Shown: piece by piece, positions 1 to 64,000 of the stretch
Position numbering within the stretch: the stretch's first letter is position 1
Layout of the letters: each line of letters begins with the position of its first letter
Origin: an uncultured Acidobacteriota bacterium
GTDB lineage: Bacteria > Acidobacteriota > CAIWXX01
Direction: 5' to 3'
Length of the DNA: 64,000 bases
Assembly: GCA_903916735.1 (NCBI GenBank)
Contig: CAIWXX010000008.1
Location: forward strand, 1 to 64,000
Made by a program: the position numbers and the translations under genes
The notes under the pieces: generated by a model
The model's database searches: none
What the model saw: only the letters and a program-made list of their open reading frames with translations
Told to the model about the DNA's origin: nothing

Positions 1-96
1 TCAGCCTATCATGAAATCAAAAGCGACACCGATTCGTGGAGCCCCTAAATGCTCGCAGACCCCTGTGGCACAAGGCCGCGATGCATGTTCTTCGAC

Positions 97-528
97 TCAA
101 AGTACCCACTCATATCCACGAAGACCCACAAAAGATATGCTCTGCGCTTGTTCTAGCGCCTTGCCGGCAAGATCAGTAATCGATGTCTTGACGTTGAAAG
201 TATAGCGCGTGCCAAGGGAGAGCCCTCCGGATAGCTTGAGTGTCACGATGGTCGCGAGCCCATCTTCACCGGTGGTCACGGCCCCGTCTTCGCCTTGCAT
301 CCCAATTGAGCCCGCAACGGGTCCCTGGTCGTCCAGAAGTTCGAGACTGTTATTTATCGAGACAGGATGAATCTCTTCATCGAAAGTTACTCTGAACACG
401 CCCTTGACGAACGTGATGGTCTGAATCTTGGGTGGGACTCGGTCATAGATGATTTGGGCTCTGATCCATGCCGGGTGTAGAAATGCGCTAATGAGTATCA
501 ACCCGAGTAGGAATGCTGACTTCCTCAT
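97..528 (-). CDS. Small secreted protein with one Big_5-type Ig-like domain
   Basis: 143 residues. Residues 1-24 form a Sec signal peptide (basic MRK, hydrophobic LLGLILISAFL, likely cleavage after the Ala of WIRAQ). The rest reads as a single bacterial Ig-like domain of the Big_5/SbsA kind: an early VPPKIQTITF strand, VTFDEEIHPVSI, and the late signature YTFNVKTSITDLAGKAL. Such domains usually form part of surface or adhesion proteins; alone, the protein has no predictable enzymatic role. The start is firm because a strong AGGAGGTG site lies about 7 bases before the ATG. No operon partner is visible, since the next feature upstream is a hairpin-rich stretch and an IS. The fold assignment is by pattern; the function is unknown. 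Confidence 0.75.
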   Translation of the reverse strand: MRKSAFLLGLILISAFLHPAWIRAQIIYDRVPPKIQTITFVKGVFRVTFDEEIHPVSINNSLELLDDQGPVAGSIGMQGEDGAVTTGEDGLATIVTLKLSGGLSLGTRYTFNVKTSITDLAGKALEQAQSISFVGLRGYEWVL

Positions 529-656
529 GATTAGTCACCTCCTGTCCATCACGCGCGTTCGTGGGACTCATTTAGTTGGAGTACATCAAATCCATTCCGA
601 TTTTGTGAATTACTTTGTGCCTTTCCCAGACCATAGGTCCATCGGGCACGGATAAT

Positions 657-686
657 TACGTATCACCTTGATTGTATGAATGTCAA
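657..686 (-). promoter_or_regulatory. Possible sigma-70-type promoter for the Big_5 protein
   Basis: Reading the minus strand, TTGACA (681-686) is followed after 18 bases by TACGTA (657-662), which runs into an AT-rich TAATTA. The -35 is perfect and the -10 is weak. It would place transcription start about 120 bases before the ATG at 528. Inference from consensus only. Confidence 0.3.
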
Positions 687-892
687 GACCGGAAGGTCTG
701 GGGCGATGCCCCAGTACCGCCGCATGGAGCGGCGGGCGGGTCCCCTTGGGGGTCGGGGGCCTCGTAGGTTCCATTGACCTAAGTACGGAGTGAGATCGTC
801 TAAATTGCCTTTGTGGATTATTTGGCATGTATTCGCTTCCCGCCTTCGGTGAATGGTTCCCAATGGGAACCCAGCATCGGCGGGGCCGATGC
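686..892. other. Cluster of short perfect hairpins
   Basis: No gene here. At least five short inverted repeats lie within about 200 bases: AGACC/GGTCT (686-699), CTGGGGC/GCCCCAG (698-714), CCGCCGC/GCGGCGG (717-735), GGTTCCC/GGGAACC (855-871) and GCATCGGC/GCCGATGC (874-892). The G+C-rich first half differs from the AT-richer flanks. It could be a structured leader or non-coding RNA, a decayed mobile-element end, or a set of protein-binding sites. I recognise no known RNA family. Confidence 0.4.
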
Positions 893-925
893 GCGGAGGG
901 GGAGATTTTTCTTCCGATGCCGGCG

Positions 926-935
926 GTGCATGGCG
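926..935. repeat. Left target-site duplication of the ISAs1-type element
   Basis: GTGCATGGCG abuts the left inverted repeat. The 10 bases just outside the right inverted repeat (2689-2698) read GTGCACGGCG, a single mismatch. A duplication of 8-10 bases is what ISAs1-family elements make, so this marks the insertion boundary. Confidence 0.8.
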
Positions 936-953
936 CAGGGCAGACGCATCTAA
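936..953. repeat. Left terminal inverted repeat of the ISAs1-type element
   Basis: 18 bases, identical to the reverse complement of 2671-2688. Beyond these 18 bases the two ends diverge. Confidence 0.9.
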
Positions 954-1000
954 ATATTAAAATCCTGAACGCGTAGTCATCGTGGCCGTGCCTCTTTTCT

Positions 1001-1297
1001 TCAGCGCCTGGAACGCTGTTTCTTTGGGAAATCCTTGGCGCGATTCAGTCGTGTTTGATGGATTATCAGATCGGCGTAAGCCTGCGTGAGTTCCAGATAG
1101 CGCTGATAGTTGGCGAGAGCCTCTTTTAGAGACGGAACCTGATTGGCAGGCACATATCGGACAATGTTGCGTCCCGACAGCCACGTTTGATGGTTGTAGT
1201 AGCGGCCATCGCGCATGGGACAGATTTTTCCTCTTTCCATCTGCTGGATCTGTCGAATCTGTTCCAGAATTTTTTCTGGGCTTGACTTCATATGCAA
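1001..1297 (-). CDS. DUF6788-like small protein carried inside the IS
   Basis: 98 residues starting MHMKSSPEKILEQIRQIQ. The pattern (helical start, then MERGKICPMRDGRYYNHQ and the closing LTQAYADLIIHQTRL) resembles the DUF6788 family, which I know as small proteins often found beside transposase genes; their role is unknown. The ORF lies between the inverted repeats and is divergent from the transposase (starts at 1297 and 1321). The C-terminus is basic (KDFPKKQRSRR), which fits nucleic-acid binding. It could be an accessory or regulatory protein of transposition, or a hitch-hiker. Family call moderate; function unknown. Confidence 0.6.
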   Translation of the reverse strand: MHMKSSPEKILEQIRQIQQMERGKICPMRDGRYYNHQTWLSGRNIVRYVPANQVPSLKEALANYQRYLELTQAYADLIIHQTRLNRAKDFPKKQRSRR

Positions 1298-1320
1298 AAG
1301 TATATAGATATCTATACATT

Positions 1321-2487
1321 ATGTCAAAGCAACCACGACAATCGATCACAGTGATCAGTCTGTTCGACTGCTTTCAGGATGTGCCCGACCCACGGGTTGA
1401 TCGCACGAAGAGCCACAAGCTGCTCGACATCCTGGTCATCAGCATCTGTACGCTTTTGTGTGGCGGAGAGAGCTTCAACGACATGGAAGAGTTTGGATAC
1501 GCCAAGTACGATTGGCTGAAGACATTTCTGGAATTGCCAAACGGCATTCCGACACACGACACGTTCAACAGAGTCTTTGCGGCGCTGGATCCACAACAGT
1601 TTCTGGACAGTTTCTTGCGCTGGACCCAGAGTCTGCGAACCGCAATCGCAGGAGAAATCGTCGCATAGGACGGCAAAGCCCTACGCCGCGCCTTGAATCA
1701 GGGAGAGTCGCTCCCCTATGTCGTCAGTGCGTGGGCCGTGGAAAACGGCTTGGTCTTGGGCCAACTCAAAGTCGCCGAGAAATCCAATGAAATCACAGCC
1801 GTACCCGAACTGCTGCGTGCCTTGGAACTACGCGGGTGCATCGTCACTACCGATGCCATGGGGTGCCAGAAAAAGATCGCCAAACAAATCATTGACTCCG
1901 GCGCCGATTATGTCCTGGCGCTCAAAGGTAATCATGAAGTCGTGCACGAGGAGGTCAAGACGTATCTCGATTCCGCTATCCTCCAGCAGGCGAGCGAGTC
2001 TGAACGACTTGAGGCAGCACCTGAACTGGTCCACACTGAGACGGTGGAGAAGGACCATGGGCGCCTGGAAACGCGTCGCTATTGGCAGAGCGAAAATATT
2101 GGTTGGTTTGCTGACCTCAAGAAGTGGAAAGGCCTGCGCAGCGTCGGAGTCGTCGAGGCCGTGCGCGAAATCAAGGGAACCCTCTCAACTGAACGCCGTT
2201 ATTTTCTCTCCAGCCTCCCGTGCGACATAGCCCGCTTCTCTAAGGCAGCACGTGGGCACTGGGGCGTCGAGAACCAGGTGCACTGGCACATGGACGTCAG
2301 CTTCGGTGAGGACCAATCTCGGGCTCGCACCGGCCACGCAGCCGAGAACCTTGCGACTTTACGCCGATTGGCACTCAATCTGCTCAAACGCGAGACGACT
2401 AAAAAACGCGGCATCCGTGGCAAGCAGAGATGCGCCGGTTGGGACCACCAGTACCTGCTCCGACTTCTTGGAGTCGTACTAACCTGA
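1321..2487 (+). pseudogene. ISAs1-family transposase with an in-frame amber stop
   Basis: The reading frame runs from ATG 1321 to 2487 (about 388 codons) and is broken only by TAG at 1666-1668, codon 116. Before the stop is the N-terminal DDE-associated domain (LFDCFQDVPDPRVDRTKSHK, LPNGIPTHDTFNRVF). After it come the catalytic blocks: DGKALRRA (first Asp directly after the stop), TTDAMGCQKKIA (second Asp) and HWHMDVSFGEDQSRART (Glu region). No frameshift is seen, so a single base change would restore the protein. A split product from ATG 1693 would lack the first catalytic Asp. Inactive unless the amber codon is read through. Confidence 0.85.
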
Positions 2488-2670
2488 TTCACAATGCCTC
2501 CAAGATCAGCGCCAAAGCACATGGAATCTCCCTCTAGCATGGGCACATCTGGTCGGATTAATCAGAGCCACCGATTCATAAGAGGCGATTCCACGGACGG
2601 CGTCTAATCAGTCCTTGGCTTTGTGCGCTGAAAACTGCCATCTTCTCCACATCCACCGCTCACGCCCAAA

Positions 2671-2688
2671 TTAGATGCGTCTGCCCTG
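2671..2688. repeat. Right terminal inverted repeat of the ISAs1-type element
   Basis: Reverse complement of 936-953 without mismatch. It is followed by the second copy of the target duplication at 2689-2698 (GTGCACGGCG). Confidence 0.9.
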
Positions 2689-2825
2689 GTGCACGGCGAG
2701 GCCCCACTGCGTTGCTATTAAAAATTGTGATATAATTTTTCTGCTCGCCGGACAGTCCCCGGCCCGGATTTAAACCCACCTAATTCTTCCTTCCAGTATT
2801 TTTATGCCTATTTGCGCGTTATTCA

Positions 2826-2857
2826 GGCGCACCTCGTGCGCAGGCACGGATTGAAAC
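2826..2857 (+). CRISPR. Solitary CRISPR-repeat-like sequence (possible array remnant)
   Basis: A 32-base stretch begins with the palindrome GCGCAC-CTC-GTGCGC and ends with GGATTGAAAC. Length, hairpin and the ATTGAAAC tail are all features of type I-C style repeats. A degenerate partner may start at 2886 (GGCGCATCTCG, with ATTGAA at 2913-2918) and another tail-like GGATTTAAAC lies at 2766-2775, but spacings are irregular and no cas gene is present. It may be a leftover of an array, or chance. Low confidence. Confidence 0.25.
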
Positions 2858-2928
2858 CAAGCCGTTCAGACGCAATAAAACCAATGGCGCATCTCGCGTC
2901 GATCCGAAAAAAATTGAAGGAGGAAAAA

Positions 2929-3132
2929 ATGTCATTCGATTTTCAAGCTGGAAGCAAAAAAGCAACGAAGGCCGTAAACATACGCGTGCCAGTAGCATTA
3001 TTAAAGGCATATGAAGCCGAGGCTGAGACACGATCGGCAACAATTTCAGATTTAATTTTGCAGGCCATGCGGTATACATTAACCCAAGTGGAAAAAGGCA
3101 GGAAGAAAAAAACAAAATCTATACAGCCATAA
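2929..3132 (+). CDS. Small ribbon-helix-helix-like protein
   Basis: 67 residues from the ATG at 2929, chosen because AAGGAGG sits about 8 bases upstream; longer in-frame starts run back into the repeat-like sequence. The central part (VNIRVPVALLKAYEAEAE, then ATISDLILQAMRYTL) has the beta-strand plus two-helix spacing of CopG/Arc-type RHH DNA-binding proteins. The C-terminus is Lys-rich (KGRKKKTKS). Together with the next two genes, which have similar IRVP or VRLS strands, it probably belongs to the remnant of a plasmid mobilisation or partition block. Function by pattern only. Confidence 0.55.
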   Translation: MSFDFQAGSKKATKAVNIRVPVALLKAYEAEAETRSATISDLILQAMRYTLTQVEKGRKKKTKSIQP

Positions 3133-3453
3133 AGCAGTTGTGTAGGAAATTGTAATTGTAGTTTGAGGAGAGCTTCCTGAGCTAGCAATTCTGGAAGCTT
3201 TCCTTCAGTTTCAATTTTTTCAGGGCAAACGAATTTCATTTTGACATCAGCAAAAAAACCAGGAAAGGAGACCACAGAGTGGGGGCGGGTTCTGATGATC
3301 ACTTTGTGATCACATGACTGTTTTTTTTCTTGTTGAACAATGGAAATTGATGTGGTCATTCTCAAACACGGTGTGTCCAATGTGTGATCGCCAAAAATGC
3401 AACCAAAAATGCATATAAAATAGGTTGTATTTTAAATCGTATTTGATTATATT
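3133..3453. other. Intergenic region upstream of the mobilisation-like genes
   Basis: No gene is supported in these 320 bases. They contain the inverted repeat at 3166-3204, a second palindrome TGATCAC-TTT-GTGATCA at 3296-3312 followed by a T-run (TTTTTTTTCTTG, about 3322 onward), and an AT-rich tail (repeated AAAAATGCA) just before the ATG at 3454. The palindrome plus T-run could be a factor-independent terminator. The position ahead of MobC-like and relaxase genes also fits an origin of transfer, which I cannot confirm. Confidence 0.4.
3166..3204. repeat. Imperfect inverted repeat, 12 bp arms
   Basis: AGGAGAGCTTCC (3166-3177) and GGAAGCTTTCCT (3193-3204) pair with one mismatch around a 15-base loop. 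It lies in the 320-base gap between two RHH-like genes. No T-run follows on the plus strand immediately, so a terminator is only one option; an oriT or operator stem is another. On the plus side a weak T-stretch begins at about 3215. Confidence 0.45.
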
Positions 3454-3771
3454 ATGGTTATGGATAAAGAGCCAGTAAATCGCTTCACAGCGCCAAAACC
3501 AAAATATGGAATTACCATTCGCGTGCCAGGTGAACTCGCGTCTCGAATCAAAGCAGCAAGAAAAATCGCGAATCAGCTGGATCGTACGTTCAGCCTCAAC
3601 GATCTCATGATCGATGCACTGACACGCGTCATAACAGGTGTCGAGCGTGAATTAACGGCATTGGCAAACGCGAATAAAACAACCATATCAAAGGGTGTCG
3701 TCGAGCCGACGGTCGCTACCCATGGGATTTGTGGACGTCGATTCGCACAGAAAAAAGCGGAGGAAAAATGA
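3454..3771 (+). CDS. RHH-like accessory protein of a mobilisation block
   Basis: 105 residues. The first half holds a short strand ITIRVPGELASRIKAARKI followed by helical FSLNDLMIDALTRVITGVE, again the layout of a ribbon-helix-helix DNA-binding domain. The second half is low complexity with a basic end. Two close in-frame starts exist (3454 and 3460) and neither has a good ribosome site. The stop overlaps the start of the next gene as ATGA (3768-3771), so the two are translationally coupled. It may be a relaxosome accessory or a partition-type repressor; the exact role is not visible. Confidence 0.55.
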   Translation: MVMDKEPVNRFTAPKPKYGITIRVPGELASRIKAARKIANQLDRTFSLNDLMIDALTRVITGVERELTALANANKTTISKGVVEPTVATHGICGRRFAQKKAEEK

Positions 3772-4202
3772 GGACAACGACGCGGCGCGGAAATGTCCTG
3801 CACGTGCGGTTGTCGGCCAATGAACATGCGATGGTTGCGCAACTAGCTTCAGGTGCCGGCATATCGCACGCCGACTGCATCCGACGGCTTATTCAGCACA
3901 ATGCGAAAGCCAAGCTCGTCGAGGCAATCGACGATGGCCGACTGGAACACGTTGAGGCAAGAGTCGAAGCCTTGCACGCGACCGTTCGAGGCATCGAACG
4001 CGCGATTCTTGGCGGGATCGCCGAACAAACCGCAACCGTGCGCGACATGCTTGAAGCTCTGCGCGCACTCACTGCGTTGACGGCCCCTGTGTATTTTGGT
4101 ATCAACGCAATTATCCAAAACCAGAAACAGGAAATCCGGCAGCAGGTTGAGCAGCAGGTCGCCGAATGGCGACAGCGAACCGTAGTCACACCACAGGCCT
4201 AA
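3768..4202 (+). CDS. MobC-like relaxosome accessory protein
   Basis: 144 residues from the ATG at 3768, chosen for the ATGA overlap with the preceding gene and GGAGG just upstream. The N-terminal NVLHVRLSANEHAMVAQLAS and AGISHADCIRRLI resemble the RHH part of MobC/relaxosome proteins. The remainder is a long helical region (residues about 40-130, repeated Val/Ala/Glu heptads, ending KQEIRQQVEQQVAEW) likely to form a coiled coil. It is directly followed by the relaxase-like gene at 4206, the usual MobC-relaxase order. DNA nicking assistance at oriT is the family role; here the partner is truncated, so the protein is probably orphaned. Confidence 0.6.
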   Translation: MRTTTRRGNVLHVRLSANEHAMVAQLASGAGISHADCIRRLIQHNAKAKLVEAIDDGRLEHVEARVEALHATVRGIERAILGGIAEQTATVRDMLEALRALTALTAPVYFGINAIIQNQKQEIRQQVEQQVAEWRQRTVVTPQA

Positions 4203-4205
4203 TTC

Positions 4206-4604
4206 ATGTCAATAGTCAAAGCGGGTTTCTCGCCGGGGTTGCACGGACGACGAGCTCAGGCGAGCGCGGGTCGACGCATCGAATACATCGCCCGGACGCA
4301 GGATGATGGAGAGCGACCGATCCTATATTCGGATGCTGGGCCTCTTAGTTGCGAGGAAGCGGTGCAGCATATCGGTGGACGAAATGCTGAATATCATGGT
4401 GTGATTTTACACTACACACATGCCGAGCGGGCCGCGCTCCGAGAGAAATTTGGATCTGATCATGCGGCACAGGAAGCAATGGGACGGATAGTGGGACGGC
4501 ATTTGGCCGGCGATGCTAACTATGTCATAGCCGCTCACGGAACCTCTTTCCCGAATCCAGTGGCCCCAATGATTTGTATGTGCCTGCGAGCCTGTTCAAG
4601 TTGA
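4206..4604 (+). pseudogene. Relaxase, N-terminal fragment only
   Basis: The first roughly 114 residues resemble the N-terminus of a plasmid-type relaxase (GRRIEYIAR, EYHGVILHYTHAERAALREK, ANYVIAAHG). In such enzymes a histidine triad with a metal-binding motif follows directly after this strand. Here the sequence changes after HGT at about 4547 and ends in unrelated PVAPMICMCLRACSS, so the catalytic part is missing. The DNA just beyond the break reads as a different gene fragment on the other strand. Four bases separate it from the MobC-like gene. Loss of mobilisation function is very likely. Confidence 0.55.
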
Positions 4605-4660
4605 AGAGTCAATGCGGCTGTGCCATACCACCATGTACGTACTCTGCGGCCGGGCCGCCG
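4547..4660 (-). pseudogene. Fragment with a Walker A-like motif, possibly a type IV coupling protein
   Basis: On the minus strand this short open stretch reads RTWWYGTAALTLQLEQ then RRHIQIIGATGFGKE. A strand plus GATGFGK is close to the P-loop of VirD4/TraD/FtsK-like ATPases, with Glu where Ser or Thr is expected. It stops exactly where the relaxase fragment from the other side ends, as if two half-genes had been joined head-on by a deletion or inversion. No downstream motor domain is present. The assignment rests on one motif. Confidence 0.35.
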
Positions 4661-4666
4661 CCGAAA

Positions 4667-5229
4667 AGTCGAATGAGCCGCTTGAACATGATCCAAATTC
4701 GGTCTATTATTAGATCTGAATTTGGAGGTCTGCAATGAGAGCATTGCGTGTCTCGGAAGATATCGTTCCGGTAAGCCAGTTCAAGACGGAAGCGGCTGAG
4801 TGGCTGAAGCGATGCACCGCTACCGGGCAGGCGGTCGTTATCACCCAGAATGGGAAACCCGCCGGAGTGTTGATATCGCCGTCAGTTTTCGATGAGTTGA
4901 CTGAGCGTAAGCGGTTCGTTGCCGCAGTCGAAGAAGGACTACGGGACTCTGAAGCCGGGCGGCTCACGGATCATAAATCGGTTGTCTCAGAACTCCGTCA
5001 ACGGTATCACAAACACAGTATCCGATGAGCACTCGACGTCGAGATTCAGCTAGAACTCAATCGCAGGGATCACCTCCAGGCCGCCGCCGCACGATTCGTT
5101 GGACAGACCGCGCGCGAAATGATCTCACAGAAATCGGTGATTTCATTGCAATCGGCAATGTGGCGGCCGCAGCGCACTGGGCAGAAATGTTCATCAAAGC
5201 CGTGGAGCGAGCAAGCGCCTTTCCGCTAA
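4667..5229 (+). repeat. Toxin-antitoxin repeat, copy 1 (partner at 18893-19455)
   Basis: This stretch, from about 68 bases before the antitoxin start to the middle of the toxin gene, matches 18893-19455 closely on the same strand (same order, same ATGA overlap). The upstream part contains CTTGAACA(C/T)GATCCAA and TCTATTATT in both copies, so the regulatory region was copied too. Confidence 0.85.
4735..5028 (+). CDS. Phd/YefM-family antitoxin (intact copy)
   Basis: 97 residues. The N-terminal half (VPVSQFKTEAAEWLKR, then VVITQNGKPAGVLISPSVFDEL) is the standard Phd/YefM DNA-binding fold. The C-terminal half is charged and helical and would cap the toxin. GGAGG lies about 7 bases before the ATG. 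The stop overlaps the toxin start as ATGA, a typical co-translated pair. Such antitoxins repress their own operon and neutralise the partner. A close duplicate is encoded at 18962-19255, differing at scattered residues, so this antitoxin could also bind the other locus. Confidence 0.88.
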   Translation: MRALRVSEDIVPVSQFKTEAAEWLKRCTATGQAVVITQNGKPAGVLISPSVFDELTERKRFVAAVEEGLRDSEAGRLTDHKSVVSELRQRYHKHSIR

Positions 5230-5390
5230 ACGGCCGCGTCGTACCAGAGATTGATCGCGACGACATCCGTGAAATCATTCAACACTCCTACCGAATCGTC
5301 TATCGGGTCTCACTGAAGACCATAGATGTACTGACTGTATTCGAAGGACATTGCCGTCTCCCCGCGGACTCAGTTCCAGAAGATAGATAA
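5025..5390 (+). CDS. ParE/RelE-superfamily toxin (intact copy)
   Basis: 121 residues. After a basic, Arg/Ser-rich lead of about 25 residues comes the ParE/RelE core: TIRWTDRARNDLTEIGDFIA, the Ala-rich helix, FPLNGRVVPEIDRDDIREI, then YRIVYRVSLKTIDVLTVFEG. The HSYRIVYRV strand and the closing VFEGH are typical of the ParE branch, which poisons gyrase, though the target cannot be read from sequence. The ATGA overlap with the antitoxin supports the start, although the extra basic N-terminus is longer than most ParE proteins. The 19252 copy lacks the last third. Confidence 0.85.
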   Translation: MSTRRRDSARTQSQGSPPGRRRTIRWTDRARNDLTEIGDFIAIGNVAAAAHWAEMFIKAVERASAFPLNGRVVPEIDRDDIREIIQHSYRIVYRVSLKTIDVLTVFEGHCRLPADSVPEDR

Positions 5391-5409
5391 AACAGTTCGA
5401 TAATAAAAC

Positions 5410-5673
5410 ATGTCCAATATAAGTGATCCTACTCCAAAGAGTGCTGGTGCAAAAAGGGATCCCACCATGTTGAGCATTTTGATTTACAGCGAGAGCTGGA
5501 TCAACCTGCGGCGCGTCAAAGCACACCTCAAGCACGCCAAACAGAATTGGGAAATCAACATCGATCCCACAGGGCACGGCAATCACTTTCCCATTCTCAT
5601 TCCTGTCGGCACCTCGGCAGATCGTCCGAATAGCGGCTCTGCCCTACCCTCCCACGGGTCTCTCGAATTTTGA
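5410..5673 (+). CDS. Short hypothetical ORF, weak support
   Basis: 87 residues from ATG 5410. The centre (NLRRVKAHLKHAKQNWEINI, DPTGHGNHFPILIPVG) looks protein-like, but I recognise no family. The end (SADRPNSGSALPSHGSLEF) looks random. No clear ribosome site precedes it. It could be the tail of a lost gene or a spurious frame between the toxin and the next propeller gene. Confidence 0.25.
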   Translation: MSNISDPTPKSAGAKRDPTMLSILIYSESWINLRRVKAHLKHAKQNWEINIDPTGHGNHFPILIPVGTSADRPNSGSALPSHGSLEF

Positions 5674-5892
5674 CAAGGCAGCGCCATAATGCTAGGTTTT
5701 TGCTATGGTTCGTTCGCTCGCGCGCGGCCGAAAAAGCTCCATGCCTCAATCGGTTATGGGCTCACATACCCTATGGGGACCTGGGTTTGTTTTAGTGGTG
5801 GCTTATTACTACGTTGGTAGTATTCCTCCAGCTGTAGCCGGGAAGCAAAGTCCTCTATTCCCGCCGTTTGACGGCTCACCCAGGAGATGATT

Positions 5893-6816
5893 ATGCAGAG
5901 AGTCACCGGATTTATTATGGTGTCACTGTTGGTGATGTTGGGGGTACCGACGTATCTATCTGCTCGTCAAGGCGTTTCGGTCCCGCCCGGATGGATCAAG
6001 CATAGCTTTAGCCGCTTCATATATCATGTCTGCATTCCCACGAACCGGTCGACCATCGTTTACGCCGCCACTGAAGCGGGGTCATTCAGGCCCTCGGGCG
6101 TCTTTGTCTCGAACGACAGCGGCAAGAGGTTCAAGGCGATCAACCGGAATCTGCCGGAGAGGATCGTGAAAGGCATCGCTGTCATGTCGACGAAAAGGAA
6201 CTGCGTGTATGTTGCGCTTTCGGAGAAAGGCGTCTATCGGTCATGTAATCAAGGCAAGACATGGGGGGCGAAGAACAAAGGACTTCCGGTCAACATCCGA
6301 GCCACTTGCCTCAGCCTGAATCCGCAGGCCCCTAGAACGCTGCTCTTGGGCCTGGAAGGTGGAGAGCTCTTCAGGACCGTGAACGGTGCAGACTCGTGGA
6401 CCAGACTCGCGCCCGTGTCAGGTGACGTCTCCAGCATTGCCTTCGATCCGAAAAACCTTCATGTGTACTATGTCGGGATGAATGGCGGCAGACTGTACAA
6501 GTCTACGGACGCAGGCGCCACCTGGAATGAATCCCAAGTCGGCGCGTCCTCAGATCCAAACAACGCCATCTCATCGATCGTCATCGATCCAATCACGCCG
6601 TCGAGCCTCTATCTTTCGATGACGTCCGCCGGGATTTGGAAGTCATTCGACAGCGGAGCGACATGGTCGGAGAAGATGAACGGTCTCAGCAACCCCAAAA
6701 TCAACGCCCTCGTTTTTGACGCCAAGCATCCATTGACTCTCTATGCTGGGACAGCCGGCAGCGGCGTGTTTGCTCTGAAGACGGGGGCGAGAGTTGGGTT
6801 CAGTTATCCACTCTGA
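5893..6816 (+). pseudogene. Secreted BNR/sortilin-like beta-propeller, frameshifted
   Basis: Start at ATG 5893 is chosen because AGGAG lies 6 bases upstream. Residues 1-25 are a Sec signal peptide. The rest carries repeated Asp-box-like motifs such as SNDSGKRF, SCNQGKTW, STDAGATW and SFDSGATW, one per propeller blade. It is paralogous to the N-terminal half of the gene on the other strand at 7121-9514. One base is missing near 6778: the paralog reads GVFTSTDGGESW, and here DGGESWVQ continues in the next frame from 6780, with FFAGTP still readable to about 6900. The stop at 6816 is therefore premature. Role unknown; likely decayed. Confidence 0.75.
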
Positions 6817-7120
6817 ATCTCTCAGATCCGACAATCCTGAGCCTGGCTCTGGATCAGGTGAATGAGAACCACTTCTTCGCGGGAACCCCCAACATGCGAC
6901 ATCCGACATACAAAGCTTCGATCGACCGTACCGGGCTGTTCGTCATCGACGGCGGGAAGGGTATCCGGAAAGCAATTAGGATTCTAAATGGTTTCGTGCA
7001 CAATATCGCAACGATTTCGCGGTCGAGGCAGAAACAGCCGATCGCGAATGTCGATGAGCGTGACCCGCAGGCCCCCTCCCGCAAAGCGGCTTGCCGACTC
7101 GATACCGAAGACCCCGCCGC

Positions 7121-9514
7121 CTACTGCCAGACCCAGGAGATACTGAGGTTGGCCGTCCCCGCAGAGAACTTGATGCCGAGAGAATCCCAGGAAGTGATGG
7201 TCGATGGCAGGACGCCAATGCCGAACCAGGCGTCATTTGTACCGTCGTTCAGCATGGTGACAACCGTGGTCCCGTTGGTAACGGGTACCAAGGGGCTATA
7301 AGTAGTTGTTGCGAAGTTGCCGAGACCCAAGGCCAAGTCAGTGAAGGTCGAGCCCGATACCGAGACTGTGACGACAAGGGAGGATGCCGACGATATTCGG
7401 CTGAATTGGATTGGGGCGAAGAGACCTGGGAACAAGGACTGCCCTGGGGCAGCCTCCGTCAGCGAGCCCGTAACGCTCCTGCTAATCTGGACAGCGACCG
7501 GGACCGAGCTGCTGGCGGTCGCTCCATACTGGTTCGTGACGTCGATCTGAATTATCGCGTGCGTGGCAGCGAGCGACGTGAAATGGATAGTGACAGTCCC
7601 GCCGCTCGCAACACCTGTGCCCGATGCGACGTCCAGGGAGCCACCACCCCCATTCAACAGTGTCGCCGTCCAGCTCAGCGCACCCCCATCCGGGTCGCTC
7701 AGCGTAAACGCGATGGCGCTCGATGATCCGCTCTGGACAGGATTGGGAGTGGCCGTAAGGTTTGTCACCGTCGGCAGCTTAATAACAACCGTCGCCGTCG
7801 CCGTGACGGTTCCCCCGGGCCCCGTCGCGGTGAGAGTGTAGGTCGTCGCCACTGACGGATACACGACGACTGAGCCGCTGATCAGCACACTGCCGACCCC
7901 GTGATCGATCGTGACCAAAAAGTCCCCGCGGGTTTGCCAGGTTAGCGTCGCCCCCGCTCCCAGATGGATCAATGACGGGCTCGCCGTGAAGCTGTCAATT
8001 GCGGTGACGGTGACGGTCACCGATCTCGTCACCGTACCGAAGGGTCCAGTGGCGGTGAGGGTGTAGACCGTCGTTGCGACTGGGGTGACTGTCCTCGATC
8101 CACTAGCTAAAACAGATCCGATGCCGTTGTCGATGCTGCAGGCCGTCGCATTCGGAATCGACCAGCTCAGCACGGTGCTGGCGCCTAAGAGGATACCGGA
8201 TGGCGTGGCGACGAAGGAGGCGAAGGGAGAGACCGAGACTGTGAGCGACCAAGTGGCTGAGCCGACCGGGCCGATGGCCTTCAGCGTGTAAGTCGTGGTG
8301 ACACTCGGCGTGACCGTCTTGCTCCCCTTCAGGCGGACGTGGCCGATTTTGGGCTTGATTGAGCAGGAGTTCGCGTGCAACACGTTCCATGAAAGCGTTG
8401 ACGATCCGCCAAGCACGATGCTCATGGGACTAGCTTGGAACTTCTTGATGATTGGAGCCGATGGCGCCCGGTACTCGAAGAGTGCCGTTGGAGTTCCAGC
8501 AAACAGGTGATGGCTGTCGGCCGGATCCAGATCCAGCCCGAGGATCGTTCGATCGGTTAACCCAGATGTTGCGAACTGTTGCCAGCTTTCTCCGCCGTCA
8601 GTTGACGTGAAGACGCCGTTTCCGGCTGTCGCCGCGTAGAGAACCTGCGGGTCCTCAACGGCGAGCACCAGGTCGTTGATTCTGATATCGATCAACCCAT
8701 CTCCCCTCAACGCCCACGTCACCCCGCCGTTCGTCGATTTCCACACACCGTTCGATGTCATGGAAAGATAGATCACGTCCGGTGCGCCTGGATCGACGAC
8801 CATGGCAGAAATGGCGTCGCCTTGCGCTCCTGCCAGATCGACGCCCATCTCGATCCACGTCGTGCCGCCGTCTGCCGTTTTGTAGACGTTTCTGGCAGAC
8901 GTCCCGGCGTAGAACACGTTTGCGTTGGTCGGGTCCGAAGCGAAGGCGGTCACATCACCCACGAACGTGGCGATCTCGGTCCACGTGTCCGCACCATCGG
9001 TGCTCCGAAAGACACGGCCGCCCGTGAGGCCGAGCAGCAGAGTGAGCCTCGCCTGAGGGTTCATATGGAGACACGTTGTTTCCATGTTCGGAGGAAGCCC
9101 TGAAATCGCGGCTGTCCAGGACATACCCCGATCCTCGCTCTTATAGACACCCTGAGTCCCTAGTGCGGCATAGATCAGATTCGGATCGAGAGGATCAACG
9201 ACGAGGCCTCTGATCTCTTTTTCAGGCAAGCTGCCGTTCACAGCAGCCCACGAACTACCTCCGTCAGTGGACAGCAGGACGCCCGTGGGTGTATCCGTCC
9301 CGGCGTCCGAGGCGGCATAGACGAGAGAGGAGGACGGATCTCCGGTAATCCAACCATGGCGGATTCCACGGCCGATGTCGTGCCTGACCCAGCCAACTGA
9401 GCGCGCGGCGTCATCCGCGCCGAGCAGAAGAGGCCCCGTGCCGGCGCCGATCAAGAGAGCTGAAGCCAGCGCTACCGTTTTCATCCCGATGCTTAAGTGT
9501 CTAGATACAACCAT
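7121..9514 (-). CDS. Large secreted protein: BNR propeller plus Ig/PKD-like repeats
   Basis: 797 residues. A signal peptide covers roughly residues 10-33 (MKTVALASALLIGAGTG; a shorter start at 9484 would begin there). Residues about 40-350 hold propeller blades with Asp boxes (STDGGSSW, SEDRGMSW, STDGADTW, TADGGTTW, STNGGVTW, STDGGESW). Residues 355-600 hold three similar Ig-like repeats, each with the pattern FxAxPxxIxLGxxxTLxW and TTYTLxAxGPxGxxT. The C-terminal 200 residues are Ser/Thr/Val-rich beta structure ending SISWVWQ, with no anchor I can name. Probably an extracellular binding or scaffold protein. It faces the frameshifted paralog tail to tail. Confidence 0.82.
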   Translation of the reverse strand: MVVSRHLSIGMKTVALASALLIGAGTGPLLLGADDAARSVGWVRHDIGRGIRHGWITGDPSSSLVYAASDAGTDTPTGVLLSTDGGSSWAAVNGSLPEKEIRGLVVDPLDPNLIYAALGTQGVYKSEDRGMSWTAAISGLPPNMETTCLHMNPQARLTLLLGLTGGRVFRSTDGADTWTEIATFVGDVTAFASDPTNANVFYAGTSARNVYKTADGGTTWIEMGVDLAGAQGDAISAMVVDPGAPDVIYLSMTSNGVWKSTNGGVTWALRGDGLIDIRINDLVLAVEDPQVLYAATAGNGVFTSTDGGESWQQFATSGLTDRTILGLDLDPADSHHLFAGTPTALFEYRAPSAPIIKKFQASPMSIVLGGSSTLSWNVLHANSCSIKPKIGHVRLKGSKTVTPSVTTTYTLKAIGPVGSATWSLTVSVSPFASFVATPSGILLGASTVLSWSIPNATACSIDNGIGSVLASGSRTVTPVATTVYTLTATGPFGTVTRSVTVTVTAIDSFTASPSLIHLGAGATLTWQTRGDFLVTIDHGVGSVLISGSVVVYPSVATTYTLTATGPGGTVTATATVVIKLPTVTNLTATPNPVQSGSSSAIAFTLSDPDGGALSWTATLLNGGGGSLDVASGTGVASGGTVTIHFTSLAATHAIIQIDVTNQYGATASSSVPVAVQISRSVTGSLTEAAPGQSLFPGLFAPIQFSRISSASSLVVTVSVSGSTFTDLALGLGNFATTTYSPLVPVTNGTTVVTMLNDGTNDAWFGIGVLPSTITSWDSLGIKFSAGTANLSISWVWQ

Positions 9515-10363
9515 TTGTTTTTTCTCTCTGGATGCTTAATTGCCACAAACGTAGTAAATCGAGTATCCCCGTGTCGATATTGGCACCTATCCTCCATCCC
9601 CGGGGACAGAGGATGGCGCAACCTGCCATTATTTTGCGATGGCTGATTGTGAAACACGGTCAAAATGTAAACATACGGCGGGCTTGAGTCAAGTCGAATC
9701 GAAAATTGGACAGACTCGGCCTGAGAATCCGGATATCTGCATTAAACATAATAGGAATCCGGAAAATCCGGTTGGGGATTGGGAGAGTCGAATGAGACGG
9801 GCGGGGCTCGGGAGGGAAGCTACACACGTTAAGAGAGATACTCGATGAGCGTGCAGTCCAAAGCATCAATCGCACAAACCCGCGAGGTATCAGGCGAAAA
9901 ATGAGCAACTATCCGCTCCGCACACGCGTGCGCTGTAAGACAAAATTTATCAATTTCGAGCAAAGCATTAAAATGCTAAAGTGAACAGTATTGGGTTTAG
10001 CGGGGCATGCACACTGCGATTGAGCTGCATTTCTGGAATTGCCGCCAATCTTGAGCTTCACATCCAACCCTTGTTGTAGTGGTGCCGGTCCCGTGAAAAC
10101 CGACTCGGGCTTCGAAGCCGGAATGAGTTCGGTGATGCCCAAACGCGCCACGCCCGTAAGGAAAAACTGCAGTGTGCATTCAGTCGGGCACGGTCTAGCG
10201 TGGCCTATCAAGCCCCCCAACTACTTGGATCCAGGAAATATTACATCGAATCGGGCACGGCGGTGAGAGGCACTGGTGCTAACTCAATGCAAGTTCCGAT
10301 ATACTTGCGGGGCATTCGCAAAGAATTGTAGCGGAGATCACTGATGCCAGGAGGTGCCAACGC
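9515..10363. other. Intergenic region, 849 bases
   Basis: I see no supportable gene. Several short frames exist but lack ribosome sites and protein-like composition. The last 100 bases, ahead of the MetX-like gene, hold GGTGCTAACTC (10275-10285) and a small hairpin GCAAGT/ACTTGC (10289-10308). Confidence 0.5.
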
Positions 10364-11434
10364 ATGAAGAGTACAAGTCTTTCTCTCTGTTCGGTGGCCG
10401 TTTTGCCTTTCACTCTTGCCGACAACATCTGGGCGGGTCAGAACATTCAGGATGCGGTTCACGTCATCCCCGTGTTCACGTTCGAAAACGGCGCAACCCT
10501 GCAGAATATGAAGGTCGGCTATTCGACCTGGGGGAAGTTGAACGCGGAGGGCACCAACGCGGTCCTCGTGACGCATGGCTCGACAGGGACTCGGAAGAGC
10601 TTTGATCGCTACATCGGTCCCAGGAAGGCATTCGACACGGACACATACTTCGTCATAGCAGTGGATGCCATCGGCGGCGGGCTCTCATCGGCTCCCTCCG
10701 ACGGCATGGGTATGGATTTCCCCCGATACACAATCAGGGACATGGTGAAAGCCCAGTATGACCTAGTCACCAATGGGCTGCACTTACAAGGGCTGCTCGC
10801 GGTCGGCGGCCCGTCCATGGGTTCTTTTCAGGTTCTCGAATGGGGAATTCATCACCCCGATTTCATGAAGGGACTGATCTGCATCTTTCCAGGAGCCAGG
10901 AGCCCAAACAACTTTAAAGCGATCGTGGATGCTATGATTGCTACCGTCCAGCTGGACCCCGCATGGCAAGGCGGCCGGTACGCGAAGAACCCAGTGGATG
11001 GGCTCAGGTGCGCAGGAATGATCTTTGCCCCTTGGCTTCGAAGCCATGCCTTTTTCCAATCGCTCAAATCAAACGAGGAGTATCAAGCCGCCCTTATGGT
11101 ATTCGCCGATGTCTTTGCCGCATGGGATGCGCGAAACTGGATGTATCGGTTCCTTGCGGGTCGCGGTCATGACGTTTCTCTGCCATTCGGTGGCAACACG
11201 GCCGACGCCCTGACCCGAATAAGAGCGAAGACTTTGATCATGCCGAGCGCATCGGACCGTCTGCTTCCACCTGAGATGTCCCGGGAGCTTCAGATGGGCA
11301 TCAAAGACACGCGGTATGCCGAGATCCCTTCCATTCTCGGGCACCTTGCGTGTTTTCCCGCCGATGACAGCGCACCGGAATACGTTTTCCTTACGAAGGA
11401 AATCTCGGAATTCCTGAAGGATCTACCCCGATAG
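10364..11434 (+). CDS. MetX-like alpha/beta hydrolase with signal peptide
   Basis: 356 residues. It resembles homoserine O-acetyltransferase-like alpha/beta hydrolases: GYSTWGKLN near the start, VLVTHGSTGT as oxyanion strand, IAVDAIGGGLSS, the nucleophile elbow GGPSMGSFQVLEWG, a late Asp in MPSASDRLLPP and a His in SILGHLACFP. The N-terminus (SLSLCSVAVLPFTLADNIWAGQ) looks like a signal peptide, unusual for a methionine-pathway enzyme, and real MetX proteins have GGSMGGMQ at the elbow. It is more likely an exported esterase or acyltransferase of the same fold. AGGAGGTG about 8 bases upstream fixes the start. No methionine genes lie nearby. Confidence 0.75.
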   Translation: MKSTSLSLCSVAVLPFTLADNIWAGQNIQDAVHVIPVFTFENGATLQNMKVGYSTWGKLNAEGTNAVLVTHGSTGTRKSFDRYIGPRKAFDTDTYFVIAVDAIGGGLSSAPSDGMGMDFPRYTIRDMVKAQYDLVTNGLHLQGLLAVGGPSMGSFQVLEWGIHHPDFMKGLICIFPGARSPNNFKAIVDAMIATVQLDPAWQGGRYAKNPVDGLRCAGMIFAPWLRSHAFFQSLKSNEEYQAALMVFADVFAAWDARNWMYRFLAGRGHDVSLPFGGNTADALTRIRAKTLIMPSASDRLLPPEMSRELQMGIKDTRYAEIPSILGHLACFPADDSAPEYVFLTKEISEFLKDLPR

Positions 11435-12013
11435 CTCCTGTCGTTCCAGCTTCGTGGCTCCCGGAACTGGCATACACCCACTCCACTTCCGTGTCGATCA
11501 ACAGTATCACAGATGATTCCTCGATCCCGATTCATCACTGAACGAGGCATTTCTCAAAACACAAAAAGAGAAAGTTCTTATGTCAAACATCCATCCCGCT
11601 GATATCCGGCGGAGGAGGTCGCCTTTGACTGCCCGAAGCAGGCACTCCACAAGACATCGATGATGAGGCTTAAGACGACAAGTCTCGTCCGGCCCGCAAG
11701 CGCCGGCGGATGAAGAGGGCGCAGACGGTGGCAAGCATCAGGCTAAAAATCTGGCTGGTGGAGATCCAGAACTGGAAGCGGGCCGGATGCGCCGCCAGCC
11801 AGTCGAGGATGCTGGTCTCGACCCACGACAGTGCGGAGCCAGCGCGCGAAGCCAGCACTGATGCGACCAGGGTGGCGTCGCGAAGGCAGGGAGCAGACCT
11901 TCAAGGTTGGGGCGGCTCAGGACGGCTTCGGGTAGGCATAACTGCCAGTGGTCTGTAGACTCAAGCTGCGCGGGGGACGGCTCAGTGCCGCCGCGTTCCT
12001 GGGCGCGCTATTG
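11435..12013. other. Intergenic region, 579 bases, with a possible membrane-protein scrap
   Basis: No complete gene. On the minus strand about 11670-11900 reads as protein-like sequence (ALSWVETSILDWLAAHPA, FQFWISTSQIFSLMLATV, then RRRLRAGRDL), suggesting the C-terminal end of a membrane protein whose front has been lost, possibly to the IS at 12014. I could not name the family. Confidence 0.3.
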
Positions 12014-13416
12014 CTAGCGCATGTTTGCAAAGTGCGCGTCTAAATTATTGAAATATCTCATGTGGAATTTCGAGTTGGTCACTACATGATGGTTGGTATT
12101 TTTTCGGGGGTGCTGGGGGATCGAGTTTGGTGATGCAGAGAGCTTTGAGGGCGGCCGATGCGTGGCGGGAGCCACGCGTCACGATCATCCTGCTCTGACC
12201 GTCAAGGTCAAGTGTGATACATCGGATCGTTTCGAGCGCGCGCCACGCGAGTGGAGATGAAAGGTTGCAGTCGCTCTGAGATAGCATCTTCTCCATCGCT
12301 CGATCGAGGAGGAACGCAAGAGCCGCGATGAACACATGCGCGCGGACACGTTCATCTCGCCGGTGATGGATTGGCCTGATATCGATCAGGCCTTTCAAGT
12401 GCGCAAATCCACGTTCCACCTCATTAAGATCTTTATAAGCGGCGACAGCCTCGACAGCCGTCATTCCCTTTTCCTAAGTCTGAATGATATACGTGCCTTC
12501 AAACGCCTTCTCGCGCTCAAGATTCACCGGATGCTCAGCGTAGGAGAACGAACCGTCTTTGAAATACAACTTGAAGTACCGATGGCCGTGGTTTCTGCTA
12601 CAAGCCCTCGACGCAGCGGCGCCGATCTTTTCAGGCTCCTTCAAATCGCCTTTCTCCACTCGAACGCGAAGCGTCTCAAGAGCCTTGCGTGTTCGTTCCA
12701 TCGAAAGCTCTCGCATGCTTCGCTCGTACTGCTCTCGCTCCTCGCCATGAACAACGAACACTCTGACTCCCGGCTCCTTGCCCGCAATCTCTTGCACTCG
12801 CGTCTTCGGCGGCCGGTCCTTTTCAGATGCGGTTATCCCAACCCGACATTCCTCCCATCGGCCTTGTGCCATGGCCGCCTCAACATACTCGAACACCGAC
12901 TTCCTGTTTCGACGCTGCAAACCGACCTGATAGCCCTGTTCCGCTTTCCTCAGATGTTCAATGTTGTGGATTGATACCATGCCTCGATCTCCCAGGAATA
13001 TGATCCGATTCAATTCGAATCGCTTGTTCACATCATCAACCACCTCCTGGACGGTCGTTCAGTCCAGGCGGTTGCCGGCAAAGACATGGTGCGCTATCGG
13101 CCACCCATCCATCATGACCACCCCGATGACGATCTGCGGATTTCGCGGCTTCCCATCACGGCTGTATCCGAACCGCGCAAGTCCGTGCGGGCCTTCGCCT
13201 TCGAAGTATGTGGAGGTGATATCGTAAAAAACCAGGTCGGCCCGAATACTGAAGAGATTCTTCAACCGCAGATAAATCTCCTTCTCTATCCGCTTTTTCT
13301 GCGGGAGAAGCTGGTCAAGCGTCTGGTACCACATTCGAAGTTGATGGAATCCTACCTTCAGCCCATGCTACGCGAATTCAGTCCGGCCCCGCCGACTTTT
13401 TGCAAACATGCGCTAG
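12014..13416 (-). mobile_element. IS1634-like insertion sequence remnant
   Basis: 18 bp inverted sequences CTAGCGCATGTTTGCAAA (12014-12031) and its reverse complement (13399-13416) bound the element. The outer CTAG is palindromic, so it may be a 4 bp target duplication with 14 bp repeats inside. The 1.4 kb length is shorter than expected, because the 5' part of the transposase gene is missing while the end beside it is still present. This points to an internal deletion. Two in-frame stops add to the decay. Confidence 0.65.
12045..13367 (-). pseudogene. IS1634-family (DDE) transposase, 5'-deleted, two stops
   Basis: One continuous reading frame carries the catalytic domain of an IS1634/IS4-type transposase. 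Blocks in order: LKVGFHQLRMWYQTLDQLLP, LVFYDITSTYFEGEGP, SRDGKPRNPQIVIGVVM, IIFLGDRGMVS (Asp), EVERGFAHLKGLIDIRPI (Glu) and RAHVFIAALAFLL. Stops interrupt it at 13059-13061 (TGA after NRLD) and 12474-12476 (TAG after YIIQT), both explained by a C-to-T change in CGA or CAG. Upstream of 13367 a TAG and the inverted repeat follow at once, so the usual N-terminal 100-plus residues are absent. Non-functional. Confidence 0.8.
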
Positions 13417-13474
13417 AATGCGTATCATGCCGGTGGATGCGAATTTCCGGCCGGGCAACAAACAAGGGGGTCTC

Positions 13475-14593
13475 GTGCCCAAGACAAAGCAAGCGTTGTT
13501 CCTTCTCACACTCACCTTTGGCTTACTCACAGCGTGCAAAGGCGGCGGCGAATCCGGTACTGCCGGCGGCAGGAGGGGAGGCGGTGGACTCTCGGTGCGC
13601 ACCGCCCCGGTCGTTTCCCGAGATGTCGTGTACAAGGTGCAGGCTCTCGGCTCCATCGAACAGGATGAGCTGGTCCAGATCACCGCCGAAGTCAGCGGCG
13701 CTGTGAAAGAAGTGCTATTCCAGGCGGGGGACAATGTGACCACCGAAAGGGTCCTGGCTCGCATCGACCCGGATCGCTATCGCCTTCAAGCGGATCAGGC
13801 CGAGGCCGTCTACCGCAGAGCGGTGGCCGACTGGAAGAGATCCGAAGCAGACCTGCAGCGGCGTGAAGCTCTCGCCAAGGATCAGCTGGTGCCGGTGGAG
13901 GAGCTGGCTCGGGTGAAGCAAGAAACCGAACGCCTTTCCGCCGATGCCTCGGCGGCGAAAGCCGCCTGGGACATCGCGCAGTTAAACCAACGCCGTGCCG
14001 ATGTTCGCCCACCCCGTCCAGGTGAGATCAACACCCGTACCGTCGATACCGGTCAGTTCGTGCAGATCGGCGACACCCTCGCCACCCTCGTCGATTTGCG
14101 CCGGTTGCGGCTACGTTTTAAGGTCTCCGAGACCGAATCCCTCAAAGCCAAGGAAGGCCAGATCGTCACCTTCCACATCGGCTCGATCGGCAACACGGAC
14201 TTTGCCGCTAAGGTCTATCACGTCGGTGATGTCGCCGATCCCACGACGAGGCAGGTCGAAATTCTCGCCTGGGTGGACAACCCAGGCATTCTGAAACCCG
14301 GTTTCTTCGCCGAAGTGACTCTGGCAACCGAAAATCGCAAGAATGCCATCGTCGTCCCGGAAAGCGCGGTGCAGGCCAGTGAACGCGGCTTCGTCGTCTA
14401 TGTCGTTGAGGATGGCAAAGCCTTGGAGCGGCCGGTCAAGCTCGGTCTACGCACCGGAGACGGCTCGGTGGAGATTCAATCCGGAATCAAGGTAAACGAA
14501 ATCATCATCACCGAAGGCTCGGACCGTTTGTCCAACGGGATGGCCGTGCAATCCGTGAATCAGCCCGCTGCTAAGCCGGCTGGCGCTGTGTGA
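13475..14593 (+). CDS. RND efflux periplasmic adaptor (membrane fusion lipoprotein)
   Basis: 372 residues from GTG 13475, preferred because AAGGGGG sits 5 bases upstream and the lipobox LTAC then falls at Cys21; upstream ATGs lie in the IS end. Mature regions follow the HlyD/MexA plan: VSRDVVYKVQALGSIEQDEL (membrane-proximal strand), lipoyl half VSGAVKEVLFQAGDNVT, a helical hairpin around residues 95-165, second lipoyl half RPPRPGEINTRTVDTGQFVQ, then a beta barrel with LKPGFFAEVTLATENR. It links the inner-membrane pump to an outer-membrane channel. The pump gene overlaps its 3' end, but no TolC-type gene is in the window. Substrate not predictable. Confidence 0.92.
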   Translation: MPKTKQALFLLTLTFGLLTACKGGGESGTAGGRRGGGGLSVRTAPVVSRDVVYKVQALGSIEQDELVQITAEVSGAVKEVLFQAGDNVTTERVLARIDPDRYRLQADQAEAVYRRAVADWKRSEADLQRREALAKDQLVPVEELARVKQETERLSADASAAKAAWDIAQLNQRRADVRPPRPGEINTRTVDTGQFVQIGDTLATLVDLRRLRLRFKVSETESLKAKEGQIVTFHIGSIGNTDFAAKVYHVGDVADPTTRQVEILAWVDNPGILKPGFFAEVTLATENRKNAIVVPESAVQASERGFVVYVVEDGKALERPVKLGLRTGDGSVEIQSGIKVNEIIITEGSDRLSNGMAVQSVNQPAAKPAGAV

Positions 14594-17500
14594 TCATGAA
14601 CGAGCGCAAGAAACAACCCGAGTTGGAGGAAGATCCAAAAACAATAGCCACCGGCATGACCCTGGCCGATATCTCGATCCGCAATCACGTCTTCGCGTGG
14701 ATCTTGATGATCGCATTAATCGGCTTCGGCATCCTCTGTTACACCGGCGCGGGCAGCGTTTTCAAGGGGCTCGGCATCAGCCAGAATCCGGATGTCGACT
14801 TTCCCATCGTCAGCGTCGGTATCGGTTGGGAAGGGGCATCCCCCGAGATCATGGAAACCGATGTCGTCGACCCCCTCGAAGACATTCTGTCAACGGTCGA
14901 AGGCGTGCAGCAGATGTCGTCTATGGCCCGTCAAGGCTCGGCCAACGTCACCCTCGAGTTTGAGATTGGGCGCAACATTGACGCTGCCTTGCAGGATGTG
15001 CAGACCAAGGTAGCCCAAGTCACCCACGATCTGCCAAGGGATATCAACCCACCCTCGGTCTCCAAGACGAATCCGGAAGACCAGCCCATCATCCGCCTCG
15101 CCCTCTTCGGCGACCGCCCTCCAACCTTCCTCGCCGACTACGTTCGCAACGTCATTCGACCGCAATTGCAGATGATCGAAGGTGTCGGCGCGATCGATGT
15201 AGGCGGTTTCCGAGATCGCAACGTTCGGGTCTGGTACGACGCCTCCCTGCTCGAAGCCAAGGGCCTCACCGTCATCGACGTCAATAATGCAATTAGTCGG
15301 GAACACCAGGAAGTACCGGCCGGGCGCATCGAAGGCGCCGAGCGCGAAATGAACGTCCGCGCGCAGGGCGAGGCCATCGACATCTCGTCCTTCCGCGACC
15401 TTGTCATTACCTATAAGGACGGCGCCCCGGTGCGCTTGAAGGATGTTTCAGTGGTCGAGGACGGTCTCGAAGATCGTCGCCGATTGAATCGGGCGATGGG
15501 GGAACAATCCATTAGCTTTTCCATCACCAAACTGCGTGGCGCCAACGCAGTCCAGGTTGGGCGGGATGTAAAAGCGAAGATGGAGGGTTTAAAACCCCAA
15601 CTGCCCATAGGCATGCGCCTTGAGGTCAACTGGGACACCACAACCTTCATCGAGCGCTCCATCCGCGAGATCCTCTTCACGCTGATCCTTGCCGCGCTAT
15701 TGACCGGCTTCGTCTGCTGGCTGTTCCTCGGTTCGTGGTCGACGACGGTCAATATACTTCTCGCAATTCCAACGTCGATTTTGGGCACATTTATCGTTAT
15801 TTACTTTTTCGGTTTTACTCTCAACACCTATACGGTTCTCGGTCTTACCCTTGTCGTTGGTATTGTCGTCGATGACGCCATCATGGTGTTGGAGAACATC
15901 TATCGCCACCGGGAAGAAGGCGAAGGCAAGGTGAAAGCGGCCTCGACCGGGGCGAGGGAAATCACCTTTGCCGCTGCGGCGACCACCCTAGCCATTGTGG
16001 CCATCTTCTTGCCTGTGGCTTTCATGAAGGGAATCATCGGCAAGTTCTTCTTCCAGTTCGGCGTCACGATCTCCGTTGCAGTTTTGCTCTCCCTTTTGGA
16101 AGCCCTCACCCTCGCACCCATGCGCTGCTCTCAGTTCCTTGAGATGGAGCATCGCGGCCGCCTCGGGCGTACCATGGATGGTCTGTTCAAGCGCCTCTCC
16201 GACCTCTACCTCCGCACACTCAAACCCGCTCTTCAACACCGCACCTGGATCCTGGTCGGCTCGCTCGGAATCTTCCTTCTCTCCCTTGGCACAATCAAAC
16301 TTCTGCGCCAAGAGTTCATCCCCAGCCAGGACATGAGCCGCTTCACGATCCGTTTCGTCACGCCGGTTGGCACCAGTCTCGATGCCACCGATCGCTACTT
16401 TCGCCAGATAGAATCGTTTCTCATATCTTGCCCCGAGGTCCTGCTCTTCGCGGGGAGCGTGGGTGGTGGCAGCGATGTCAACTCCGGTCAGGCCTACGTC
16501 AACATGAAGGATCCCAGCGATCGGCCTGTCGATCGCAAACTTGGCCGTCCTCTAACCCAGCTTGAGTTCATGGAAGTCGTCCGCCGCTACTCCAACACTA
16601 TTCCCGGCGGTCGTATTGTGCTACAGGACATCTCCCAGACCGGCTTTTCCGCTTCTCGTGGCGGCGGCTATCCCATCGAGTTCAACATTCGCGGCCCCGA
16701 TTGGGAAGTGCTTGCGTCCTCCTCCAAAGAAATCGCTGAGAAGATGCGGCAATCAGGTTTGGTCACCGACGTCGATTCCGACTACCGCGTAGGCATGCCT
16801 GAAGTACAGGTGTTCCCCGATCGCAACCGCGCAGCGGATCTAGGTATTAGCATGTCCACCATCGGCGAAACCATCAACGCAGCTATTGGCGGCATGCGGG
16901 TTGGCAAGTTCAAGGATAAGGGGCGACGCTTCGATATTCGCGCCCGTCTGCTCTCCCCCCAGCGACAGAAACCCGAGGACATCACACGTCTTTTAGTGCG
17001 CACAAACAGCGGCGAGCTGGTTCGGCTGGGGGAGCTGATCACGATCAAACAAACGCCTACCCTGCAGGCCATCACGCGTCGCGACCGGGAACGGGCGATC
17101 ACCATTTACGCCAACGTGGCCTCGGGTGCGTCCCAAGCTCTCGCTGTCCAGCGCTCGTTGGCGATTGCCAGCTCGGTCCTTCCCGACGGGTACCGCGCCA
17201 TCGTCTCCGGCAGCACTAAGGCTTTCCAGGACTCTTTCCAATCATTGTGGTTCGCCTTCGCGATGGGCCTTATGATCGCTTACATGGTGCTTGCCTCCCA
17301 ATTCAATTCCTTCTCCCACCCCGTCATCGTCCTGCTTGCCCTACCCTTCTCCATCAGCGGAGCGCTCTTGGCGCTTTTAGTCGGCGGTCAGAGCCTGAAC
17401 ATCTACAGCTTGCTCGGCTTGATCCTGCTGGTTGGTATTGCCAAGAAGAACTCGATCATGCTGGTCGACTTCACCAACCAGATACGAGCAAAGGGCGCGG

Positions 17501-17766
17501 ATTGCCGGCAGGCTTTACTCGAAGCCTGCCCGATCCGGCTGCGCCCGATCTTAATGACGTCGGTGGCAACGATTGCCGGCGCCCTGCCGCCGGCGATGGC
17601 CCTCGGCCCCGGCGCCGAAGTTCAGCGGTCCATGGCCTTGGCTCTGGTTGGCGGTATTGCCGTATCGACGCTCCTCACCCTTTACGTCGTTCCAGCCGGC
17701 TACAGCGTCCTTGATGATATCCTTGTTTGGAACCACGCACGACGCAAGAAGAAGGCGCAAGCTTGA
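14590..17766 (+). CDS. RND-family inner-membrane efflux pump (AcrB/MexB-like)
   Basis: 1058 residues, the usual RND length. Two repeats each bring a TM bundle and a large periplasmic loop. The first TM follows ISIRNHVFAWILMIALIGFG. Core TM4 carries GIVVDDAIMVLENIYRH, with the proton-relay pair Asp428-Asp429. The second half has GLILLVGIAKKNSIMLVDF and the TM11 Thr/Ser region. GTG 14590 or ATG 14596 could start it; GTG overlaps the adaptor stop, so the two are coupled. Proton-driven export of drugs, lipids or metals is the family role. It lies between IS and toxin-antitoxin remnants, so horizontal gain is plausible. Confidence 0.93.
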   Translation: MIMNERKKQPELEEDPKTIATGMTLADISIRNHVFAWILMIALIGFGILCYTGAGSVFKGLGISQNPDVDFPIVSVGIGWEGASPEIMETDVVDPLEDILSTVEGVQQMSSMARQGSANVTLEFEIGRNIDAALQDVQTKVAQVTHDLPRDINPPSVSKTNPEDQPIIRLALFGDRPPTFLADYVRNVIRPQLQMIEGVGAIDVGGFRDRNVRVWYDASLLEAKGLTVIDVNNAISREHQEVPAGRIEGAEREMNVRAQGEAIDISSFRDLVITYKDGAPVRLKDVSVVEDGLEDRRRLNRAMGEQSISFSITKLRGANAVQVGRDVKAKMEGLKPQLPIGMRLEVNWDTTTFIERSIREILFTLILAALLTGFVCWLFLGSWSTTVNILLAIPTSILGTFIVIYFFGFTLNTYTVLGLTLVVGIVVDDAIMVLENIYRHREEGEGKVKAASTGAREITFAAAATTLAIVAIFLPVAFMKGIIGKFFFQFGVTISVAVLLSLLEALTLAPMRCSQFLEMEHRGRLGRTMDGLFKRLSDLYLRTLKPALQHRTWILVGSLGIFLLSLGTIKLLRQEFIPSQDMSRFTIRFVTPVGTSLDATDRYFRQIESFLISCPEVLLFAGSVGGGSDVNSGQAYVNMKDPSDRPVDRKLGRPLTQLEFMEVVRRYSNTIPGGRIVLQDISQTGFSASRGGGYPIEFNIRGPDWEVLASSSKEIAEKMRQSGLVTDVDSDYRVGMPEVQVFPDRNRAADLGISMSTIGETINAAIGGMRVGKFKDKGRRFDIRARLLSPQRQKPEDITRLLVRTNSGELVRLGELITIKQTPTLQAITRRDRERAITIYANVASGASQALAVQRSLAIASSVLPDGYRAIVSGSTKAFQDSFQSLWFAFAMGLMIAYMVLASQFNSFSHPVIVLLALPFSISGALLALLVGGQSLNIYSLLGLILLVGIAKKNSIMLVDFTNQIRAKGADCRQALLEACPIRLRPILMTSVATIAGALPPAMALGPGAEVQRSMALALVGGIAVSTLLTLYVVPAGYSVLDDILVWNHARRKKKAQA

Positions 17767-18093
17767 CCCGAAAACTGCAGTTAGCTGTTACCGCGTAGGC
17801 GACTGAAATAATCCGCTAAGTCAAGATAGGTGCGCTTACAAGAGCACAAACCTAGGCAGAAGCTGGGCAGCCATGTGCAACGACTCGTCGTTCGACGAGA
17901 AAATCGTCGCTCTGGCGATCGATCCATCAGCGTCCCCAACGACCAAAAAGGCGCATGAGGCCGACCGCAAAACCCGACTCCTCGCGCTACTATGCTGGAA
18001 TTTTGACTTTCGCCAGATTAGAACCGTATTGAATAACTGAACTCGTTGAGAAGGAATTTGGAGAATAGCAAGGAAATAGAATATGTTCCTTGT
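17767..18093. other. Intergenic region, 327 bases
   Basis: No gene or clear terminator. There is a short palindrome CGTCGTTCGACG (about 17887) and little else that I can interpret. Confidence 0.4.
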
Positions 18094-18387
18094 ATGATTG
18101 CAACTTCGAAAATCACACGAAAGAATCAGACAACACTGCCGAAAGTGGTGATAAATGTTTTGGGGGTCAAGCCATCGGATCGGCTTGTGTATGAAATCGA
18201 GGAAAATCGAGTCATTCTCCACGCCAAGACAGGACGGCTCGCGGATCTGGCAGGCAAGTTCTCGCACTTCGGCAAATATCCCCATCAACCACTTCCGATC
18301 GAAGAAATGAGCCATGCCGTCGCTCAGGCTGTGGCGGAAAACTACAAACGCAAGTTTGGTCCTCGCAAACGTCGCTGCACAAAATGA
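18094..18387 (+). CDS. vapB: AbrB/SpoVT-type antitoxin (VapB-like)
   Basis: 97 residues from ATG 18094, chosen because MIATSKITRKNQTTLPK is the usual opening of a swapped-hairpin AbrB domain (with KPSDRLVYEIEENRVILH completing it). A TTG at 18046 could extend it. The C-terminal half (EEMSHAVAQAVAENYKRKFG) would wrap the toxin. The stop overlaps the vapC start (ATGA at 18384-18387). It should bind its own promoter and block the PIN toxin. Assignment is firm from sequence and context. Confidence 0.85.
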   Translation: MIATSKITRKNQTTLPKVVINVLGVKPSDRLVYEIEENRVILHAKTGRLADLAGKFSHFGKYPHQPLPIEEMSHAVAQAVAENYKRKFGPRKRRCTK

Positions 18388-18782
18388 TCGCCCTCGATGC
18401 GAATATCCTCATCCGGTTCATCACACGGGATAATCCCAAACAAGCCGCAAAGGCTGAACGTATTTTGCGCACGGCGAAGGAAAACTTCTTTGTCGGTTTG
18501 CCGGTTTTACTTGAGCTTGTGTGGCTCCTCGACCGCCGCTTTGGTTTCAGCAGAAGTGAAATTGCAGAGGTGCTTCGAGCGTTTTATGAACGGAAAGATT
18601 TCGTTTTTGAAAATGAAGATCATGTCATGGCCGCCGTTGCCGCATTCGAAGATGGCGCTGACTTTGGCGATCATCTTATATTCGAGGGAGCACGCGCGTC
18701 CGGCTGTTCGAAGCTGATCACATTCGATACTGATTTCGTCAACAAACATTCCGATTTTGTCATTCTGCCAAAACGAGCGTGA
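18384..18782 (+). CDS. vapC: PIN-domain ribonuclease toxin (VapC-like)
   Basis: 132 residues. It begins MIALDANILIRFITRDNPKQ, with the first acidic metal ligand at Asp5. Glu near LLELVWLLDRRFGF and the later GADFGDHLIFEGA and KLITFDTDFVN supply the remaining acidic residues of a PIN active site. VapC toxins cleave tRNA or rRNA; the target here is unknown. Overlapped ATGA with the antitoxin gene. Confidence 0.88.
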   Translation: MIALDANILIRFITRDNPKQAAKAERILRTAKENFFVGLPVLLELVWLLDRRFGFSRSEIAEVLRAFYERKDFVFENEDHVMAAVAAFEDGADFGDHLIFEGARASGCSKLITFDTDFVNKHSDFVILPKRA

Positions 18783-18892
18783 AGTCGTAGTTTCCTTCAG
18801 TTTCAATTCTCCACAGCATTGCATTTAATCGAAAACGTCAATAGCCGGGCTAATTGAGCCACCTGGAGTCGGGTATTGTAAGCCTGTCGGAG

Positions 18893-19455
18893 TCGGGCAA
18901 TGAATCGCTTGAACACGATCCAAGTTCTGTCTATTATTGAGTCTGAATGTGGTGGCCTAAAATGAGAGCAATGTGTGTCTCGGAAGACATCGTTCCGGTG
19001 AGCCAGTTCAAGACGGAAGCGGCCGGGTGGCTGAAACGATGTACTGCCACCGGGCGAGCGGTTGTCATCACCCAGAATGGGAAACCCGCCGGGGTGCTGG
19101 CATCTCCGACAGTCTTCGACGAGTTGACCGAGCGCAAACGGTTCGTTGCCGCAGTCGAGGAAGGACTTCGAGACGCTGAAGCCGGGCGGCTCGCAGATCA
19201 TGCATCGGTTGTCTCTGAGCTCCATCAACGGTATCGCAAACACAGCAGCCGATGAGCACTCAACGTCGAGATCGAGCTAGAACTCGATCACAGAGATCAC
19301 CTCCTGGCCGCCTGCATGCAATTCGTTGGACGGATCGAGCGCGAAATGATCTCATTGAAATCGGTGATTTCATCGCGATAGGCAACGCATCGACTACCGC
19401 ACGCTGGGTGGAAATGCTCATCAAGGCCGTCGAGCGAGCAGGTGCCTTTCCGCTG
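18893..19455 (+). repeat. Toxin-antitoxin repeat, copy 2 (partner at 4667-5229)
   Basis: Same order and orientation as copy 1, with scattered base differences and one small gap before the antitoxin ATG. Similarity ends inside the toxin gene, at GCCTTTCCGCT, after which the sequences are unrelated. Confidence 0.85.
18962..19255 (+). CDS. Phd/YefM-family antitoxin, second copy
   Basis: 97 residues, near-identical to the antitoxin at 4735-5028 (VPVSQFKTEAAGWLKR, VVITQNGKPAGVLASPTVFD). The start follows the duplicate; a longer frame from 18947 adds five residues without support. Its ribosome site is weaker than in copy 1 (GTGGCC instead of GGAGGT). The reading frame is intact although its toxin partner is broken, so it may now act only as a repressor or as a spare antitoxin for the other locus. 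Confidence 0.85.
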   Translation: MRAMCVSEDIVPVSQFKTEAAGWLKRCTATGRAVVITQNGKPAGVLASPTVFDELTERKRFVAAVEEGLRDAEAGRLADHASVVSELHQRYRKHSSR

Positions 19456-19494
19456 AGCACCTCGCGTCATTCCGCTTTCATGCAGCACGGGTAA
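19252..19494 (+). pseudogene. ParE-like toxin, truncated copy
   Basis: 80 codons. The first 68 match the intact toxin at 5025 (AIRWTDRARNDLIEIGDFIA, MLIKAVERAGAFPLS). From there the sequence changes to TSRHSAFMQHG and stops. The last third, with the conserved YRIVYRV strand, is missing, so it should be inactive. The ATGA overlap with the antitoxin is retained. The methylglyoxal synthase gene begins 27 bases later. Confidence 0.8.
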
Positions 19495-19521
19495 CGTCCT
19501 ATCGGATTCGAGGAGAAAATA

Positions 19522-19992
19522 ATGATGACACCGCAAGCCGTTGGCAGTCTTCCAAAGAAACGAATTGCCCTCGTCGCACACGACAACAAGAAGCAGGACC
19601 TTCTCGAGTGGGCCAGGTACAACCGCGGCCTTCTCGTCGAGCACGACCTCTACGCAACCGGTACGACTGGCACGCTGTTGGAGGATGCTCTCAGCACGTC
19701 CATCACGAAGCTACAGAGTGGCCCTCTCGGAGGGGATCAGCAGATCGGCGCCAAGATCGCGGAGGGCCTCATCGACTTCGTCATCTTCTTCTGGGATCCT
19801 CTCGAACCGCAGCCACACGACCCGGACGTGAAGGCGCTCCTCAGAATCGCCGTCGTCTGGAACATCCCTGTGGCCTGTAACCGCGCTTCGGCTGACTTCA
19901 TGATTTCTTCCCCCCTCATGTCATCTTCCTACGAGCGGATCCTGCCCAACTTCGAGAACCATCGCCAGCGGTTTAGTGGATCAGGCGCGTAA
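19522..19992 (+). CDS. mgsA: Methylglyoxal synthase
   Basis: 156 residues, close to the usual 150. It converts dihydroxyacetone phosphate to methylglyoxal plus phosphate in the cytoplasm, a glycolytic bypass. Motifs: [14 protein letters not shown] with substrate-contacting His20 and Lys, [11 protein letters not shown] (phosphate loop), [15 protein letters not shown] with the catalytic Asp72, and [26 protein letters not shown] lies 7 bases before the start. It is not in an obvious operon; upstream is a broken toxin gene, downstream a convergent hydrolase. Confidence 0.95.
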
Positions 19993-20054
19993 GCCCTTCG
20001 TTGGCCTACAGGCAGATTGGATGCATGAAGTACTCTGAGACTGAAGCCGAGGAA

Positions 20055-22436
20055 TCACACCCACAATCGCGGGATTGATCCCTCCACCGTTTTCTGCTCG
20101 AACGGATTGAACCTGCCTTCCGTATCAGCGATGAAGGTTTTCACCATCGCCGTATACTTGAAATAATACTGTCCTGCCTGATCTTTCTCCGTCCAGACTC
20201 TCGTGCTGGTCTCAGCCTTTACTTTCCACTCGTCGCCGGCACTCTGCCTCTTAAGAATCGACACCGAGCTGGTGAAACCGATCAGCGACAGAGGATCGTC
20301 ATAAAGCATTTGGAAATTCTCGTGGGCCACCTGGTCGACCCACAACTCTTCCAGGGGTCCGCCGTAACGATATCGCCCACCATCAAACACCTTTTTGACC
20401 AGAATGCCCTTTTTACCATCGACCGTGATGTGCTCCACCTCGCGAGTGTTCCCCCCTGGCCGTTTGGGATCTCCGGTGGTGGGAACGTAATCCTCCACGT
20501 CAACAGAAACGACGTCGGCCGTTGGCGGGAGCAAAACCTTCAACCTATTATCATCGGGCCTTGGTTTGCGTCCCGGCAACACGAGGGTGCTCGCCGGGAG
20601 ATCTCCGAACACTCCTGTGTGAAGGGTGATCGTCGGCTTCTCGGGGCTTTGCCACATTGTCGGAAAAAACGACGGAGAAACAGAAAGCCTGATGCGCCAC
20701 CCCTTTTTGAATGTATGGCCCATCAGATTCAACGGGACAGCCACTTTGAAAGCGATTCCCGGTTCGATCCGCTGCGGTTTCGTCATATCGTCGCCACGGT
20801 AACAAAGATTGAAAAAGCTGTAGGTGACCAAATGGGACGACTGTGTTTCCGGGCTGACTTCGCAGAGTCGAACGGCAATGGACGCGAGAGGCTTGTCACA
20901 CGCTAGCGTGAGATTCACAATCGGATGACCGAAGCAATCCATATCATCGGTCAGTGGGCCGCTGTCGAAATAGAGCGACTTGCTGTCGATCTCAGCCTGA
21001 TCACCTGGAAGATCGTTGTTCCCGCAGGAACCGTAGGAACTGGTTTCGAGCATTGTTGTGGCAAAGAGGAGTCGCCCTGAGCTGACGCATTCGGCGTGGC
21101 CGGCAGGCTCTGCGTGCGAAAGACGTTTGTTCGGGCATAGATGGAAAACCTTCTCTTTGATGCGTGTCGGCCAGTCCGAATCTTCGGCTATCCATCTCCC
21201 CTCATCATCAGGGCATGAAGATCTTCCCGGTTCCTTCGACATGCCGAGCCAGGCCGTGAGCTGAGGCAACTCGGTGTCAGCAGGCGGTTCGATACCCTTC
21301 AGCCATTTATCCCACCAATGAGTGACGATGTACCGAAGCCAGTCGATCCGTGGCCCTGGAAATCCGCGGAATGGGTAACTATGGCCCCATGGGCCAATGA
21401 GCCCGCCCACGGGCATCCCAACGGCTGCGAGCCCTCTGACCACGCGATCGACCGGATTTTTATAACCATCCTGCCAGCCCGACATGATGTAGACGGGGAT
21501 TTTCACCCTCTCATAATGATCAAGGACACTCGCCCGCTTCCAGTATGAATCGCGCGATTGATGAGTGGCCCATTGCCGGAACCAAAAATCGGCATTCTTG
21601 ATTCGCTCGCGCCACATCTCCTTCCAGCGGTGGCCGACGATACCTGGATCTGGAGGCAGCGCCAGCCAGCCCCACATCGAAGAGGGCCATGCCACATTGT
21701 CCTGCATCATCGCCCCGCCCATGTAGTGCACGTCATCACCATAGCGGTCGTCGTTCCCGCAATTGACGATGATCGCTTTCAACACGCTGGGGCAGTCATG
21801 CCGGGAGGCAACCATGAGCGAGTTAATCGCACTCCACGACTCGCCCATCATCCCGACATTGCCGTCGCACCAGGGGTGTTCGGCAATTTGATGAATCACC
21901 TGTGTGCAATAGAGGAGCTCTTCGTCGGTGTACTCGTCAGTGAGCATACCCTCTGAATCGCCTGCTCCCTGGAGGTCCAACCTGAAACACAGGTACTCAT
22001 TGTACGCAAACCATGGATACATTCCGCTGTCGACTGTGATCATGCCGTCACGACGCCTGTACGGATTAAGCTCGACAATCGCCGGACATTTCCTCCCGCT
22101 CTCAACCGTTTCCTTGTTGTACCAGAAATGACCGACCAGCTTGATGGGATCCTTGCCGGGGTACTGCACCTTGAAGGTGATGACTTGAGGATCAGGAACC
22201 TTATCCTTTAGATGGAGATAAACCGGATGACCTCCGACGGGAATGAGAGGGGGATCATCGAAGCTCTGTGCCTCCCCTTCTCCAGCCGGCCCAAAAGCGT
22301 GCAGCACCGCTTGAGGTGCAAGGGCGGCGCCGATTACCCAGCCCACACCGCACACGAAGCGGCGCCGTTCGTGAGAGACACTCCCGTCTTGGCGCTTTGA
22401 TGATCCGACATCCTTTTTGTCCGTGACTCCTGACAT
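20055..22436 (-). CDS. CocE/NonD-family hydrolase, Tat-exported
   Basis: 793 residues. HERRRFVCGVGWVIGAAL at residues 22-39 is a twin-arginine signal. Then follows the Xaa-Pro dipeptidyl-peptidase/cocaine-esterase-type alpha/beta fold: FRLDLQGAGDSEG, nucleophile elbow GMMGESWSA (Ser200), SGWQDGYKNP with the acid region and GPWGHSYPF with the His. A C-terminal jelly-roll (YFDSGPLTDDMDCFGHPIVN, about 530-700) is typical of this family. Residues beyond 700 form an extra tail. Likely an acyl or peptide hydrolase in the periplasm; substrate unknown. It stands alone. Confidence 0.85.
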   Translation of the reverse strand: MSGVTDKKDVGSSKRQDGSVSHERRRFVCGVGWVIGAALAPQAVLHAFGPAGEGEAQSFDDPPLIPVGGHPVYLHLKDKVPDPQVITFKVQYPGKDPIKLVGHFWYNKETVESGRKCPAIVELNPYRRRDGMITVDSGMYPWFAYNEYLCFRLDLQGAGDSEGMLTDEYTDEELLYCTQVIHQIAEHPWCDGNVGMMGESWSAINSLMVASRHDCPSVLKAIIVNCGNDDRYGDDVHYMGGAMMQDNVAWPSSMWGWLALPPDPGIVGHRWKEMWRERIKNADFWFRQWATHQSRDSYWKRASVLDHYERVKIPVYIMSGWQDGYKNPVDRVVRGLAAVGMPVGGLIGPWGHSYPFRGFPGPRIDWLRYIVTHWWDKWLKGIEPPADTELPQLTAWLGMSKEPGRSSCPDDEGRWIAEDSDWPTRIKEKVFHLCPNKRLSHAEPAGHAECVSSGRLLFATTMLETSSYGSCGNNDLPGDQAEIDSKSLYFDSGPLTDDMDCFGHPIVNLTLACDKPLASIAVRLCEVSPETQSSHLVTYSFFNLCYRGDDMTKPQRIEPGIAFKVAVPLNLMGHTFKKGWRIRLSVSPSFFPTMWQSPEKPTITLHTGVFGDLPASTLVLPGRKPRPDDNRLKVLLPPTADVVSVDVEDYVPTTGDPKRPGGNTREVEHITVDGKKGILVKKVFDGGRYRYGGPLEELWVDQVAHENFQMLYDDPLSLIGFTSSVSILKRQSAGDEWKVKAETSTRVWTEKDQAGQYYFKYTAMVKTFIADTEGRFNPFEQKTVEGSIPRLWV

Positions 22437-22840
22437 ATGACCTCCCTTGGGTTTCGACGCCAGTCTTTCAGAAGCGATCGCCCGTCGCTCGATTTCTTAT
22501 GTGAGTGCAAATCCTGGATCCAAGACGCATTTACCACATCCCTGACGCGGCATAGCCGTAACCAAACAAGATGGCTTCGACAACCATGGCTACCGAACCT
22601 CTCACGAATGCAGGAAGGGAGGAAAGCAGGAACGGATTGTTATATCGACCAGCGGTGGTTTCATAAGTCATTCCTGCATTCCTTTCTTCCGGGCTTCCTG
22701 AGAGGAATTCACGATCCTGCCCTATCACAACTTTTGCCATTTTGTGCACAGATTTCACCAATCAGATACTAATTGCCCTGCCCTCTCGCTATGGAGATGA
22801 CGATTGTTGTCCTGCTCGCCAATGGTGATCCTTGGAAGTA
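22437..22840. other. Intergenic region, 404 bases
   Basis: It separates two leftward genes. I see no gene, no strong hairpin and no riboswitch. The promoter of the CocE-type gene is presumably near its right end. Confidence 0.4.
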
Positions 22841-24055
22841 TCATTTCATTTGGAAGATCCGTCCCGTCCATTCAATGGATTTCAAATAGATCTGAGGGAT
22901 CACATCTTCTTTCAGGCCGAGCTTCCCGACGGCTATTGAAAGCGCGTTCCAATCCCCCTTCTCGTAAGCCAGTATTGAATCCAGAGCGGGCCGCAAGGAG
23001 TTCGGCTTTCCCAGGAGAGCATCGCCGACATCTTCGGTGACAGGAAGCTGCGTCAGGATCTCAGTCATCGGTCGATCAACAATGGCATCGATCAGAGAAA
23101 ACATGCCGAGCAGGAGCAACTCCGATTGGCGATGAAGCATTCCAATGAGCGGTGCAAGAGATTCGCAGAATTGAGAACGGAGGACAGAACAAACGACCAG
23201 CTCTTCCGGCTTATCCTGGCCCAAACCCGCGAATATCCAGAGGGATGCCAGCTTCCGGATCGTGAGCTCGCCCACCAACACGAGGGCCTCGTGTATGGAG
23301 TGGATCTCATCGCGAAAGCCGAATGCGGCCGAGTTGATATAACGGAGAAGCTTATAGGATATGGCGACATCTTGCTTGATGATGCTTTCAATTCGGGAGA
23401 AACTAAAATTGGGATCATTGATCTCGCCTAAAAGACGGATGTAATTGAGCTTGAACCCAGGAACATCTTTGCCGGACATGACGACAGGCTTGGCGAAAAA
23501 GTAACCCTGGAAGAGAGTGTACCCCATGGATATGGCCCAATTGAATTCTTCGTGGGTTTCAACTTTTTCAGCCAGGAGCCTGAGCCCCATCGCACGTAAT
23601 CGAGGCGAAAGGGATGCTCGCTGGTCGACCGGCGTCGCAATAAAATCCATCTTAACGATGTGGGCAAGTTGGAGAAGCGGCATCATATCGTCTCGATAAA
23701 CAAAGTCATCAAGAGCGATCTGATAGCCGGCCTTCTTCAATTTCCGGCAGGCGCCGATGACTGTTTCATCCGGTGCAACCGATTCCAAAAGCTCGAGGAC
23801 GACCGATTCCTTCGGCAGAAGAGAAATGTAATCCGAGATCAGGACATCGCGACTGATGTTGATAAAAGCATGTTTGCCGCCGGTCATTGTGTCCAAGCCG
23901 AAAGAGAGAAACGTATCGCTGATGACACGAGAACTGGCGTGATCAGCATCGCTTTCGCGGAAGAAGTTCTCGAGCCCTGAGCGAAACAGCAATTCATAAG
24001 CAACGACATTTTGCCGCTTGTCGAAAATCGGTTGTCGTGCGACGAATATATTCAC
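22841..24055 (-). CDS. Degenerate EAL plus HDOD signalling protein
   Basis: 404 residues. It starts FVARQPIFDKRQNVVAYELL, the YuxH-type opening in which the EAL signature is replaced (YELLFRSG), so phosphodiesterase activity on c-di-GMP is unlikely. Residues about 1-205 form this domain (AINISRDVL, ALDDFVYRDDMMPLL, KVETHEEF). Residues about 210-390 form the HDOD domain (SYKLLRYINSAAFGF and EALVLVGELTIRKLASL), a helical signalling module. Such proteins act as adaptors in motility or stress pathways. No partner gene adjoins. Confidence 0.85.
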   Translation of the reverse strand: MNIFVARQPIFDKRQNVVAYELLFRSGLENFFRESDADHASSRVISDTFLSFGLDTMTGGKHAFINISRDVLISDYISLLPKESVVLELLESVAPDETVIGACRKLKKAGYQIALDDFVYRDDMMPLLQLAHIVKMDFIATPVDQRASLSPRLRAMGLRLLAEKVETHEEFNWAISMGYTLFQGYFFAKPVVMSGKDVPGFKLNYIRLLGEINDPNFSFSRIESIIKQDVAISYKLLRYINSAAFGFRDEIHSIHEALVLVGELTIRKLASLWIFAGLGQDKPEELVVCSVLRSQFCESLAPLIGMLHRQSELLLLGMFSLIDAIVDRPMTEILTQLPVTEDVGDALLGKPNSLRPALDSILAYEKGDWNALSIAVGKLGLKEDVIPQIYLKSIEWTGRIFQMK

Positions 24056-24155
24056 GTTGCGATCATAGACCTTGAATCATTCCATTCGCGACAGAACCGG
24101 TATCACTCACGTCCCCTCTCCGGAGAAATCCAGAGAGGGGATTCGAAACGTTGAT

Positions 24156-24650
24156 CTACTTCTTTCCTTCGAGCAGGATCTTCCGTGTGTAAGAGATGAG
24201 CCCTCCGGCGTCGATAATAGACTGGCGAGCTTTCGGCAGCGGCACGATGTCGAAAGTTTTGCCTGTCGTTCTGTTGGCAACCCGACCATTCTCGACTTCG
24301 ATTTCATCGCCCTCACTGGCTTCGATCGTTGGGCAGATGATCATATCCAAACCGAGGTTGATGGAGTTCTGGAGGAAGATCCGGGCGAAGTTTTTTGCAA
24401 TGACCTTCAGATCATAGCCCTTGAGGCAGGAAGCTGCCTGTTCGCGCGATGATCCACAACCGAAATTCTTATCGGCGACGAGAATGCTGCCGGCCGGGAT
24501 TTCTTTGGCTTTGAGCTTCGTGTTAAAATCGGACATATCCGCAAAAGCAAATACCGGTGTCTCAGTCGGAAGCACCGTGGCCATGAATCGGCCGGGATAA
24601 ATGATATCCGTCGAGATATCCGCTCCCAGTTTCAAAACAACCTTAGCCAT
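24156..24650 (-). CDS. leuD: 3-isopropylmalate dehydratase, small subunit
   Basis: 164 residues. KVVLKLGADISTDIIYPGRF starts the swivel domain; VADKNFGCGSSREQA is the signature loop. With the large subunit it isomerises 2- to 3-isopropylmalate in leucine synthesis, although the archaeal-like short form can also act as homoaconitase or dimethylmalate dehydratase. It begins 3 bases after the large subunit ends, a two-gene operon. leuA and leuB are not here. Confidence 0.9.
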   Translation of the reverse strand: MAKVVLKLGADISTDIIYPGRFMATVLPTETPVFAFADMSDFNTKLKAKEIPAGSILVADKNFGCGSSREQAASCLKGYDLKVIAKNFARIFLQNSINLGLDMIICPTIEASEGDEIEVENGRVANRTTGKTFDIVPLPKARQSIIDAGGLISYTRKILLEGKK

Positions 24651-24652
24651 TA

Positions 24653-26062
24653 TTACTTCCTCCCTTTCTTGATCTTCTTGGCAGCCAGTTTGGATTTGGC
24701 AACCGGTTTCCTTTTGGGCTTCGCTACCTTCTTAACCACTTTCTTGGATTTTGTGCGGATTGATATGGACACTGATGCGACGGTTCGAGGGTCAGTGATC
24801 ATGCCGGTGACGGCACTGGCTCCTGCAACTGCGGGCGAGCAGAGATAAACCTCTGCGTTGGGATTTCCCATCCGGCCTTTGAAATTGCGGTTGGTTGTTG
24901 CAAGCGCCTTTTCGCCATCGCCGAGAGCGCCCTGGTGAACACCCAGACACGGCCCGCAGCCGGAGTTCATCACCATCGCACCGGCTTTCATGAAGGTATC
25001 GACATATCCTCGTTTGAGCGCTTCCAGATAAATCCGGCTCGATGCCGGGAAAACCAGCATTCTGGTGCCGCGAGCCACCTTCTTGCCCTTGAGGAAGCTT
25101 GCCGCAATCTCCAAATCATCCAGGCGACCATTCGTGCAAGAGCCGACAACGATCTGCTGGACCTTGATTCCTGCGGCTTCCTTGACGGACTTGACATTGT
25201 CGACGGTGTGAGGGAAGGCGATCATGGGTTCCAATTTCGACGCGTCAATTTCAATCACCCGTTCGTAGCCGGCATCCGGATCCGGACTAAACATGCGGAT
25301 CTTGTCTTTGACGTGCGCATCTTGTTTCAGGTATCTGAGCATTTCTTTATCCGGCGGGATGACACCTGATGTCGCGCCGGCTTCCACCGTCATATTGCAT
25401 ATCACGAGTCGCCCTGATGTGGTCATCTTCTGGATGGTTGATCCGTGAAATTCAATCACCTTGAAATTAGCGCCTTCGGCTGTGAGTTTCCCGATCAGAT
25501 GCAAAATGAGATCTTTCGGGAAAACATTTTTTGGGAACTGCCCAGTGACAATCACTTTGATCGTGTCCGGCACTTCGACATTCAGAACACGGCCCAGAGC
25601 CCACACTGAGGCCATTTCCGTTGCGCCGATTCCGAAGGAGAATGCTCCCAGAGCTCCATGGCTCGTGGTGTGGCTATCGGTTCCGACGACGACATACCCC
25701 GGCCTGACGTAGCCGTTCTCAGGCAATATCTGGTGGCAAATGCCGCCTTCATCGCCGCGAATGTCATGAAATTTGTCAATGCCCTGTTTGCCGACGAAAT
25801 CGCGGATTTTCTTCTGATTTGTGGCTGTCTTGGAACTCTCAGCTGGAACCCTGTGATCGAAAATGATCACGATTTTGGACGGATCCCAAACCTTGGCTTC
25901 CAGGCCGGTGTTTTTGTAGATCTCGCTGAACTGGTTAATCACCAGAGCCGCGTTTTCGTGGGACATGGCCAGATCAACCCTTGGCTCAACCACATCTCCC
26001 ACATTCACTGAAGCCTGATCCGTCGCCATTGCCAGGACCTTCTGAACCATCGTCATTCCCAT
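24653..26062 (-). CDS. leuC: 3-isopropylmalate dehydratase, large subunit, with basic tail
   Basis: 469 residues. [4Fe-4S] ligands are visible in VVGSCTNGRLDDLE and MNSGCGPCLG; substrate loops include VVVGTDSHTTSHGALG and FDHRVPAES. Residues 1-430 match the roughly 420-residue form of the family. Beyond about 434 there is a Lys-rich low-complexity tail (SKKVVKKVAKPKRKPVAK and so on) of about 35 residues not needed for catalysis. AGGAGG lies 8 bases before the ATG. It acts with the small subunit directly downstream. Confidence 0.9.
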   Translation of the reverse strand: MGMTMVQKVLAMATDQASVNVGDVVEPRVDLAMSHENAALVINQFSEIYKNTGLEAKVWDPSKIVIIFDHRVPAESSKTATNQKKIRDFVGKQGIDKFHDIRGDEGGICHQILPENGYVRPGYVVVGTDSHTTSHGALGAFSFGIGATEMASVWALGRVLNVEVPDTIKVIVTGQFPKNVFPKDLILHLIGKLTAEGANFKVIEFHGSTIQKMTTSGRLVICNMTVEAGATSGVIPPDKEMLRYLKQDAHVKDKIRMFSPDPDAGYERVIEIDASKLEPMIAFPHTVDNVKSVKEAAGIKVQQIVVGSCTNGRLDDLEIAASFLKGKKVARGTRMLVFPASSRIYLEALKRGYVDTFMKAGAMVMNSGCGPCLGVHQGALGDGEKALATTNRNFKGRMGNPNAEVYLCSPAVAGASAVTGMITDPRTVASVSISIRTKSKKVVKKVAKPKRKPVAKSKLAAKKIKKGRK

Positions 26063-26417
26063 AGGATGATCCTCCTCGATGAATCCAAACGTGACCTTGC
26101 CCCATCCTCCTCCCCAAAGCGGGGATAGGCCGGGTCAAAGCGATATTAATTATGTTTCTTCGACGATTTCCAAAAATACTCGGAGCGCGATCTGGGCCCA
26201 ATTCACCCAGAATCGCCGACCAAAATGCCTCCACTCCATGGTGCTAAGATAGAACCGGCAGGCCCGTCACGTCAAGTCCACCTTAATCTCGATAGATCAT
26301 AAGGGCGGTTGAGATTTTTTCATCATTATTAAACAGCAGAGGCGCTCATAGATTCGATTGCGCCCGCATACGGACTCAGGATCATTTTGATAAAATAGGG
26401 ATTGGAAAAAGAGCCGC
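26063..26417. other. Divergent intergenic region, 355 bases
   Basis: It lies between leuC (leftward) and the siaA-like gene (rightward). It contains a possible leuC promoter (26246-26275). No tRNA, T-box or riboswitch signature was recognised. Just before siaA is an AT-rich TTTTGATAAAATAGGG that may include a -10. Confidence 0.4.
26246..26275 (-). promoter_or_regulatory. Possible leuCD promoter
   Basis: On the minus strand TTGACG (26270-26275), an 18-base spacer and TATCTT (26246-26251). It gives a leader of about 180 bases ahead of leuC. Consensus match only. Confidence 0.3.
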
Positions 26418-28412
26418 ATGAGACTCAAAGGACTTAAATCCACCTTTATTGCCATTATCGCTTCCGTTTATATCGTCATCGGAATTCTCACGCTTTTCGC
26501 TTTTGAGATGGTGAGCGTCAGAATATTGGAACACCTCGGAACTAAATTCGCCATCAGACAGGCTCTGCTCGAAAAGGCGCGAGTTCTTTCGGTCACTCAA
26601 AAGGAGCTTGCGATATCGATCAAGCTGGCCGACTCCCCGATGCTGAAACGATGGACGCTCAACGAAGAAGACCCGGTTCTCAAAGGGCTGGCCCTCGACG
26701 AGCTCGATAGCTATCGACGCAGCTTCGGAGGCAAGAGCTATTTTTTCGTGATCGCCAAATCACTTCACTACTATTTCAACGACACAACTGGAAGATATTC
26801 CGGAAACGAGCTCCGCTACACACTCAGCCCGGATAATGCGTCGGATGACTGGTATTTCAAAACAATGAGGGAGGTGGATTTCTATCAGTTGAATCTCAAC
26901 GTCGATGCACATCTTTATGTCACGAAAGTCTGGTTCAACGTGATCATCAAAGACTCCACGGGAAGAAAGATCGGACTGGGAGGTACGGGCATCGACATTT
27001 CGGATTTCATCAACACGACGGTCAATTCAACCGATAAAGGCGTCTCTACCATACTCATCAGCAGTGATGGAGCGATTGAAGGTCACAAAAACAGGGCTTA
27101 CGTTGAGCACAACAGCAGAGTGACCGAGGCCAACAAGAAAATCACCGTCTATGAACAGATCGGAAACGAGGATGACAAGAGAAAACTGAAAGATGCTCTT
27201 TCTCGTCTCGCTTCAGCTGAGCGGGAAGTCGAAACGCTCACGATCTTCATCGAAGGCAAGCAACAACTTGCTGCGGTGGCATACCTCAAGGATATCGGAT
27301 GGTACAACCTGGTTCTGGTTGATGTGGCACAGGTGATCAGCATGAGGGACTTTCTGCCAATCCTGGTCATCATCGTGGTTTCGCTCTTCGCAATCATCCT
27401 GATCATCGGCTTTCTGCTCAACCGCATCGTCCTCAATCGGCTGGCACATCTCTCCCGGTCCTCACAAGAGATCATGCAAGGGAATTACAATATCGTTGTG
27501 CCTGTCACGCGACTGGATGAGATCGGCATGCTGACAGGGTCATTCAATAAAATGGCTCAGACCGTGAAAGACTATACCGAAAATCTCGAACAGAAAGTCG
27601 CAGATCGAACAGAAGAGTTGAATGTCTCGAACGTGAAACTATCCGAATCAAACCAACTCATCATGGACAGCATCCGTTATGCGCAGATGATTCAGGATTC
27701 CATGCTTCCACGAGATGAGGTCATCTTAAAATATGTGCGTGAGTGGTTTGCTATTTACAAGCCGCGGGATATTGTTGGAGGCGACTTCTACTATTTCCAT
27801 GAGTCGAACGGCGCCTTTTTTGTCGCTCTCATCGATTGCACGGGCCACGGCGTACCGGGCGCGCTGATGACCATGACATGCAATGCAGTGCTCAAACACG
27901 TCATCGAGGACAGACAGCATGATGATCCGGCCGCTGTCCTGAAGGAGCTAAACAAACGCATGCGGGAAACATTGCAGCATGACGCCCACGATTCGATGAT
28001 GGACAACGGCTTCGATATCGGACTCTGCTATTGCATGCCGGCATTGCGAAAGATCGTGTTCGCAGGCGCGCGGATTTCCCTCTTCCATGCCAGCCATGGA
28101 GACGTCCAGGAGATCAAGGGGGAACGGCAGCCGATCGGCTACAGCTCCTCCGATCCCGCTTTCGACTACCTCAGCCATCACATTTTCATAGCTAACGCCG
28201 ATTCATTCTACATGACTACCGATGGCCTTTTAGACCAATCTGGTGGCGAAAGAGGAATCAGCCATGGCAAAAAACGATTTATCGACCTGATCCTCACCAT
28301 ACATCCCGCACGCTTGGCAGAACAGGACGCCCTCCTCAAGCAAGCGTTGACTGAGTATCAAGGGACGTATTCCCAGCGGGATGACATCACGGTGATCGGA
28401 TTTAGAATCTAA
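26418..28412 (+). CDS. siaA: SiaA-like PP2C phosphatase with extracellular sensor
   Basis: 664 residues. TM1 at about 10-32; a sensor domain of about 280 residues outside the membrane (dCache-like, SYFFVIAKSLHYYFND, YVTKVWFNVIIKDSTGRKIG); TM2 at about 313-335 (FLPILVIIVVSLFAIILIIG); HAMP near 340-390; coiled coil; then PP2C/SpoIIE domain from about 425 (SIRYAQMIQDSMLP, KPRDIVGGDFYYF, LIDCTGHGVPGALMTM, FYMTTDGLLDQSGG). In Pseudomonas SiaA dephosphorylates SiaC. The next three genes are the other members in order, so the same role is inferred. The ligand is unknown. Confidence 0.88.
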   Translation: MRLKGLKSTFIAIIASVYIVIGILTLFAFEMVSVRILEHLGTKFAIRQALLEKARVLSVTQKELAISIKLADSPMLKRWTLNEEDPVLKGLALDELDSYRRSFGGKSYFFVIAKSLHYYFNDTTGRYSGNELRYTLSPDNASDDWYFKTMREVDFYQLNLNVDAHLYVTKVWFNVIIKDSTGRKIGLGGTGIDISDFINTTVNSTDKGVSTILISSDGAIEGHKNRAYVEHNSRVTEANKKITVYEQIGNEDDKRKLKDALSRLASAEREVETLTIFIEGKQQLAAVAYLKDIGWYNLVLVDVAQVISMRDFLPILVIIVVSLFAIILIIGFLLNRIVLNRLAHLSRSSQEIMQGNYNIVVPVTRLDEIGMLTGSFNKMAQTVKDYTENLEQKVADRTEELNVSNVKLSESNQLIMDSIRYAQMIQDSMLPRDEVILKYVREWFAIYKPRDIVGGDFYYFHESNGAFFVALIDCTGHGVPGALMTMTCNAVLKHVIEDRQHDDPAAVLKELNKRMRETLQHDAHDSMMDNGFDIGLCYCMPALRKIVFAGARISLFHASHGDVQEIKGERQPIGYSSSDPAFDYLSHHIFIANADSFYMTTDGLLDQSGGERGISHGKKRFIDLILTIHPARLAEQDALLKQALTEYQGTYSQRDDITVIGFRI

Positions 28413-28635
28413 TGCAATGCTGCAAATATTTCGTGCCGAACGGATCAACGATCCTCAAAAAGGATCAGAAACTGAAATCGATGATGAACACGATCAGGCT
28501 CGAATCCCAATATAATTGACCTATGGCAAATCTATTTGTGTGCGATCGATTAGCTCGACTGGGTCATTAAAGGAAGTCGCCAGATAAAAAGATGCCTGGA
28601 AAAGCATTGACAATGACAATGAGGAGGATCCGCCT

Positions 28636-29184
28636 ATGAAGACGATGGATCTCTTTGACATGAGAGAAACCCTTAAAACGGAAGGGATACTAATTTGTTT
28701 TGCTGGTCCTTTTTCACACGGTATCATCGAAGAGCTCGGCAACGCTGTCCGGCGTTATCTCGAAACGATGCAAATGAAAAAGGCCTTATTGATGGATGTT
28801 TTTTCCGTCTTCATCGAGCAGACTCAAAATGTCAGAAATTATGCACAAAAGAAATTGACTGAGGGTAACACCGAGTATGATTTCAATTGCGGCATTGTTA
28901 TTATCGGCCGAAAAGGCAACAAATACGTTGTGAGTTCTGGTAATATCGTGGAAAAGAAGGATTTAGAAGAAGCTATTGCCAGACTCGCAGAGTTGAATCG
29001 GCTTGACAAGGATGGTTTGAAGGCGGCCTATAGAGAGCAAATGAGGAAAGTCATACCTTCCGGAAAAACGACCTCAGGGCTTGGGTTCATCGATATGTCG
29101 CGGAAAGCGTCTGAGCCCTTGCAATATTCCATCAGGGAGATCAACGAAACGTATTGCTTTTTCACTCTCAGAGCAGTCATCTAG
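28636..29184 (+). CDS. siaB: SiaB-like family protein kinase (DUF6272)
   Basis: 182 residues. It opens with DMRETLKTEGILICFAGPFSHGIIEELG, followed by TQNVRNYAQKKL, an N-box-like Asn in a helix as in SiaB kinases, and CGIVIIGRKGNKYVVSSGN. In Pseudomonas SiaB phosphorylates SiaC on Thr68. GAGGAGG lies 8 bases upstream. It is separated from siaA by 223 bases, which may hold an own promoter, and is followed 9 bases later by siaC. Call based on context plus motif pattern. Confidence 0.8.
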   Translation: MKTMDLFDMRETLKTEGILICFAGPFSHGIIEELGNAVRRYLETMQMKKALLMDVFSVFIEQTQNVRNYAQKKLTEGNTEYDFNCGIVIIGRKGNKYVVSSGNIVEKKDLEEAIARLAELNRLDKDGLKAAYREQMRKVIPSGKTTSGLGFIDMSRKASEPLQYSIREINETYCFFTLRAVI

Positions 29185-29193
29185 GAGACGCTC

Positions 29194-29583
29194 ATGGAAA
29201 AGTTGTTTTTGCCAGGAACACGATCGACGCCGGAAATCTCTTTCGATGGCACAAGCGGGGTGCTGACCATCTCCGGTGAATCGTACCCCGAGAACTCTTT
29301 TGAATATTACAAGCCGATATTGGCCTGGGTCTCCCGATTCGCTCAGACGCATACCGGCCCAGCGACCCTCAATATAAACCTCAACTATCTCAATACAGGA
29401 AGTATCAAGAGTCTGATGGACATTCTGGACTATTTTGAGGAGATGCATGGCAGAGGCGGCGATGTGGTTATCTACTGGCACTATGACGATGAGAACGATC
29501 GTGCTTTGGAAACCGCAGAGGATTTCAAGGCCGAGGTGACCTTTCCGTTTAATATCATTGCCATAAAAAGTGAAGCCAAGTGA
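29194..29583 (+). CDS. siaC: SiaC-like phospho-switch protein (DUF1987)
   Basis: 129 residues. It starts MEKLFLPGTRSTPEISFD, with the SiaC pattern GESYPENSFEYYKPILAW and NLNYLNTGSIKSLMDIL. The Thr in YLNTGS is residue 68, the same number as the phosphorylated Thr68 of Pseudomonas SiaC. Unphosphorylated SiaC activates the diguanylate cyclase SiaD. It overlaps the next gene by a few bases. This conserved Thr is strong support for a working switch. Confidence 0.88.
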   Translation: MEKLFLPGTRSTPEISFDGTSGVLTISGESYPENSFEYYKPILAWVSRFAQTHTGPATLNINLNYLNTGSIKSLMDILDYFEEMHGRGGDVVIYWHYDDENDRALETAEDFKAEVTFPFNIIAIKSEAK

Positions 29584-30719
29584 TGAGGAAGATTCCCGAG
29601 ACCAATGACCGGATTATTGACAAATATCTTAATCTATTGGGCGAGGGTGGCACAGGAGAGCTTCTGTCACGCGCTGATGCCAAGGAGCTCTTTGACGCTT
29701 ATGCCAAGTTGCGCAGGCGACTTGCCCGGATCGTAGGGATCAGCGATGGATATCAGACACAAATCCAAGCCCTACTTGACGAGCTTCAAAAGGCGCTGAT
29801 CAGCGTCAAGACACTCAAAGGATTTCTGCCGATCTGCGCCTCCTGCAAGAAAATACGTAATGATGACGGCTACTGGAAGCAGCTTGAACAGTATATCAGC
29901 GAGCATTCAGAGGCGCTGTTCAGTCACAGCATCTGCCCGGAATGCGCGGCCAGGCTCTACGATGACACAGCTTCTCAGCCATCCGAAAAGAGCGGATCGC
30001 CGGGCAAGGCGGCCGCTGACATCTCCGATCTCGACTATGAAGATCCGGTGGTGGTCAGATTCCTTCCTCTTGCAAACGACGATCTGCTGAAAAGCAATCC
30101 ACTCCATGTCGATTTTCAAGTTCTGTTTCAAAAATACGCCCGCCTTGCGAATAGAACCAAAAGGATCGCAAAAATCAGCGACAGCTATCAGACTCAGCTC
30201 CGAGAATTAACAGCAGCACTTGACCGAGCGTCACATACGGACGTGCTCACCGGTCTATCAAATCGCCGAGAGATTTATGAGAGGCTCGAAATGGAACGGA
30301 GCCGGGCACGTCGCCATGGAACTGGGTTTTCGATCATGATACTTGATCTGGATAATTTCAAGAGCATCAATGACGCTTACGGACACCAGGCCGGCGATCA
30401 ATTGTTGGTGCTTGCCGCAAAGACGCTGCGAAGCAACCTCAGAATAGAAGACGGTTGCGCACGATGGGGAGGAGAAGAGTTCCTGTTGATCCTCCCCGAA
30501 TTGACAAAGGAAAAAACACACACGGTGGCCGAGAAACTGCAGATGCTGCTTGCGGACGCCGGCATCACTGTCGGCGACACTGACATTCACTGCACAGGAA
30601 GCTTCGGAATTGCAGCCTTTCGGCAAAATGAATCAATTGATGACTGCATCCGCCGAGCCGACGCCGCGTTGTATAAAGCGAAACATGACGGACATAACAA
30701 GACAGAAATATCCGACTGA
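29583..30719 (+). CDS. siaD: SiaD-like diguanylate cyclase with duplicated stalk
   Basis: 378 residues; ATG 29583 overlaps the siaC stop (a GTG at 29580 is also possible). Two similar helical stalks are visible: LFDAYAKLRRRLARIVGISD with YQTQIQAL (near 35-70) and LFQKYARLANRTKRIAKISD with YQTQLREL (near 180-215). Between them is a Cys-motif segment, PICASCKKIRNDDGYW and HSICPECAARLY (two CxxC pairs), of the type seen at the ends of some signalling proteins. The GGDEF domain follows from about 218: LTGLSNRREI, LDLDNFKSINDAYGHQAGD and active GGEEF. RIED five residues before GGEEF is an intact inhibitory I-site. It should make c-di-GMP under SiaC control. Confidence 0.87.
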   Translation: MRKIPETNDRIIDKYLNLLGEGGTGELLSRADAKELFDAYAKLRRRLARIVGISDGYQTQIQALLDELQKALISVKTLKGFLPICASCKKIRNDDGYWKQLEQYISEHSEALFSHSICPECAARLYDDTASQPSEKSGSPGKAAADISDLDYEDPVVVRFLPLANDDLLKSNPLHVDFQVLFQKYARLANRTKRIAKISDSYQTQLRELTAALDRASHTDVLTGLSNRREIYERLEMERSRARRHGTGFSIMILDLDNFKSINDAYGHQAGDQLLVLAAKTLRSNLRIEDGCARWGGEEFLLILPELTKEKTHTVAEKLQMLLADAGITVGDTDIHCTGSFGIAAFRQNESIDDCIRRADAALYKAKHDGHNKTEISD

Positions 30720-30811
30720 ATGGACTCGGCTGAAATTTCACGCTCACGGCAACGCCTGATATCACTTCAACGATCCAGGGATGGCCGGTTATGCCGCCAA
30801 ACTATGCGGTT

Positions 30812-32128
30812 TCACTCCGTCGGCGCGATCTCGCCATCATCATCCATGGAAGTCTCGGGCAGCAACGCTGTCGCATCCGATGCCGGCAGTTCCTGAACAT
30901 CCCGAAGTTTCCTCTGGATCGCCCTGCTCTTTTGTGCGACATCATCAATCTTGTTGGCGGCTTCATGCAGCTTTTTATGAACCGAATCCAGCAATCCTCC
31001 AAATCGGCTGAATTCCGTTTTGACAGCGCCCAGCACAGCCCAGACTTCGCTCGATCGTTTTTCAATGGCCAGCGTCCGAAACCCCATCTGAAGGCTATTG
31101 AGAATGGCCCACAGGGTCGTTGGGCCCGCGATGACAATGCGAAACTCGCGCTGGAGTGTCTCCGCCAAAGCCGCTCGTCGCAGCACTTCGGCATACAATC
31201 CCTCGATCGGAAGAAAGAGAATTCCAAAATCAGTCGTGTTTGGAGGGTCGATATATTTATCCCGGATGTCTTTGCAACAGGATCGGATCCGAAGTTCGAG
31301 CTGTCGCGCAGCAGCCTCAACCCCATCAGCATCGCCTCGATCGGAGGCATCCAATAAGCGAAGGTAATCTTCCTGGGGAAATTTTGCATCAATTGGAAGC
31401 CACACGGGTTTTTGTTCAAGCACATTGCGCCCTGGCAGCCGCAGGGCAAACTCGACGCGTTCGCTGCTGCCTTCTTTGGTCACCACATTGCTTGCATACT
31501 GTTCCGGGGCCAATACTTGATCCAGAAGCGCCTGTAACTGGACTTCGCCCCAGGTTCCACGGGCTTTAACATTCGTGAGCACTTTCTTGAGATCGCCGAC
31601 GCCGGCGGCAAGCGTCTGCATTTCGCCGAGTCCGCGGTGAACGAGCTCGAGCCGTTCGCTGACAAGCTTGAAGGATTCCCCCAGGCGCTTCTCTAATGTG
31701 CCTTGCAGCTTCTCATCGACGGTGAGTCGCATTTGTTCAAGCCGCGTATTGCTTTCGTCCTGGATCTGCTTCAAACGTGCATCAACGGCAGTACGAATGC
31801 CTTCAATTTGACCAGCAAAAAGTTCCAACTGATTTTTTTGGAGATTTCCCATTTCGGCCATGCTCTTGACGACCGAGTCGTTAAAATTCTTCAGCGAGAG
31901 GGTCATCTCCTCCCGGACATTTCGTGAAGATGACGAGGCTTCTTCCCGGCCGCGCGCCAGATCATCACGAAGTGAGCGCTCGACGCGTTCCAGAGCCCGT
32001 TCGGCAGCATCCAATCGGCTCTTCAACTCGGGCGAAAGACCCGAGCTGAATCGCCGCACCACAGATAATGTGAGCAGGATCAGGATGACGAGCAGAACGA
32101 TGGAAATCCATAGAAGTGACGTCATCAT
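30812..32128 (-). CDS. rmuC: RmuC-type DNA recombination protein
   Basis: 438 residues. An N-terminal membrane helix (LLWISIVLLVILILLTLSVV, about 4-24) precedes a long coiled coil (about 35-175). Then comes the RmuC core, with GTWGEVQLQALLDQVLAPEQ, the catalytic-like LPIDAKFPQEDYLRLL, DFGILFLPIEGLYAEVLRRA and IAGPTTLWAILNSLQMGFRT. The family limits inversions and is linked to a nuclease fold. Its start overlaps the end of the glycoside-hydrolase-like gene (ATGA), an odd pairing. Short acidic tail. Confidence 0.9.
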   Translation of the reverse strand: MMTSLLWISIVLLVILILLTLSVVRRFSSGLSPELKSRLDAAERALERVERSLRDDLARGREEASSSSRNVREEMTLSLKNFNDSVVKSMAEMGNLQKNQLELFAGQIEGIRTAVDARLKQIQDESNTRLEQMRLTVDEKLQGTLEKRLGESFKLVSERLELVHRGLGEMQTLAAGVGDLKKVLTNVKARGTWGEVQLQALLDQVLAPEQYASNVVTKEGSSERVEFALRLPGRNVLEQKPVWLPIDAKFPQEDYLRLLDASDRGDADGVEAAARQLELRIRSCCKDIRDKYIDPPNTTDFGILFLPIEGLYAEVLRRAALAETLQREFRIVIAGPTTLWAILNSLQMGFRTLAIEKRSSEVWAVLGAVKTEFSRFGGLLDSVHKKLHEAANKIDDVAQKSRAIQRKLRDVQELPASDATALLPETSMDDDGEIAPTE

Positions 32129-34647
32129 CGAGAGGCCTCATTCCAATCGACCGTCGGCGTTTTCATAGCTGGACGCGGAAGAGGAGTCATGTCGCCCACC
32201 GATAACTGGTCACTGGGAACAGCCGACCAAGAAGTTACCGACGACATGATTCCACTCTTCAATAGCGAAAGGATAGAGTGGAGATAATCATCATATGCGA
32301 ACAGACAGAAACCACCCGTGTTCTGTCTCCGGGTCTCAAGAATTTGAACGATGACTTTATCAAGCGGGAGCGGCTCACTTGACACGCCAATTCCCGGATG
32401 CACCGGCACGAGGCCATCGACATATTGAAGCTGCTGTTTGACCGTTACGGCGAAACCGGCCGAATCGGAGGTGTAATCCATGGGCAGAACAAAATCCAGA
32501 TAGCCGGCGCGAATCCAGCTCACCCAATCCTGTCCAACCCCGTCACGACAATCCGGGTAATCTGAAAAGACCGCGGCCGAAATTTTGACTGCCGGCTTGA
32601 TCGATTTGACGGCATCATGCACGTCCTTGACGAGCTTCGTGATCTGCAGGCAGCGCCAGTCATGGTATTCCTTTTGAAGCGACCCGTTGTAACAATCCCA
32701 TGGCCAGTTCGCGACAGGCTTTCCGTGTTTGGCTTCAAATCGCTTCCGGCAGCCTTTGCAGTAGCATGTCGTTTCATCCGGATACCGGATGTAGTCGAAA
32801 TGAATTCCGTCGACATCGTAGTTTTTCACGACTTCCAGAAGCGAATCCCGTTCCAAGGCCTCATTGAGCGGATTGGACGGACAGAGCCAGTCGATATCTT
32901 TCCCATTCACATCCACCTGCGTGCGCCCGGCGGATCTCATCTGGTTGATAAACGACTGTGGAGCCGTTGAGAGATTCCAGTCGACCTTCCAGACATGCAT
33001 TTCGAGTCCGCTTGCGCGGCACGCTGCCTGGCATTGCGCAATCTGGTCGCCGTATTGACGATAGATATCTGAACGCGGGAGGAGTTTTGATGGATAGTGC
33101 GCCGAGCCGCCGTCGAGCATATTCGGAAAAACGGCCGTGAAGCCGGCTTCTTTCAGCTCTTGTGTCGAACGCGGCCAGTTACCAGGCCAGAGTCCTGTGC
33201 CGGTATGATTCCAAACGGCATGAAATTCTCCGGAAAGTGGGCGCTGGCATAGGGCATATGCTGTTACGAGAGCCTCATGAGCTTCGAAAGCCGGTGAAAG
33301 CACTGTCGGATATCGATGCTTTGCGTAGGCGTTCTTGGAAATGGTCCATGCTTTCTTCGCAGCAGCCAGGGAATCTTCCACGCCCTTTGGATTGAGGCTC
33401 CCGGGACCTTGAGCTTTGATCCCGGCATAGGCTTTTTCAAAGCCATTATAGAGAGCCACCGATCCCATCCGATCCATGACACCGGAGGCAATCTCCTGAG
33501 CGAGTGAAGGCAGATCGTGCATGAGCAATGCGAGGATCATCTGCTGCTTCAACAGGAAATCGTCAGTCAGAAGGACATGCGACATGTACGAACCATGACG
33601 GCCGCTCAGAAGAGCAGGAAAGTCCAGGAGATTTCCATCGCAATCTTCCCATTTCGCAAGAACCTTCGTGCCGGGTTGTGATGGCTTCGCAACGATAAAA
33701 TTCCATGACGCCTGCAGAACCCGCTTCGGCATCCCTGGTATTCTTGTGGTGAATTTCATAGAACAGACGACCTTATCGATCCAATCGGTCTGTTCAATTC
33801 CAAGCAGATCCGTCACTCGTTCATCGATACTGTAAAATGCCCAAGCCTTCCCTCCCCCTTTGACAAATTTCTGTATCTGCTCAACTTCCGTATCGGACAA
33901 AATGCCGCTGTCGGGAAAAATCGCGAGTTGCGAGCCGGCGAGGCCTCCGGCTTCAACATCCTCATCCGCAATTTCGCTGAAAGGCACACCGAACTGTGTG
34001 AACCAATCAACAAACGGCTTGACATATTGCTCAGCCTCCTCATCAATATTTCCAACCCTTACAATTGTGACAGCTGGGCTATAGGCCATCAGACGATCCG
34101 CATAGATCGCCGTATCTTCGGAAACTTCACGCCAGGGCGAGAGGCGTATTGAATCGATCTGATCCCATCCAGCAGGATTCTCTTCCGTGCTGAATTCGCC
34201 CTTCTGGAAAACGAGGTTATTCCATCCAGTCTGCGTGAGGCTCTGACTCTGTCCATACCATCCATCCTGGCTATGGAAATAGAGAGTGACGGCGCTGATG
34301 GGCACTGAGTTTGAACAGAAGAGACGTAGCAAGAAGCATTGGTATCTGCTCAGGTCAAGTGTGACAGATCGATCCCAGTAGCAGCGTTCCCGATCCGATG
34401 TCGAGAAATCACATGGGAAAACGCTCAGGAGCTGCCTGCCCCATGGCCCGCTCTGAGCGATGTTCGGCAGAGGCGAACCTGCTCCAGCCTGCCATGCAGC
34501 TCGAATAGCCGCCGCTGACTTATAATTGAAGGGATCGATGTCATAGCCCAGGAGCGAGGTCACAGAGAACAGAAGGGTTAAAAGGCCACAAGCCGGCGAT
34601 GCCCATACAGGCATCGAGAACTTACTGAAAATTTTATTCATGACCAA
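32125..34647 (-). CDS. Secreted GHL10-like glycoside-hydrolase-family protein
   Basis: 840 residues. Signal peptide at about 15-35. The front part (35-220) looks like a carbohydrate-binding or discoidin-like fold (YQCFLLRLFCSNSVPISAVT, LYFHSQDGWYGQSQSL). Next is a glutamine-amidotransferase-like segment (VRVGNIDEEAEQYVKPF, VAEFPDS-like region). The C-terminal half (about 480-790) is a TIM barrel of the GHL10/DUF4015 kind: EFHAVWNHTGTGLWPG, VDGIHFDYIRYPDE, VKISAAVFSDYP and LDFVLPMDYTSDSA. This class acts on or binds polysaccharides; substrate unknown. It is coupled to rmuC. Confidence 0.72.
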   Translation of the reverse strand: MVMNKIFSKFSMPVWASPACGLLTLLFSVTSLLGYDIDPFNYKSAAAIRAAWQAGAGSPLPNIAQSGPWGRQLLSVFPCDFSTSDRERCYWDRSVTLDLSRYQCFLLRLFCSNSVPISAVTLYFHSQDGWYGQSQSLTQTGWNNLVFQKGEFSTEENPAGWDQIDSIRLSPWREVSEDTAIYADRLMAYSPAVTIVRVGNIDEEAEQYVKPFVDWFTQFGVPFSEIADEDVEAGGLAGSQLAIFPDSGILSDTEVEQIQKFVKGGGKAWAFYSIDERVTDLLGIEQTDWIDKVVCSMKFTTRIPGMPKRVLQASWNFIVAKPSQPGTKVLAKWEDCDGNLLDFPALLSGRHGSYMSHVLLTDDFLLKQQMILALLMHDLPSLAQEIASGVMDRMGSVALYNGFEKAYAGIKAQGPGSLNPKGVEDSLAAAKKAWTISKNAYAKHRYPTVLSPAFEAHEALVTAYALCQRPLSGEFHAVWNHTGTGLWPGNWPRSTQELKEAGFTAVFPNMLDGGSAHYPSKLLPRSDIYRQYGDQIAQCQAACRASGLEMHVWKVDWNLSTAPQSFINQMRSAGRTQVDVNGKDIDWLCPSNPLNEALERDSLLEVVKNYDVDGIHFDYIRYPDETTCYCKGCRKRFEAKHGKPVANWPWDCYNGSLQKEYHDWRCLQITKLVKDVHDAVKSIKPAVKISAAVFSDYPDCRDGVGQDWVSWIRAGYLDFVLPMDYTSDSAGFAVTVKQQLQYVDGLVPVHPGIGVSSEPLPLDKVIVQILETRRQNTGGFCLFAYDDYLHSILSLLKSGIMSSVTSWSAVPSDQLSVGDMTPLPRPAMKTPTVDWNEASR

Positions 34648-34854
34648 ACCTCAGCATCCCATTTGTATCTTCACTCAATACTCAGGTGCAAGTCGATGTT
34701 GATTCCATTCTCGGATCCGACGCCTTCCCAGGATACATTTTGCTCACCGTTGAGGCCGGTATCTCAAATCCGTATTGACGGGTATCATTTCTAATTCACC
34801 GGCATATGGAAAAAGAACTCGTAGGGTGTTACCATTTTAGCATAGGGGATATTA

Positions 34855-36459
34855 GTGAAAATCAGAAAATCATGCATTGCCGGTGTGATCGTTTTTGCGG
34901 CTCTGGCAACCGCCCTTGGGTTGGTGAAGATGACCACGGTTAGAAGTGGTTCATCGGCGCCACAGAGCCAAAGGAGTCAAAAAGTGTTAGAGGCGGCAGT
35001 GGCGGGTTTGTTCTATCCGGCGGAGCCAAGCGCGCTGGCGGAAATGGTCAGTGGATTTTTGGCGAAAGCTGACGGCAAACCGGTCGAGAATATTCGTGCT
35101 CTTGTTTCCCCGCATGCCGGCTATCCTTATTCCGGCCCGACAGCGGCCTATGCCTACAAGCAGCTAACGGGCCGCGACATCGAAACGGTCATCATCATGG
35201 GCCCAAGTCATTATGCATCGTTCATCGGCGGCGCGATTCCAGATGCCGATATCTGGAAAACACCCTTGGGAGATGTTCAAATATCATCCACGGCAAAAAA
35301 GCTTGCCGGTGAACGTCCCTTTGTCATCAATCCAAAATGCGAAGTCAGCCGGCCGCCGTGGTGGACCGAAGCCCCCAAGAAAGCACCGCCCTCCGGACAG
35401 GACACACCCTATACCTGGGAGCATTCGATCGAAGTGCAGCTGCCGTTTCTCCAGCGAGTGCTCAAAAATTTCTCGATTATCCCGATCATTTATGGAGAGA
35501 TCGATCCCGGCGAAGCGGCGCGGGTCATCGTCAAGTATATGGATGAGAAAACCATCCTCGTGGCCAGTTCGGATTTGAGCCATTACCATCCCTACGACAA
35601 AGCCAAGGAGCTTGACACTGATTGCGTCAAGGCCATCTGCGATCTCGATATCGGCCGAATGAGAAATGAAGAAGCATGCGGCAAGGTTCCCATCATGACA
35701 GTCATGTACATCGCTCAGATGAAGGGATGGAAGACGGCGCTTCTCGACTATCGCAACAGTGGCGACACGAGCGGGAACAAATCCGACGGGGTTGTCGGCT
35801 ATTCAGCCATTGCATTTTATGAACCGGCTCATCAATCAGCGAAGATGAAGGATCCTGCGCCGGCAGAGCCTGCCCAGAATACAAAAGGAAGCTTGACCGT
35901 CGAGGAAAAAAAGTTTCTGCTGGAGATGGCAAGGAAGACTCTCGTCTCAGTCGTGACGACAGGCAAAATGCCGGACGTCACCGCGACAGGTTTATCCGGC
36001 AAATTGACGGAACTCCGAGGTTGTTTCGTGACCCTTACGGAAAACAACGATCTGCGTGGATGCATTGGGCATATCCTGCCGCAAGAACCGCTCTACATGG
36101 CGGTCATGGATAATGCGCGCAATGCAGCGACTGAAGATCCTCGCTTTAACCCCGTCGTTCCGACGGAGCTCAATCGAATTCATATTGAGATAAGCGTCCT
36201 GACAGTCCCGGAACCGCTGAAATTCAATTCAACAAAAGAGCTGATCGAAAAGCTACGCCCCGGCGTGGATGGAGTTGTCCTAAAATCAGGGTATCATCAG
36301 GCGACCTACCTGCCGCAAGTCTGGGAGCAGCTTCCCGACAAAGAGACATTTCTGAACCAACTCTCCATCAAAGCCGGGGGATCTCCCTGGATGTGGAAAT
36401 CTCCTGGAGTCGAGGTTCAGATTTACCATGCGGAGGCTTTTGAGGAGCCGAAAAAATAA
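34855..36459 (+). CDS. MEMO1-AMMECR1 fusion of an AmmeMemoRadiSam system, with export signal
   Basis: 534 residues from GTG 34855 (AGGGGA about 6 bases upstream). Residues 7-24 are hydrophobic behind MKIRKS, a signal peptide or anchor. Residues about 43-330 form the MEMO domain (AAVAGLFYPAEPSALAEMV, LVSPHAGYPYSG with His87, VIIMGPSHYASF, WEHSIEVQLPFLQ, VASSDLSHYHPYD). Residues about 350-525 form AMMECR1 (LTELRGCFVTL, NDLRGCIGHILPQEPL). NCBI names these system proteins B and A; the reaction is unknown. Here the two are one chain, the front of a four-gene operon with a radical SAM enzyme. The domains are certain; export is inferred. Confidence 0.9.
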   Translation: MKIRKSCIAGVIVFAALATALGLVKMTTVRSGSSAPQSQRSQKVLEAAVAGLFYPAEPSALAEMVSGFLAKADGKPVENIRALVSPHAGYPYSGPTAAYAYKQLTGRDIETVIIMGPSHYASFIGGAIPDADIWKTPLGDVQISSTAKKLAGERPFVINPKCEVSRPPWWTEAPKKAPPSGQDTPYTWEHSIEVQLPFLQRVLKNFSIIPIIYGEIDPGEAARVIVKYMDEKTILVASSDLSHYHPYDKAKELDTDCVKAICDLDIGRMRNEEACGKVPIMTVMYIAQMKGWKTALLDYRNSGDTSGNKSDGVVGYSAIAFYEPAHQSAKMKDPAPAEPAQNTKGSLTVEEKKFLLEMARKTLVSVVTTGKMPDVTATGLSGKLTELRGCFVTLTENNDLRGCIGHILPQEPLYMAVMDNARNAATEDPRFNPVVPTELNRIHIEISVLTVPEPLKFNSTKELIEKLRPGVDGVVLKSGYHQATYLPQVWEQLPDKETFLNQLSIKAGGSPWMWKSPGVEVQIYHAEAFEEPKK

Positions 36460-36547
36460 TCCGTGAGCCGCACATTTTCGCATAGCAGCGATCCTCGTAC
36501 GCCGGTATGAGACCAAGAAGATCCGGAAGGCCATCGTTCTGCTCGCC

Positions 36548-38731
36548 GTGCCCAAGACCATGATGCTTAATCCCAAGCCACGGGTTGCCGGCGGCTTTCC
36601 ACTCACCTCGATAATCGCCGGCACACTTGGAGCCTCAGCCATCCTGACACAACTCGTGTTCATGCGGGAATTCTTGAGCGTTTTTTCCGGAAACGAAATC
36701 ATCTTCGGGATTACTCTGGGCATCTGGCTCCTGCTGACAGGAATCGGAACATCCATCGGGCGTGTCGGCACAGAATTCAAAGAGCCCATGACTCTGCTGA
36801 TCTCCGGATTGATGGTTCTGTCTTTTATTCCAGTCATCAGCATTTTCTTATTGAGAACAATACGAGACGTCGTCTTCATACGCGGTGCCGCTGTTGGATT
36901 GACAGAGGCGATACTGAGTTGCACCGTGTTGCTCCTCCCCTATTGCCTCCTATCGGGCGGCCTTCTGACGATCTCCTGCTCAGCATCATCCTCGAATGAC
37001 GGCCCGCGCAACATCGGCTGGGTTTATTTCTCGGACAATGTGGGAAGCATCATCGGCGGGTTCTTTTTCACATTTGTGCTGGTCACATCGTTCAGTCATT
37101 TTGGAATACTCTACGCTCAATCATTCGCCACTCTGGCAGTCGCAGGAATCGCTTCATGGCATCGACGACAAAAGTTGCTCGTGTTCATGGCCGGTCTGAT
37201 CCTCGCCGCCTTGATTGGAATCGCCACCCTCACAGACATGGATTCGATATCGACCGGGATGCAGTATCCGGGGCAGACGATTGCTTTTGCTGGCAATTCT
37301 GCCTATGGCCGGTTGATTGTCACAGAACTGGATGGGCAGCTGAATTTCATCGAAAATGGAATACCGCTTTTTGCGAGCAGCAATATTCAGGAGATCGAGG
37401 AATCGGTTCACTACGCGATGGCGCAGAGACCATCAGCCGGCCGTGTTCTGATTCTTGCCGGCGGCGTTTCCGGGACGGCACGAGAGGTATTGAAGTACGG
37501 CACCGGCGAGGTCGCCTCGGTCGAAATAGATCCACTCGTCCTGAAAGTCGGCAGAAAATTTTTTCGAAATAACGTGCTGGATCCGCGCATCAGACTCATC
37601 CAGATGGACGGGCGGATGTACCTCAAACAAGCCAAAGACAGCTATGACGTGATTATCTCGGAAGTGCCCGATCCGACAACCTGCCAGCTGAATCGTTACT
37701 TCACGATCGAGTTTTTCCAGGAGGTGAAGCGAGCTCTGATGCCTGGCGGCGTGCTATCAATATCGATGGGGCATTATGAGAATTATGTGAACCCGGAGTT
37801 GTCTCGTTCAATCGCCGCCCTCCATCATACACTCGCAGCGGTTTTCAAGAATGTGATGATGATCCCCGGCGGGAAAATTTATTTCCTGGCATCTGATGGC
37901 GAAATGACCAAGGACATTTCAACCCGGCTCGCCGAACATCTGATATCGCCTGTCTCCATCAGGAGAGATTATATTCAGGAAGTGATGAGACCTGATCGAC
38001 TTCTGGATATCAATCGTGCCATCGCAGAAAAGGCGCCTCTGAATACCGACTTCTATCCGATCCTCTACTATTATCGTCTCATCTTCTGGATGAACCAGTT
38101 TGACGTCCAACTGGGATTTCTCCTGGCGCTTCTGATCGCCTTGACAACTCCATACCTGCTGAAGATGCGTGCCATTGCATTCGCAATTTTCGTCTCTGGA
38201 TTTGCCGCATCGGCATTGGAAATCGTGCTTCTCATTTTCTTCCAGGTCCTTTTTGGAAGCCTCTACCAGCAGATCGGCCTGATCATGACCGTGTTCATGA
38301 CAGGACTGGCGATTGGATCATTTGTGGTCAATCGCCTCGTGCAACTTCCGGGCCGAAGGCACGTCGCAGTTCTGGCTTTCTGCATTGCCCTTTTTGCATT
38401 GATCCTGCCAATCGTCCTCAAGTGGCTGAGCCATATTCAGCCATGGACAACCTCGATCACTATTCTGGGCCAGGCCGTATTCGCATTCCTGACTCTACTC
38501 CTGGCGCTTTTGGTTGGGATGCAATTCCCGGCAGCGGCGAGAACAGGATTTGAAACAACAGCGCGTACCGCGGCACGCATGTATACTGCCGATTTTATCG
38601 GAGCCTTTTTAGGGGCTTCGATCTTCAGCAGTTTTGTCATTCCTCGATGTGGCGTCACCACAGCATGCCTGGTTATTGCGGGGATGATTATCGTGAGCGG
38701 CTTCGTCGTCGGTTTCAAACGTGGAGTATGA
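36548..38731 (+). CDS. Membrane-embedded spermidine-synthase-like protein
   Basis: 727 residues (GTG 36548, or ATG 36560). About seven N-terminal TM segments (residues 18-225), then a soluble domain at about 230-480 with the aminopropyltransferase/methyltransferase pattern: GNSAYGRLIVTEL, LILAGGVSGTAREVL (SAM-binding glycine loop), VEIDPLVLKVGRKFF, IRLIQMDGRMYLKQ, YDVIISEVPDPTTCQLNRYF. A second bundle of about seven TM segments (515-725) follows. Proteins of this plan have no proven polyamine role. It lies 88 bases after the MEMO1-AMMECR1 fusion and 14 bases before the small b-heme-like gene, so it should serve the same pathway. Confidence 0.87.
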   Translation: MPKTMMLNPKPRVAGGFPLTSIIAGTLGASAILTQLVFMREFLSVFSGNEIIFGITLGIWLLLTGIGTSIGRVGTEFKEPMTLLISGLMVLSFIPVISIFLLRTIRDVVFIRGAAVGLTEAILSCTVLLLPYCLLSGGLLTISCSASSSNDGPRNIGWVYFSDNVGSIIGGFFFTFVLVTSFSHFGILYAQSFATLAVAGIASWHRRQKLLVFMAGLILAALIGIATLTDMDSISTGMQYPGQTIAFAGNSAYGRLIVTELDGQLNFIENGIPLFASSNIQEIEESVHYAMAQRPSAGRVLILAGGVSGTAREVLKYGTGEVASVEIDPLVLKVGRKFFRNNVLDPRIRLIQMDGRMYLKQAKDSYDVIISEVPDPTTCQLNRYFTIEFFQEVKRALMPGGVLSISMGHYENYVNPELSRSIAALHHTLAAVFKNVMMIPGGKIYFLASDGEMTKDISTRLAEHLISPVSIRRDYIQEVMRPDRLLDINRAIAEKAPLNTDFYPILYYYRLIFWMNQFDVQLGFLLALLIALTTPYLLKMRAIAFAIFVSGFAASALEIVLLIFFQVLFGSLYQQIGLIMTVFMTGLAIGSFVVNRLVQLPGRRHVAVLAFCIALFALILPIVLKWLSHIQPWTTSITILGQAVFAFLTLLLALLVGMQFPAAARTGFETTARTAARMYTADFIGAFLGASIFSSFVIPRCGVTTACLVIAGMIIVSGFVVGFKRGV

Positions 38732-38745
38732 TCGGGGGAGAGAGA

Positions 38746-39030
38746 ATGTTGCGAAAAGGCCGTAACTACTACCTCGTGAAAATCAACCGGTTCACCGGCT
38801 GGTGCCTTTTTCTACTCGTGCTATTATTCATACTGACGGGATTCTCGCTATGCGGAATGTTCGGTTTCAACAGGACACTCAGTTCGCAGACTGCCCTGAG
38901 GATCCACAAATTCTTCGACTGGCCTCTCGTGATTATTTTCATCCTTCACTCCGTCATCAATTTCTATTTTTCGTTTAGGAGATGGGGATGGATTCGAAAA
39001 AAGACGTCCACCCTAAAGAACCAGGGATGA
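38746..39030 (+). CDS. Small b-heme-like membrane protein
   Basis: 94 residues from ATG 38746, with GGGGGAG about 6 bases upstream. Two TM helices: GWCLFLLVLLFILTGFSL (about 17-36) and DWPLVIIFILHSVINFYF (about 57-75). RIHKFFDWP and the FILHSVINF His 14 positions later are spaced like the bis-His ligands of small cytochrome b-type (DUF4405-like) subunits. It may pass electrons to a membrane partner. The basic C-terminus (RRWGWIRKKTSTLKNQG) overlaps the front of the radical SAM gene. Function inferred from His spacing and context. Confidence 0.65.
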   Translation: MLRKGRNYYLVKINRFTGWCLFLLVLLFILTGFSLCGMFGFNRTLSSQTALRIHKFFDWPLVIIFILHSVINFYFSFRRWGWIRKKTSTLKNQG

Positions 39031-40325
39031 AGAACACAAGTTCTTACAATCCAAAAAGGTCGGGCATGATCTCACGCCGGCAAGCGATCGGAACTGGAAC
39101 GATGGGACTCGCAAGCTTCGCCATATCCGACCCTGTTAAAACCTTCATGAATTGGCTGGCATCATTCGCGGCGCCCGACACCGGCGTCTTCAAAAAAGAC
39201 GCTCCTGTCGGTGAACTCTGGGAGTTATGGAAAAAGCGGGGTTGGGTCAAAGAAGCGTATCACTACCTGAAATTGGGGCGGAATGTTCAATGTAAAGTGT
39301 GTCCAAATGAATGCCTGCTGGAACCGGATGACCGCAGCCATTGCCGGAATAAGGTGAACAAGGACGGAGCACTCTACACGATGGCTTATGGCGATCCATG
39401 CACATTTCATGTCGATCCAGTTGAGAAAAAACCGCTTCTCCATTTTTATCCGGGAATGCAAACATTTTCCATCGCGACGTCCGGATGTGGCTTTCGATGC
39501 CTGAATTGTCAGAATTGGGAAATTTCACAGAAGAAACCTGAAGAGACGAAAGATCCTCGCGGCACATCGATCAGATGCACCCCCCAGCAACTCCCCTTTC
39601 TCAGGCAGGAGGATATCGCTCGCATGAGTATGTTCCCGGAAGATGTCGTTTCGATGGCTCAATATACCAACTGCCCGGCTATCGCATACACCTATTCGGA
39701 ACCGACATGCTACTTCGAATATATGTACGACACAGCAAAACTGGCGAGGAGCCGCAGGTTGAAAAATATCTGGGTTAGTTGTGGCTACATCCAGCAAGAA
39801 ACTCTCCTCGATCTCTGCCAGTACATCGACGCCGCTCATATCGATCTCAAGAGCTTCAGCGAGGACATATACGCGAAGCTGAACACCGGCAAACTTCAAC
39901 CGATCCTCGACACGATCAGGACACTCCGACAGAAAGGGATATGGTTCGAAGTCATTAATCTTGTCATTCCGACATATACCGACAATATGAGCATGATTCG
40001 GCAGATGTGCGATTGGCTGGTTAAATACACAGGCCCCGATCAGCCGCTGCATTTTTCTCGATTCCAGCCCCTGCACAAATTGACGCAACTTCCGCCAACT
40101 CCAACCGAAACACTGCTAAGAGCACGCGAGACGGCCAGGAACGCAGGACTGCAATTCGTTTATATCGGTAACGCACCTGAAATTGCTGACGGGGAAACAA
40201 CCTTCTGCCCCGGCTGCAAAAAAGCGATCATCGAACGTGATATATTCGCCATTCGCAGCATGAATGTGTCGAGCGGAAAATGTAAATTCTGTGGAACCAA
40301 GATCGCAGGAGTCTGGCAGGCATAG
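38988..40325 (+). CDS. amrS: AmmeMemoRadiSam system radical SAM enzyme with twin-arginine motif
   Basis: 445 residues from ATG 38988, where TAGGAG is 6 bases upstream; ATG 39027 (ATGA overlap with the previous stop) is an alternative. The N-terminal SRRQAIGTGTMGLASFAIS is a Tat-like signal, strange for a cytoplasmic-type enzyme. The fold carries CKVCPNECLLEPDDRSHC before the [4Fe-4S] loop SGCGFRCLNCQNWE (CX3CX2C, Cys167/171/174), then AYTYSEPTCYFEY and HIDLKSFSEDIYAKLN. The C-terminal CPGCKKAII and KCKFCGTKIAG form a zinc-ribbon-like pair. It is the third marker of the system, completing the fusion gene upstream. Confidence 0.9.
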   Translation: MDSKKDVHPKEPGMKNTSSYNPKRSGMISRRQAIGTGTMGLASFAISDPVKTFMNWLASFAAPDTGVFKKDAPVGELWELWKKRGWVKEAYHYLKLGRNVQCKVCPNECLLEPDDRSHCRNKVNKDGALYTMAYGDPCTFHVDPVEKKPLLHFYPGMQTFSIATSGCGFRCLNCQNWEISQKKPEETKDPRGTSIRCTPQQLPFLRQEDIARMSMFPEDVVSMAQYTNCPAIAYTYSEPTCYFEYMYDTAKLARSRRLKNIWVSCGYIQQETLLDLCQYIDAAHIDLKSFSEDIYAKLNTGKLQPILDTIRTLRQKGIWFEVINLVIPTYTDNMSMIRQMCDWLVKYTGPDQPLHFSRFQPLHKLTQLPPTPTETLLRARETARNAGLQFVYIGNAPEIADGETTFCPGCKKAIIERDIFAIRSMNVSSGKCKFCGTKIAGVWQA

Positions 40326-40702
40326 TCCTTGCGGAGAAATTGGCTTCCGAATTCATGTGCCTCACTGAAAATTTCAGCACCCGGGATCGCCTGAAAAAGC
40401 TCCGCCATATGCCGAGCCTGACGACACGAACTTTCAACCATCTCGATCAAGCCGTGGCGACTGAGTCCGCGCAAAGCGACATAGATTATGAAACCGCCGG
40501 CACACCTCGGCTCAGGTGTGCTTTCGTACGGTACCGGCATTCCCTTGTGGGCTCCTTGGCGCTCATCATGGCATGCGTGCCGTCATTTTCGAGTATTTCA
40601 TGCTGCCTCCTTCATTGCGATTCCATGCGATTCGCGTTCAGTGTATGTTTGCGAAAAATGACCGGCAATGAAGTGTCGAGGCATCGAGGAGGAACCTGTC
40701 CA
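40326..40702. other. Intergenic region, 377 bases between convergent genes
   Basis: I see no gene. A frame reading through on the plus strand from 40340 lacks a ribosome site and is mostly a shadow of the following leftward gene. No clear terminator hairpin. Confidence 0.4.
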
Positions 40703-41881
40703 CTATTTCTCAACGCCGCTTTTCACCTGGGCCGGAACGATGGTGAAAAGAGTCACGATCGGGGGCGACATCAACCTCATCGGAGGTCCCCACGTCCCAG
40801 CCCCGCGGCTTGTATAGAGGAGTGATCCTTTTGCAAGAGGATAGAGCCCATCAATCATGGGGAAGCTCATCTGTACAAAAAAATTAAATGGGAAGATCTG
40901 TCCTCGGTGAGTATGCCCTGAAATTTGCAGATCAAACCGCCCGAGTGAAGCCGGGTTGATGAGTGGACGGTGTTTCAAGAGAAGCGTCAATGGCCTGGGA
41001 TTCATTGATGGAAGGATCTGATTTTCAGAGGTCGTCGGCGATTCATCGCTCACCGACGCCCCTGAATCATCGACGCCGACAACCAGTACCCTTTCATTAA
41101 TGGCGATTGATTCTCCGCGCAAGATTCGAAATCCGGCACTCTTGATGAACGCCAGACTCGGTTTAATGCCCGCGTAGAATTCATGATTTCCGGTGATGGC
41201 AAACTTCCCTAATGGCGCATGCAAGGAGGCCATTAAGTCAGCCAGATGATTCATATGCCCTGTCGTGCCGTCAACAAGATCTCCTGTCATCACGATCATA
41301 TCCGGATGGGCCTGATTGACCAGGTCAATAATCTGCCGTAACCGCCACTCGCCGACGAGTAAGCCCAGGTGCACGTCTGAGATCTGGCAAACCGTCATTG
41401 GCGGGGATCCAGGCAGGAGCGATCCTGTTTGTATCGTGACCCGTTCCAGACGGATATGATGGGCTTCTCGAAGACTCCACATGCCAGCCAGTAGAATGAG
41501 GATCAGGAACACGGAAGTGCTGCCATAGATGGGAATTGCAATTTTAGATGCGATCGGCAAGAAACGAGCGATGATCCAGATGAGAGTATTCCATAGATCT
41601 CGGATGAGCCCGATCATGAAGAACCAAAACGCGAGGGCCATCCATGAATAAACGACATAGGCCATGAGTTTCGCAACGGCAATCATGCCGCCATGCTCCA
41701 GATATCGAACCACGATCGGACCCAAAACCATGAAAATAAGAAAAGATGTCAGGATCCAAATCGACACGCCGCTCAAGCGAAAAGCCCGCCGCATCTCCCA
41801 CAAAAAGAAGAGGTTGACCCCACCATAAATGGTCAGGTAAAATAGCAGAAATACTGTCATCAGTGATGATTTTCCTTTCAC
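40703..41881 (-). CDS. Membrane-anchored metallophosphoesterase (YkuE-like)
   Basis: 392 residues. Four or more hydrophobic helices fill residues 5-155, including LMTVFLLFYLTIYG, SIWILTSFLIFMVLGPIV and STSVFLILILLAGMW. The catalytic part from about 160 has the full metal-binding set: CQISDVHLG, MTGDLVDG, ITGNHEFYAG and QISGHTHRGQIFP. Family members hydrolyse phosphodiesters or UDP-type lipids at the membrane; substrate unknown. It is transcribed alone, toward the AmmeMemoRadiSam operon. Confidence 0.85.
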   Translation of the reverse strand: MKGKSSLMTVFLLFYLTIYGGVNLFFLWEMRRAFRLSGVSIWILTSFLIFMVLGPIVVRYLEHGGMIAVAKLMAYVVYSWMALAFWFFMIGLIRDLWNTLIWIIARFLPIASKIAIPIYGSTSVFLILILLAGMWSLREAHHIRLERVTIQTGSLLPGSPPMTVCQISDVHLGLLVGEWRLRQIIDLVNQAHPDMIVMTGDLVDGTTGHMNHLADLMASLHAPLGKFAITGNHEFYAGIKPSLAFIKSAGFRILRGESIAINERVLVVGVDDSGASVSDESPTTSENQILPSMNPRPLTLLLKHRPLINPASLGRFDLQISGHTHRGQIFPFNFFVQMSFPMIDGLYPLAKGSLLYTSRGAGTWGPPMRLMSPPIVTLFTIVPAQVKSGVEK

Positions 41882-42078
41882 TCCATCAGATGCGCGCCGC
41901 TCCTGGATCTCAATAATGCGCCATCTCGTCGGCGATCATTTGGACGTCTCCGATCTTCCTCTTTTGAGTCGCATGAAATTCCATCGGCCATCATCGTTTC
42001 TTATGTGTTTAATATGTCAATGGAAATTGGTATGAACCGTTCATCGTAAGAGCGGCGCCAAATGTCCCATGAATCAGG

Positions 42079-42513
42079 CTACGCCCGATAATAATCCCCT
42101 CTCCAGTTCTTGATCGCTTTTTTGATAGCGTCTTCCGACAAATTCTCTATGGCGGCACGATGAGCGAGTGACGCGAATTCATCGTCTGAGGCAAAGCGAA
42201 GCCCGATTATTTGCCGAATCGTCAGCGTCGAATCAAGAAGTTTCCCTGTGAGCACAAAATGGCGAAGGGTTTCTTCAGCCCTGATGGCACGATCCTGAGC
42301 CTTGAGTGCGAACGTCCTGCAAAAAAAGAAAAGAAACAGGCCGATGATACTCAAGGAAAGAAAAAGAACGGCACCCCACATTCTTGGCGGATCACCGATC
42401 GATTTCACGAGATTGACGCACGAGCAGGCGATTGTCAGAAGGATCAGACCAAAAAGAAAGAAATGAAACATCGGAACGTACCTTCTATGGTTGGCGTATT
42501 TTTGCTCCACCAT
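42079..42513 (-). CDS. DUF6526-like small membrane protein
   Basis: 144 residues. The ATG at 42513 is preferred to 42531 because GGAGAGGAG then lies at the right distance upstream. MVEQKYANHRRYVPMFHFF is the typical start of this family. Two TM helices: FFLFGLILLTIACSCVNLV and AVLFLSLSIIGLFLFFF. A soluble C-terminus (IRQIIGLRFASDDEFASL, then AIKKAIKNWRGDYYR) follows. The family has no known function; it is widespread in Bacteroidota and Acidobacteriota-like genomes. No operon partner. Confidence 0.7.
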   Translation of the reverse strand: MVEQKYANHRRYVPMFHFFLFGLILLTIACSCVNLVKSIGDPPRMWGAVLFLSLSIIGLFLFFFCRTFALKAQDRAIRAEETLRHFVLTGKLLDSTLTIRQIIGLRFASDDEFASLAHRAAIENLSEDAIKKAIKNWRGDYYRA

Positions 42514-42670
42514 GCAATTTCTCCTCTCCAAGAAGTTCAGAGTGTTCGGCGATCAGCCCTCAATTCGAATGTCCTGTCTGATCGATATTCAATATTCCTT
42601 CCCACAGATTGCCTCTTATCATTTTAGCAGCCCTGACGTATTATATAGGTCGATTGCCTGCCACTCCACC

Positions 42671-43483
42671 TTACACGTATAACCGGCGAAGCATTTCAGC
42701 AGCCGTCGGATCCAGCTGCTCACTGCGGCGAACATCTTCGAAGCGGGCCAGCAAGTCCTCCGGGCGCATCCGCTGCTTATCAGCGCCGCGAGCATCATGT
42801 ATGATTTCGCCCTTGTGCATCATGACGAGGCGGTTACCGAGGCTGGCCGCCTGCTGCATCGAATGAGTCACCATCATGGTCGTCAGTTTCTCGCGCTCGA
42901 CAATCTCCCGCGTGAGCCGGATCACTTGTTCAGCGGATTTTGGATCGAGCGCGGCGGTATGTTCATCAAGGAGCAGCAGATGCGGCCTCAACCACGTGGC
43001 CATCAGCAAAGTCAATGCTTGCCGTTGGCCGCCTGAGAGGCTCCCCATCGCATTACCCAATCGGGTTTCCAGATCCATATTCAGGCCTCTGACGCGCTCC
43101 TTGAGCCGATCGATGACATTTCTCTTGAGAGCCCAGCCGAGTCGTCGCGGCTGTCCACGACGAGCGGCCAGGACGAGATTCTCCGCGATCGACATGCGAG
43201 GTGAGGTCCCACTAAAGGGATTCTGAAAAACCCGGCCAATGAAGCGTGCTCGTCGATGCTCAGGCCAGCGCGTCACATCTTCTCCGGCAAGAGCAATCCG
43301 CCCTACATCTGGAGAAAATGTCCCTGAAACAGCATTCAGAAGTGTCGATTTGCCTGATCCATTGGTTCCGATGACAACGACAAACGAGCCGTCATCGATC
43401 GTCAAAGTCACATCACGAAGCGCTTTTACTTCTTGAGCTGTTCCCGGATGGAATGTCTTGCTGACGCTCTGTATCTCAAGCAT
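42671..43483 (-). CDS. ABC transporter ATP-binding protein (ABC_sub_bind-type system)
   Basis: 270 residues with all ATPase motifs: Walker A VVIGTNGSGKST, Q-loop region FQNPFSGTSP, signature GSLSGGQRQALTL, Walker B HLLLLDEHTAALDP and switch His in MVTHSMQQA. The DEHTAALDP wording is typical for ATPases of the PF04392 (TrpX-like) importer class. It powers uptake with the overlapping permease (8-base overlap). Last gene of the four-gene operon. Substrate class, perhaps an aromatic or small organic compound, cannot be read. Confidence 0.9.
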   Translation of the reverse strand: MLEIQSVSKTFHPGTAQEVKALRDVTLTIDDGSFVVVIGTNGSGKSTLLNAVSGTFSPDVGRIALAGEDVTRWPEHRRARFIGRVFQNPFSGTSPRMSIAENLVLAARRGQPRRLGWALKRNVIDRLKERVRGLNMDLETRLGNAMGSLSGGQRQALTLLMATWLRPHLLLLDEHTAALDPKSAEQVIRLTREIVEREKLTTMMVTHSMQQAASLGNRLVMMHKGEIIHDARGADKQRMRPEDLLARFEDVRRSEQLDPTAAEMLRRLYV

Positions 43484-44411
43484 CCGATGTTTCTGCCTTT
43501 TGTTTTCGAAAAACGTTCAAAATCCGGGGCAAAACGAGCGCCGCAAAAACGAAGGCGGCTGTGACGAGCTTAAGATCATTTGGATTCAACCCCCATCGCA
43601 GGGCGATGGCAACCAGAAGTCTGAACAGAATCGATCCCATGACAGCCCCGATGATGGTCAGGCCAAGCTGACTCGCATGCACCAAAGCCTCACCGATAAT
43701 GACACTGGCGAGTCCCCAAACTACCATGCCGATGCCCATCTGCACATCCGCAAACCCTTGGTACTGGGCCAGGAGAGCTCCCGAAAGAGCCACCAAGCCA
43801 TTGGCTAATCCGAGCCCGACGACGATCATATTGCCGGTGTTGACGCCGAGCGCACGGATCATCTGGGGATTGTCTCCAGTGGCACGCATCGCCGTGCCTA
43901 GATTGGTCCGAAAAAATATTAACAATCCGATCGAAACCAGTAGAATGATGATGATGGAAAAAATCAAGACAGCAGCATCTCTCGCCGCGACTTCCCATCC
44001 AAGTACATTGAAGACTTCACCATTCGCCCAACGCGTGCCTACTTGCTCGGCATAGGTTGCCAGGGTTTTCTCAGAAAGGAGCGGAACATTGCTTCTCCCC
44101 ATCACATGAAGGTTGACGGAATAAAGCGCGGTCATCACGAGAATGCCGGAGAGCAGAGCGTGAATATTAAAACGCGTATGCAGTATTCCGGTCAACGTGC
44201 CGGCCATATATCCCGCTCCTGCGGCTATGAGCGTTGCCCAGAGAGGGTGAACTCCTTTGACAATTAAGATCGCGGCGGTGGCTGCGCCCAGCGTAATCGA
44301 TCCATCAGTTGTGATGTCTGCAAAGTTGAAAATGCGGAATGAAACGTAAACACCGAGAGCCAGAAGCGACAGGATGAACCCGATGGTCAGCGATCCAAGC
44401 AGGAGATTCAT
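43476..44411 (-). CDS. ABC transporter permease (ABC_sub_bind-type system)
   Basis: 311 residues from ATG 44411, chosen for the ATGA overlap with the STAS gene and CAGGAG 7 bases upstream; a longer frame to 44474 has no support. It is a multi-pass protein: NLLLGSLTIGFILSLLALGV, FNFADITTDGSITLGAATAA, ILVMTALYSVNLHVMGR, LIFSIIIILLVSIGLLIFF, GNMIVVGLGLANGLVALSGA. The FNFADITTDGS motif is characteristic of TrpY-like permeases of this family. It forms the channel with the downstream ATPase and the tandem binding protein. Confidence 0.88.
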   Translation of the reverse strand: MNLLLGSLTIGFILSLLALGVYVSFRIFNFADITTDGSITLGAATAAILIVKGVHPLWATLIAAGAGYMAGTLTGILHTRFNIHALLSGILVMTALYSVNLHVMGRSNVPLLSEKTLATYAEQVGTRWANGEVFNVLGWEVAARDAAVLIFSIIIILLVSIGLLIFFRTNLGTAMRATGDNPQMIRALGVNTGNMIVVGLGLANGLVALSGALLAQYQGFADVQMGIGMVVWGLASVIIGEALVHASQLGLTIIGAVMGSILFRLLVAIALRWGLNPNDLKLVTAAFVFAALVLPRILNVFRKQKAETSDA

Positions 44412-45679
44412 ACAGCTGCTCCTGATTCGTTTTGCAAAGCCCGATTCTGTTCGCTGATATCCAACGGCCCGCACCAGATCGCTCCGCGCACAAATTCACT
44501 ATCTCCGCCTCCGACAATGTCCCGGTCATCGGAGAGGAGATGCATGACATTCTGAGGCGACACGCCCTCGAAAAGCCCTGGAATGGTGTCAGTGAGTTTG
44601 ATGCTCCCCATCGGAAGTGGACGGTACGGAAGCACGACGGCGTGGCAATGCCCCAGTAGCGTCTGATCAGCCCCAAGTGGACGCAGGAAGGGCGCCATCT
44701 TTGCATTTCCAGGAGCCGCAACGATTCCAGCCACGATGGCCAGATCCCGCTTGTGGACCCGCTCCGGCGTGAAAGACAGCCGGCGACGGAGAGCCGGATG
44801 TGAAAAGAACGTGCCTCGTTCCTTAAGTAACGGTGGAGACTGTCGCAGTGAAGCCCCGATTAATCCTGCAGACTCAGCAACCATGACAAAGCCAACGGCT
44901 TCGGACTGGGCCACATCCAAGGCGGTTCTCATTAAAGCCGTCAGACCTGCATGTGGATTGCCCTTTTCGGTTTCGAAACGAATCAGGATCGAAAGGTCAC
45001 CGGTACAAACAGCACCGTAAAGCAAGTGCGCTCGAGGCACGAATGGTCCCGATGCAATCAGAAAATCCGGCGCCCCTGATTCTTCATCGGTGGCTCTGCA
45101 TGCGGCAACTCCAGCCGCAGCCAGAAACTCGCCGAATCTCCCGCGACAGTCGGCGGCATCATTTCCAAAAGCCGCTATGCCAAGCGAAAGGACATTGCGA
45201 GGGAGCGAAACCTCTTCAATAGTGAGCTCGCTTTCTCCAGATGATTCGATCTGATCCGGATGGCCGACCATCCGACAGCGCATAGGCTCGACAGAAGATT
45301 CACGGAAGAGATCGATGATCAGGCCATTTTTTAGGAGCTTCTCTGAACCCGGAGCTTTCTCCGCAGTCTGCGTGGTGGCTTTGAGGCTGAGCAATTTCTC
45401 AAAACCGCTCAGCTCGAGCACCGACCGTACTTGATCCGATGGTTCCGTCACGAGAAACGAGCCTTGAAGCGCTTTGAGCTGCTTGAAGGCCGAAAGAAGC
45501 ACACGCATGCCTGTGGAGCTCATGAATTGGACATCTGCCATATTCAGGCGAATGTGACGCGCCCCCTCGCGAATCACTTCATTGAGCTCAGAGGTGAGTT
45601 GAGCAGACCAGTGCGAATCCAACCGGCCGCTGACCCTGACCTCCAGAATACCATCCTGTAGCTGTTTCCGAATGTCCAT
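44408..45679 (-). CDS. STAS-domain protein with unrecognised C-terminal domain
   Basis: 423 residues. Residues 1-100 form a STAS anti-sigma-antagonist fold (DGILEVRVSGRLDSHWSAQL, HIRLNMADVQFMSSTGMRVL, with the SSTGMR phospho-Ser region). Residues 160-423 are a domain I cannot name: two Gly/Ala-rich halves (NVLSLGIAAFGNDAADCRGR, VGFVMVAESAGLIGAS, LAIVAGIVAAPGNAKM, TLLGHCHAVVLPYRPLPMG), possibly a sensor. It is translated with the binding protein (TAATG overlap) and the permease (ATGA). So a switch protein sits within a transport operon, likely controlling output rather than transport. Confidence 0.75.
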   Translation of the reverse strand: MDIRKQLQDGILEVRVSGRLDSHWSAQLTSELNEVIREGARHIRLNMADVQFMSSTGMRVLLSAFKQLKALQGSFLVTEPSDQVRSVLELSGFEKLLSLKATTQTAEKAPGSEKLLKNGLIIDLFRESSVEPMRCRMVGHPDQIESSGESELTIEEVSLPRNVLSLGIAAFGNDAADCRGRFGEFLAAAGVAACRATDEESGAPDFLIASGPFVPRAHLLYGAVCTGDLSILIRFETEKGNPHAGLTALMRTALDVAQSEAVGFVMVAESAGLIGASLRQSPPLLKERGTFFSHPALRRRLSFTPERVHKRDLAIVAGIVAAPGNAKMAPFLRPLGADQTLLGHCHAVVLPYRPLPMGSIKLTDTIPGLFEGVSPQNVMHLLSDDRDIVGGGDSEFVRGAIWCGPLDISEQNRALQNESGAAV

Positions 45680-47667
45680 TAGCGCTCTATGACCCGATCA
45701 GCCCTCTTCAGAACCGAGTCGGGAACTCGCAGACCGCACAGGTCGGCGTTCTTCAGATTGACGACCAGAATGGTTGTGCTGATAATCTCGATAGGAATAT
45801 GAGCCGGATCTTCACCATTCAGGATACGCACAACCAGCATCACCATATCCCGACCGCCTTGAATGTAATCACGCGACAACCCGACGGCTCCCCCGCTTCT
45901 CTCCACGAGGCCGCTGGTAAATGCGAAGAGAGGTGTTTTTGAGGTCTGAGCCGCTTGGGCGATAGCCGAGAACGATGCATCCAATATACTGCTATTAACC
46001 TGGCAGAGAGCGTCCACATCCTGCTCCGTAAGCGAGATGGCGGCATCCAGGACATCTGAGCTGGATGAAACGCTGACTGACTTGAGTTCAATTCCAACGT
46101 TTTTCAGTGCCACAGTCAACAGATCTCTATTGAAGACCGAGTTCAGCTCGGATGGCACAAAAAGTGTGCCGGCTCGACGCGCATGCGGCAGGCACTCTCT
46201 CACCAAACGTGCCATCCCGTCAAAATCGCTCAGTGTCGATACACCGGTCAGGTTTGCCTGATGTTGTGCATCGCTGGTGGCGACGCCGGCCAGGATCGGG
46301 CTGGCAATATTGCCGAAGACCACCGGCCTATCATGGACGCGGCAGGCAACCGCTTGCAGGGCCGGAGTCGACGACACCATGATCAGATCGATCTTTTCAC
46401 TGACGGCACCATCGATCATTGTCATAAGCGTCGGCATGTCTCCCTGAGCATTGGAAATTCTGAGAGTGTAATCGCGCCCTTCAACGAATCCCAATGCATC
46501 GAATTCTTCATGGATGCCTTCAACCGCGTCTTCAACAAAAGTAGATTCAGTGTAATTAAGAAAACAAATCTTGTAATTGTGGCCGAAAAGTTTTCTCGAA
46601 ACGGGTCGTGATGAAGCCTTGTTGATGGGTTTGAGGTGAGGCTGGCATCCAACCACTTCGGCCGCGCTTTTCATCACATCGTCGGGAATATGCCAGGGAT
46701 CGCGCAGGCTGCGCAGCACGTCGAGGTTGATGGTCAGTTTCTTGGGAATGACATTATTGATGGGAATCGATGCCGGATCGCGCCCGTCGAGAACATCCGC
46801 TGCGAGGAAGCCCTGAGCCTTGCCGACTTCATAGTAATCGGCGCCCAGCCCAAACAACACCCCCATGGCGACCGTGCCGGGCGCATTCGTGAAGACGGGA
46901 ATTTTCGCCTCCCGAGCCGCTTTGATCACCGACGAGAGCGCTAATTCCACGACATTGTCTCCGCCTACCCAGAGGGCTTGAGCGCCGCGGGAAACGAGAG
47001 AGCGGGCGGCTTCGAGCACATCCACAGAGTTGTCGACTGTCACTTCCAAAAGCTCAATGCCCATCTCTCGACAAACCTCGCGTGCCAATTTTGTGCATTC
47101 CAGTGAACAGGCTTCGGCGGGGCATCGAATGTTCCCAACAATCTTGAGGTGCGGGAAAAATTTCCAGGCCAGATTGAACGACTCCTTGACCGGTTGGAAT
47201 GTGCCTATTCCTACGAGATGCTTTGGACGATTCAGTGAGTTATTGCGATTGAGGCCGACTCCTGAAGCGAACGGATCAGTGACAGTCCCGAATACATGGA
47301 TCAACTTCCCATCTCTATTGACCGACGCCATCGCCTGAAGACAGGGAGTCGTTAAAGTCAGTACCATCTTGGCATCGCTATCGATGATAGCCTTGGCAAT
47401 GTTATTGGCGGTCGGCAGATCGTTCTCAGAATTGTATTTCTGAATCAGAATCGTTTTATCCTGGACATATCCGCGTTCACTGAGGCCGTCCACTAGACCG
47501 CGCGCCGCTTCATCCAAAATGGGTCTGCTGGCAAATTGAAACAATGCAACATGTGGGATGGGTTTGGCGGGTGCCACTCGATGCTGCCAGTCTGAGATTA
47601 ATAGAACACTCGATGCGAACAAAATCAAAACAACGCCGAGAATAAGTCGCTTCACTGCCACCCACAT
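45679..47667 (-). CDS. Tandem ABC_sub_bind-type substrate-binding protein
   Basis: 662 residues. LILGVVLILFASSVLLIS at about 9-26 is a signal anchor. Two copies of the PF04392-type binding fold follow: copy 1 about 38-340 (HVALFQFASRPILDEAARGL, FGTVTDPFASGVGLN, QALWVGGDNVVELALSS) and copy 2 about 368-655 (KICFLNYTESTFVEDAVEGI, VFGNIASPILAGVATSD, ALCQVNSSILDASFSAI, with GLSRDYIQGGRDM). A normal member has one such unit of about 320 residues. The pair might bind two ligands or work as an internal dimer. First gene of the ABC operon. RBS not strong. Confidence 0.87.
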   Translation of the reverse strand: MWVAVKRLILGVVLILFASSVLLISDWQHRVAPAKPIPHVALFQFASRPILDEAARGLVDGLSERGYVQDKTILIQKYNSENDLPTANNIAKAIIDSDAKMVLTLTTPCLQAMASVNRDGKLIHVFGTVTDPFASGVGLNRNNSLNRPKHLVGIGTFQPVKESFNLAWKFFPHLKIVGNIRCPAEACSLECTKLAREVCREMGIELLEVTVDNSVDVLEAARSLVSRGAQALWVGGDNVVELALSSVIKAAREAKIPVFTNAPGTVAMGVLFGLGADYYEVGKAQGFLAADVLDGRDPASIPINNVIPKKLTINLDVLRSLRDPWHIPDDVMKSAAEVVGCQPHLKPINKASSRPVSRKLFGHNYKICFLNYTESTFVEDAVEGIHEEFDALGFVEGRDYTLRISNAQGDMPTLMTMIDGAVSEKIDLIMVSSTPALQAVACRVHDRPVVFGNIASPILAGVATSDAQHQANLTGVSTLSDFDGMARLVRECLPHARRAGTLFVPSELNSVFNRDLLTVALKNVGIELKSVSVSSSSDVLDAAISLTEQDVDALCQVNSSILDASFSAIAQAAQTSKTPLFAFTSGLVERSGGAVGLSRDYIQGGRDMVMLVVRILNGEDPAHIPIEIISTTILVVNLKNADLCGLRVPDSVLKRADRVIER

Positions 47668-47976
47668 AGCTCATTCAGGATACCGCATCAACGCAGATTT
47701 GTCATATCGAGTGTGGTTGGGTTGGAGAGACCCCCCAAAAATAAACATCGACTCAGCACGGTCATCAGGAGGCGATTCAGCATTCGCGCGATCGAGGCAA
47801 AAATAGGAGCTGGACATGCTGAAAGAAAACCGCAAGAACAGAAGCGACTGGCGAATCAAGACACGTGACAGCTTCAGCAACAGATCCTTTGCTTCGCTCA
47901 GGATGACCGATAGTCTTATTCGGGAGTATGTTTCAGAGTGACGATCAATCGATGCGTCCGCATTATTGGGAAATCT
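47668..47976. other. Intergenic region, 309 bases
   Basis: No gene is supported. At 47882-47908 there is a stretch GATCCTTTGCTTCGCTCAGG followed by ATGACCG that resembles a short dispersed element common between genes of many environmental bacteria. No terminator seen for the leftward phosphoglucomutase side. Confidence 0.35.
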
Positions 47977-49635
<1,659 letters not shown>

Positions 49636-49941
49636 CCTCTCTTATGCATCCGAGAGTGGAGAATCATGTGTTGATTCATATTAACACGTTCACTCAACAG
49701 CCGCTAATTGGAGCGAAAAAATGAGCGGCCGACTCCACAATATGCTCGAGCACCCCGGTCGAGTCGTTGCTACTCAGACCGATTCTAACAATCACCAGGC
49801 CCCAAACAAAAGGGCATGCCGGACAATACACGCCCCTCGATGAAAGTAGGGGTTTCGTGATGAGTGCGCGGTCGAGGGGGCCCCGATGTCGATGCGGGGC
49901 TGTCGCAAAGCAGCCCCGCATCCAGAAAAGTGGATAATCGT
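49636..49941. other. Intergenic region, 306 bases
   Basis: Between two leftward genes. Apart from the strong hairpin at 49891-49922 I see only non-coding sequence, with no clear open frame or ribosome site. Confidence 0.45.
49891..49922 (-). terminator. Strong GC hairpin downstream of the BNR protein gene
   Basis: GATGCGGGGCTG and CAGCCCCGCATC (49891-49902 and 49911-49922) form a perfect 12 bp stem with an 8-base loop. It lies 20 bases after the stop of the leftward BNR gene. No T-run follows on that strand, so it may be a Rho-assisted or stabilising hairpin rather than a classical intrinsic terminator. Confidence 0.5.
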
Positions 49942-52900
49942 TTATTCCTTCTTCCAGGTGGGCAGACGGCCTGGAGTCCATGGTGCACCGGCTGTGTCTG
50001 CATCCTGTTCGAGATTCTTCAGGTCAATGCCAATGAGAGTCCGCAGGTTTTCCAGAACGCCGCCAAATTCGTCAGCCGCGATATCGTATGCTTGACGATG
50101 CGTTTGAGTCGGAGCTGAGGTCGTCGACCAATGACCGGCAACGATGCCTTGTACCCGATCTGAAATTGCGGGTGGAGTAGGCTCATTTCGACTCCCCTTG
50201 ACACGATCCCCCTCCAGAGCAACCTGGATGTCCTTAAGGCGTAATTCGAGTGCGCGAGTCTGATCCATGAGTATGGTATTCGCGGCAGGCGTATCATCCA
50301 GCGCTTTCTTGAGAAGAGTGAGTTGGGTCTGAGCTTCGTTCGCGGTTTCGATGGCTCCGAGCACCGCCCTCTGCAATCGGGCTGTCTTCTTTTCAAATTC
50401 AATGAGCGAGGCACGATCACTGGCAGGCAGGCTGACGGTGCCCAAAGGCGTTGTCGCAAAGCTCTGGGGTTCTCCAATTGGAATCAGCTTGCCGTTGACT
50501 CGCTTGGCCATATTCACAACATACGTGCCCGGCGCAGCCAACTGCCCTTCCGGCACAGAGTCGTACGGATTATCAGGGTCGGGGCCTTTAAGATTCGCCG
50601 GAGTGGAAGGTGGGAACCGCAAGTCCCATGCGACACGATGGAAGCCTGAAGTCACGGGACCACTCAACCGTCGGATCACATTGCCATCGGCATCGGCGAC
50701 CGTGAGGATGATGGCCGGTTCTTCTTCACGATCCTCGGTCTTGAGCGCTTCCCAGGTCGGATAGAAGATATCTTTCCCATCTTTGGCGAGTTTTTTCTCC
50801 TCCTCCTGGCGGATCTTTTTCTGTGCTTTGATCTCATCCTTGAGGTAGTACGTGAAGACGGCGCCGAAAGGCGGGTTAGGCGCGGAGTAATAGCCCTGGC
50901 CCTGATTCGATTTTTCTTTCAATCCCAAGGGTTCAGATTGAATGAACATCCAGGCCGGTTTGACCGGGAAAAGAAAAACATCCTGATCGACTGTTTGGGG
51001 AGTGATCTTACGCAGAGGAGTGTAATCATCGAGGACGAAAAAGCCGCGACCAAAGCTGGCGATCACCAGATCATTTTCGCGCTTCTGAATAGCGATATCC
51101 TTGACGGAAATGACCGGCAGTCCCCCCTTGAGTTGTAACCACTTTTTGCCGTAATCAACAGTGAAGTACAAGCCGAATTCCGTCCCGGCAAACAGCAGAT
51201 CCGGCTTCTCGAAATCCTGAACCACAGCATAAACCGGCCCGCGATTCGGAAGATCGCCGGCAATCGATATCCATGTCGTGCCGCGATCTGTGCTCATCAG
51301 AAGATATGGCTTGAAATCACCCATTTTGTGATTATCGAAAGCAGCGAACGCCACATCCGGATTCTTCACGGACGCTTTGACTCGCGAACAGTACGTCGTG
51401 TCGGGAACTCCAGGGAAGTGATCGATTTTGCGCCAAGTCGCTCCGCCATCCTCCGTGACTTGAATCAAGCCATCATCGGTTCCAACATAGATCAGCCCTT
51501 CTTTCAAAGGCGATTCGTCGAGAGAAACAATGTTGCCATAGAGAGATGTCGAATCATTCTTGGCCACGGAATCGACACTCCAGACTCGGCCCATCACCTT
51601 AAGCTTATTTCGATCGATCTGACGGGTAAGATCCGGGGAGACGGCTTTCCAGGTATTTCCGCGATCATCGCTCCGGAAGAGCTTGTTGGCTGCGAAGTAA
51701 AGCCGTGTGTGTGAATGCGGGCTGATGATGAGAGGGGAATCCCAATTGAAACGCAGAGCATCTTCGCCTTTTCCCGGCTGCGGCTGAATGTCAAGTTTCT
51801 CACCGCACCGCTTGTCAAACCGGACGAGCCCTCCATACTGAGATTCAGAATAGATGATGTTCGGATCTTCAGGATCCACCTGACTCCAGAACCCATCGCC
51901 ACCAACAGTGATCAACCAATCCGAATTGACGATGCCGCTGCTGGAGATCGTGCGGGAAGGGCCACCGATCGTGTTGTTGTCCTGCGTGCCTCCGTAGATG
52001 TTATAGAAGGGTGTTGCATTGTCGACAGCCACTCGGTAAAACTGCGTGACTGGAAGATTGGAGAAATAGAACCAGTTCGAACATCTGTCATAGCTTTCAT
52101 AGAGGCCGCCGTCGCAGCCGACAAGAACATGGTTCGCATTATCCGGGTCAATCCAGATGACATGATTATCGACATGTTTGAATTTCTCCCCGGCATTATG
52201 GAAAGTCTTCCCGCCGTCATCGGTGACTTTCATGAAAACATCAATTGAATAGACGCGATCGACGTTCTTCGGATCGGCAAAAAGTTCGTTGTAATACTGA
52301 GGGCCACCCGGTACGTAGTCGGACATTTTTTCCCAATTACCGCCGGCATCGGTGGAACGGAAGAACCCGCCTTTTTTCTGGCCCGCCTCGATCACCGCAT
52401 ACACAACATCGGGATTGACCGGCGAAATCGCGAGGCCAATCCGCCCCATCTCAACCTTGGGCAGGCCGTTTTCCAACTTTTTCCAGCTGGCTCCGGCATC
52501 CGTCGATTTGTAGAGAGCCGATTCAGGGCCACCATCAATCAAAGTCCAGACATGCCGGCGCCTTTGATAGGCGGATGCATAGAGAACATCAGGGTTTCTG
52601 GGATCAATAGCCACATCACTGACACCGGTGTTATCGCTGATCTTGAGAGACTGCGTCCATGTTGTGCCGCCGTTCGTCGTCTTATAAAGACCGCGATCGC
52701 CGCCGGAAGACCAGAGTGGACCTTGAGCGGCAACATACACCGTCTTCGAAGAGCGGGGATCAATAACGATCTTTCCGATATGCTCGGAGTTCTTGAGTCC
52801 CACGTTCTCCCAGCTTTTGCCGCCGTCGGCCGATTTATAGACGCCATCGCCGAAACCAACGCTGCGCTGGCTGTTGTTTTCTCCGGTCCCGATCCAGATA

Positions 52901-53238
52901 GTGAGTGAATCGTTTGGGTCGACCGTGACACAGCCAATCGAATAGGAACCCTGATCATCAAAGACCGACGTCCATGTAATGCCGTGGTTAATCGTTTTCC
53001 AGACTCCGCCGGATGCGACTCCGACATACCAGATGTTGTGGTTTTTCGGATCGACCGCGATATCGCCGACACGGCCGGACATCAAACCGGGGCCGATCCC
53101 GCGAAGCTCGAGCCCCGCGAAGGTCTCAGACTTGAAACGAGTCTCCGGTGCCGTCGGCTTCTTCTCGGCCTTCTCCGCTGCCAATGCCGTGCAAACCGAG
53201 AAAACGAATGCCAGAACAACCGCTAGGGTTCGCTTCAT
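49942..53238 (-). CDS. Large secreted sortilin/BNR-type beta-propeller protein
   Basis: 1098 residues. Signal peptide at 1-21 (TLAVVLAFVFSVCTALAAEK). Residues about 35-740 contain repeated Asp-box blades: TINHGITWTSVF, SADGGKSWENVG, TTNGGTTWTQSL, STDAGASWKKLE, STDAGGNWEKMS, SDDRGNTWKAVS, TEDGGATWRKID, STDRGTTWISIA. Residues 850-930 form an Ig-like domain (TVADADGNVIRRLSGPV, SGFHRVAWDLRFPP). The last 150 are helical (ALELRLKDIQVALE). Proteins of this plan are abundant in Acidobacteriota-like and Bacteroidota genomes; some are called sortilin or glycosyl hydrolase without proof. Probably outer-surface. Distant relative of the genes at 5893 and 7121. Confidence 0.87.
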   Translation of the reverse strand: MKRTLAVVLAFVFSVCTALAAEKAEKKPTAPETRFKSETFAGLELRGIGPGLMSGRVGDIAVDPKNHNIWYVGVASGGVWKTINHGITWTSVFDDQGSYSIGCVTVDPNDSLTIWIGTGENNSQRSVGFGDGVYKSADGGKSWENVGLKNSEHIGKIVIDPRSSKTVYVAAQGPLWSSGGDRGLYKTTNGGTTWTQSLKISDNTGVSDVAIDPRNPDVLYASAYQRRRHVWTLIDGGPESALYKSTDAGASWKKLENGLPKVEMGRIGLAISPVNPDVVYAVIEAGQKKGGFFRSTDAGGNWEKMSDYVPGGPQYYNELFADPKNVDRVYSIDVFMKVTDDGGKTFHNAGEKFKHVDNHVIWIDPDNANHVLVGCDGGLYESYDRCSNWFYFSNLPVTQFYRVAVDNATPFYNIYGGTQDNNTIGGPSRTISSSGIVNSDWLITVGGDGFWSQVDPEDPNIIYSESQYGGLVRFDKRCGEKLDIQPQPGKGEDALRFNWDSPLIISPHSHTRLYFAANKLFRSDDRGNTWKAVSPDLTRQIDRNKLKVMGRVWSVDSVAKNDSTSLYGNIVSLDESPLKEGLIYVGTDDGLIQVTEDGGATWRKIDHFPGVPDTTYCSRVKASVKNPDVAFAAFDNHKMGDFKPYLLMSTDRGTTWISIAGDLPNRGPVYAVVQDFEKPDLLFAGTEFGLYFTVDYGKKWLQLKGGLPVISVKDIAIQKRENDLVIASFGRGFFVLDDYTPLRKITPQTVDQDVFLFPVKPAWMFIQSEPLGLKEKSNQGQGYYSAPNPPFGAVFTYYLKDEIKAQKKIRQEEEKKLAKDGKDIFYPTWEALKTEDREEEPAIILTVADADGNVIRRLSGPVTSGFHRVAWDLRFPPSTPANLKGPDPDNPYDSVPEGQLAAPGTYVVNMAKRVNGKLIPIGEPQSFATTPLGTVSLPASDRASLIEFEKKTARLQRAVLGAIETANEAQTQLTLLKKALDDTPAANTILMDQTRALELRLKDIQVALEGDRVKGSRNEPTPPAISDRVQGIVAGHWSTTSAPTQTHRQAYDIAADEFGGVLENLRTLIGIDLKNLEQDADTAGAPWTPGRLPTWKKE

Positions 53239-53459
53239 CTATCTCTCTCCTTCTGATTGATAATGATAAACACTCTTGGAATTTCACTATTCCCTACTCC
53301 TAGGGCGCACCCATTGTATGTCGCTAAAAGGACGGAAGCCATATAATCGTCACATTTTCATCAGGCCGGAACCGTGATCTTCCCAACTGTCATGCTACCG
53401 GATTCAACCATCATCTCAAAGAATGCCGTCTCACATCGCTTGTGTAAGAAGCGGTGGTT

Positions 53460-53732
53460 TCAAAGCTTGCCAAAGAACATGAACAGCCCGATCACTATAA
53501 ATGCGACGGCGGCGACCCTCCTGACGATATAAGCCGGGACAATCTGCAAGATCGCACAACCAAAAAGAACACCGATCCCAGTCACGATCGCCAAAGCGAG
53601 TGTCGATCCCAGAAAAACCGATAGGGGTCGACGAGTATCAGCGGTCAAGGTGATGACAGCGAGCTGGGTTTTGTCACCAAGCTCGGCCAAAAGAAGTGTC
53701 GTAAATGAAACAAGTACAATTTTCCAGTTAAT
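53460..53732 (-). CDS. Gdt1/TMEM165-type (UPF0016) small membrane transporter, apparent ATT start
   Basis: 90 residues if translation starts at ATT 53730-53732: the frame then reads INWKIVLVSFTTLLLAELGD and goes on KTQLAVITLTAD. The ELGDKT motif is the cation-binding signature of the family, and half-size members are about 90 residues. No ATG, GTG or CTG precedes the motif in this frame after the upstream stop, and AGGAGG sits 6 bases before the ATT. The alternative TTG at 53688 would cut the first helix off. A second helix (STLALAIVTGIGVLFGC) and a third (AVAFIVIGLFMFFG) follow. Mn2+ or Ca2+ export is the family role. Confidence 0.72.
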   Translation of the reverse strand: MNWKIVLVSFTTLLLAELGDKTQLAVITLTADTRRPLSVFLGSTLALAIVTGIGVLFGCAILQIVPAYIVRRVAAVAFIVIGLFMFFGKL

Positions 53733-53883
53733 AGCCCACCTCCTGGTTCATCATCCACAAAGAATATCATACCATTCATCCATCATAAGAACGCCTTTTG
53801 TGCGCTCGGTTCATGAAATCCATTGTGCCTCGTGCATATCGACGATAACAGCCATGAACAAGCCAAGCAGTTATAATAGTTTG

Positions 53884-55023
53884 ATGCGAATAGCCTATTA
53901 CATCTCGGGGCATGGATATGGGCATGCGAGCCGATCCTGTGTCATCGTGAACGCCTTGGCAGAAGAACATCAGGTTTGGATCGTCACCTCCGTCCCCCGG
54001 CAATTCTTAAATCGTAACCTCAAAATGCCATGCGGCCGCCGATACGCCGACATTGACATCGGCGTCATTCAGCCTGACAGCATGACGATAGATTTCCGGG
54101 CAACGATTGAAGCACTTCATGAATTGGAAGCGCGACGAGAAAAGGTCCTTGTCCAGGAGATGGAATGGCTGGCCAAGGAGCATATTGAGAGGGTTATCGC
54201 CGACATACCACCGTTGAGTTGCCGGGCGGCTGCGGAGCTCGGGATTCCATGTGCGGTGATCACAAATTTCACCTGGGATGATATCTATGATCCCTACGAG
54301 CACGACCATCCGGGTTTCCGAGAGGCTGCGCAAAGCGCCGCTGCTGACTATGCCCGAGCATGGCTCTTCGAATTACCCTTTGCCACTTCAATGCAGGCGT
54401 TTCACACTCGATCTCCATTTGGCCTCATCGCCCGTACTCATTCAGTCGACCGAAAAACCGTCCGCCAACGACTTGACTTCGGCGAAAGCCGGCTGGCGCT
54501 TTTATCCTTCGGCGGATTGGGGTTTGGGAATTCGGCACCAGAGCACTGGGATACTCCTCAAGAGTGGAAACTCATCATCACCGGAGAAAGGCCGGAGAAC
54601 CTGGTTTTCGAGAAGGGAGTGCGGCTGATAACGCCGGAACAAATGACGGAAACCGGCATCAGTTATCCGGACATCGTCGGAGCTGCTGATGTCGTTTTGA
54701 CGAAGCCTGGATACGGGATAACAAGCGAGTGCATTGCGAACAGAACCCCAATGATCTACACCGACCGCTCCCCTTTCGCAGAATACCCATGCTTGGTAGA
54801 AGGCATTAAACGACATCTCCCGAGTATTTACATTGACCAGCGGCTACTCAAATCCGGCTCGATACGGCAGGCTCTTATCGATATTGAGAATCAGCATTGG
54901 CCGGAAGAGTCATTACATGCATTGACTCCTCAGGAGATTCGGAGCGGGTTGGCGATGTTTCTTGGTAAAGAGCATCAGATGCCCAGGAGGAATTGGCCAA
55001 CCAGGTCGGGAGGTTATCTATAA
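53884..55023 (+). CDS. Glycosyltransferase-like protein (GT-B fold, UDP-sugar type)
   Basis: 379 residues from ATG 53884, since MRIAYYISGHGYGHASRSC is the usual opening of this group; longer frames would run through unrelated sequence. N-terminal half: IVNALAEEHQVWIVTS, FLNRNLK, PCAVITNFTWDDIYDPYEHD. C-terminal half: LLSFGGLGFG, the donor-site segment PDIVGAADVVLTKPGYGITS with ECIANRTPMIY. It resembles L-arabinokinase N-terminal and MurG-like proteins. Acceptor unknown. Its end overlaps the convergent HD gene by 6 bases. No ribosome site stands out. Confidence 0.75.
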   Translation: MRIAYYISGHGYGHASRSCVIVNALAEEHQVWIVTSVPRQFLNRNLKMPCGRRYADIDIGVIQPDSMTIDFRATIEALHELEARREKVLVQEMEWLAKEHIERVIADIPPLSCRAAAELGIPCAVITNFTWDDIYDPYEHDHPGFREAAQSAAADYARAWLFELPFATSMQAFHTRSPFGLIARTHSVDRKTVRQRLDFGESRLALLSFGGLGFGNSAPEHWDTPQEWKLIITGERPENLVFEKGVRLITPEQMTETGISYPDIVGAADVVLTKPGYGITSECIANRTPMIYTDRSPFAEYPCLVEGIKRHLPSIYIDQRLLKSGSIRQALIDIENQHWPEESLHALTPQEIRSGLAMFLGKEHQMPRRNWPTRSGGYL

Positions 55024-55596
55024 TCCGATCTCGGCCGCAATCGGCTTCAAGGCATCGATAACGAAAGCGATATGTTCGGCAAGTGGCCGGCCGATTGCTT
55101 CCGCGCCTCCATATACACACGATCGGTCAACCGATCGCGCAAAAGCCTTATCCTTGAGCTTCTTGACGACCGATTCAACAGGCAAATCGGCTATCTTTTT
55201 CGAGGGGCGCACCTTCACACAAGCTCCGATAAACCCAACCAGTTCATCAGTCGCATAGAGAGCTCTTTTCATCGGCGTATCGCGCAGGATTTTCATGTAA
55301 TCGGCATGTGAAGAAATCGCATCGATGATGGGCTCAGGATAACCCCGCTCGTGCAGAATTCGCGCGCCGACGTGAACATGCGTCTCTTCCGTCGGGTTTT
55401 GCTCATAATCAAAATCGTGAAGCAGGCCGACCACGCCCCAGACGATGATCTCCTGAGCATCAACTATTCCAAACCATCGTGCGTAAGCACGCATCGCCTC
55501 TTCGACTCCACGAGCGTGTTTGCGAAGGGCATCGGATTGAGTGTACTCGAAAAGAAGTGCTTCGGCGTCCGGGCGTGTGATGTGTTTTTCACTCAT
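55018..55596 (-). CDS. HD-domain hydrolase
   Basis: 192 residues from ATG 55596; the long upstream frame is not protein-like. MSEKHITRPDAEALLFEYTQ begins it, LRKHARGVEEAMRAYARWFG gives the first His, VVGLLHDFDYEQNPTEETHV the HD pair, and ISSHADYMK a further His, followed by RALYATDELVGFIGA. This is the short HDIG-type hydrolase common in bacteria, acting on nucleotides or phosphate esters in the cytoplasm. Convergent with the glycosyltransferase and divergent from glnA. Substrate unknown. Confidence 0.85.
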   Translation of the reverse strand: MSEKHITRPDAEALLFEYTQSDALRKHARGVEEAMRAYARWFGIVDAQEIIVWGVVGLLHDFDYEQNPTEETHVHVGARILHERGYPEPIIDAISSHADYMKILRDTPMKRALYATDELVGFIGACVKVRPSKKIADLPVESVVKKLKDKAFARSVDRSCVYGGAEAIGRPLAEHIAFVIDALKPIAAEIGL

Positions 55597-55644
55597 GTCA
55601 GTAAGAATATCAGAATTCGGATCAGCTTCACAACATTGCAATTG

Positions 55645-55707
55645 TGCAAGGAATTGTAAAACAATATGCAAGAATTGTATTGACAGTAGGATAAATTGAA
55701 GTAGAAT
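55645..55707 (+). promoter_or_regulatory. glnA promoter with upstream direct repeat
   Basis: TTGACA (55680-55685), 16 bases, TAGAAT (55702-55707), 30 bases from the glnA ATG. Just upstream, TGCAAGGAATTGTA (55645-55658) and TGCAAGAATTGTA (55667-55679) repeat at 22-base spacing, two DNA turns. This is a good candidate for a regulator binding pair (nitrogen control is a guess). Seen in sequence; regulator not identified. Confidence 0.55.
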
Positions 55708-55738
55708 AGTGCAAAATTTGCGAGAAATAGAGGTCAAT

Positions 55739-57106
55739 ATGAAAAGCGCGAACAAGCCCAAGAAATCCAGCAACGGCATGACCAAGCCCGAAATTCTCCG
55801 CCTTTGTGATAAGGAGCATGTCCGCTTCATGAGGCTCCAGTTCACCGACATCCTCGGAGTCATCAAGAATGTCGAAATCCCACGTTCGCAATTTGAAAAG
55901 GCGCTGGATAGACAGATTCAATTCGACGGCTCTTCGATTGAAGGTTTCACACGAATTGAAGAATCGGACATGAACCTTGTGCCCGACTTGAACACTTTTG
56001 CCATCTACCCGTGGGCTCACAAAGGAGGCGACCAGGTTGGCCGGCTCATTTGTGATATCCATAACCCGGATGGCACTCCGTTTCTAGGTTGTCCCCGCTT
56101 GACTTTAAAAAAGCAGATGGACGCCGCTCGCGCTCTCGGCTACACCCTCGTCACCGGCCCCGAAGCCGAATTTTTTTTATTGCGCAGGGACCCCAATGGA
56201 GACCCGGTTGTCGATACGCATGATCAGGGATCATATTTCGATCTGACACCGGTGGATCGAGGCGAAGAAGCTCGCCGTGATATCGTCGTGGCTCTCGAGC
56301 AAATGGGCTTTGAAGTTGAAGCCGCCCATCACGAGGTCGCGCCGGCACAGCATGAAATTGATTTTAAATACGCCGACGCCGTCACAACCGCGGATCGTGT
56401 CACGACTTTCAGGTTTGTCGTCAAGCGGACGGCACTGGAACATGGCCTTCACGCAACTTTTATGCCGAAACCCATCTTTGGTGTTGCCGGCTCCGGCATG
56501 CATGTTCACCAGTCGCTGATCGACGACAAAGGGAAAAATGCTTTCTACGATCCCAAAGCCCCCTATCAGCTTTCGAAGATTGCTCTTCACTATATGGGCG
56601 GAATTCTTCGGCACTCGCGGGCATTTGCCGCTGTCACAAATCCATTGGTGAACTCCTTCAAGCGTCTCGTTCCCGGCTACGAAGCCCCGGTCAACGTCGC
56701 CTGGTCGATGGTTAACCGATCGCCGCTCGTTCGCGTCCCGGCGCGGCGTGGGATGGGCACACGCATTGAAGTTCGTATGCCGGATCCATCCTGTAATCCA
56801 TATCTTGCATTTTCTGTCATGCTGGCAGCCGGACTCGATGGCTTGAAAAATAAGATCGACCCGGGAGAGCCGGTTGACAGAAACATCTTTGAGATGTCAC
56901 ACCGTGAAATCAGACGTCTGAAAATTGATCAGCTCCCCGCCAATCTCTGGGAAGCCATCGTCATGATGCAAAAAGACCCGGTTGTGACAGGAGCCTTGGG
57001 TGATCATATCCTGACTCATTTCGTCGACGCCAAACAGAAAGAATGGAAAGAATACATTTCAAGAGTTCATCCATGGGAAATTGAATCTTATCTCGAACAG
57101 TATTGA
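55739..57106 (+). CDS. glnA: Glutamine synthetase, type I
   Basis: 455 residues from ATG 55739 (GAGG upstream). ATP-dependent condensation of glutamate and ammonia. Motifs: FMRLQFTDILGVIKNVEIP (N-terminal beta-grasp), FDGSSIEGFTRIEESDMNL, GPEAEFFLLR (metal Glu), VEAAHHEVAPAQHEIDFKY, HATFMPKPIFGVAGSGMHVH, NPLVNSFKRLVPGYEAPVNV (ATP side) and GTRIEVRMPDPSCNPYLAF. The C-terminus near QLPANLWEAIVMM lacks the tyrosine adenylylation loop seen in GSI-beta, so it is GSI-alpha, regulated by feedback and transcription. Own promoter; standalone gene. Confidence 0.97.
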   Translation: MKSANKPKKSSNGMTKPEILRLCDKEHVRFMRLQFTDILGVIKNVEIPRSQFEKALDRQIQFDGSSIEGFTRIEESDMNLVPDLNTFAIYPWAHKGGDQVGRLICDIHNPDGTPFLGCPRLTLKKQMDAARALGYTLVTGPEAEFFLLRRDPNGDPVVDTHDQGSYFDLTPVDRGEEARRDIVVALEQMGFEVEAAHHEVAPAQHEIDFKYADAVTTADRVTTFRFVVKRTALEHGLHATFMPKPIFGVAGSGMHVHQSLIDDKGKNAFYDPKAPYQLSKIALHYMGGILRHSRAFAAVTNPLVNSFKRLVPGYEAPVNVAWSMVNRSPLVRVPARRGMGTRIEVRMPDPSCNPYLAFSVMLAAGLDGLKNKIDPGEPVDRNIFEMSHREIRRLKIDQLPANLWEAIVMMQKDPVVTGALGDHILTHFVDAKQKEWKEYISRVHPWEIESYLEQY

Positions 57107-57334
57107 TTATCCGATTGACGGCTTGATGTTTTTTTGCGACGTCTGAGAGCGGGGCAAGCTTATCCGGATCCGGCCGGATCAGCGACAGGCAGCCGGAGGA
57201 GGCATCGGTTGAATGGCGTTACATCTGCCGCCATCAGCAATGGATGACGGCATTTTCGGTGGGCAAGCAGCGGAACACCTTCGCCGCTCTGCGCCCAATG
57301 TATACTGGAATCTCCTTCGGAGAGATATAGCCGT

Positions 57335-59269
57335 CTATTTCAGCTCATCCACAAGCCAATCGCCGACGACCGTCTTGTTACTCGTTTTGAGAAGATATCG
57401 AGCGAGGATGATTGAGCTCTTGGCTGTCCCATCTTCCAGTTTGATGGAGGCGGCGACTTCGACGCGCGACCGGTTGATGTCCCCATTGGAAATGAGATTT
57501 CGAATTCCAGGGATTCGTGATAGCGACTGTTGAGCACGATCCATCTCCGCCTTCAGGCTCTTATCCTCTTTATCAAGAGCGGCGACCTCATCGCTCAAAT
57601 TCGCAATCTCTTTTTGGAGATCGAGAAGTGGCTGCGGGTTATCACTCTTCAGGACTTCCAAGAGACTCAGGTCCTGAGTCTTTTCAGCGATGCTATCTTC
57701 AAAACCGCGGATCTGATCTACATAGCGCTTCTCGATCTCAGCAACCTTCGCGTCGACCGATGATTTCATCTGAGCATACTCGTTCTTCTTGGATTCCAAT
57801 TCCTGCCTGTATGTCTGAACGTTCACCAGGTTGGTTTGGTACGTGGCTTCCTCCAGAGGCGTTTTCGGTTTTGAATATTTATCGACCAGGGATTGCGCCT
57901 TTTTGATTTTCTGAGTGATCTGATCCATATCGTATGTCACCCGCTGAAGATCACTTGCAGCTTCCGTCTCCTCTGTTTCCATCCGGGTTCTCACCGCCCC
58001 CAGTTCCCGCTTCTGTGAATCCAGGTAGATCCGAATATCATCCGGATCCCCGCTGGTCCGAAGGGATTGATACTTTGCCTGAATCAGTTGTTTGGCTGTG
58101 AGGTCATTTTTCTTATCGCTCAGTCGCTGTTCCTTTTCCTTGATAACTTGGGCAATCACACCGAGGCTCTGCTGATCGAATTCCTTTCCAACAATGCCGA
58201 CTTTCCCACTCGAAATCCCTGGAGCCTGACGACCATAATAAAGGCTCTTAAGAATCGCATCATCCGGTTCCCTTGCCGCCGCGATAAAAATTCGGGTTGC
58301 GGTCAGTGGATCGATCGATTGCATCGACTGAGCCTTAGCCCACTGCTCGGCAGCTGTGCCTTCCCCGAAATACATGAAGAGACAAACAATGATGGTAATC
58401 ACCACAATAAGGACTGCGCCTGCCATGATAAATAGCTGGGGGCTGAGTGGAGGAAATTCAAACCCGGCTTTCTTTCTTGCAGGTCTCTTATCCGCTTTCT
58501 TTTGGTATTTAGCTGCCTTTGGTGGTGGCGGCGGCAGTGGTGGAGCTTCATCCTTGGCGCCATTGAGGATTTCTTCGAGGCTCTCATCAAAACTTCCACC
58601 TGCTTTTTCATCTTCTCCCATAGTCACCTTCCTCCGCTCCGCATGCCTGGGTGGAACTGATGTGCGTGGGGGCGGAATACTGCTATCCGGTTTTCGTGGA
58701 GTACTTCCGATGGGTGGCGGCGGTGCGGGAACGGGTGTCGACCCCAATGTCTTTTGTGGACGGACATCCGGCAATTTTTCCTTTTTGGGCTCCTCCTTCG
58801 GATGCTCTATTTGAGGAGGAACTGTTGAAGGAGCTTTCTGGATCTCCTTTTCGACTGCGTTTGAATCGATATCGAGATGGAATTCCTCATCCCCTAAGAA
58901 TATTTTCCGTTCATCGAGCTTCTCGGTTGACGCTGCCTGCGGTGCTTCCGTGATCCGAGGAGGAGGAGGAGGATGGTTTGATTCGAAGGCTTTTCGCGAG
59001 CCGATCGGTATCTGCACAGATGAATGCCCACCTCGTTCGAGCTCTGGGATCTCATCCCCGGGTCCCATTGGTTCCAGGGGAACTGCCGTCGTCGCGAGTT
59101 CCTTGAGTGCATCGTCGAGGCCCTCAAGCGAATCAAGAGAAGCTGTCCGCGCCGGATTCACTTCGAAAACCTGGTCGCATTTCTCACATTTGATGAGGAG
59201 CGGCTTCTCAAGAGATTCGAGGCCCGGGAAATCATATTGAGCTTTGCAATGCGTGCAGGTCGTTTGCAT
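57335..59269 (-). CDS. Zinc-ribbon, single-TM, coiled-coil protein
   Basis: 644 residues from ATG 59269. Residues 1-40 form an MJ0042-type zinc ribbon (MQTTCTHCKAQYDFPG then LIKCEKCDQVFEV). Next comes a Pro-rich cytoplasmic linker (RNPPPPP-type runs, about 80-265), one TM helix near 277-300 (FIMAGAVLIVVITIIVCLFM), and a long coiled coil on the far side (about 350-600; ELESKKNEYAQMKSSVDAKV, EIANLSDEVAALDKEDKSL). The last 45 residues (GTAKSSIILARYLL, VVGDWLVDELK) make a small beta unit. Probably links an inner signal to the envelope; function unknown. Divergent from the lipoprotein gene. Confidence 0.7.
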   Translation of the reverse strand: MQTTCTHCKAQYDFPGLESLEKPLLIKCEKCDQVFEVNPARTASLDSLEGLDDALKELATTAVPLEPMGPGDEIPELERGGHSSVQIPIGSRKAFESNHPPPPPRITEAPQAASTEKLDERKIFLGDEEFHLDIDSNAVEKEIQKAPSTVPPQIEHPKEEPKKEKLPDVRPQKTLGSTPVPAPPPPIGSTPRKPDSSIPPPRTSVPPRHAERRKVTMGEDEKAGGSFDESLEEILNGAKDEAPPLPPPPPKAAKYQKKADKRPARKKAGFEFPPLSPQLFIMAGAVLIVVITIIVCLFMYFGEGTAAEQWAKAQSMQSIDPLTATRIFIAAAREPDDAILKSLYYGRQAPGISSGKVGIVGKEFDQQSLGVIAQVIKEKEQRLSDKKNDLTAKQLIQAKYQSLRTSGDPDDIRIYLDSQKRELGAVRTRMETEETEAASDLQRVTYDMDQITQKIKKAQSLVDKYSKPKTPLEEATYQTNLVNVQTYRQELESKKNEYAQMKSSVDAKVAEIEKRYVDQIRGFEDSIAEKTQDLSLLEVLKSDNPQPLLDLQKEIANLSDEVAALDKEDKSLKAEMDRAQQSLSRIPGIRNLISNGDINRSRVEVAASIKLEDGTAKSSIILARYLLKTSNKTVVGDWLVDELK

Positions 59270-59585
59270 ATTACTATCTAGGGAGCCGCATTGTAGCTCA
59301 TCCATTCCAAAAACGAAAGCCCTTCTCCGCTTTGCATTTTTAGAGCGTTTGAAATATACTGTCGCGATTCCGGAGGACCACATTGGATCGCGATTGCTCA
59401 GAGGGCCTATTACACTTCACAATCATTGACGAGGGGTATCTAAGGTCCACTCAACAAATATCGAACGGAGCTCATCGATTGCATTTCCACCGCGCCCGCT
59501 CCGTATTTCAGAAGATTCCGCTGTTTAGACCGATGCCCTGTCACGTCAGGGACCATAACCCAGAGAAGACTCAAGGAGGCTTTTA
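59270..59585. other. Divergent intergenic region, 316 bases
   Basis: Holds the promoters of the zinc-ribbon gene and the lipoprotein gene. I see no third gene and no recognised RNA element. Confidence 0.4.
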
Positions 59586-60278
59586 ATGAAACGCTACGTA
59601 GGATGTGCCGTCATTACAATCATGGTTCTACTGGTGATCGGTTGCCAGGGCCCCGAACAAATGCTGTTGAAAAAGTATTTCAATGCAATGCAATTCCAGG
59701 ACAAAACAACACTCGGACTCATGGCTGTGGATCCGGTTACATTGAACGTTTCCAAATGGGAAATAGTATCGGTCGGAGAAGAAACAACGAAACCAGCCGA
59801 GCTCAAAGCCAAGACTCAAGCAGAAGAAGATGCAAAGAAGCAGCTGGAGGATCTGAAGGCCAAGGGCCGCGAGACTGAAGGCCCAATGCAGGAAGCCGAA
59901 GCGATGCTGAAGACGGCCAGGGGCAAATCAAAGACTATCGTGCAAGCCGATTACGACGCCAAGAAAGCAACCTATGACGCTGCCGTACAGAAGGTCAAGG
60001 ATGCTCAAAAAGTTCTGAACCTAGCCAAAGCCGAAACAGCTGAAGAGCGCAAGATTGAGGTGCTATCGGTGACGGAAATCCCTGGCATCGAAGAGATGGA
60101 AGGCGAATATCGGACCAAAACCGTCACTGTTAGGTTGACGTTGAAGAAAGAAGATAGATCCGACGCAACGCCAAAGGATTACATCATTGAATTGCGATCG
60201 TACAAGTTGACCAACCCCGCAACCGGCCGGCCAGCCAGAGGGAAATGGATCCTCGTTAAAATGGCTCCAGTTGCATAG
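59586..60278 (+). CDS. Coiled-coil lipoprotein
   Basis: 230 residues. AAGGAGG is 6 bases before the ATG. Lipobox VIGC puts the lipidated Cys at about residue 20. YFNAMQFQDKTTLGLMAVDP follows, then a charged helical hairpin (about 70-145, TQAEEDAKKQLEDLKAKG and KKATYDAAVQKVKDAQKV), and a beta-rich end (TKTVTVRLTLKKEDRSD, KDYIIELRSYKL, GKWILVKM). The C-terminal unit loosely resembles the end of the zinc-ribbon protein encoded next to it. Envelope location expected; function unknown. Confidence 0.75.
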   Translation: MKRYVGCAVITIMVLLVIGCQGPEQMLLKKYFNAMQFQDKTTLGLMAVDPVTLNVSKWEIVSVGEETTKPAELKAKTQAEEDAKKQLEDLKAKGRETEGPMQEAEAMLKTARGKSKTIVQADYDAKKATYDAAVQKVKDAQKVLNLAKAETAEERKIEVLSVTEIPGIEEMEGEYRTKTVTVRLTLKKEDRSDATPKDYIIELRSYKLTNPATGRPARGKWILVKMAPVA

Positions 60279-60367
60279 CCCTGGCTGATCTTTGATTTCA
60301 GCTCTCACATCAGTGAGTAGTGCGAGCTGAGGGCCCTATGCGGGTGGCTCATCGGCGCCGGAGCGCA

Positions 60368-60415
60368 TCAGGTTTCAGGTTCTGAGTTTCATCGGGCTCA
60401 CAACCTGAAACCTGA
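60368..60415. terminator. Bidirectional hairpin between convergent genes
   Basis: TCAGGTTTCAGGTT (60368-60381) and AACCTGAAACCTGA (60402-60415) form a perfect 14 bp stem with a 20-base loop, midway between the stop of the rightward lipoprotein gene and the stop of the leftward acyltransferase gene. No strong T-run on either side; position and stem strength suggest shared termination. Confidence 0.6.
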
Positions 60416-60435
60416 GATGAGCCGTTTTGAGCCGT

Positions 60436-61179
60436 TCACTCGGCACCGATCGCAGCCGGATCGATCTGCCGCAATCTTTCAGCAATCCGCGCGCGCACTA
60501 TGCCCGTCAGGCGTTCTTTATCTTCTAAGGTCATGCCGGCTGTGGAAATCGGATCAAGGAAGTGGAGTTCCACACGACCTGGCCGAAAAAACCGCCGGCC
60601 TTTCGGCCAGAGCGCAAATCCGCCGTGTACGGCAATCGGGATGATATCGACACCGGCGGCGATGGCAATAATCGCAGCGCCCTTCTTGAACGGACCAAGT
60701 CGGCCATCGCGACTGCGAGTCCCCTCGCCAAAAATCACAAATGACCTCCTCTTCTCTTTGGCGCGACGAATGGCTTCATTGCTGGCCTGAACCCTCTTCT
60801 CCGCACTCTGTCGATCAACAGGCACAAAGCCGGCGAGGCGGCAGACCCAACCGAGAATGGGGAGCTTGAAGAATTCCTTCTTGGCGAGAGCTGCGGCATC
60901 ATGTGGAACCTGCTGAAAGATGACAATTGGATCGATCAATGACTGGTGATTCGACACATAAATATACGGCGTCGATCGATCAATTTTTTCTCGACCATGA
61001 ACATCGAGCTTGACGCCACCAAGTCGAATCGCGATTCGGATTCCGAATCTGCCAGCAACAAAAAGAATCCGGGGAGACCCTGTGAGCACCGAGATAAGGA
61101 TTACCGGCGGACCGGCTAAAAAAATATAGAGGAACGTGATTGAAACAACGAAAATTGTTCTTACCATATAGCGCGCCAT
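60436..61179 (-). CDS. plsC: PlsC-type 1-acyl-glycerol-3-phosphate acyltransferase
   Basis: 247 residues. A membrane helix (TIFVVSITFLYIFLAGPPVI) is followed by the acyltransferase blocks: VSNHQSLIDPIVI (NHxxxxD catalytic), KKEFFKLPILGWVCRLAGFV, FGEGTRSRDGRLGPFKKGAA (EGTR phosphate-binding) and VDIIPIAVHGGF. It adds the second acyl chain to make phosphatidic acid at the inner membrane. Length and motifs are normal. It faces the lipoprotein gene and is divergent from the next secreted-protein gene. Confidence 0.92.
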   Translation of the reverse strand: MARYMVRTIFVVSITFLYIFLAGPPVILISVLTGSPRILFVAGRFGIRIAIRLGGVKLDVHGREKIDRSTPYIYVSNHQSLIDPIVIFQQVPHDAAALAKKEFFKLPILGWVCRLAGFVPVDRQSAEKRVQASNEAIRRAKEKRRSFVIFGEGTRSRDGRLGPFKKGAAIIAIAAGVDIIPIAVHGGFALWPKGRRFFRPGRVELHFLDPISTAGMTLEDKERLTGIVRARIAERLRQIDPAAIGAE

Positions 61180-61237
61180 TATATCAGTGTCTGAACTTTT
61201 CGTTGCGCACCTGCAACGCGTCAGCTAGTATCTAGCC

Positions 61238-62215
61238 ATGGCTCCTGGCCGCCTCATTGCGCCGATCCTCCTGCTGCTGTCACTTTCAGCACCGTTGATA
61301 GCCGCCGAGGCCTTCGGTTGCAAACCAGCCGACTCCTGGTCACTCCACCTTTCGATCCAGGCCACGGTGAGCGGACGGAAATATTTCTTTTTCACATTCA
61401 AAGGAATGCTGCTTGCCGAAGCAGAGATGCGGCTATCGATGAAAGCCGGGCCAGATCAATCCCGTATTTTTTCTTTCCACGAATTGCAGAGACGCACGTA
61501 TCTCCTGATGACCGCCAACCGGAAGGCGACAGAAATGATTGTCGAGATAATCGGGGAAACCCCGCACGAAGGTCAGGCATCAGGAAGAGAGGTCATTTCG
61601 GAGTGGGAACAAGCATATCCGGAATGGGCTCGGAATATTCATCCGGAAAAAAGGAAAAGCCTGCCATTTGTGGTGGCCCCGAGCGCCGACGCCTTTTCTT
61701 TCAAATATGACAACGGGATAGTGAGCGACTCGGCTTGCGGATTGTCCCCGATCTATCCGTGGCCATCGAAGGATCCGATGAAATTGACGATCTTCGACGG
61801 GCTCCGTGCAGCCTTGTCACTCTATAACCATTCACCCTTCGGCAACGCCACGATGGGCAGCACAGCGAGTCAAACGTTTCCCATCGCCACTGCACTCCGT
61901 GAGATTTGCATTACAATCTTGCCGCAAGTGCGATCTGAAGTGGAATTCACCGAGGCGTCACCACTCTCGCTGTCATACCAATACAATCGGGAAAATCACT
62001 CGGCTGTGCTTCAGTGCCTCGGGCAGGCCCACCCTTCTACACAGGTAGGAAAAAGCTTCATTCTCGACACGTATCGCCGAGAGGCTCTTCTGTGCCTGCC
62101 CGGCCGGCAGCTGTTGCGTGATCGCATCTCCGTGTTTCTCACCGGTACCAAGGGCAACTCCATCACGATCGTGATTGATCTGCAAAACGATTCACTTCAG
62201 AACATCCCGCTCTAG
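61238..62215 (+). CDS. Secreted hypothetical protein (DUF3108-like features)
   Basis: 325 residues. Signal peptide at 1-23 (RLIAPILLLLSLSAPLIAAE). The mature part is beta-rich, e.g. SGRKYFFFTFKGMLLAEAEM, LLMTANRKATEMIVEIIGET and, near residue 185, MKLTIFDGLRAALSLYNHSP; it weakly resembles periplasmic DUF3108-type proteins, but I would not insist. No anchor. It probably has its own promoter in the short gap with plsC and ends before the convergent sigma-54 activator. Function unknown. Confidence 0.5.
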   Translation: MAPGRLIAPILLLLSLSAPLIAAEAFGCKPADSWSLHLSIQATVSGRKYFFFTFKGMLLAEAEMRLSMKAGPDQSRIFSFHELQRRTYLLMTANRKATEMIVEIIGETPHEGQASGREVISEWEQAYPEWARNIHPEKRKSLPFVVAPSADAFSFKYDNGIVSDSACGLSPIYPWPSKDPMKLTIFDGLRAALSLYNHSPFGNATMGSTASQTFPIATALREICITILPQVRSEVEFTEASPLSLSYQYNRENHSAVLQCLGQAHPSTQVGKSFILDTYRREALLCLPGRQLLRDRISVFLTGTKGNSITIVIDLQNDSLQNIPL

Positions 62216-62268
62216 CTTTTCTGACAGATGATCAGAAGGCTGATCCTTTTTTGATGAGCTGTTGCGAA

Positions 62269-63576
62269 CTATTCTAGAGATCCGTACTGGCGTAGCCGAT
62301 CATAAAGCGTATTGCGTTCGATACCGAGAATCTCGGCCGCACGCTTTTTATTTCCTCCGGTATGATCGAGAACTTTCAAAATATGTTCTCTTTCCACATC
62401 ACGCAATGAGCGCGGGATGAAATCCATGGCCGGTCCCGGCTGCGGAGCATGACGAGGATTGAGTTGCAGATCGTTGGGTGTAATGGTGGACGATTCTCCA
62501 AGCAGCACGGCGCGTTCGATGCAATTCTGAAGCTCGCGGACATTGCCCGGCCAATGATGGGACATCATCGCTGCAATTGCCTCAGGGGAAAAGGATTTGA
62601 TCGGTTTGTGATGGAGGGAGCCATACTTTTCCAGAAAATGACCCGCCAGCATCTCCACATCCTCAATGCGTTCCAAGAGTGGCGGAATGGCGATGTTGAT
62701 GACATTGATCCGGTAGAAAAGGTCCTCTCGGAATATTTTCTCTTCGACGGCTTTTTCCAGGTCCATATTGGTGGCGGCGATGATCCGGCATTCGGAATGC
62801 TCAATTTCATGGCTGCCCAGACGGCAATAAGCGCGCTCTTGGAGAACCCGCAAAATCTTGGCCTGGCATCCGACCGGCATGTCGCCAATTTCATCTAGAA
62901 AAATCGTCCCTCCGTTCGCATAGTGAAATTTTCCGATGCGCGAGGCCGTGGCGCCAGTAAAGGCGCCTCGTTCATAACCAAACAATTCGCTCTCCAATAG
63001 TGACTCCGGAAGCGCAGCACAATTAACCGAAACAAAATTCCCAGCCCGTCTCGGGCTATTGTAATGCAGAGCATTAGCGACAAGCTCCTTGCCGGAACCG
63101 CTCGGCCCCGTGATCAACACCGTTGCATCTGTCGGCGCCACTTTGGAGATTGCCTCGAGCACGAGTTTGATTGCACGGCTTCGCCCGACCAGTCCGTGGG
63201 CAAGCAACTCTCTCTCGAAATCCTTCAGATTCCGATCGCTAATCTCCTTCTGAAGAACCGTTGTCATCATATGATGGGAACCGGCATCGGCTGACGTCGT
63301 GAAGAGGAGATCCGTCTCGCCGATGGAGATACGATCACCATCGGAAAGCGCCCCCTTCCTAATAGGCTTCCCATTGAGGAGCGTCGAATTCAGGCTGTTG
63401 AGGTCTTCAATTGTCCATGCCGAGCCGTCGAGGTTAATGACGCAATGCAGGCGGGATGATTTAGCATCTCGAAGTTGCACGGTGACATCGCTGGACCGCC
63501 CAATAGCATTTCGTCCGGGCGCGAGTTCCCAATCGCGACCCTGATCAACGCCTGACACCGCAACGAGCCTGAACAT
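62269..63576 (-). CDS. Sigma-54-dependent activator with N-terminal FHA domain
   Basis: 435 residues from ATG 63576, where MFRLVAVSGVDQGRDWELAP opens the FHA fold (GRSSDVTVQL, SSRLHCVINLD, LNSLNSTLLNG; phosphothreonine-binding residues present). AAA+ domain from about 120: Walker A TGPSGSGKELVANALHYNS, GAFTGA sigma-54 loop (YERGAFTGATASRIGKF), GGTIFLDEIGDMP and arginine fingers region. The C-terminal Fis-type HTH is NKKRAAEILGIERNTLYDRL. Phosphopeptide input rather than a receiver domain implies a Ser/Thr kinase partner, not seen here. Targets unknown; its start nearly touches the upstream gene's end. Confidence 0.93.
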   Translation of the reverse strand: MFRLVAVSGVDQGRDWELAPGRNAIGRSSDVTVQLRDAKSSRLHCVINLDGSAWTIEDLNSLNSTLLNGKPIRKGALSDGDRISIGETDLLFTTSADAGSHHMMTTVLQKEISDRNLKDFERELLAHGLVGRSRAIKLVLEAISKVAPTDATVLITGPSGSGKELVANALHYNSPRRAGNFVSVNCAALPESLLESELFGYERGAFTGATASRIGKFHYANGGTIFLDEIGDMPVGCQAKILRVLQERAYCRLGSHEIEHSECRIIAATNMDLEKAVEEKIFREDLFYRINVINIAIPPLLERIEDVEMLAGHFLEKYGSLHHKPIKSFSPEAIAAMMSHHWPGNVRELQNCIERAVLLGESSTITPNDLQLNPRHAPQPGPAMDFIPRSLRDVEREHILKVLDHTGGNKKRAAEILGIERNTLYDRLRQYGSLE

Positions 63577-63577
63577 A

Positions 63578-64000
63578 TCAGCCGCGGCCTGTAGATCTAA
63601 CAAGTGCGCGATGTGGAGGAGAGAAACCACTCGTGCGATCCCGTGCTGTCGGCTTTGGAAAATCTTCGAACTCGTTCGAACGAATCTCAACCCGATAGAT
63701 AAAAGCCTTTCCTTCAGGAACTCGCAGAGCGAGAACTCCCTCCCGATAATCGATGTCCTTCACTTCACACAGGAGAATTCCGTTACATTCGATTCTGAGG
63801 GTCTCCTTATCCACTGTACAGAGCATCTTAAATCGTCCTGACGGGCGTTCGATCACATGCTTGACCAGCGGCAGTTGCGATCCAGGGAGGATCTTGCTGA
63901 TGCCCACCTCATTTCGGCGCAACCCAAAAATATAACCCCTTTCGCGAGCACCCCACGCATAGGCAATGATGGTGAGAACACCATCCCGATCATCCGAAAA
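63578..64000 (-). CDS. C-terminal part of a protein cut by the window edge
   Basis: The frame is open from the window edge, reading GVLTIIAYAWGARERGYIFG then LRRNEVGISKIL, through VIERPSGRFKMLCTVDK, ETLRIECNGILLCEVKDIDY and GVLALRVPEGKAFIYRVEIR. Such alternating strands with GxxxxCEV and GVLALR wording resemble the jelly-roll of LamG or 3-keto-disaccharide-hydrolase (DUF1080)-like domains. The last 20 residues look disordered. It ends one base before the FHA activator ATG, so the two likely form an operon. No further call possible without the missing part. Confidence 0.55.
   Translation of the reverse strand, partial: FSDDRDGVLTIIAYAWGARERGYIFGLRRNEVGISKILPGSQLPLVKHVIERPSGRFKMLCTVDKETLRIECNGILLCEVKDIDYREGVLALRVPEGKAFIYRVEIRSNEFEDFPKPTARDRTSGFSPPHRALVRSTGRG

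Follow-up and report, generated by a model that had tools for sequence, protein, structure and literature searches.

The gene cluster at 34855-40325

The window, that is, the whole analysed stretch of 64,000 nucleotides from a contig of an uncultured Acidobacteriota bacterium, carries four genes on the plus strand at 34855-40325. They form one 5.5-kb run with short gaps or overlaps, in which the AmmeMemoRadiSam genes are clustered. The features are as follows.

34855..36459, plus strand: MEMO1-AMMECR1 fusion (amrB-amrA), 534 aa, GTG start, predicted to be exported (TIGR04336, TIGR04335, PF01875, PF01871)
34855..34929, plus strand: predicted Sec-type signal of the fusion (peptide or anchor) in residues 1-25, with a hydrophobic stretch after K-x-R-K
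34990..35817, plus strand: MEMO domain, LigB-like fold, metal-binding
35914..36441, plus strand: AMMECR1 domain with the LRGCIG motif
36548..38731, plus strand: 14-TM MFS-like protein with an inserted spermidine-synthase-like domain (NF037959, AlphaFold2)
37265..38062, plus strand: spermidine-synthase-like domain, predicted to be exocytoplasmic (positive-inside rule, Foldseek)
38746..39030, plus strand: small TM protein with two conserved His, possibly a b-type cytochrome (weak matches)
39027..40325, plus strand: AmmeMemoRadiSam radical SAM enzyme (amrS), predicted Tat substrate (TIGR04337)
39075..39080, plus strand: twin arginines of the Tat motif SRRQAIG (read from the sequence; RR invariant in a 12-homologue alignment)
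39486..39509, plus strand: CxxxCxxC cluster motif, C169, C173 and C176 (numbered from the 38982 start)

The flanking genes lie on the opposite strand and encode a GHL10-type glycosyl-hydrolase-like protein and a metallophosphoesterase. A plasmid search returned distant matches only.

The first protein matches TIGR04336 (MEMO) with 234 bits over residues 46-321 (cut-off 26) and TIGR04335 (AMMECR1) with 199 bits over residues 354-529 (cut-off 99). PF01875 and PF01871 also match. AGGGGA is found upstream of its GTG start. The metal ligands of human MEMO1 are H49, H81 and C244 (PMC11081632). The fold is shared with human MEMO1 (PDB 7KQ8), and the three ligands correspond to H87, H119 and C275 of the window protein, the pairing of C244 with C275 being inferred as the alignment ends before C244. 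These three residues are conserved at 98-100% in 61 fusions. Unlike human MEMO1, the window MEMO is predicted to be exported and is fused to AMMECR1.

The radical SAM enzyme scored 325 bits against TIGR04337 (cut-off 220). Its AlphaFold2 model (pLDDT 90.5) best matched the fold of the PFL-activating enzyme with AdoMet, 3cb8 (TM score 0.76 on the target). The PFL-activating enzyme (TIGR02493) is the closest relative both in solved fold and by HMM, but the window enzyme has an additional set of cysteines at the N-terminus and cysteine pairs at the C-terminus, and is predicted to be exported. With 49.4 bits against TIGR02493 (cut-off 231.75), it is not a PFL-activating enzyme by that model. No glycyl-radical enzyme was recognised among the recurrent neighbours of these loci. 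The CxxxCxxC motif and the remaining cysteines are kept in exported and signal-less enzymes alike, and so are TYxEP and DLK, motifs that we take to be SAM-binding. This conservation argues for retained radical SAM chemistry.

With its three domains above the cut-offs and the same cysteine layout, the locus belongs to the AmmeMemoRadiSam system (TIGR04335, TIGR04336, TIGR04337; amrA, amrB, amrS). It differs from the known system in that MEMO and AMMECR1 are fused and bear a signal, the radical SAM enzyme has a Tat signal, and there is an extra 14-TM partner. The host genome also encodes a second, signal-less radical SAM enzyme (C78) and a stand-alone MEMO protein (C3).

Predicted export signals of the enzyme and the fusion

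The initial annotation described a signal anchor on the fusion and a Tat-like motif on the radical SAM enzyme. Both are present. The fusion begins with a hydrophobic N-terminus, MKIRKSCIAGVIVFAALATALGLVK, ahead of its two domain matches. The N-terminal Tat-type sequence of the enzyme is MISRRQAIGTGTMGLASFAIS, in which the motif SRRQAIG is a weak, degenerate form with A in place of the usual F. The textbook Tat motif is S-RR-x-F-L-K, and most of the 68 distinct homologues with RR show this classical form; their consensus is S-RR-[DEQ]-F-L-K, and their logo S-RR-[DE]-F-L-K (S in 27/68, F in 51/68, L in 36/68). All 12 homologues in an alignment share RR. A conserved twin arginine followed by a hydrophobic stretch, as in a Tat substrate, is thus found here, albeit without the usual F in the window protein. 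TatC of the host was detected with 244 bits, indicating that the Tat translocase is available.

The start of the enzyme is most likely ATG 39027 rather than 38982. ATG 39027 overlaps the stop of the preceding gene (38746-39030) as ATGA, and precedes the twin arginines by 16 codons. Both 39027 and another candidate start, 39066, lie upstream of RR, so predicted export is independent of the choice between them.

Signals were assigned by rule at 147 loci: RR plus a hydrophobic stretch in 80, KR in 10 and a Sec-like signal in 13. The same rules were satisfied by 3.0% (RR), 2.3% (KR) and 2.7% (Sec-like) of shuffled N-terminal extensions. Removal of duplicates left 138 distinct relatives, and six signal labels were corrected by eye. 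Homologues lacking the motif and starting downstream of it, which the initial annotation had named as the refuting finding, were not the outcome: the Tat signal is kept or is replaced by a Sec-like one. The 138 comprise 68 with RR, 12 with KR or similar (one RK), 16 with a Sec-like signal and 42 without a signal. The sample favours relatives of the window protein, and the counts are therefore not prevalences.

In a tree of the enzyme core, built with the N-terminus excluded, the signal classes are clustered, requiring 14 changes versus 58 with shuffled labels. One separate clade of 19 sequences is wholly signal-less, and the other clade is mixed. Among the carriers with names are Desulfobacterales, Planctomycetota, Acidobacteria (Solibacteraceae), Latescibacterota, Omnitrophota and Bacteroidota, together with a small number of archaeal MAGs; nearly all of them are metagenome-assembled, and single assignments may be wrong. 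Judged from these predicted signals, the exported AmmeMemoRadiSam is a widespread variant of a known system, not a local quirk.

Signals were found by rule in 53 of the 60 fused MEMO-AMMECR1 proteins beside these enzymes. Two more fusions missed by the rule (L046 and L073) have a signal visible by eye, and some fusion signals include a lipobox. Stand-alone MEMO proteins, 29 from the phylum of the window and the genome's own, have no signal and begin at the domain; L178, whose reading frame was wrong, is left out of this number. Counted from frame lengths, at least 41 of the 99 MEMO-bearing genomes of the phylum have both stand-alone and fused MEMO. The table of MEMO signal against radical SAM signal (46:5 vs 7:2) was not significant (p 0.28). 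As fused MEMO proteins bear signals even where the radical SAM enzyme does not, the cleaner contrast is that between fused and stand-alone MEMO.

The membrane proteins and candidate redox partners

The two other genes had been described as encoding membrane proteins, which agrees with our predictions: 36548-38731 encodes 14 TM helices and 38746-39030 a short TM protein. Hydropathy averaged over the family and an AlphaFold2 model (pLDDT 88, pTM 0.89) show the 14-TM protein as two sets of seven helices on either side of a spermidine-synthase-like domain. It scored 72.9 bits against NF037959 (cut-off 40), in line with the TM plus SpdSyn architecture of that family, and Foldseek matched the inserted domain to the spermidine synthases 1uir, 3o4f and 1inl. 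Counts of K plus R favour an inside N-terminus in 28/28 homologues (mean 17.0 vs 2.0). By the positive-inside rule, this would place the spermidine-synthase-like domain outside in all 28.

The protein shares TM helices and a spermidine-synthase-like domain with the fused MFS/spermidine synthase (NF037959) and membrane SpeE (PRK03612), but lacks the conserved GGGDGG and catalytic Asp, and falls below the equivalog cut-off of PRK03612. It is no spermidine synthase by the speE model either (80.7 bits, cut-off 249.55). Among its homologues the positions of the GGGDGG Asp and the catalytic Asp are not conserved, whereas NR[FY] is near-invariant. It is therefore probably not an aminopropyltransferase. 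The loss of these residues makes the ligand of the domain a guess; fold and context suggest that the 14-TM protein may handle SAM.

Relatives of the 14-TM protein adjoin signal-bearing radical SAM enzymes in 57/90 loci. Fisher's test of enzyme export against the transporter neighbour gave p 7e-6. Independent contrasts numbered only 4-8, and their sign test was not significant. The Fisher p value is therefore not taken as proof, and the association mostly reflects one shared ancestry. At three transporter loci without an enzyme signal (L103, L124 and L143), the N-termini are short or cut, so the contrast may be blurred.

The small protein encoded at 38746-39030, whose gene is preceded by a strong Shine-Dalgarno-like stretch, matched Sdh_cyt (17.1 bits, E 0.006) and b561 (15.8 bits, E 0.012), both below the cut-offs. 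Its two His are conserved in three sequences, those of the window and of homologues in the same place at L080 and L081.

Other lineages have other modules. Ten members of one clade carry CxxCH between the Tat signal and the radical SAM core, 22-27 residues before the core CxxC. Haem c is attached only outside the cytoplasm, and the CxxCH would fit haem c. Cytochrome c assembly genes are present in the searched genomes of this clade and equally in the other searched genomes, so that they add little to this assignment. A DsbD_2 gene is found at six Sec-type loci. Homologues of a 555-aa protein occur at three further loci and at L103; in L107 this protein carries DsbD_2, FMN_bind and Fer4_5. The 14-TM protein of L046 ends in a fused Fer4_5 (NapH-like) part. 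A DUF362 partner, often with its own Tat motif, occurs in 24 loci and is absent from the window. The large DUF362 clade showed no identifiable redox module, and no solved structural relative of DUF362 was found.

An adjoining membrane redox partner is also seen for other Tat-exported Fe-S proteins, which are encoded alongside b-type cytochromes or quinol oxidases in gene modules (PMC10924467). Those are described as electron-transfer proteins, whereas the window protein is a radical SAM enzyme; in that paper radical SAM is mentioned once, as a neighbouring gene.

Predicted location and possible chemistry of the system

Radical SAM enzymes are regarded as cytoplasmic because they depend on SAM, on low-potential electrons and on Fe-S clusters in the reduced state. 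It is likely, with a probability of about 0.6, that 34855-40325 is a conserved exocytoplasmic variant of AmmeMemoRadiSam, with the mechanism of SAM and electron supply proposed below. The envelope location suggested in the initial annotation is borne out at the level of prediction by the Tat and Sec-like signals on the enzymes, the signals on the MEMO fusions and the outward spermidine-synthase-like domain; for these three components, a location outside the cytoplasm is well supported by sequence. The difficulty of electron and SAM supply that it raised is real. Candidate redox modules stand beside the enzyme in several lineages, but nothing here places SAM outside the cytoplasm.

For SAM delivery, the electron path and the substrate, we infer the following scheme. 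The radical SAM enzyme would be loaded with its Fe-S cluster(s) and folded in the cytoplasm, and Tat would then move it, folded, to the periplasm or to the membrane's outer face. Sec would take the MEMO-AMMECR1 fusion across separately, leaving it anchored or free outside. The 14-TM protein would display its spermidine-synthase-like domain, of a type binding SAM/MTA-like nucleosides, on the outer face, and would most likely serve the enzyme by moving or presenting SAM, or by clearing the spent nucleoside. Reducing equivalents would be carried across by a membrane redox protein, which in the window would be the small two-His protein. The enzyme, of the PFL-activase type, may then generate a radical on a substrate in the envelope or outside the cell, with the MEMO metal site working on that substrate or on its product.

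A more complete version is tentative and, in our view, rather doubtful. Here a self-contained extracytoplasmic radical SAM pathway would receive SAM from the MFS/SpdSyn-type protein and low-potential electrons from lineage-specific modules (b-type cytochrome, haem c, NapH-like or DsbD_2-FMN), the Tat-exported enzyme and the MEMO-AMMECR1 metalloprotein would modify an envelope target, and a cytoplasmic copy would act in parallel. Several points count against the exocytoplasmic reading as a whole. SAM is not known to occur outside the cytoplasm, and quinol-level donors are too weak for a SAM-bound cluster and energetically poor for SAM cleavage. Sec-type signals on some enzymes would require cluster insertion outside, and the Bacteroidales enzymes described below have no signal.

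If the exocytoplasmic reading is true, a broad, conserved family of radical SAM enzymes exported by Tat, elsewhere by Sec-like signals, breaks the cytoplasm-only rule, and an extracytoplasmic SAM supply is implied. It could also help to solve what MEMO1 and AMMECR1 do, both of which have human homologues: the exported version narrows the substrates to envelope or extracellular ones, and simple localisation tests could follow this route. In the literature searched, no functional study of any AmmeMemoRadiSam member and no periplasmic radical SAM enzyme were found, with an earlier mention of exported forms possible in Burroughs et al. 2019. Memo-Ammecr1 systems were described in that work, as cited in PMC7159879.

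The problem of SAM and electrons would disappear if the Tat- and Sec-like N-termini were only membrane anchors, holding the enzymes at the inner face with cytoplasmic SAM and ferredoxin. Some Bacteroidales enzymes entirely without a signal are compatible with this. We consider it unlikely, since the conserved element is the classical Tat motif and not a mere hydrophobic helix, the MEMO-AMMECR1 fusions bear Sec signals (in some cases including a lipobox), the positive-inside rule puts the spermidine-synthase-like domain outside, and the CxxCH motifs suit an outside location.

It is quite unlikely that the enzyme is exported but performs no radical SAM chemistry outside, its cluster serving as an electron carrier or sensor, or in a single turnover with preloaded SAM. 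We know of no SAM pool outside the cytoplasm, one action per target is conceivable for a PFL-activase-like enzyme, and the adjoining redox modules could serve plain electron transfer. The retention of the cluster cysteines, TYxEP and DLK in exported and signal-less members speaks against it, as does the recurrence of a nucleoside-binding-type membrane partner beside signal-bearing enzymes.

A split system, with MEMO-AMMECR1 and the transporter outside, a radical SAM target that is exported later, and a lineage-specific Tat signal on the enzyme, is very unlikely. The counter-example is Segatella hominis (L198; amrB and amrS annotated in RefSeq), where the MEMO fusion has a signal peptide and the enzyme starts with MKECRYY, without a signal. 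The same combination of an exported MEMO fusion and a signal-less enzyme occurs in the Bacteroidales loci L093, L095, L152 and L155. The enzyme and the fusion thus need not share a compartment in this subgroup, but in most lineages examined the enzyme itself bears a Tat or Sec-like signal.

Translation from downstream of RR, giving an ordinary cytoplasmic enzyme, would draw on the further in-frame ATG at 39102 and the degenerate motif of the window, but this start-codon artefact is rejected as extremely unlikely, because RR is invariant in the 12 divergent homologues, forms a consensus in 68 and arises in 3% of shuffles, and because the ATGA-coupled start lies upstream of it.

Related proteins encoded in the same genome

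On contig C78 (L001, 1444-2496), the window's own genome encodes a second AmmeMemoRadiSam-family radical SAM enzyme, and on contig C3 (L005) a stand-alone MEMO. Neither carries a signal, and the two genes lie on separate contigs. They are the predicted cytoplasmic counterpart, in the same genome, of the predicted exported system at 34855-40325. Diverged MEMO-like proteins with longer frames are encoded on C183 (L007; 404 aa, 86 bits) and C117 (L008; 466 aa, 70 bits). These two possibly constitute a further MEMO subfamily. Several further proteins, encoded on C20, C24, C96, C146, and C17 (L191-L197), are weakly similar to the spermidine-synthase-like part of the 14-TM protein; they have long frames with predicted TM segments.

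Variation among the radical SAM enzymes

An insert of ~23 residues, around KDPRGTSIRCTPQQLPFLRQ (window 39540-39615), is present past the cluster motif of the window enzyme. A similar insert is observed in its nearest relative, L080, and is absent from the other 11 sequences of the aligned set. The radical SAM enzymes of nine loci (L106, L107, L108, L113, L114, L118, L126, L131, and L140) have a Sec-like, not a Tat, signal. Each of the nine lies near a membrane gene of DsbD_2 type or near a homologue of such a gene. If these enzymes are exported unfolded, Fe-S assembly outside would be required.

Flanking genes and a plasmid-borne carrier

The system is flanked by two genes:
32125-34647, strand opposite to the system, GHL10 glycosyl-hydrolase-like protein
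40703-41881, strand opposite to the system, membrane metallophosphoesterase
Neither gene shows a sign of a link to the AmmeMemoRadiSam system.

On a plasmid of Segatella hominis (NZ_CP137560.1; L198, 2486-4903), a predicted exported MEMO-AMMECR1 fusion adjoins a signal-less radical SAM enzyme, which is annotated in RefSeq. This carrier has an isolate strain name.
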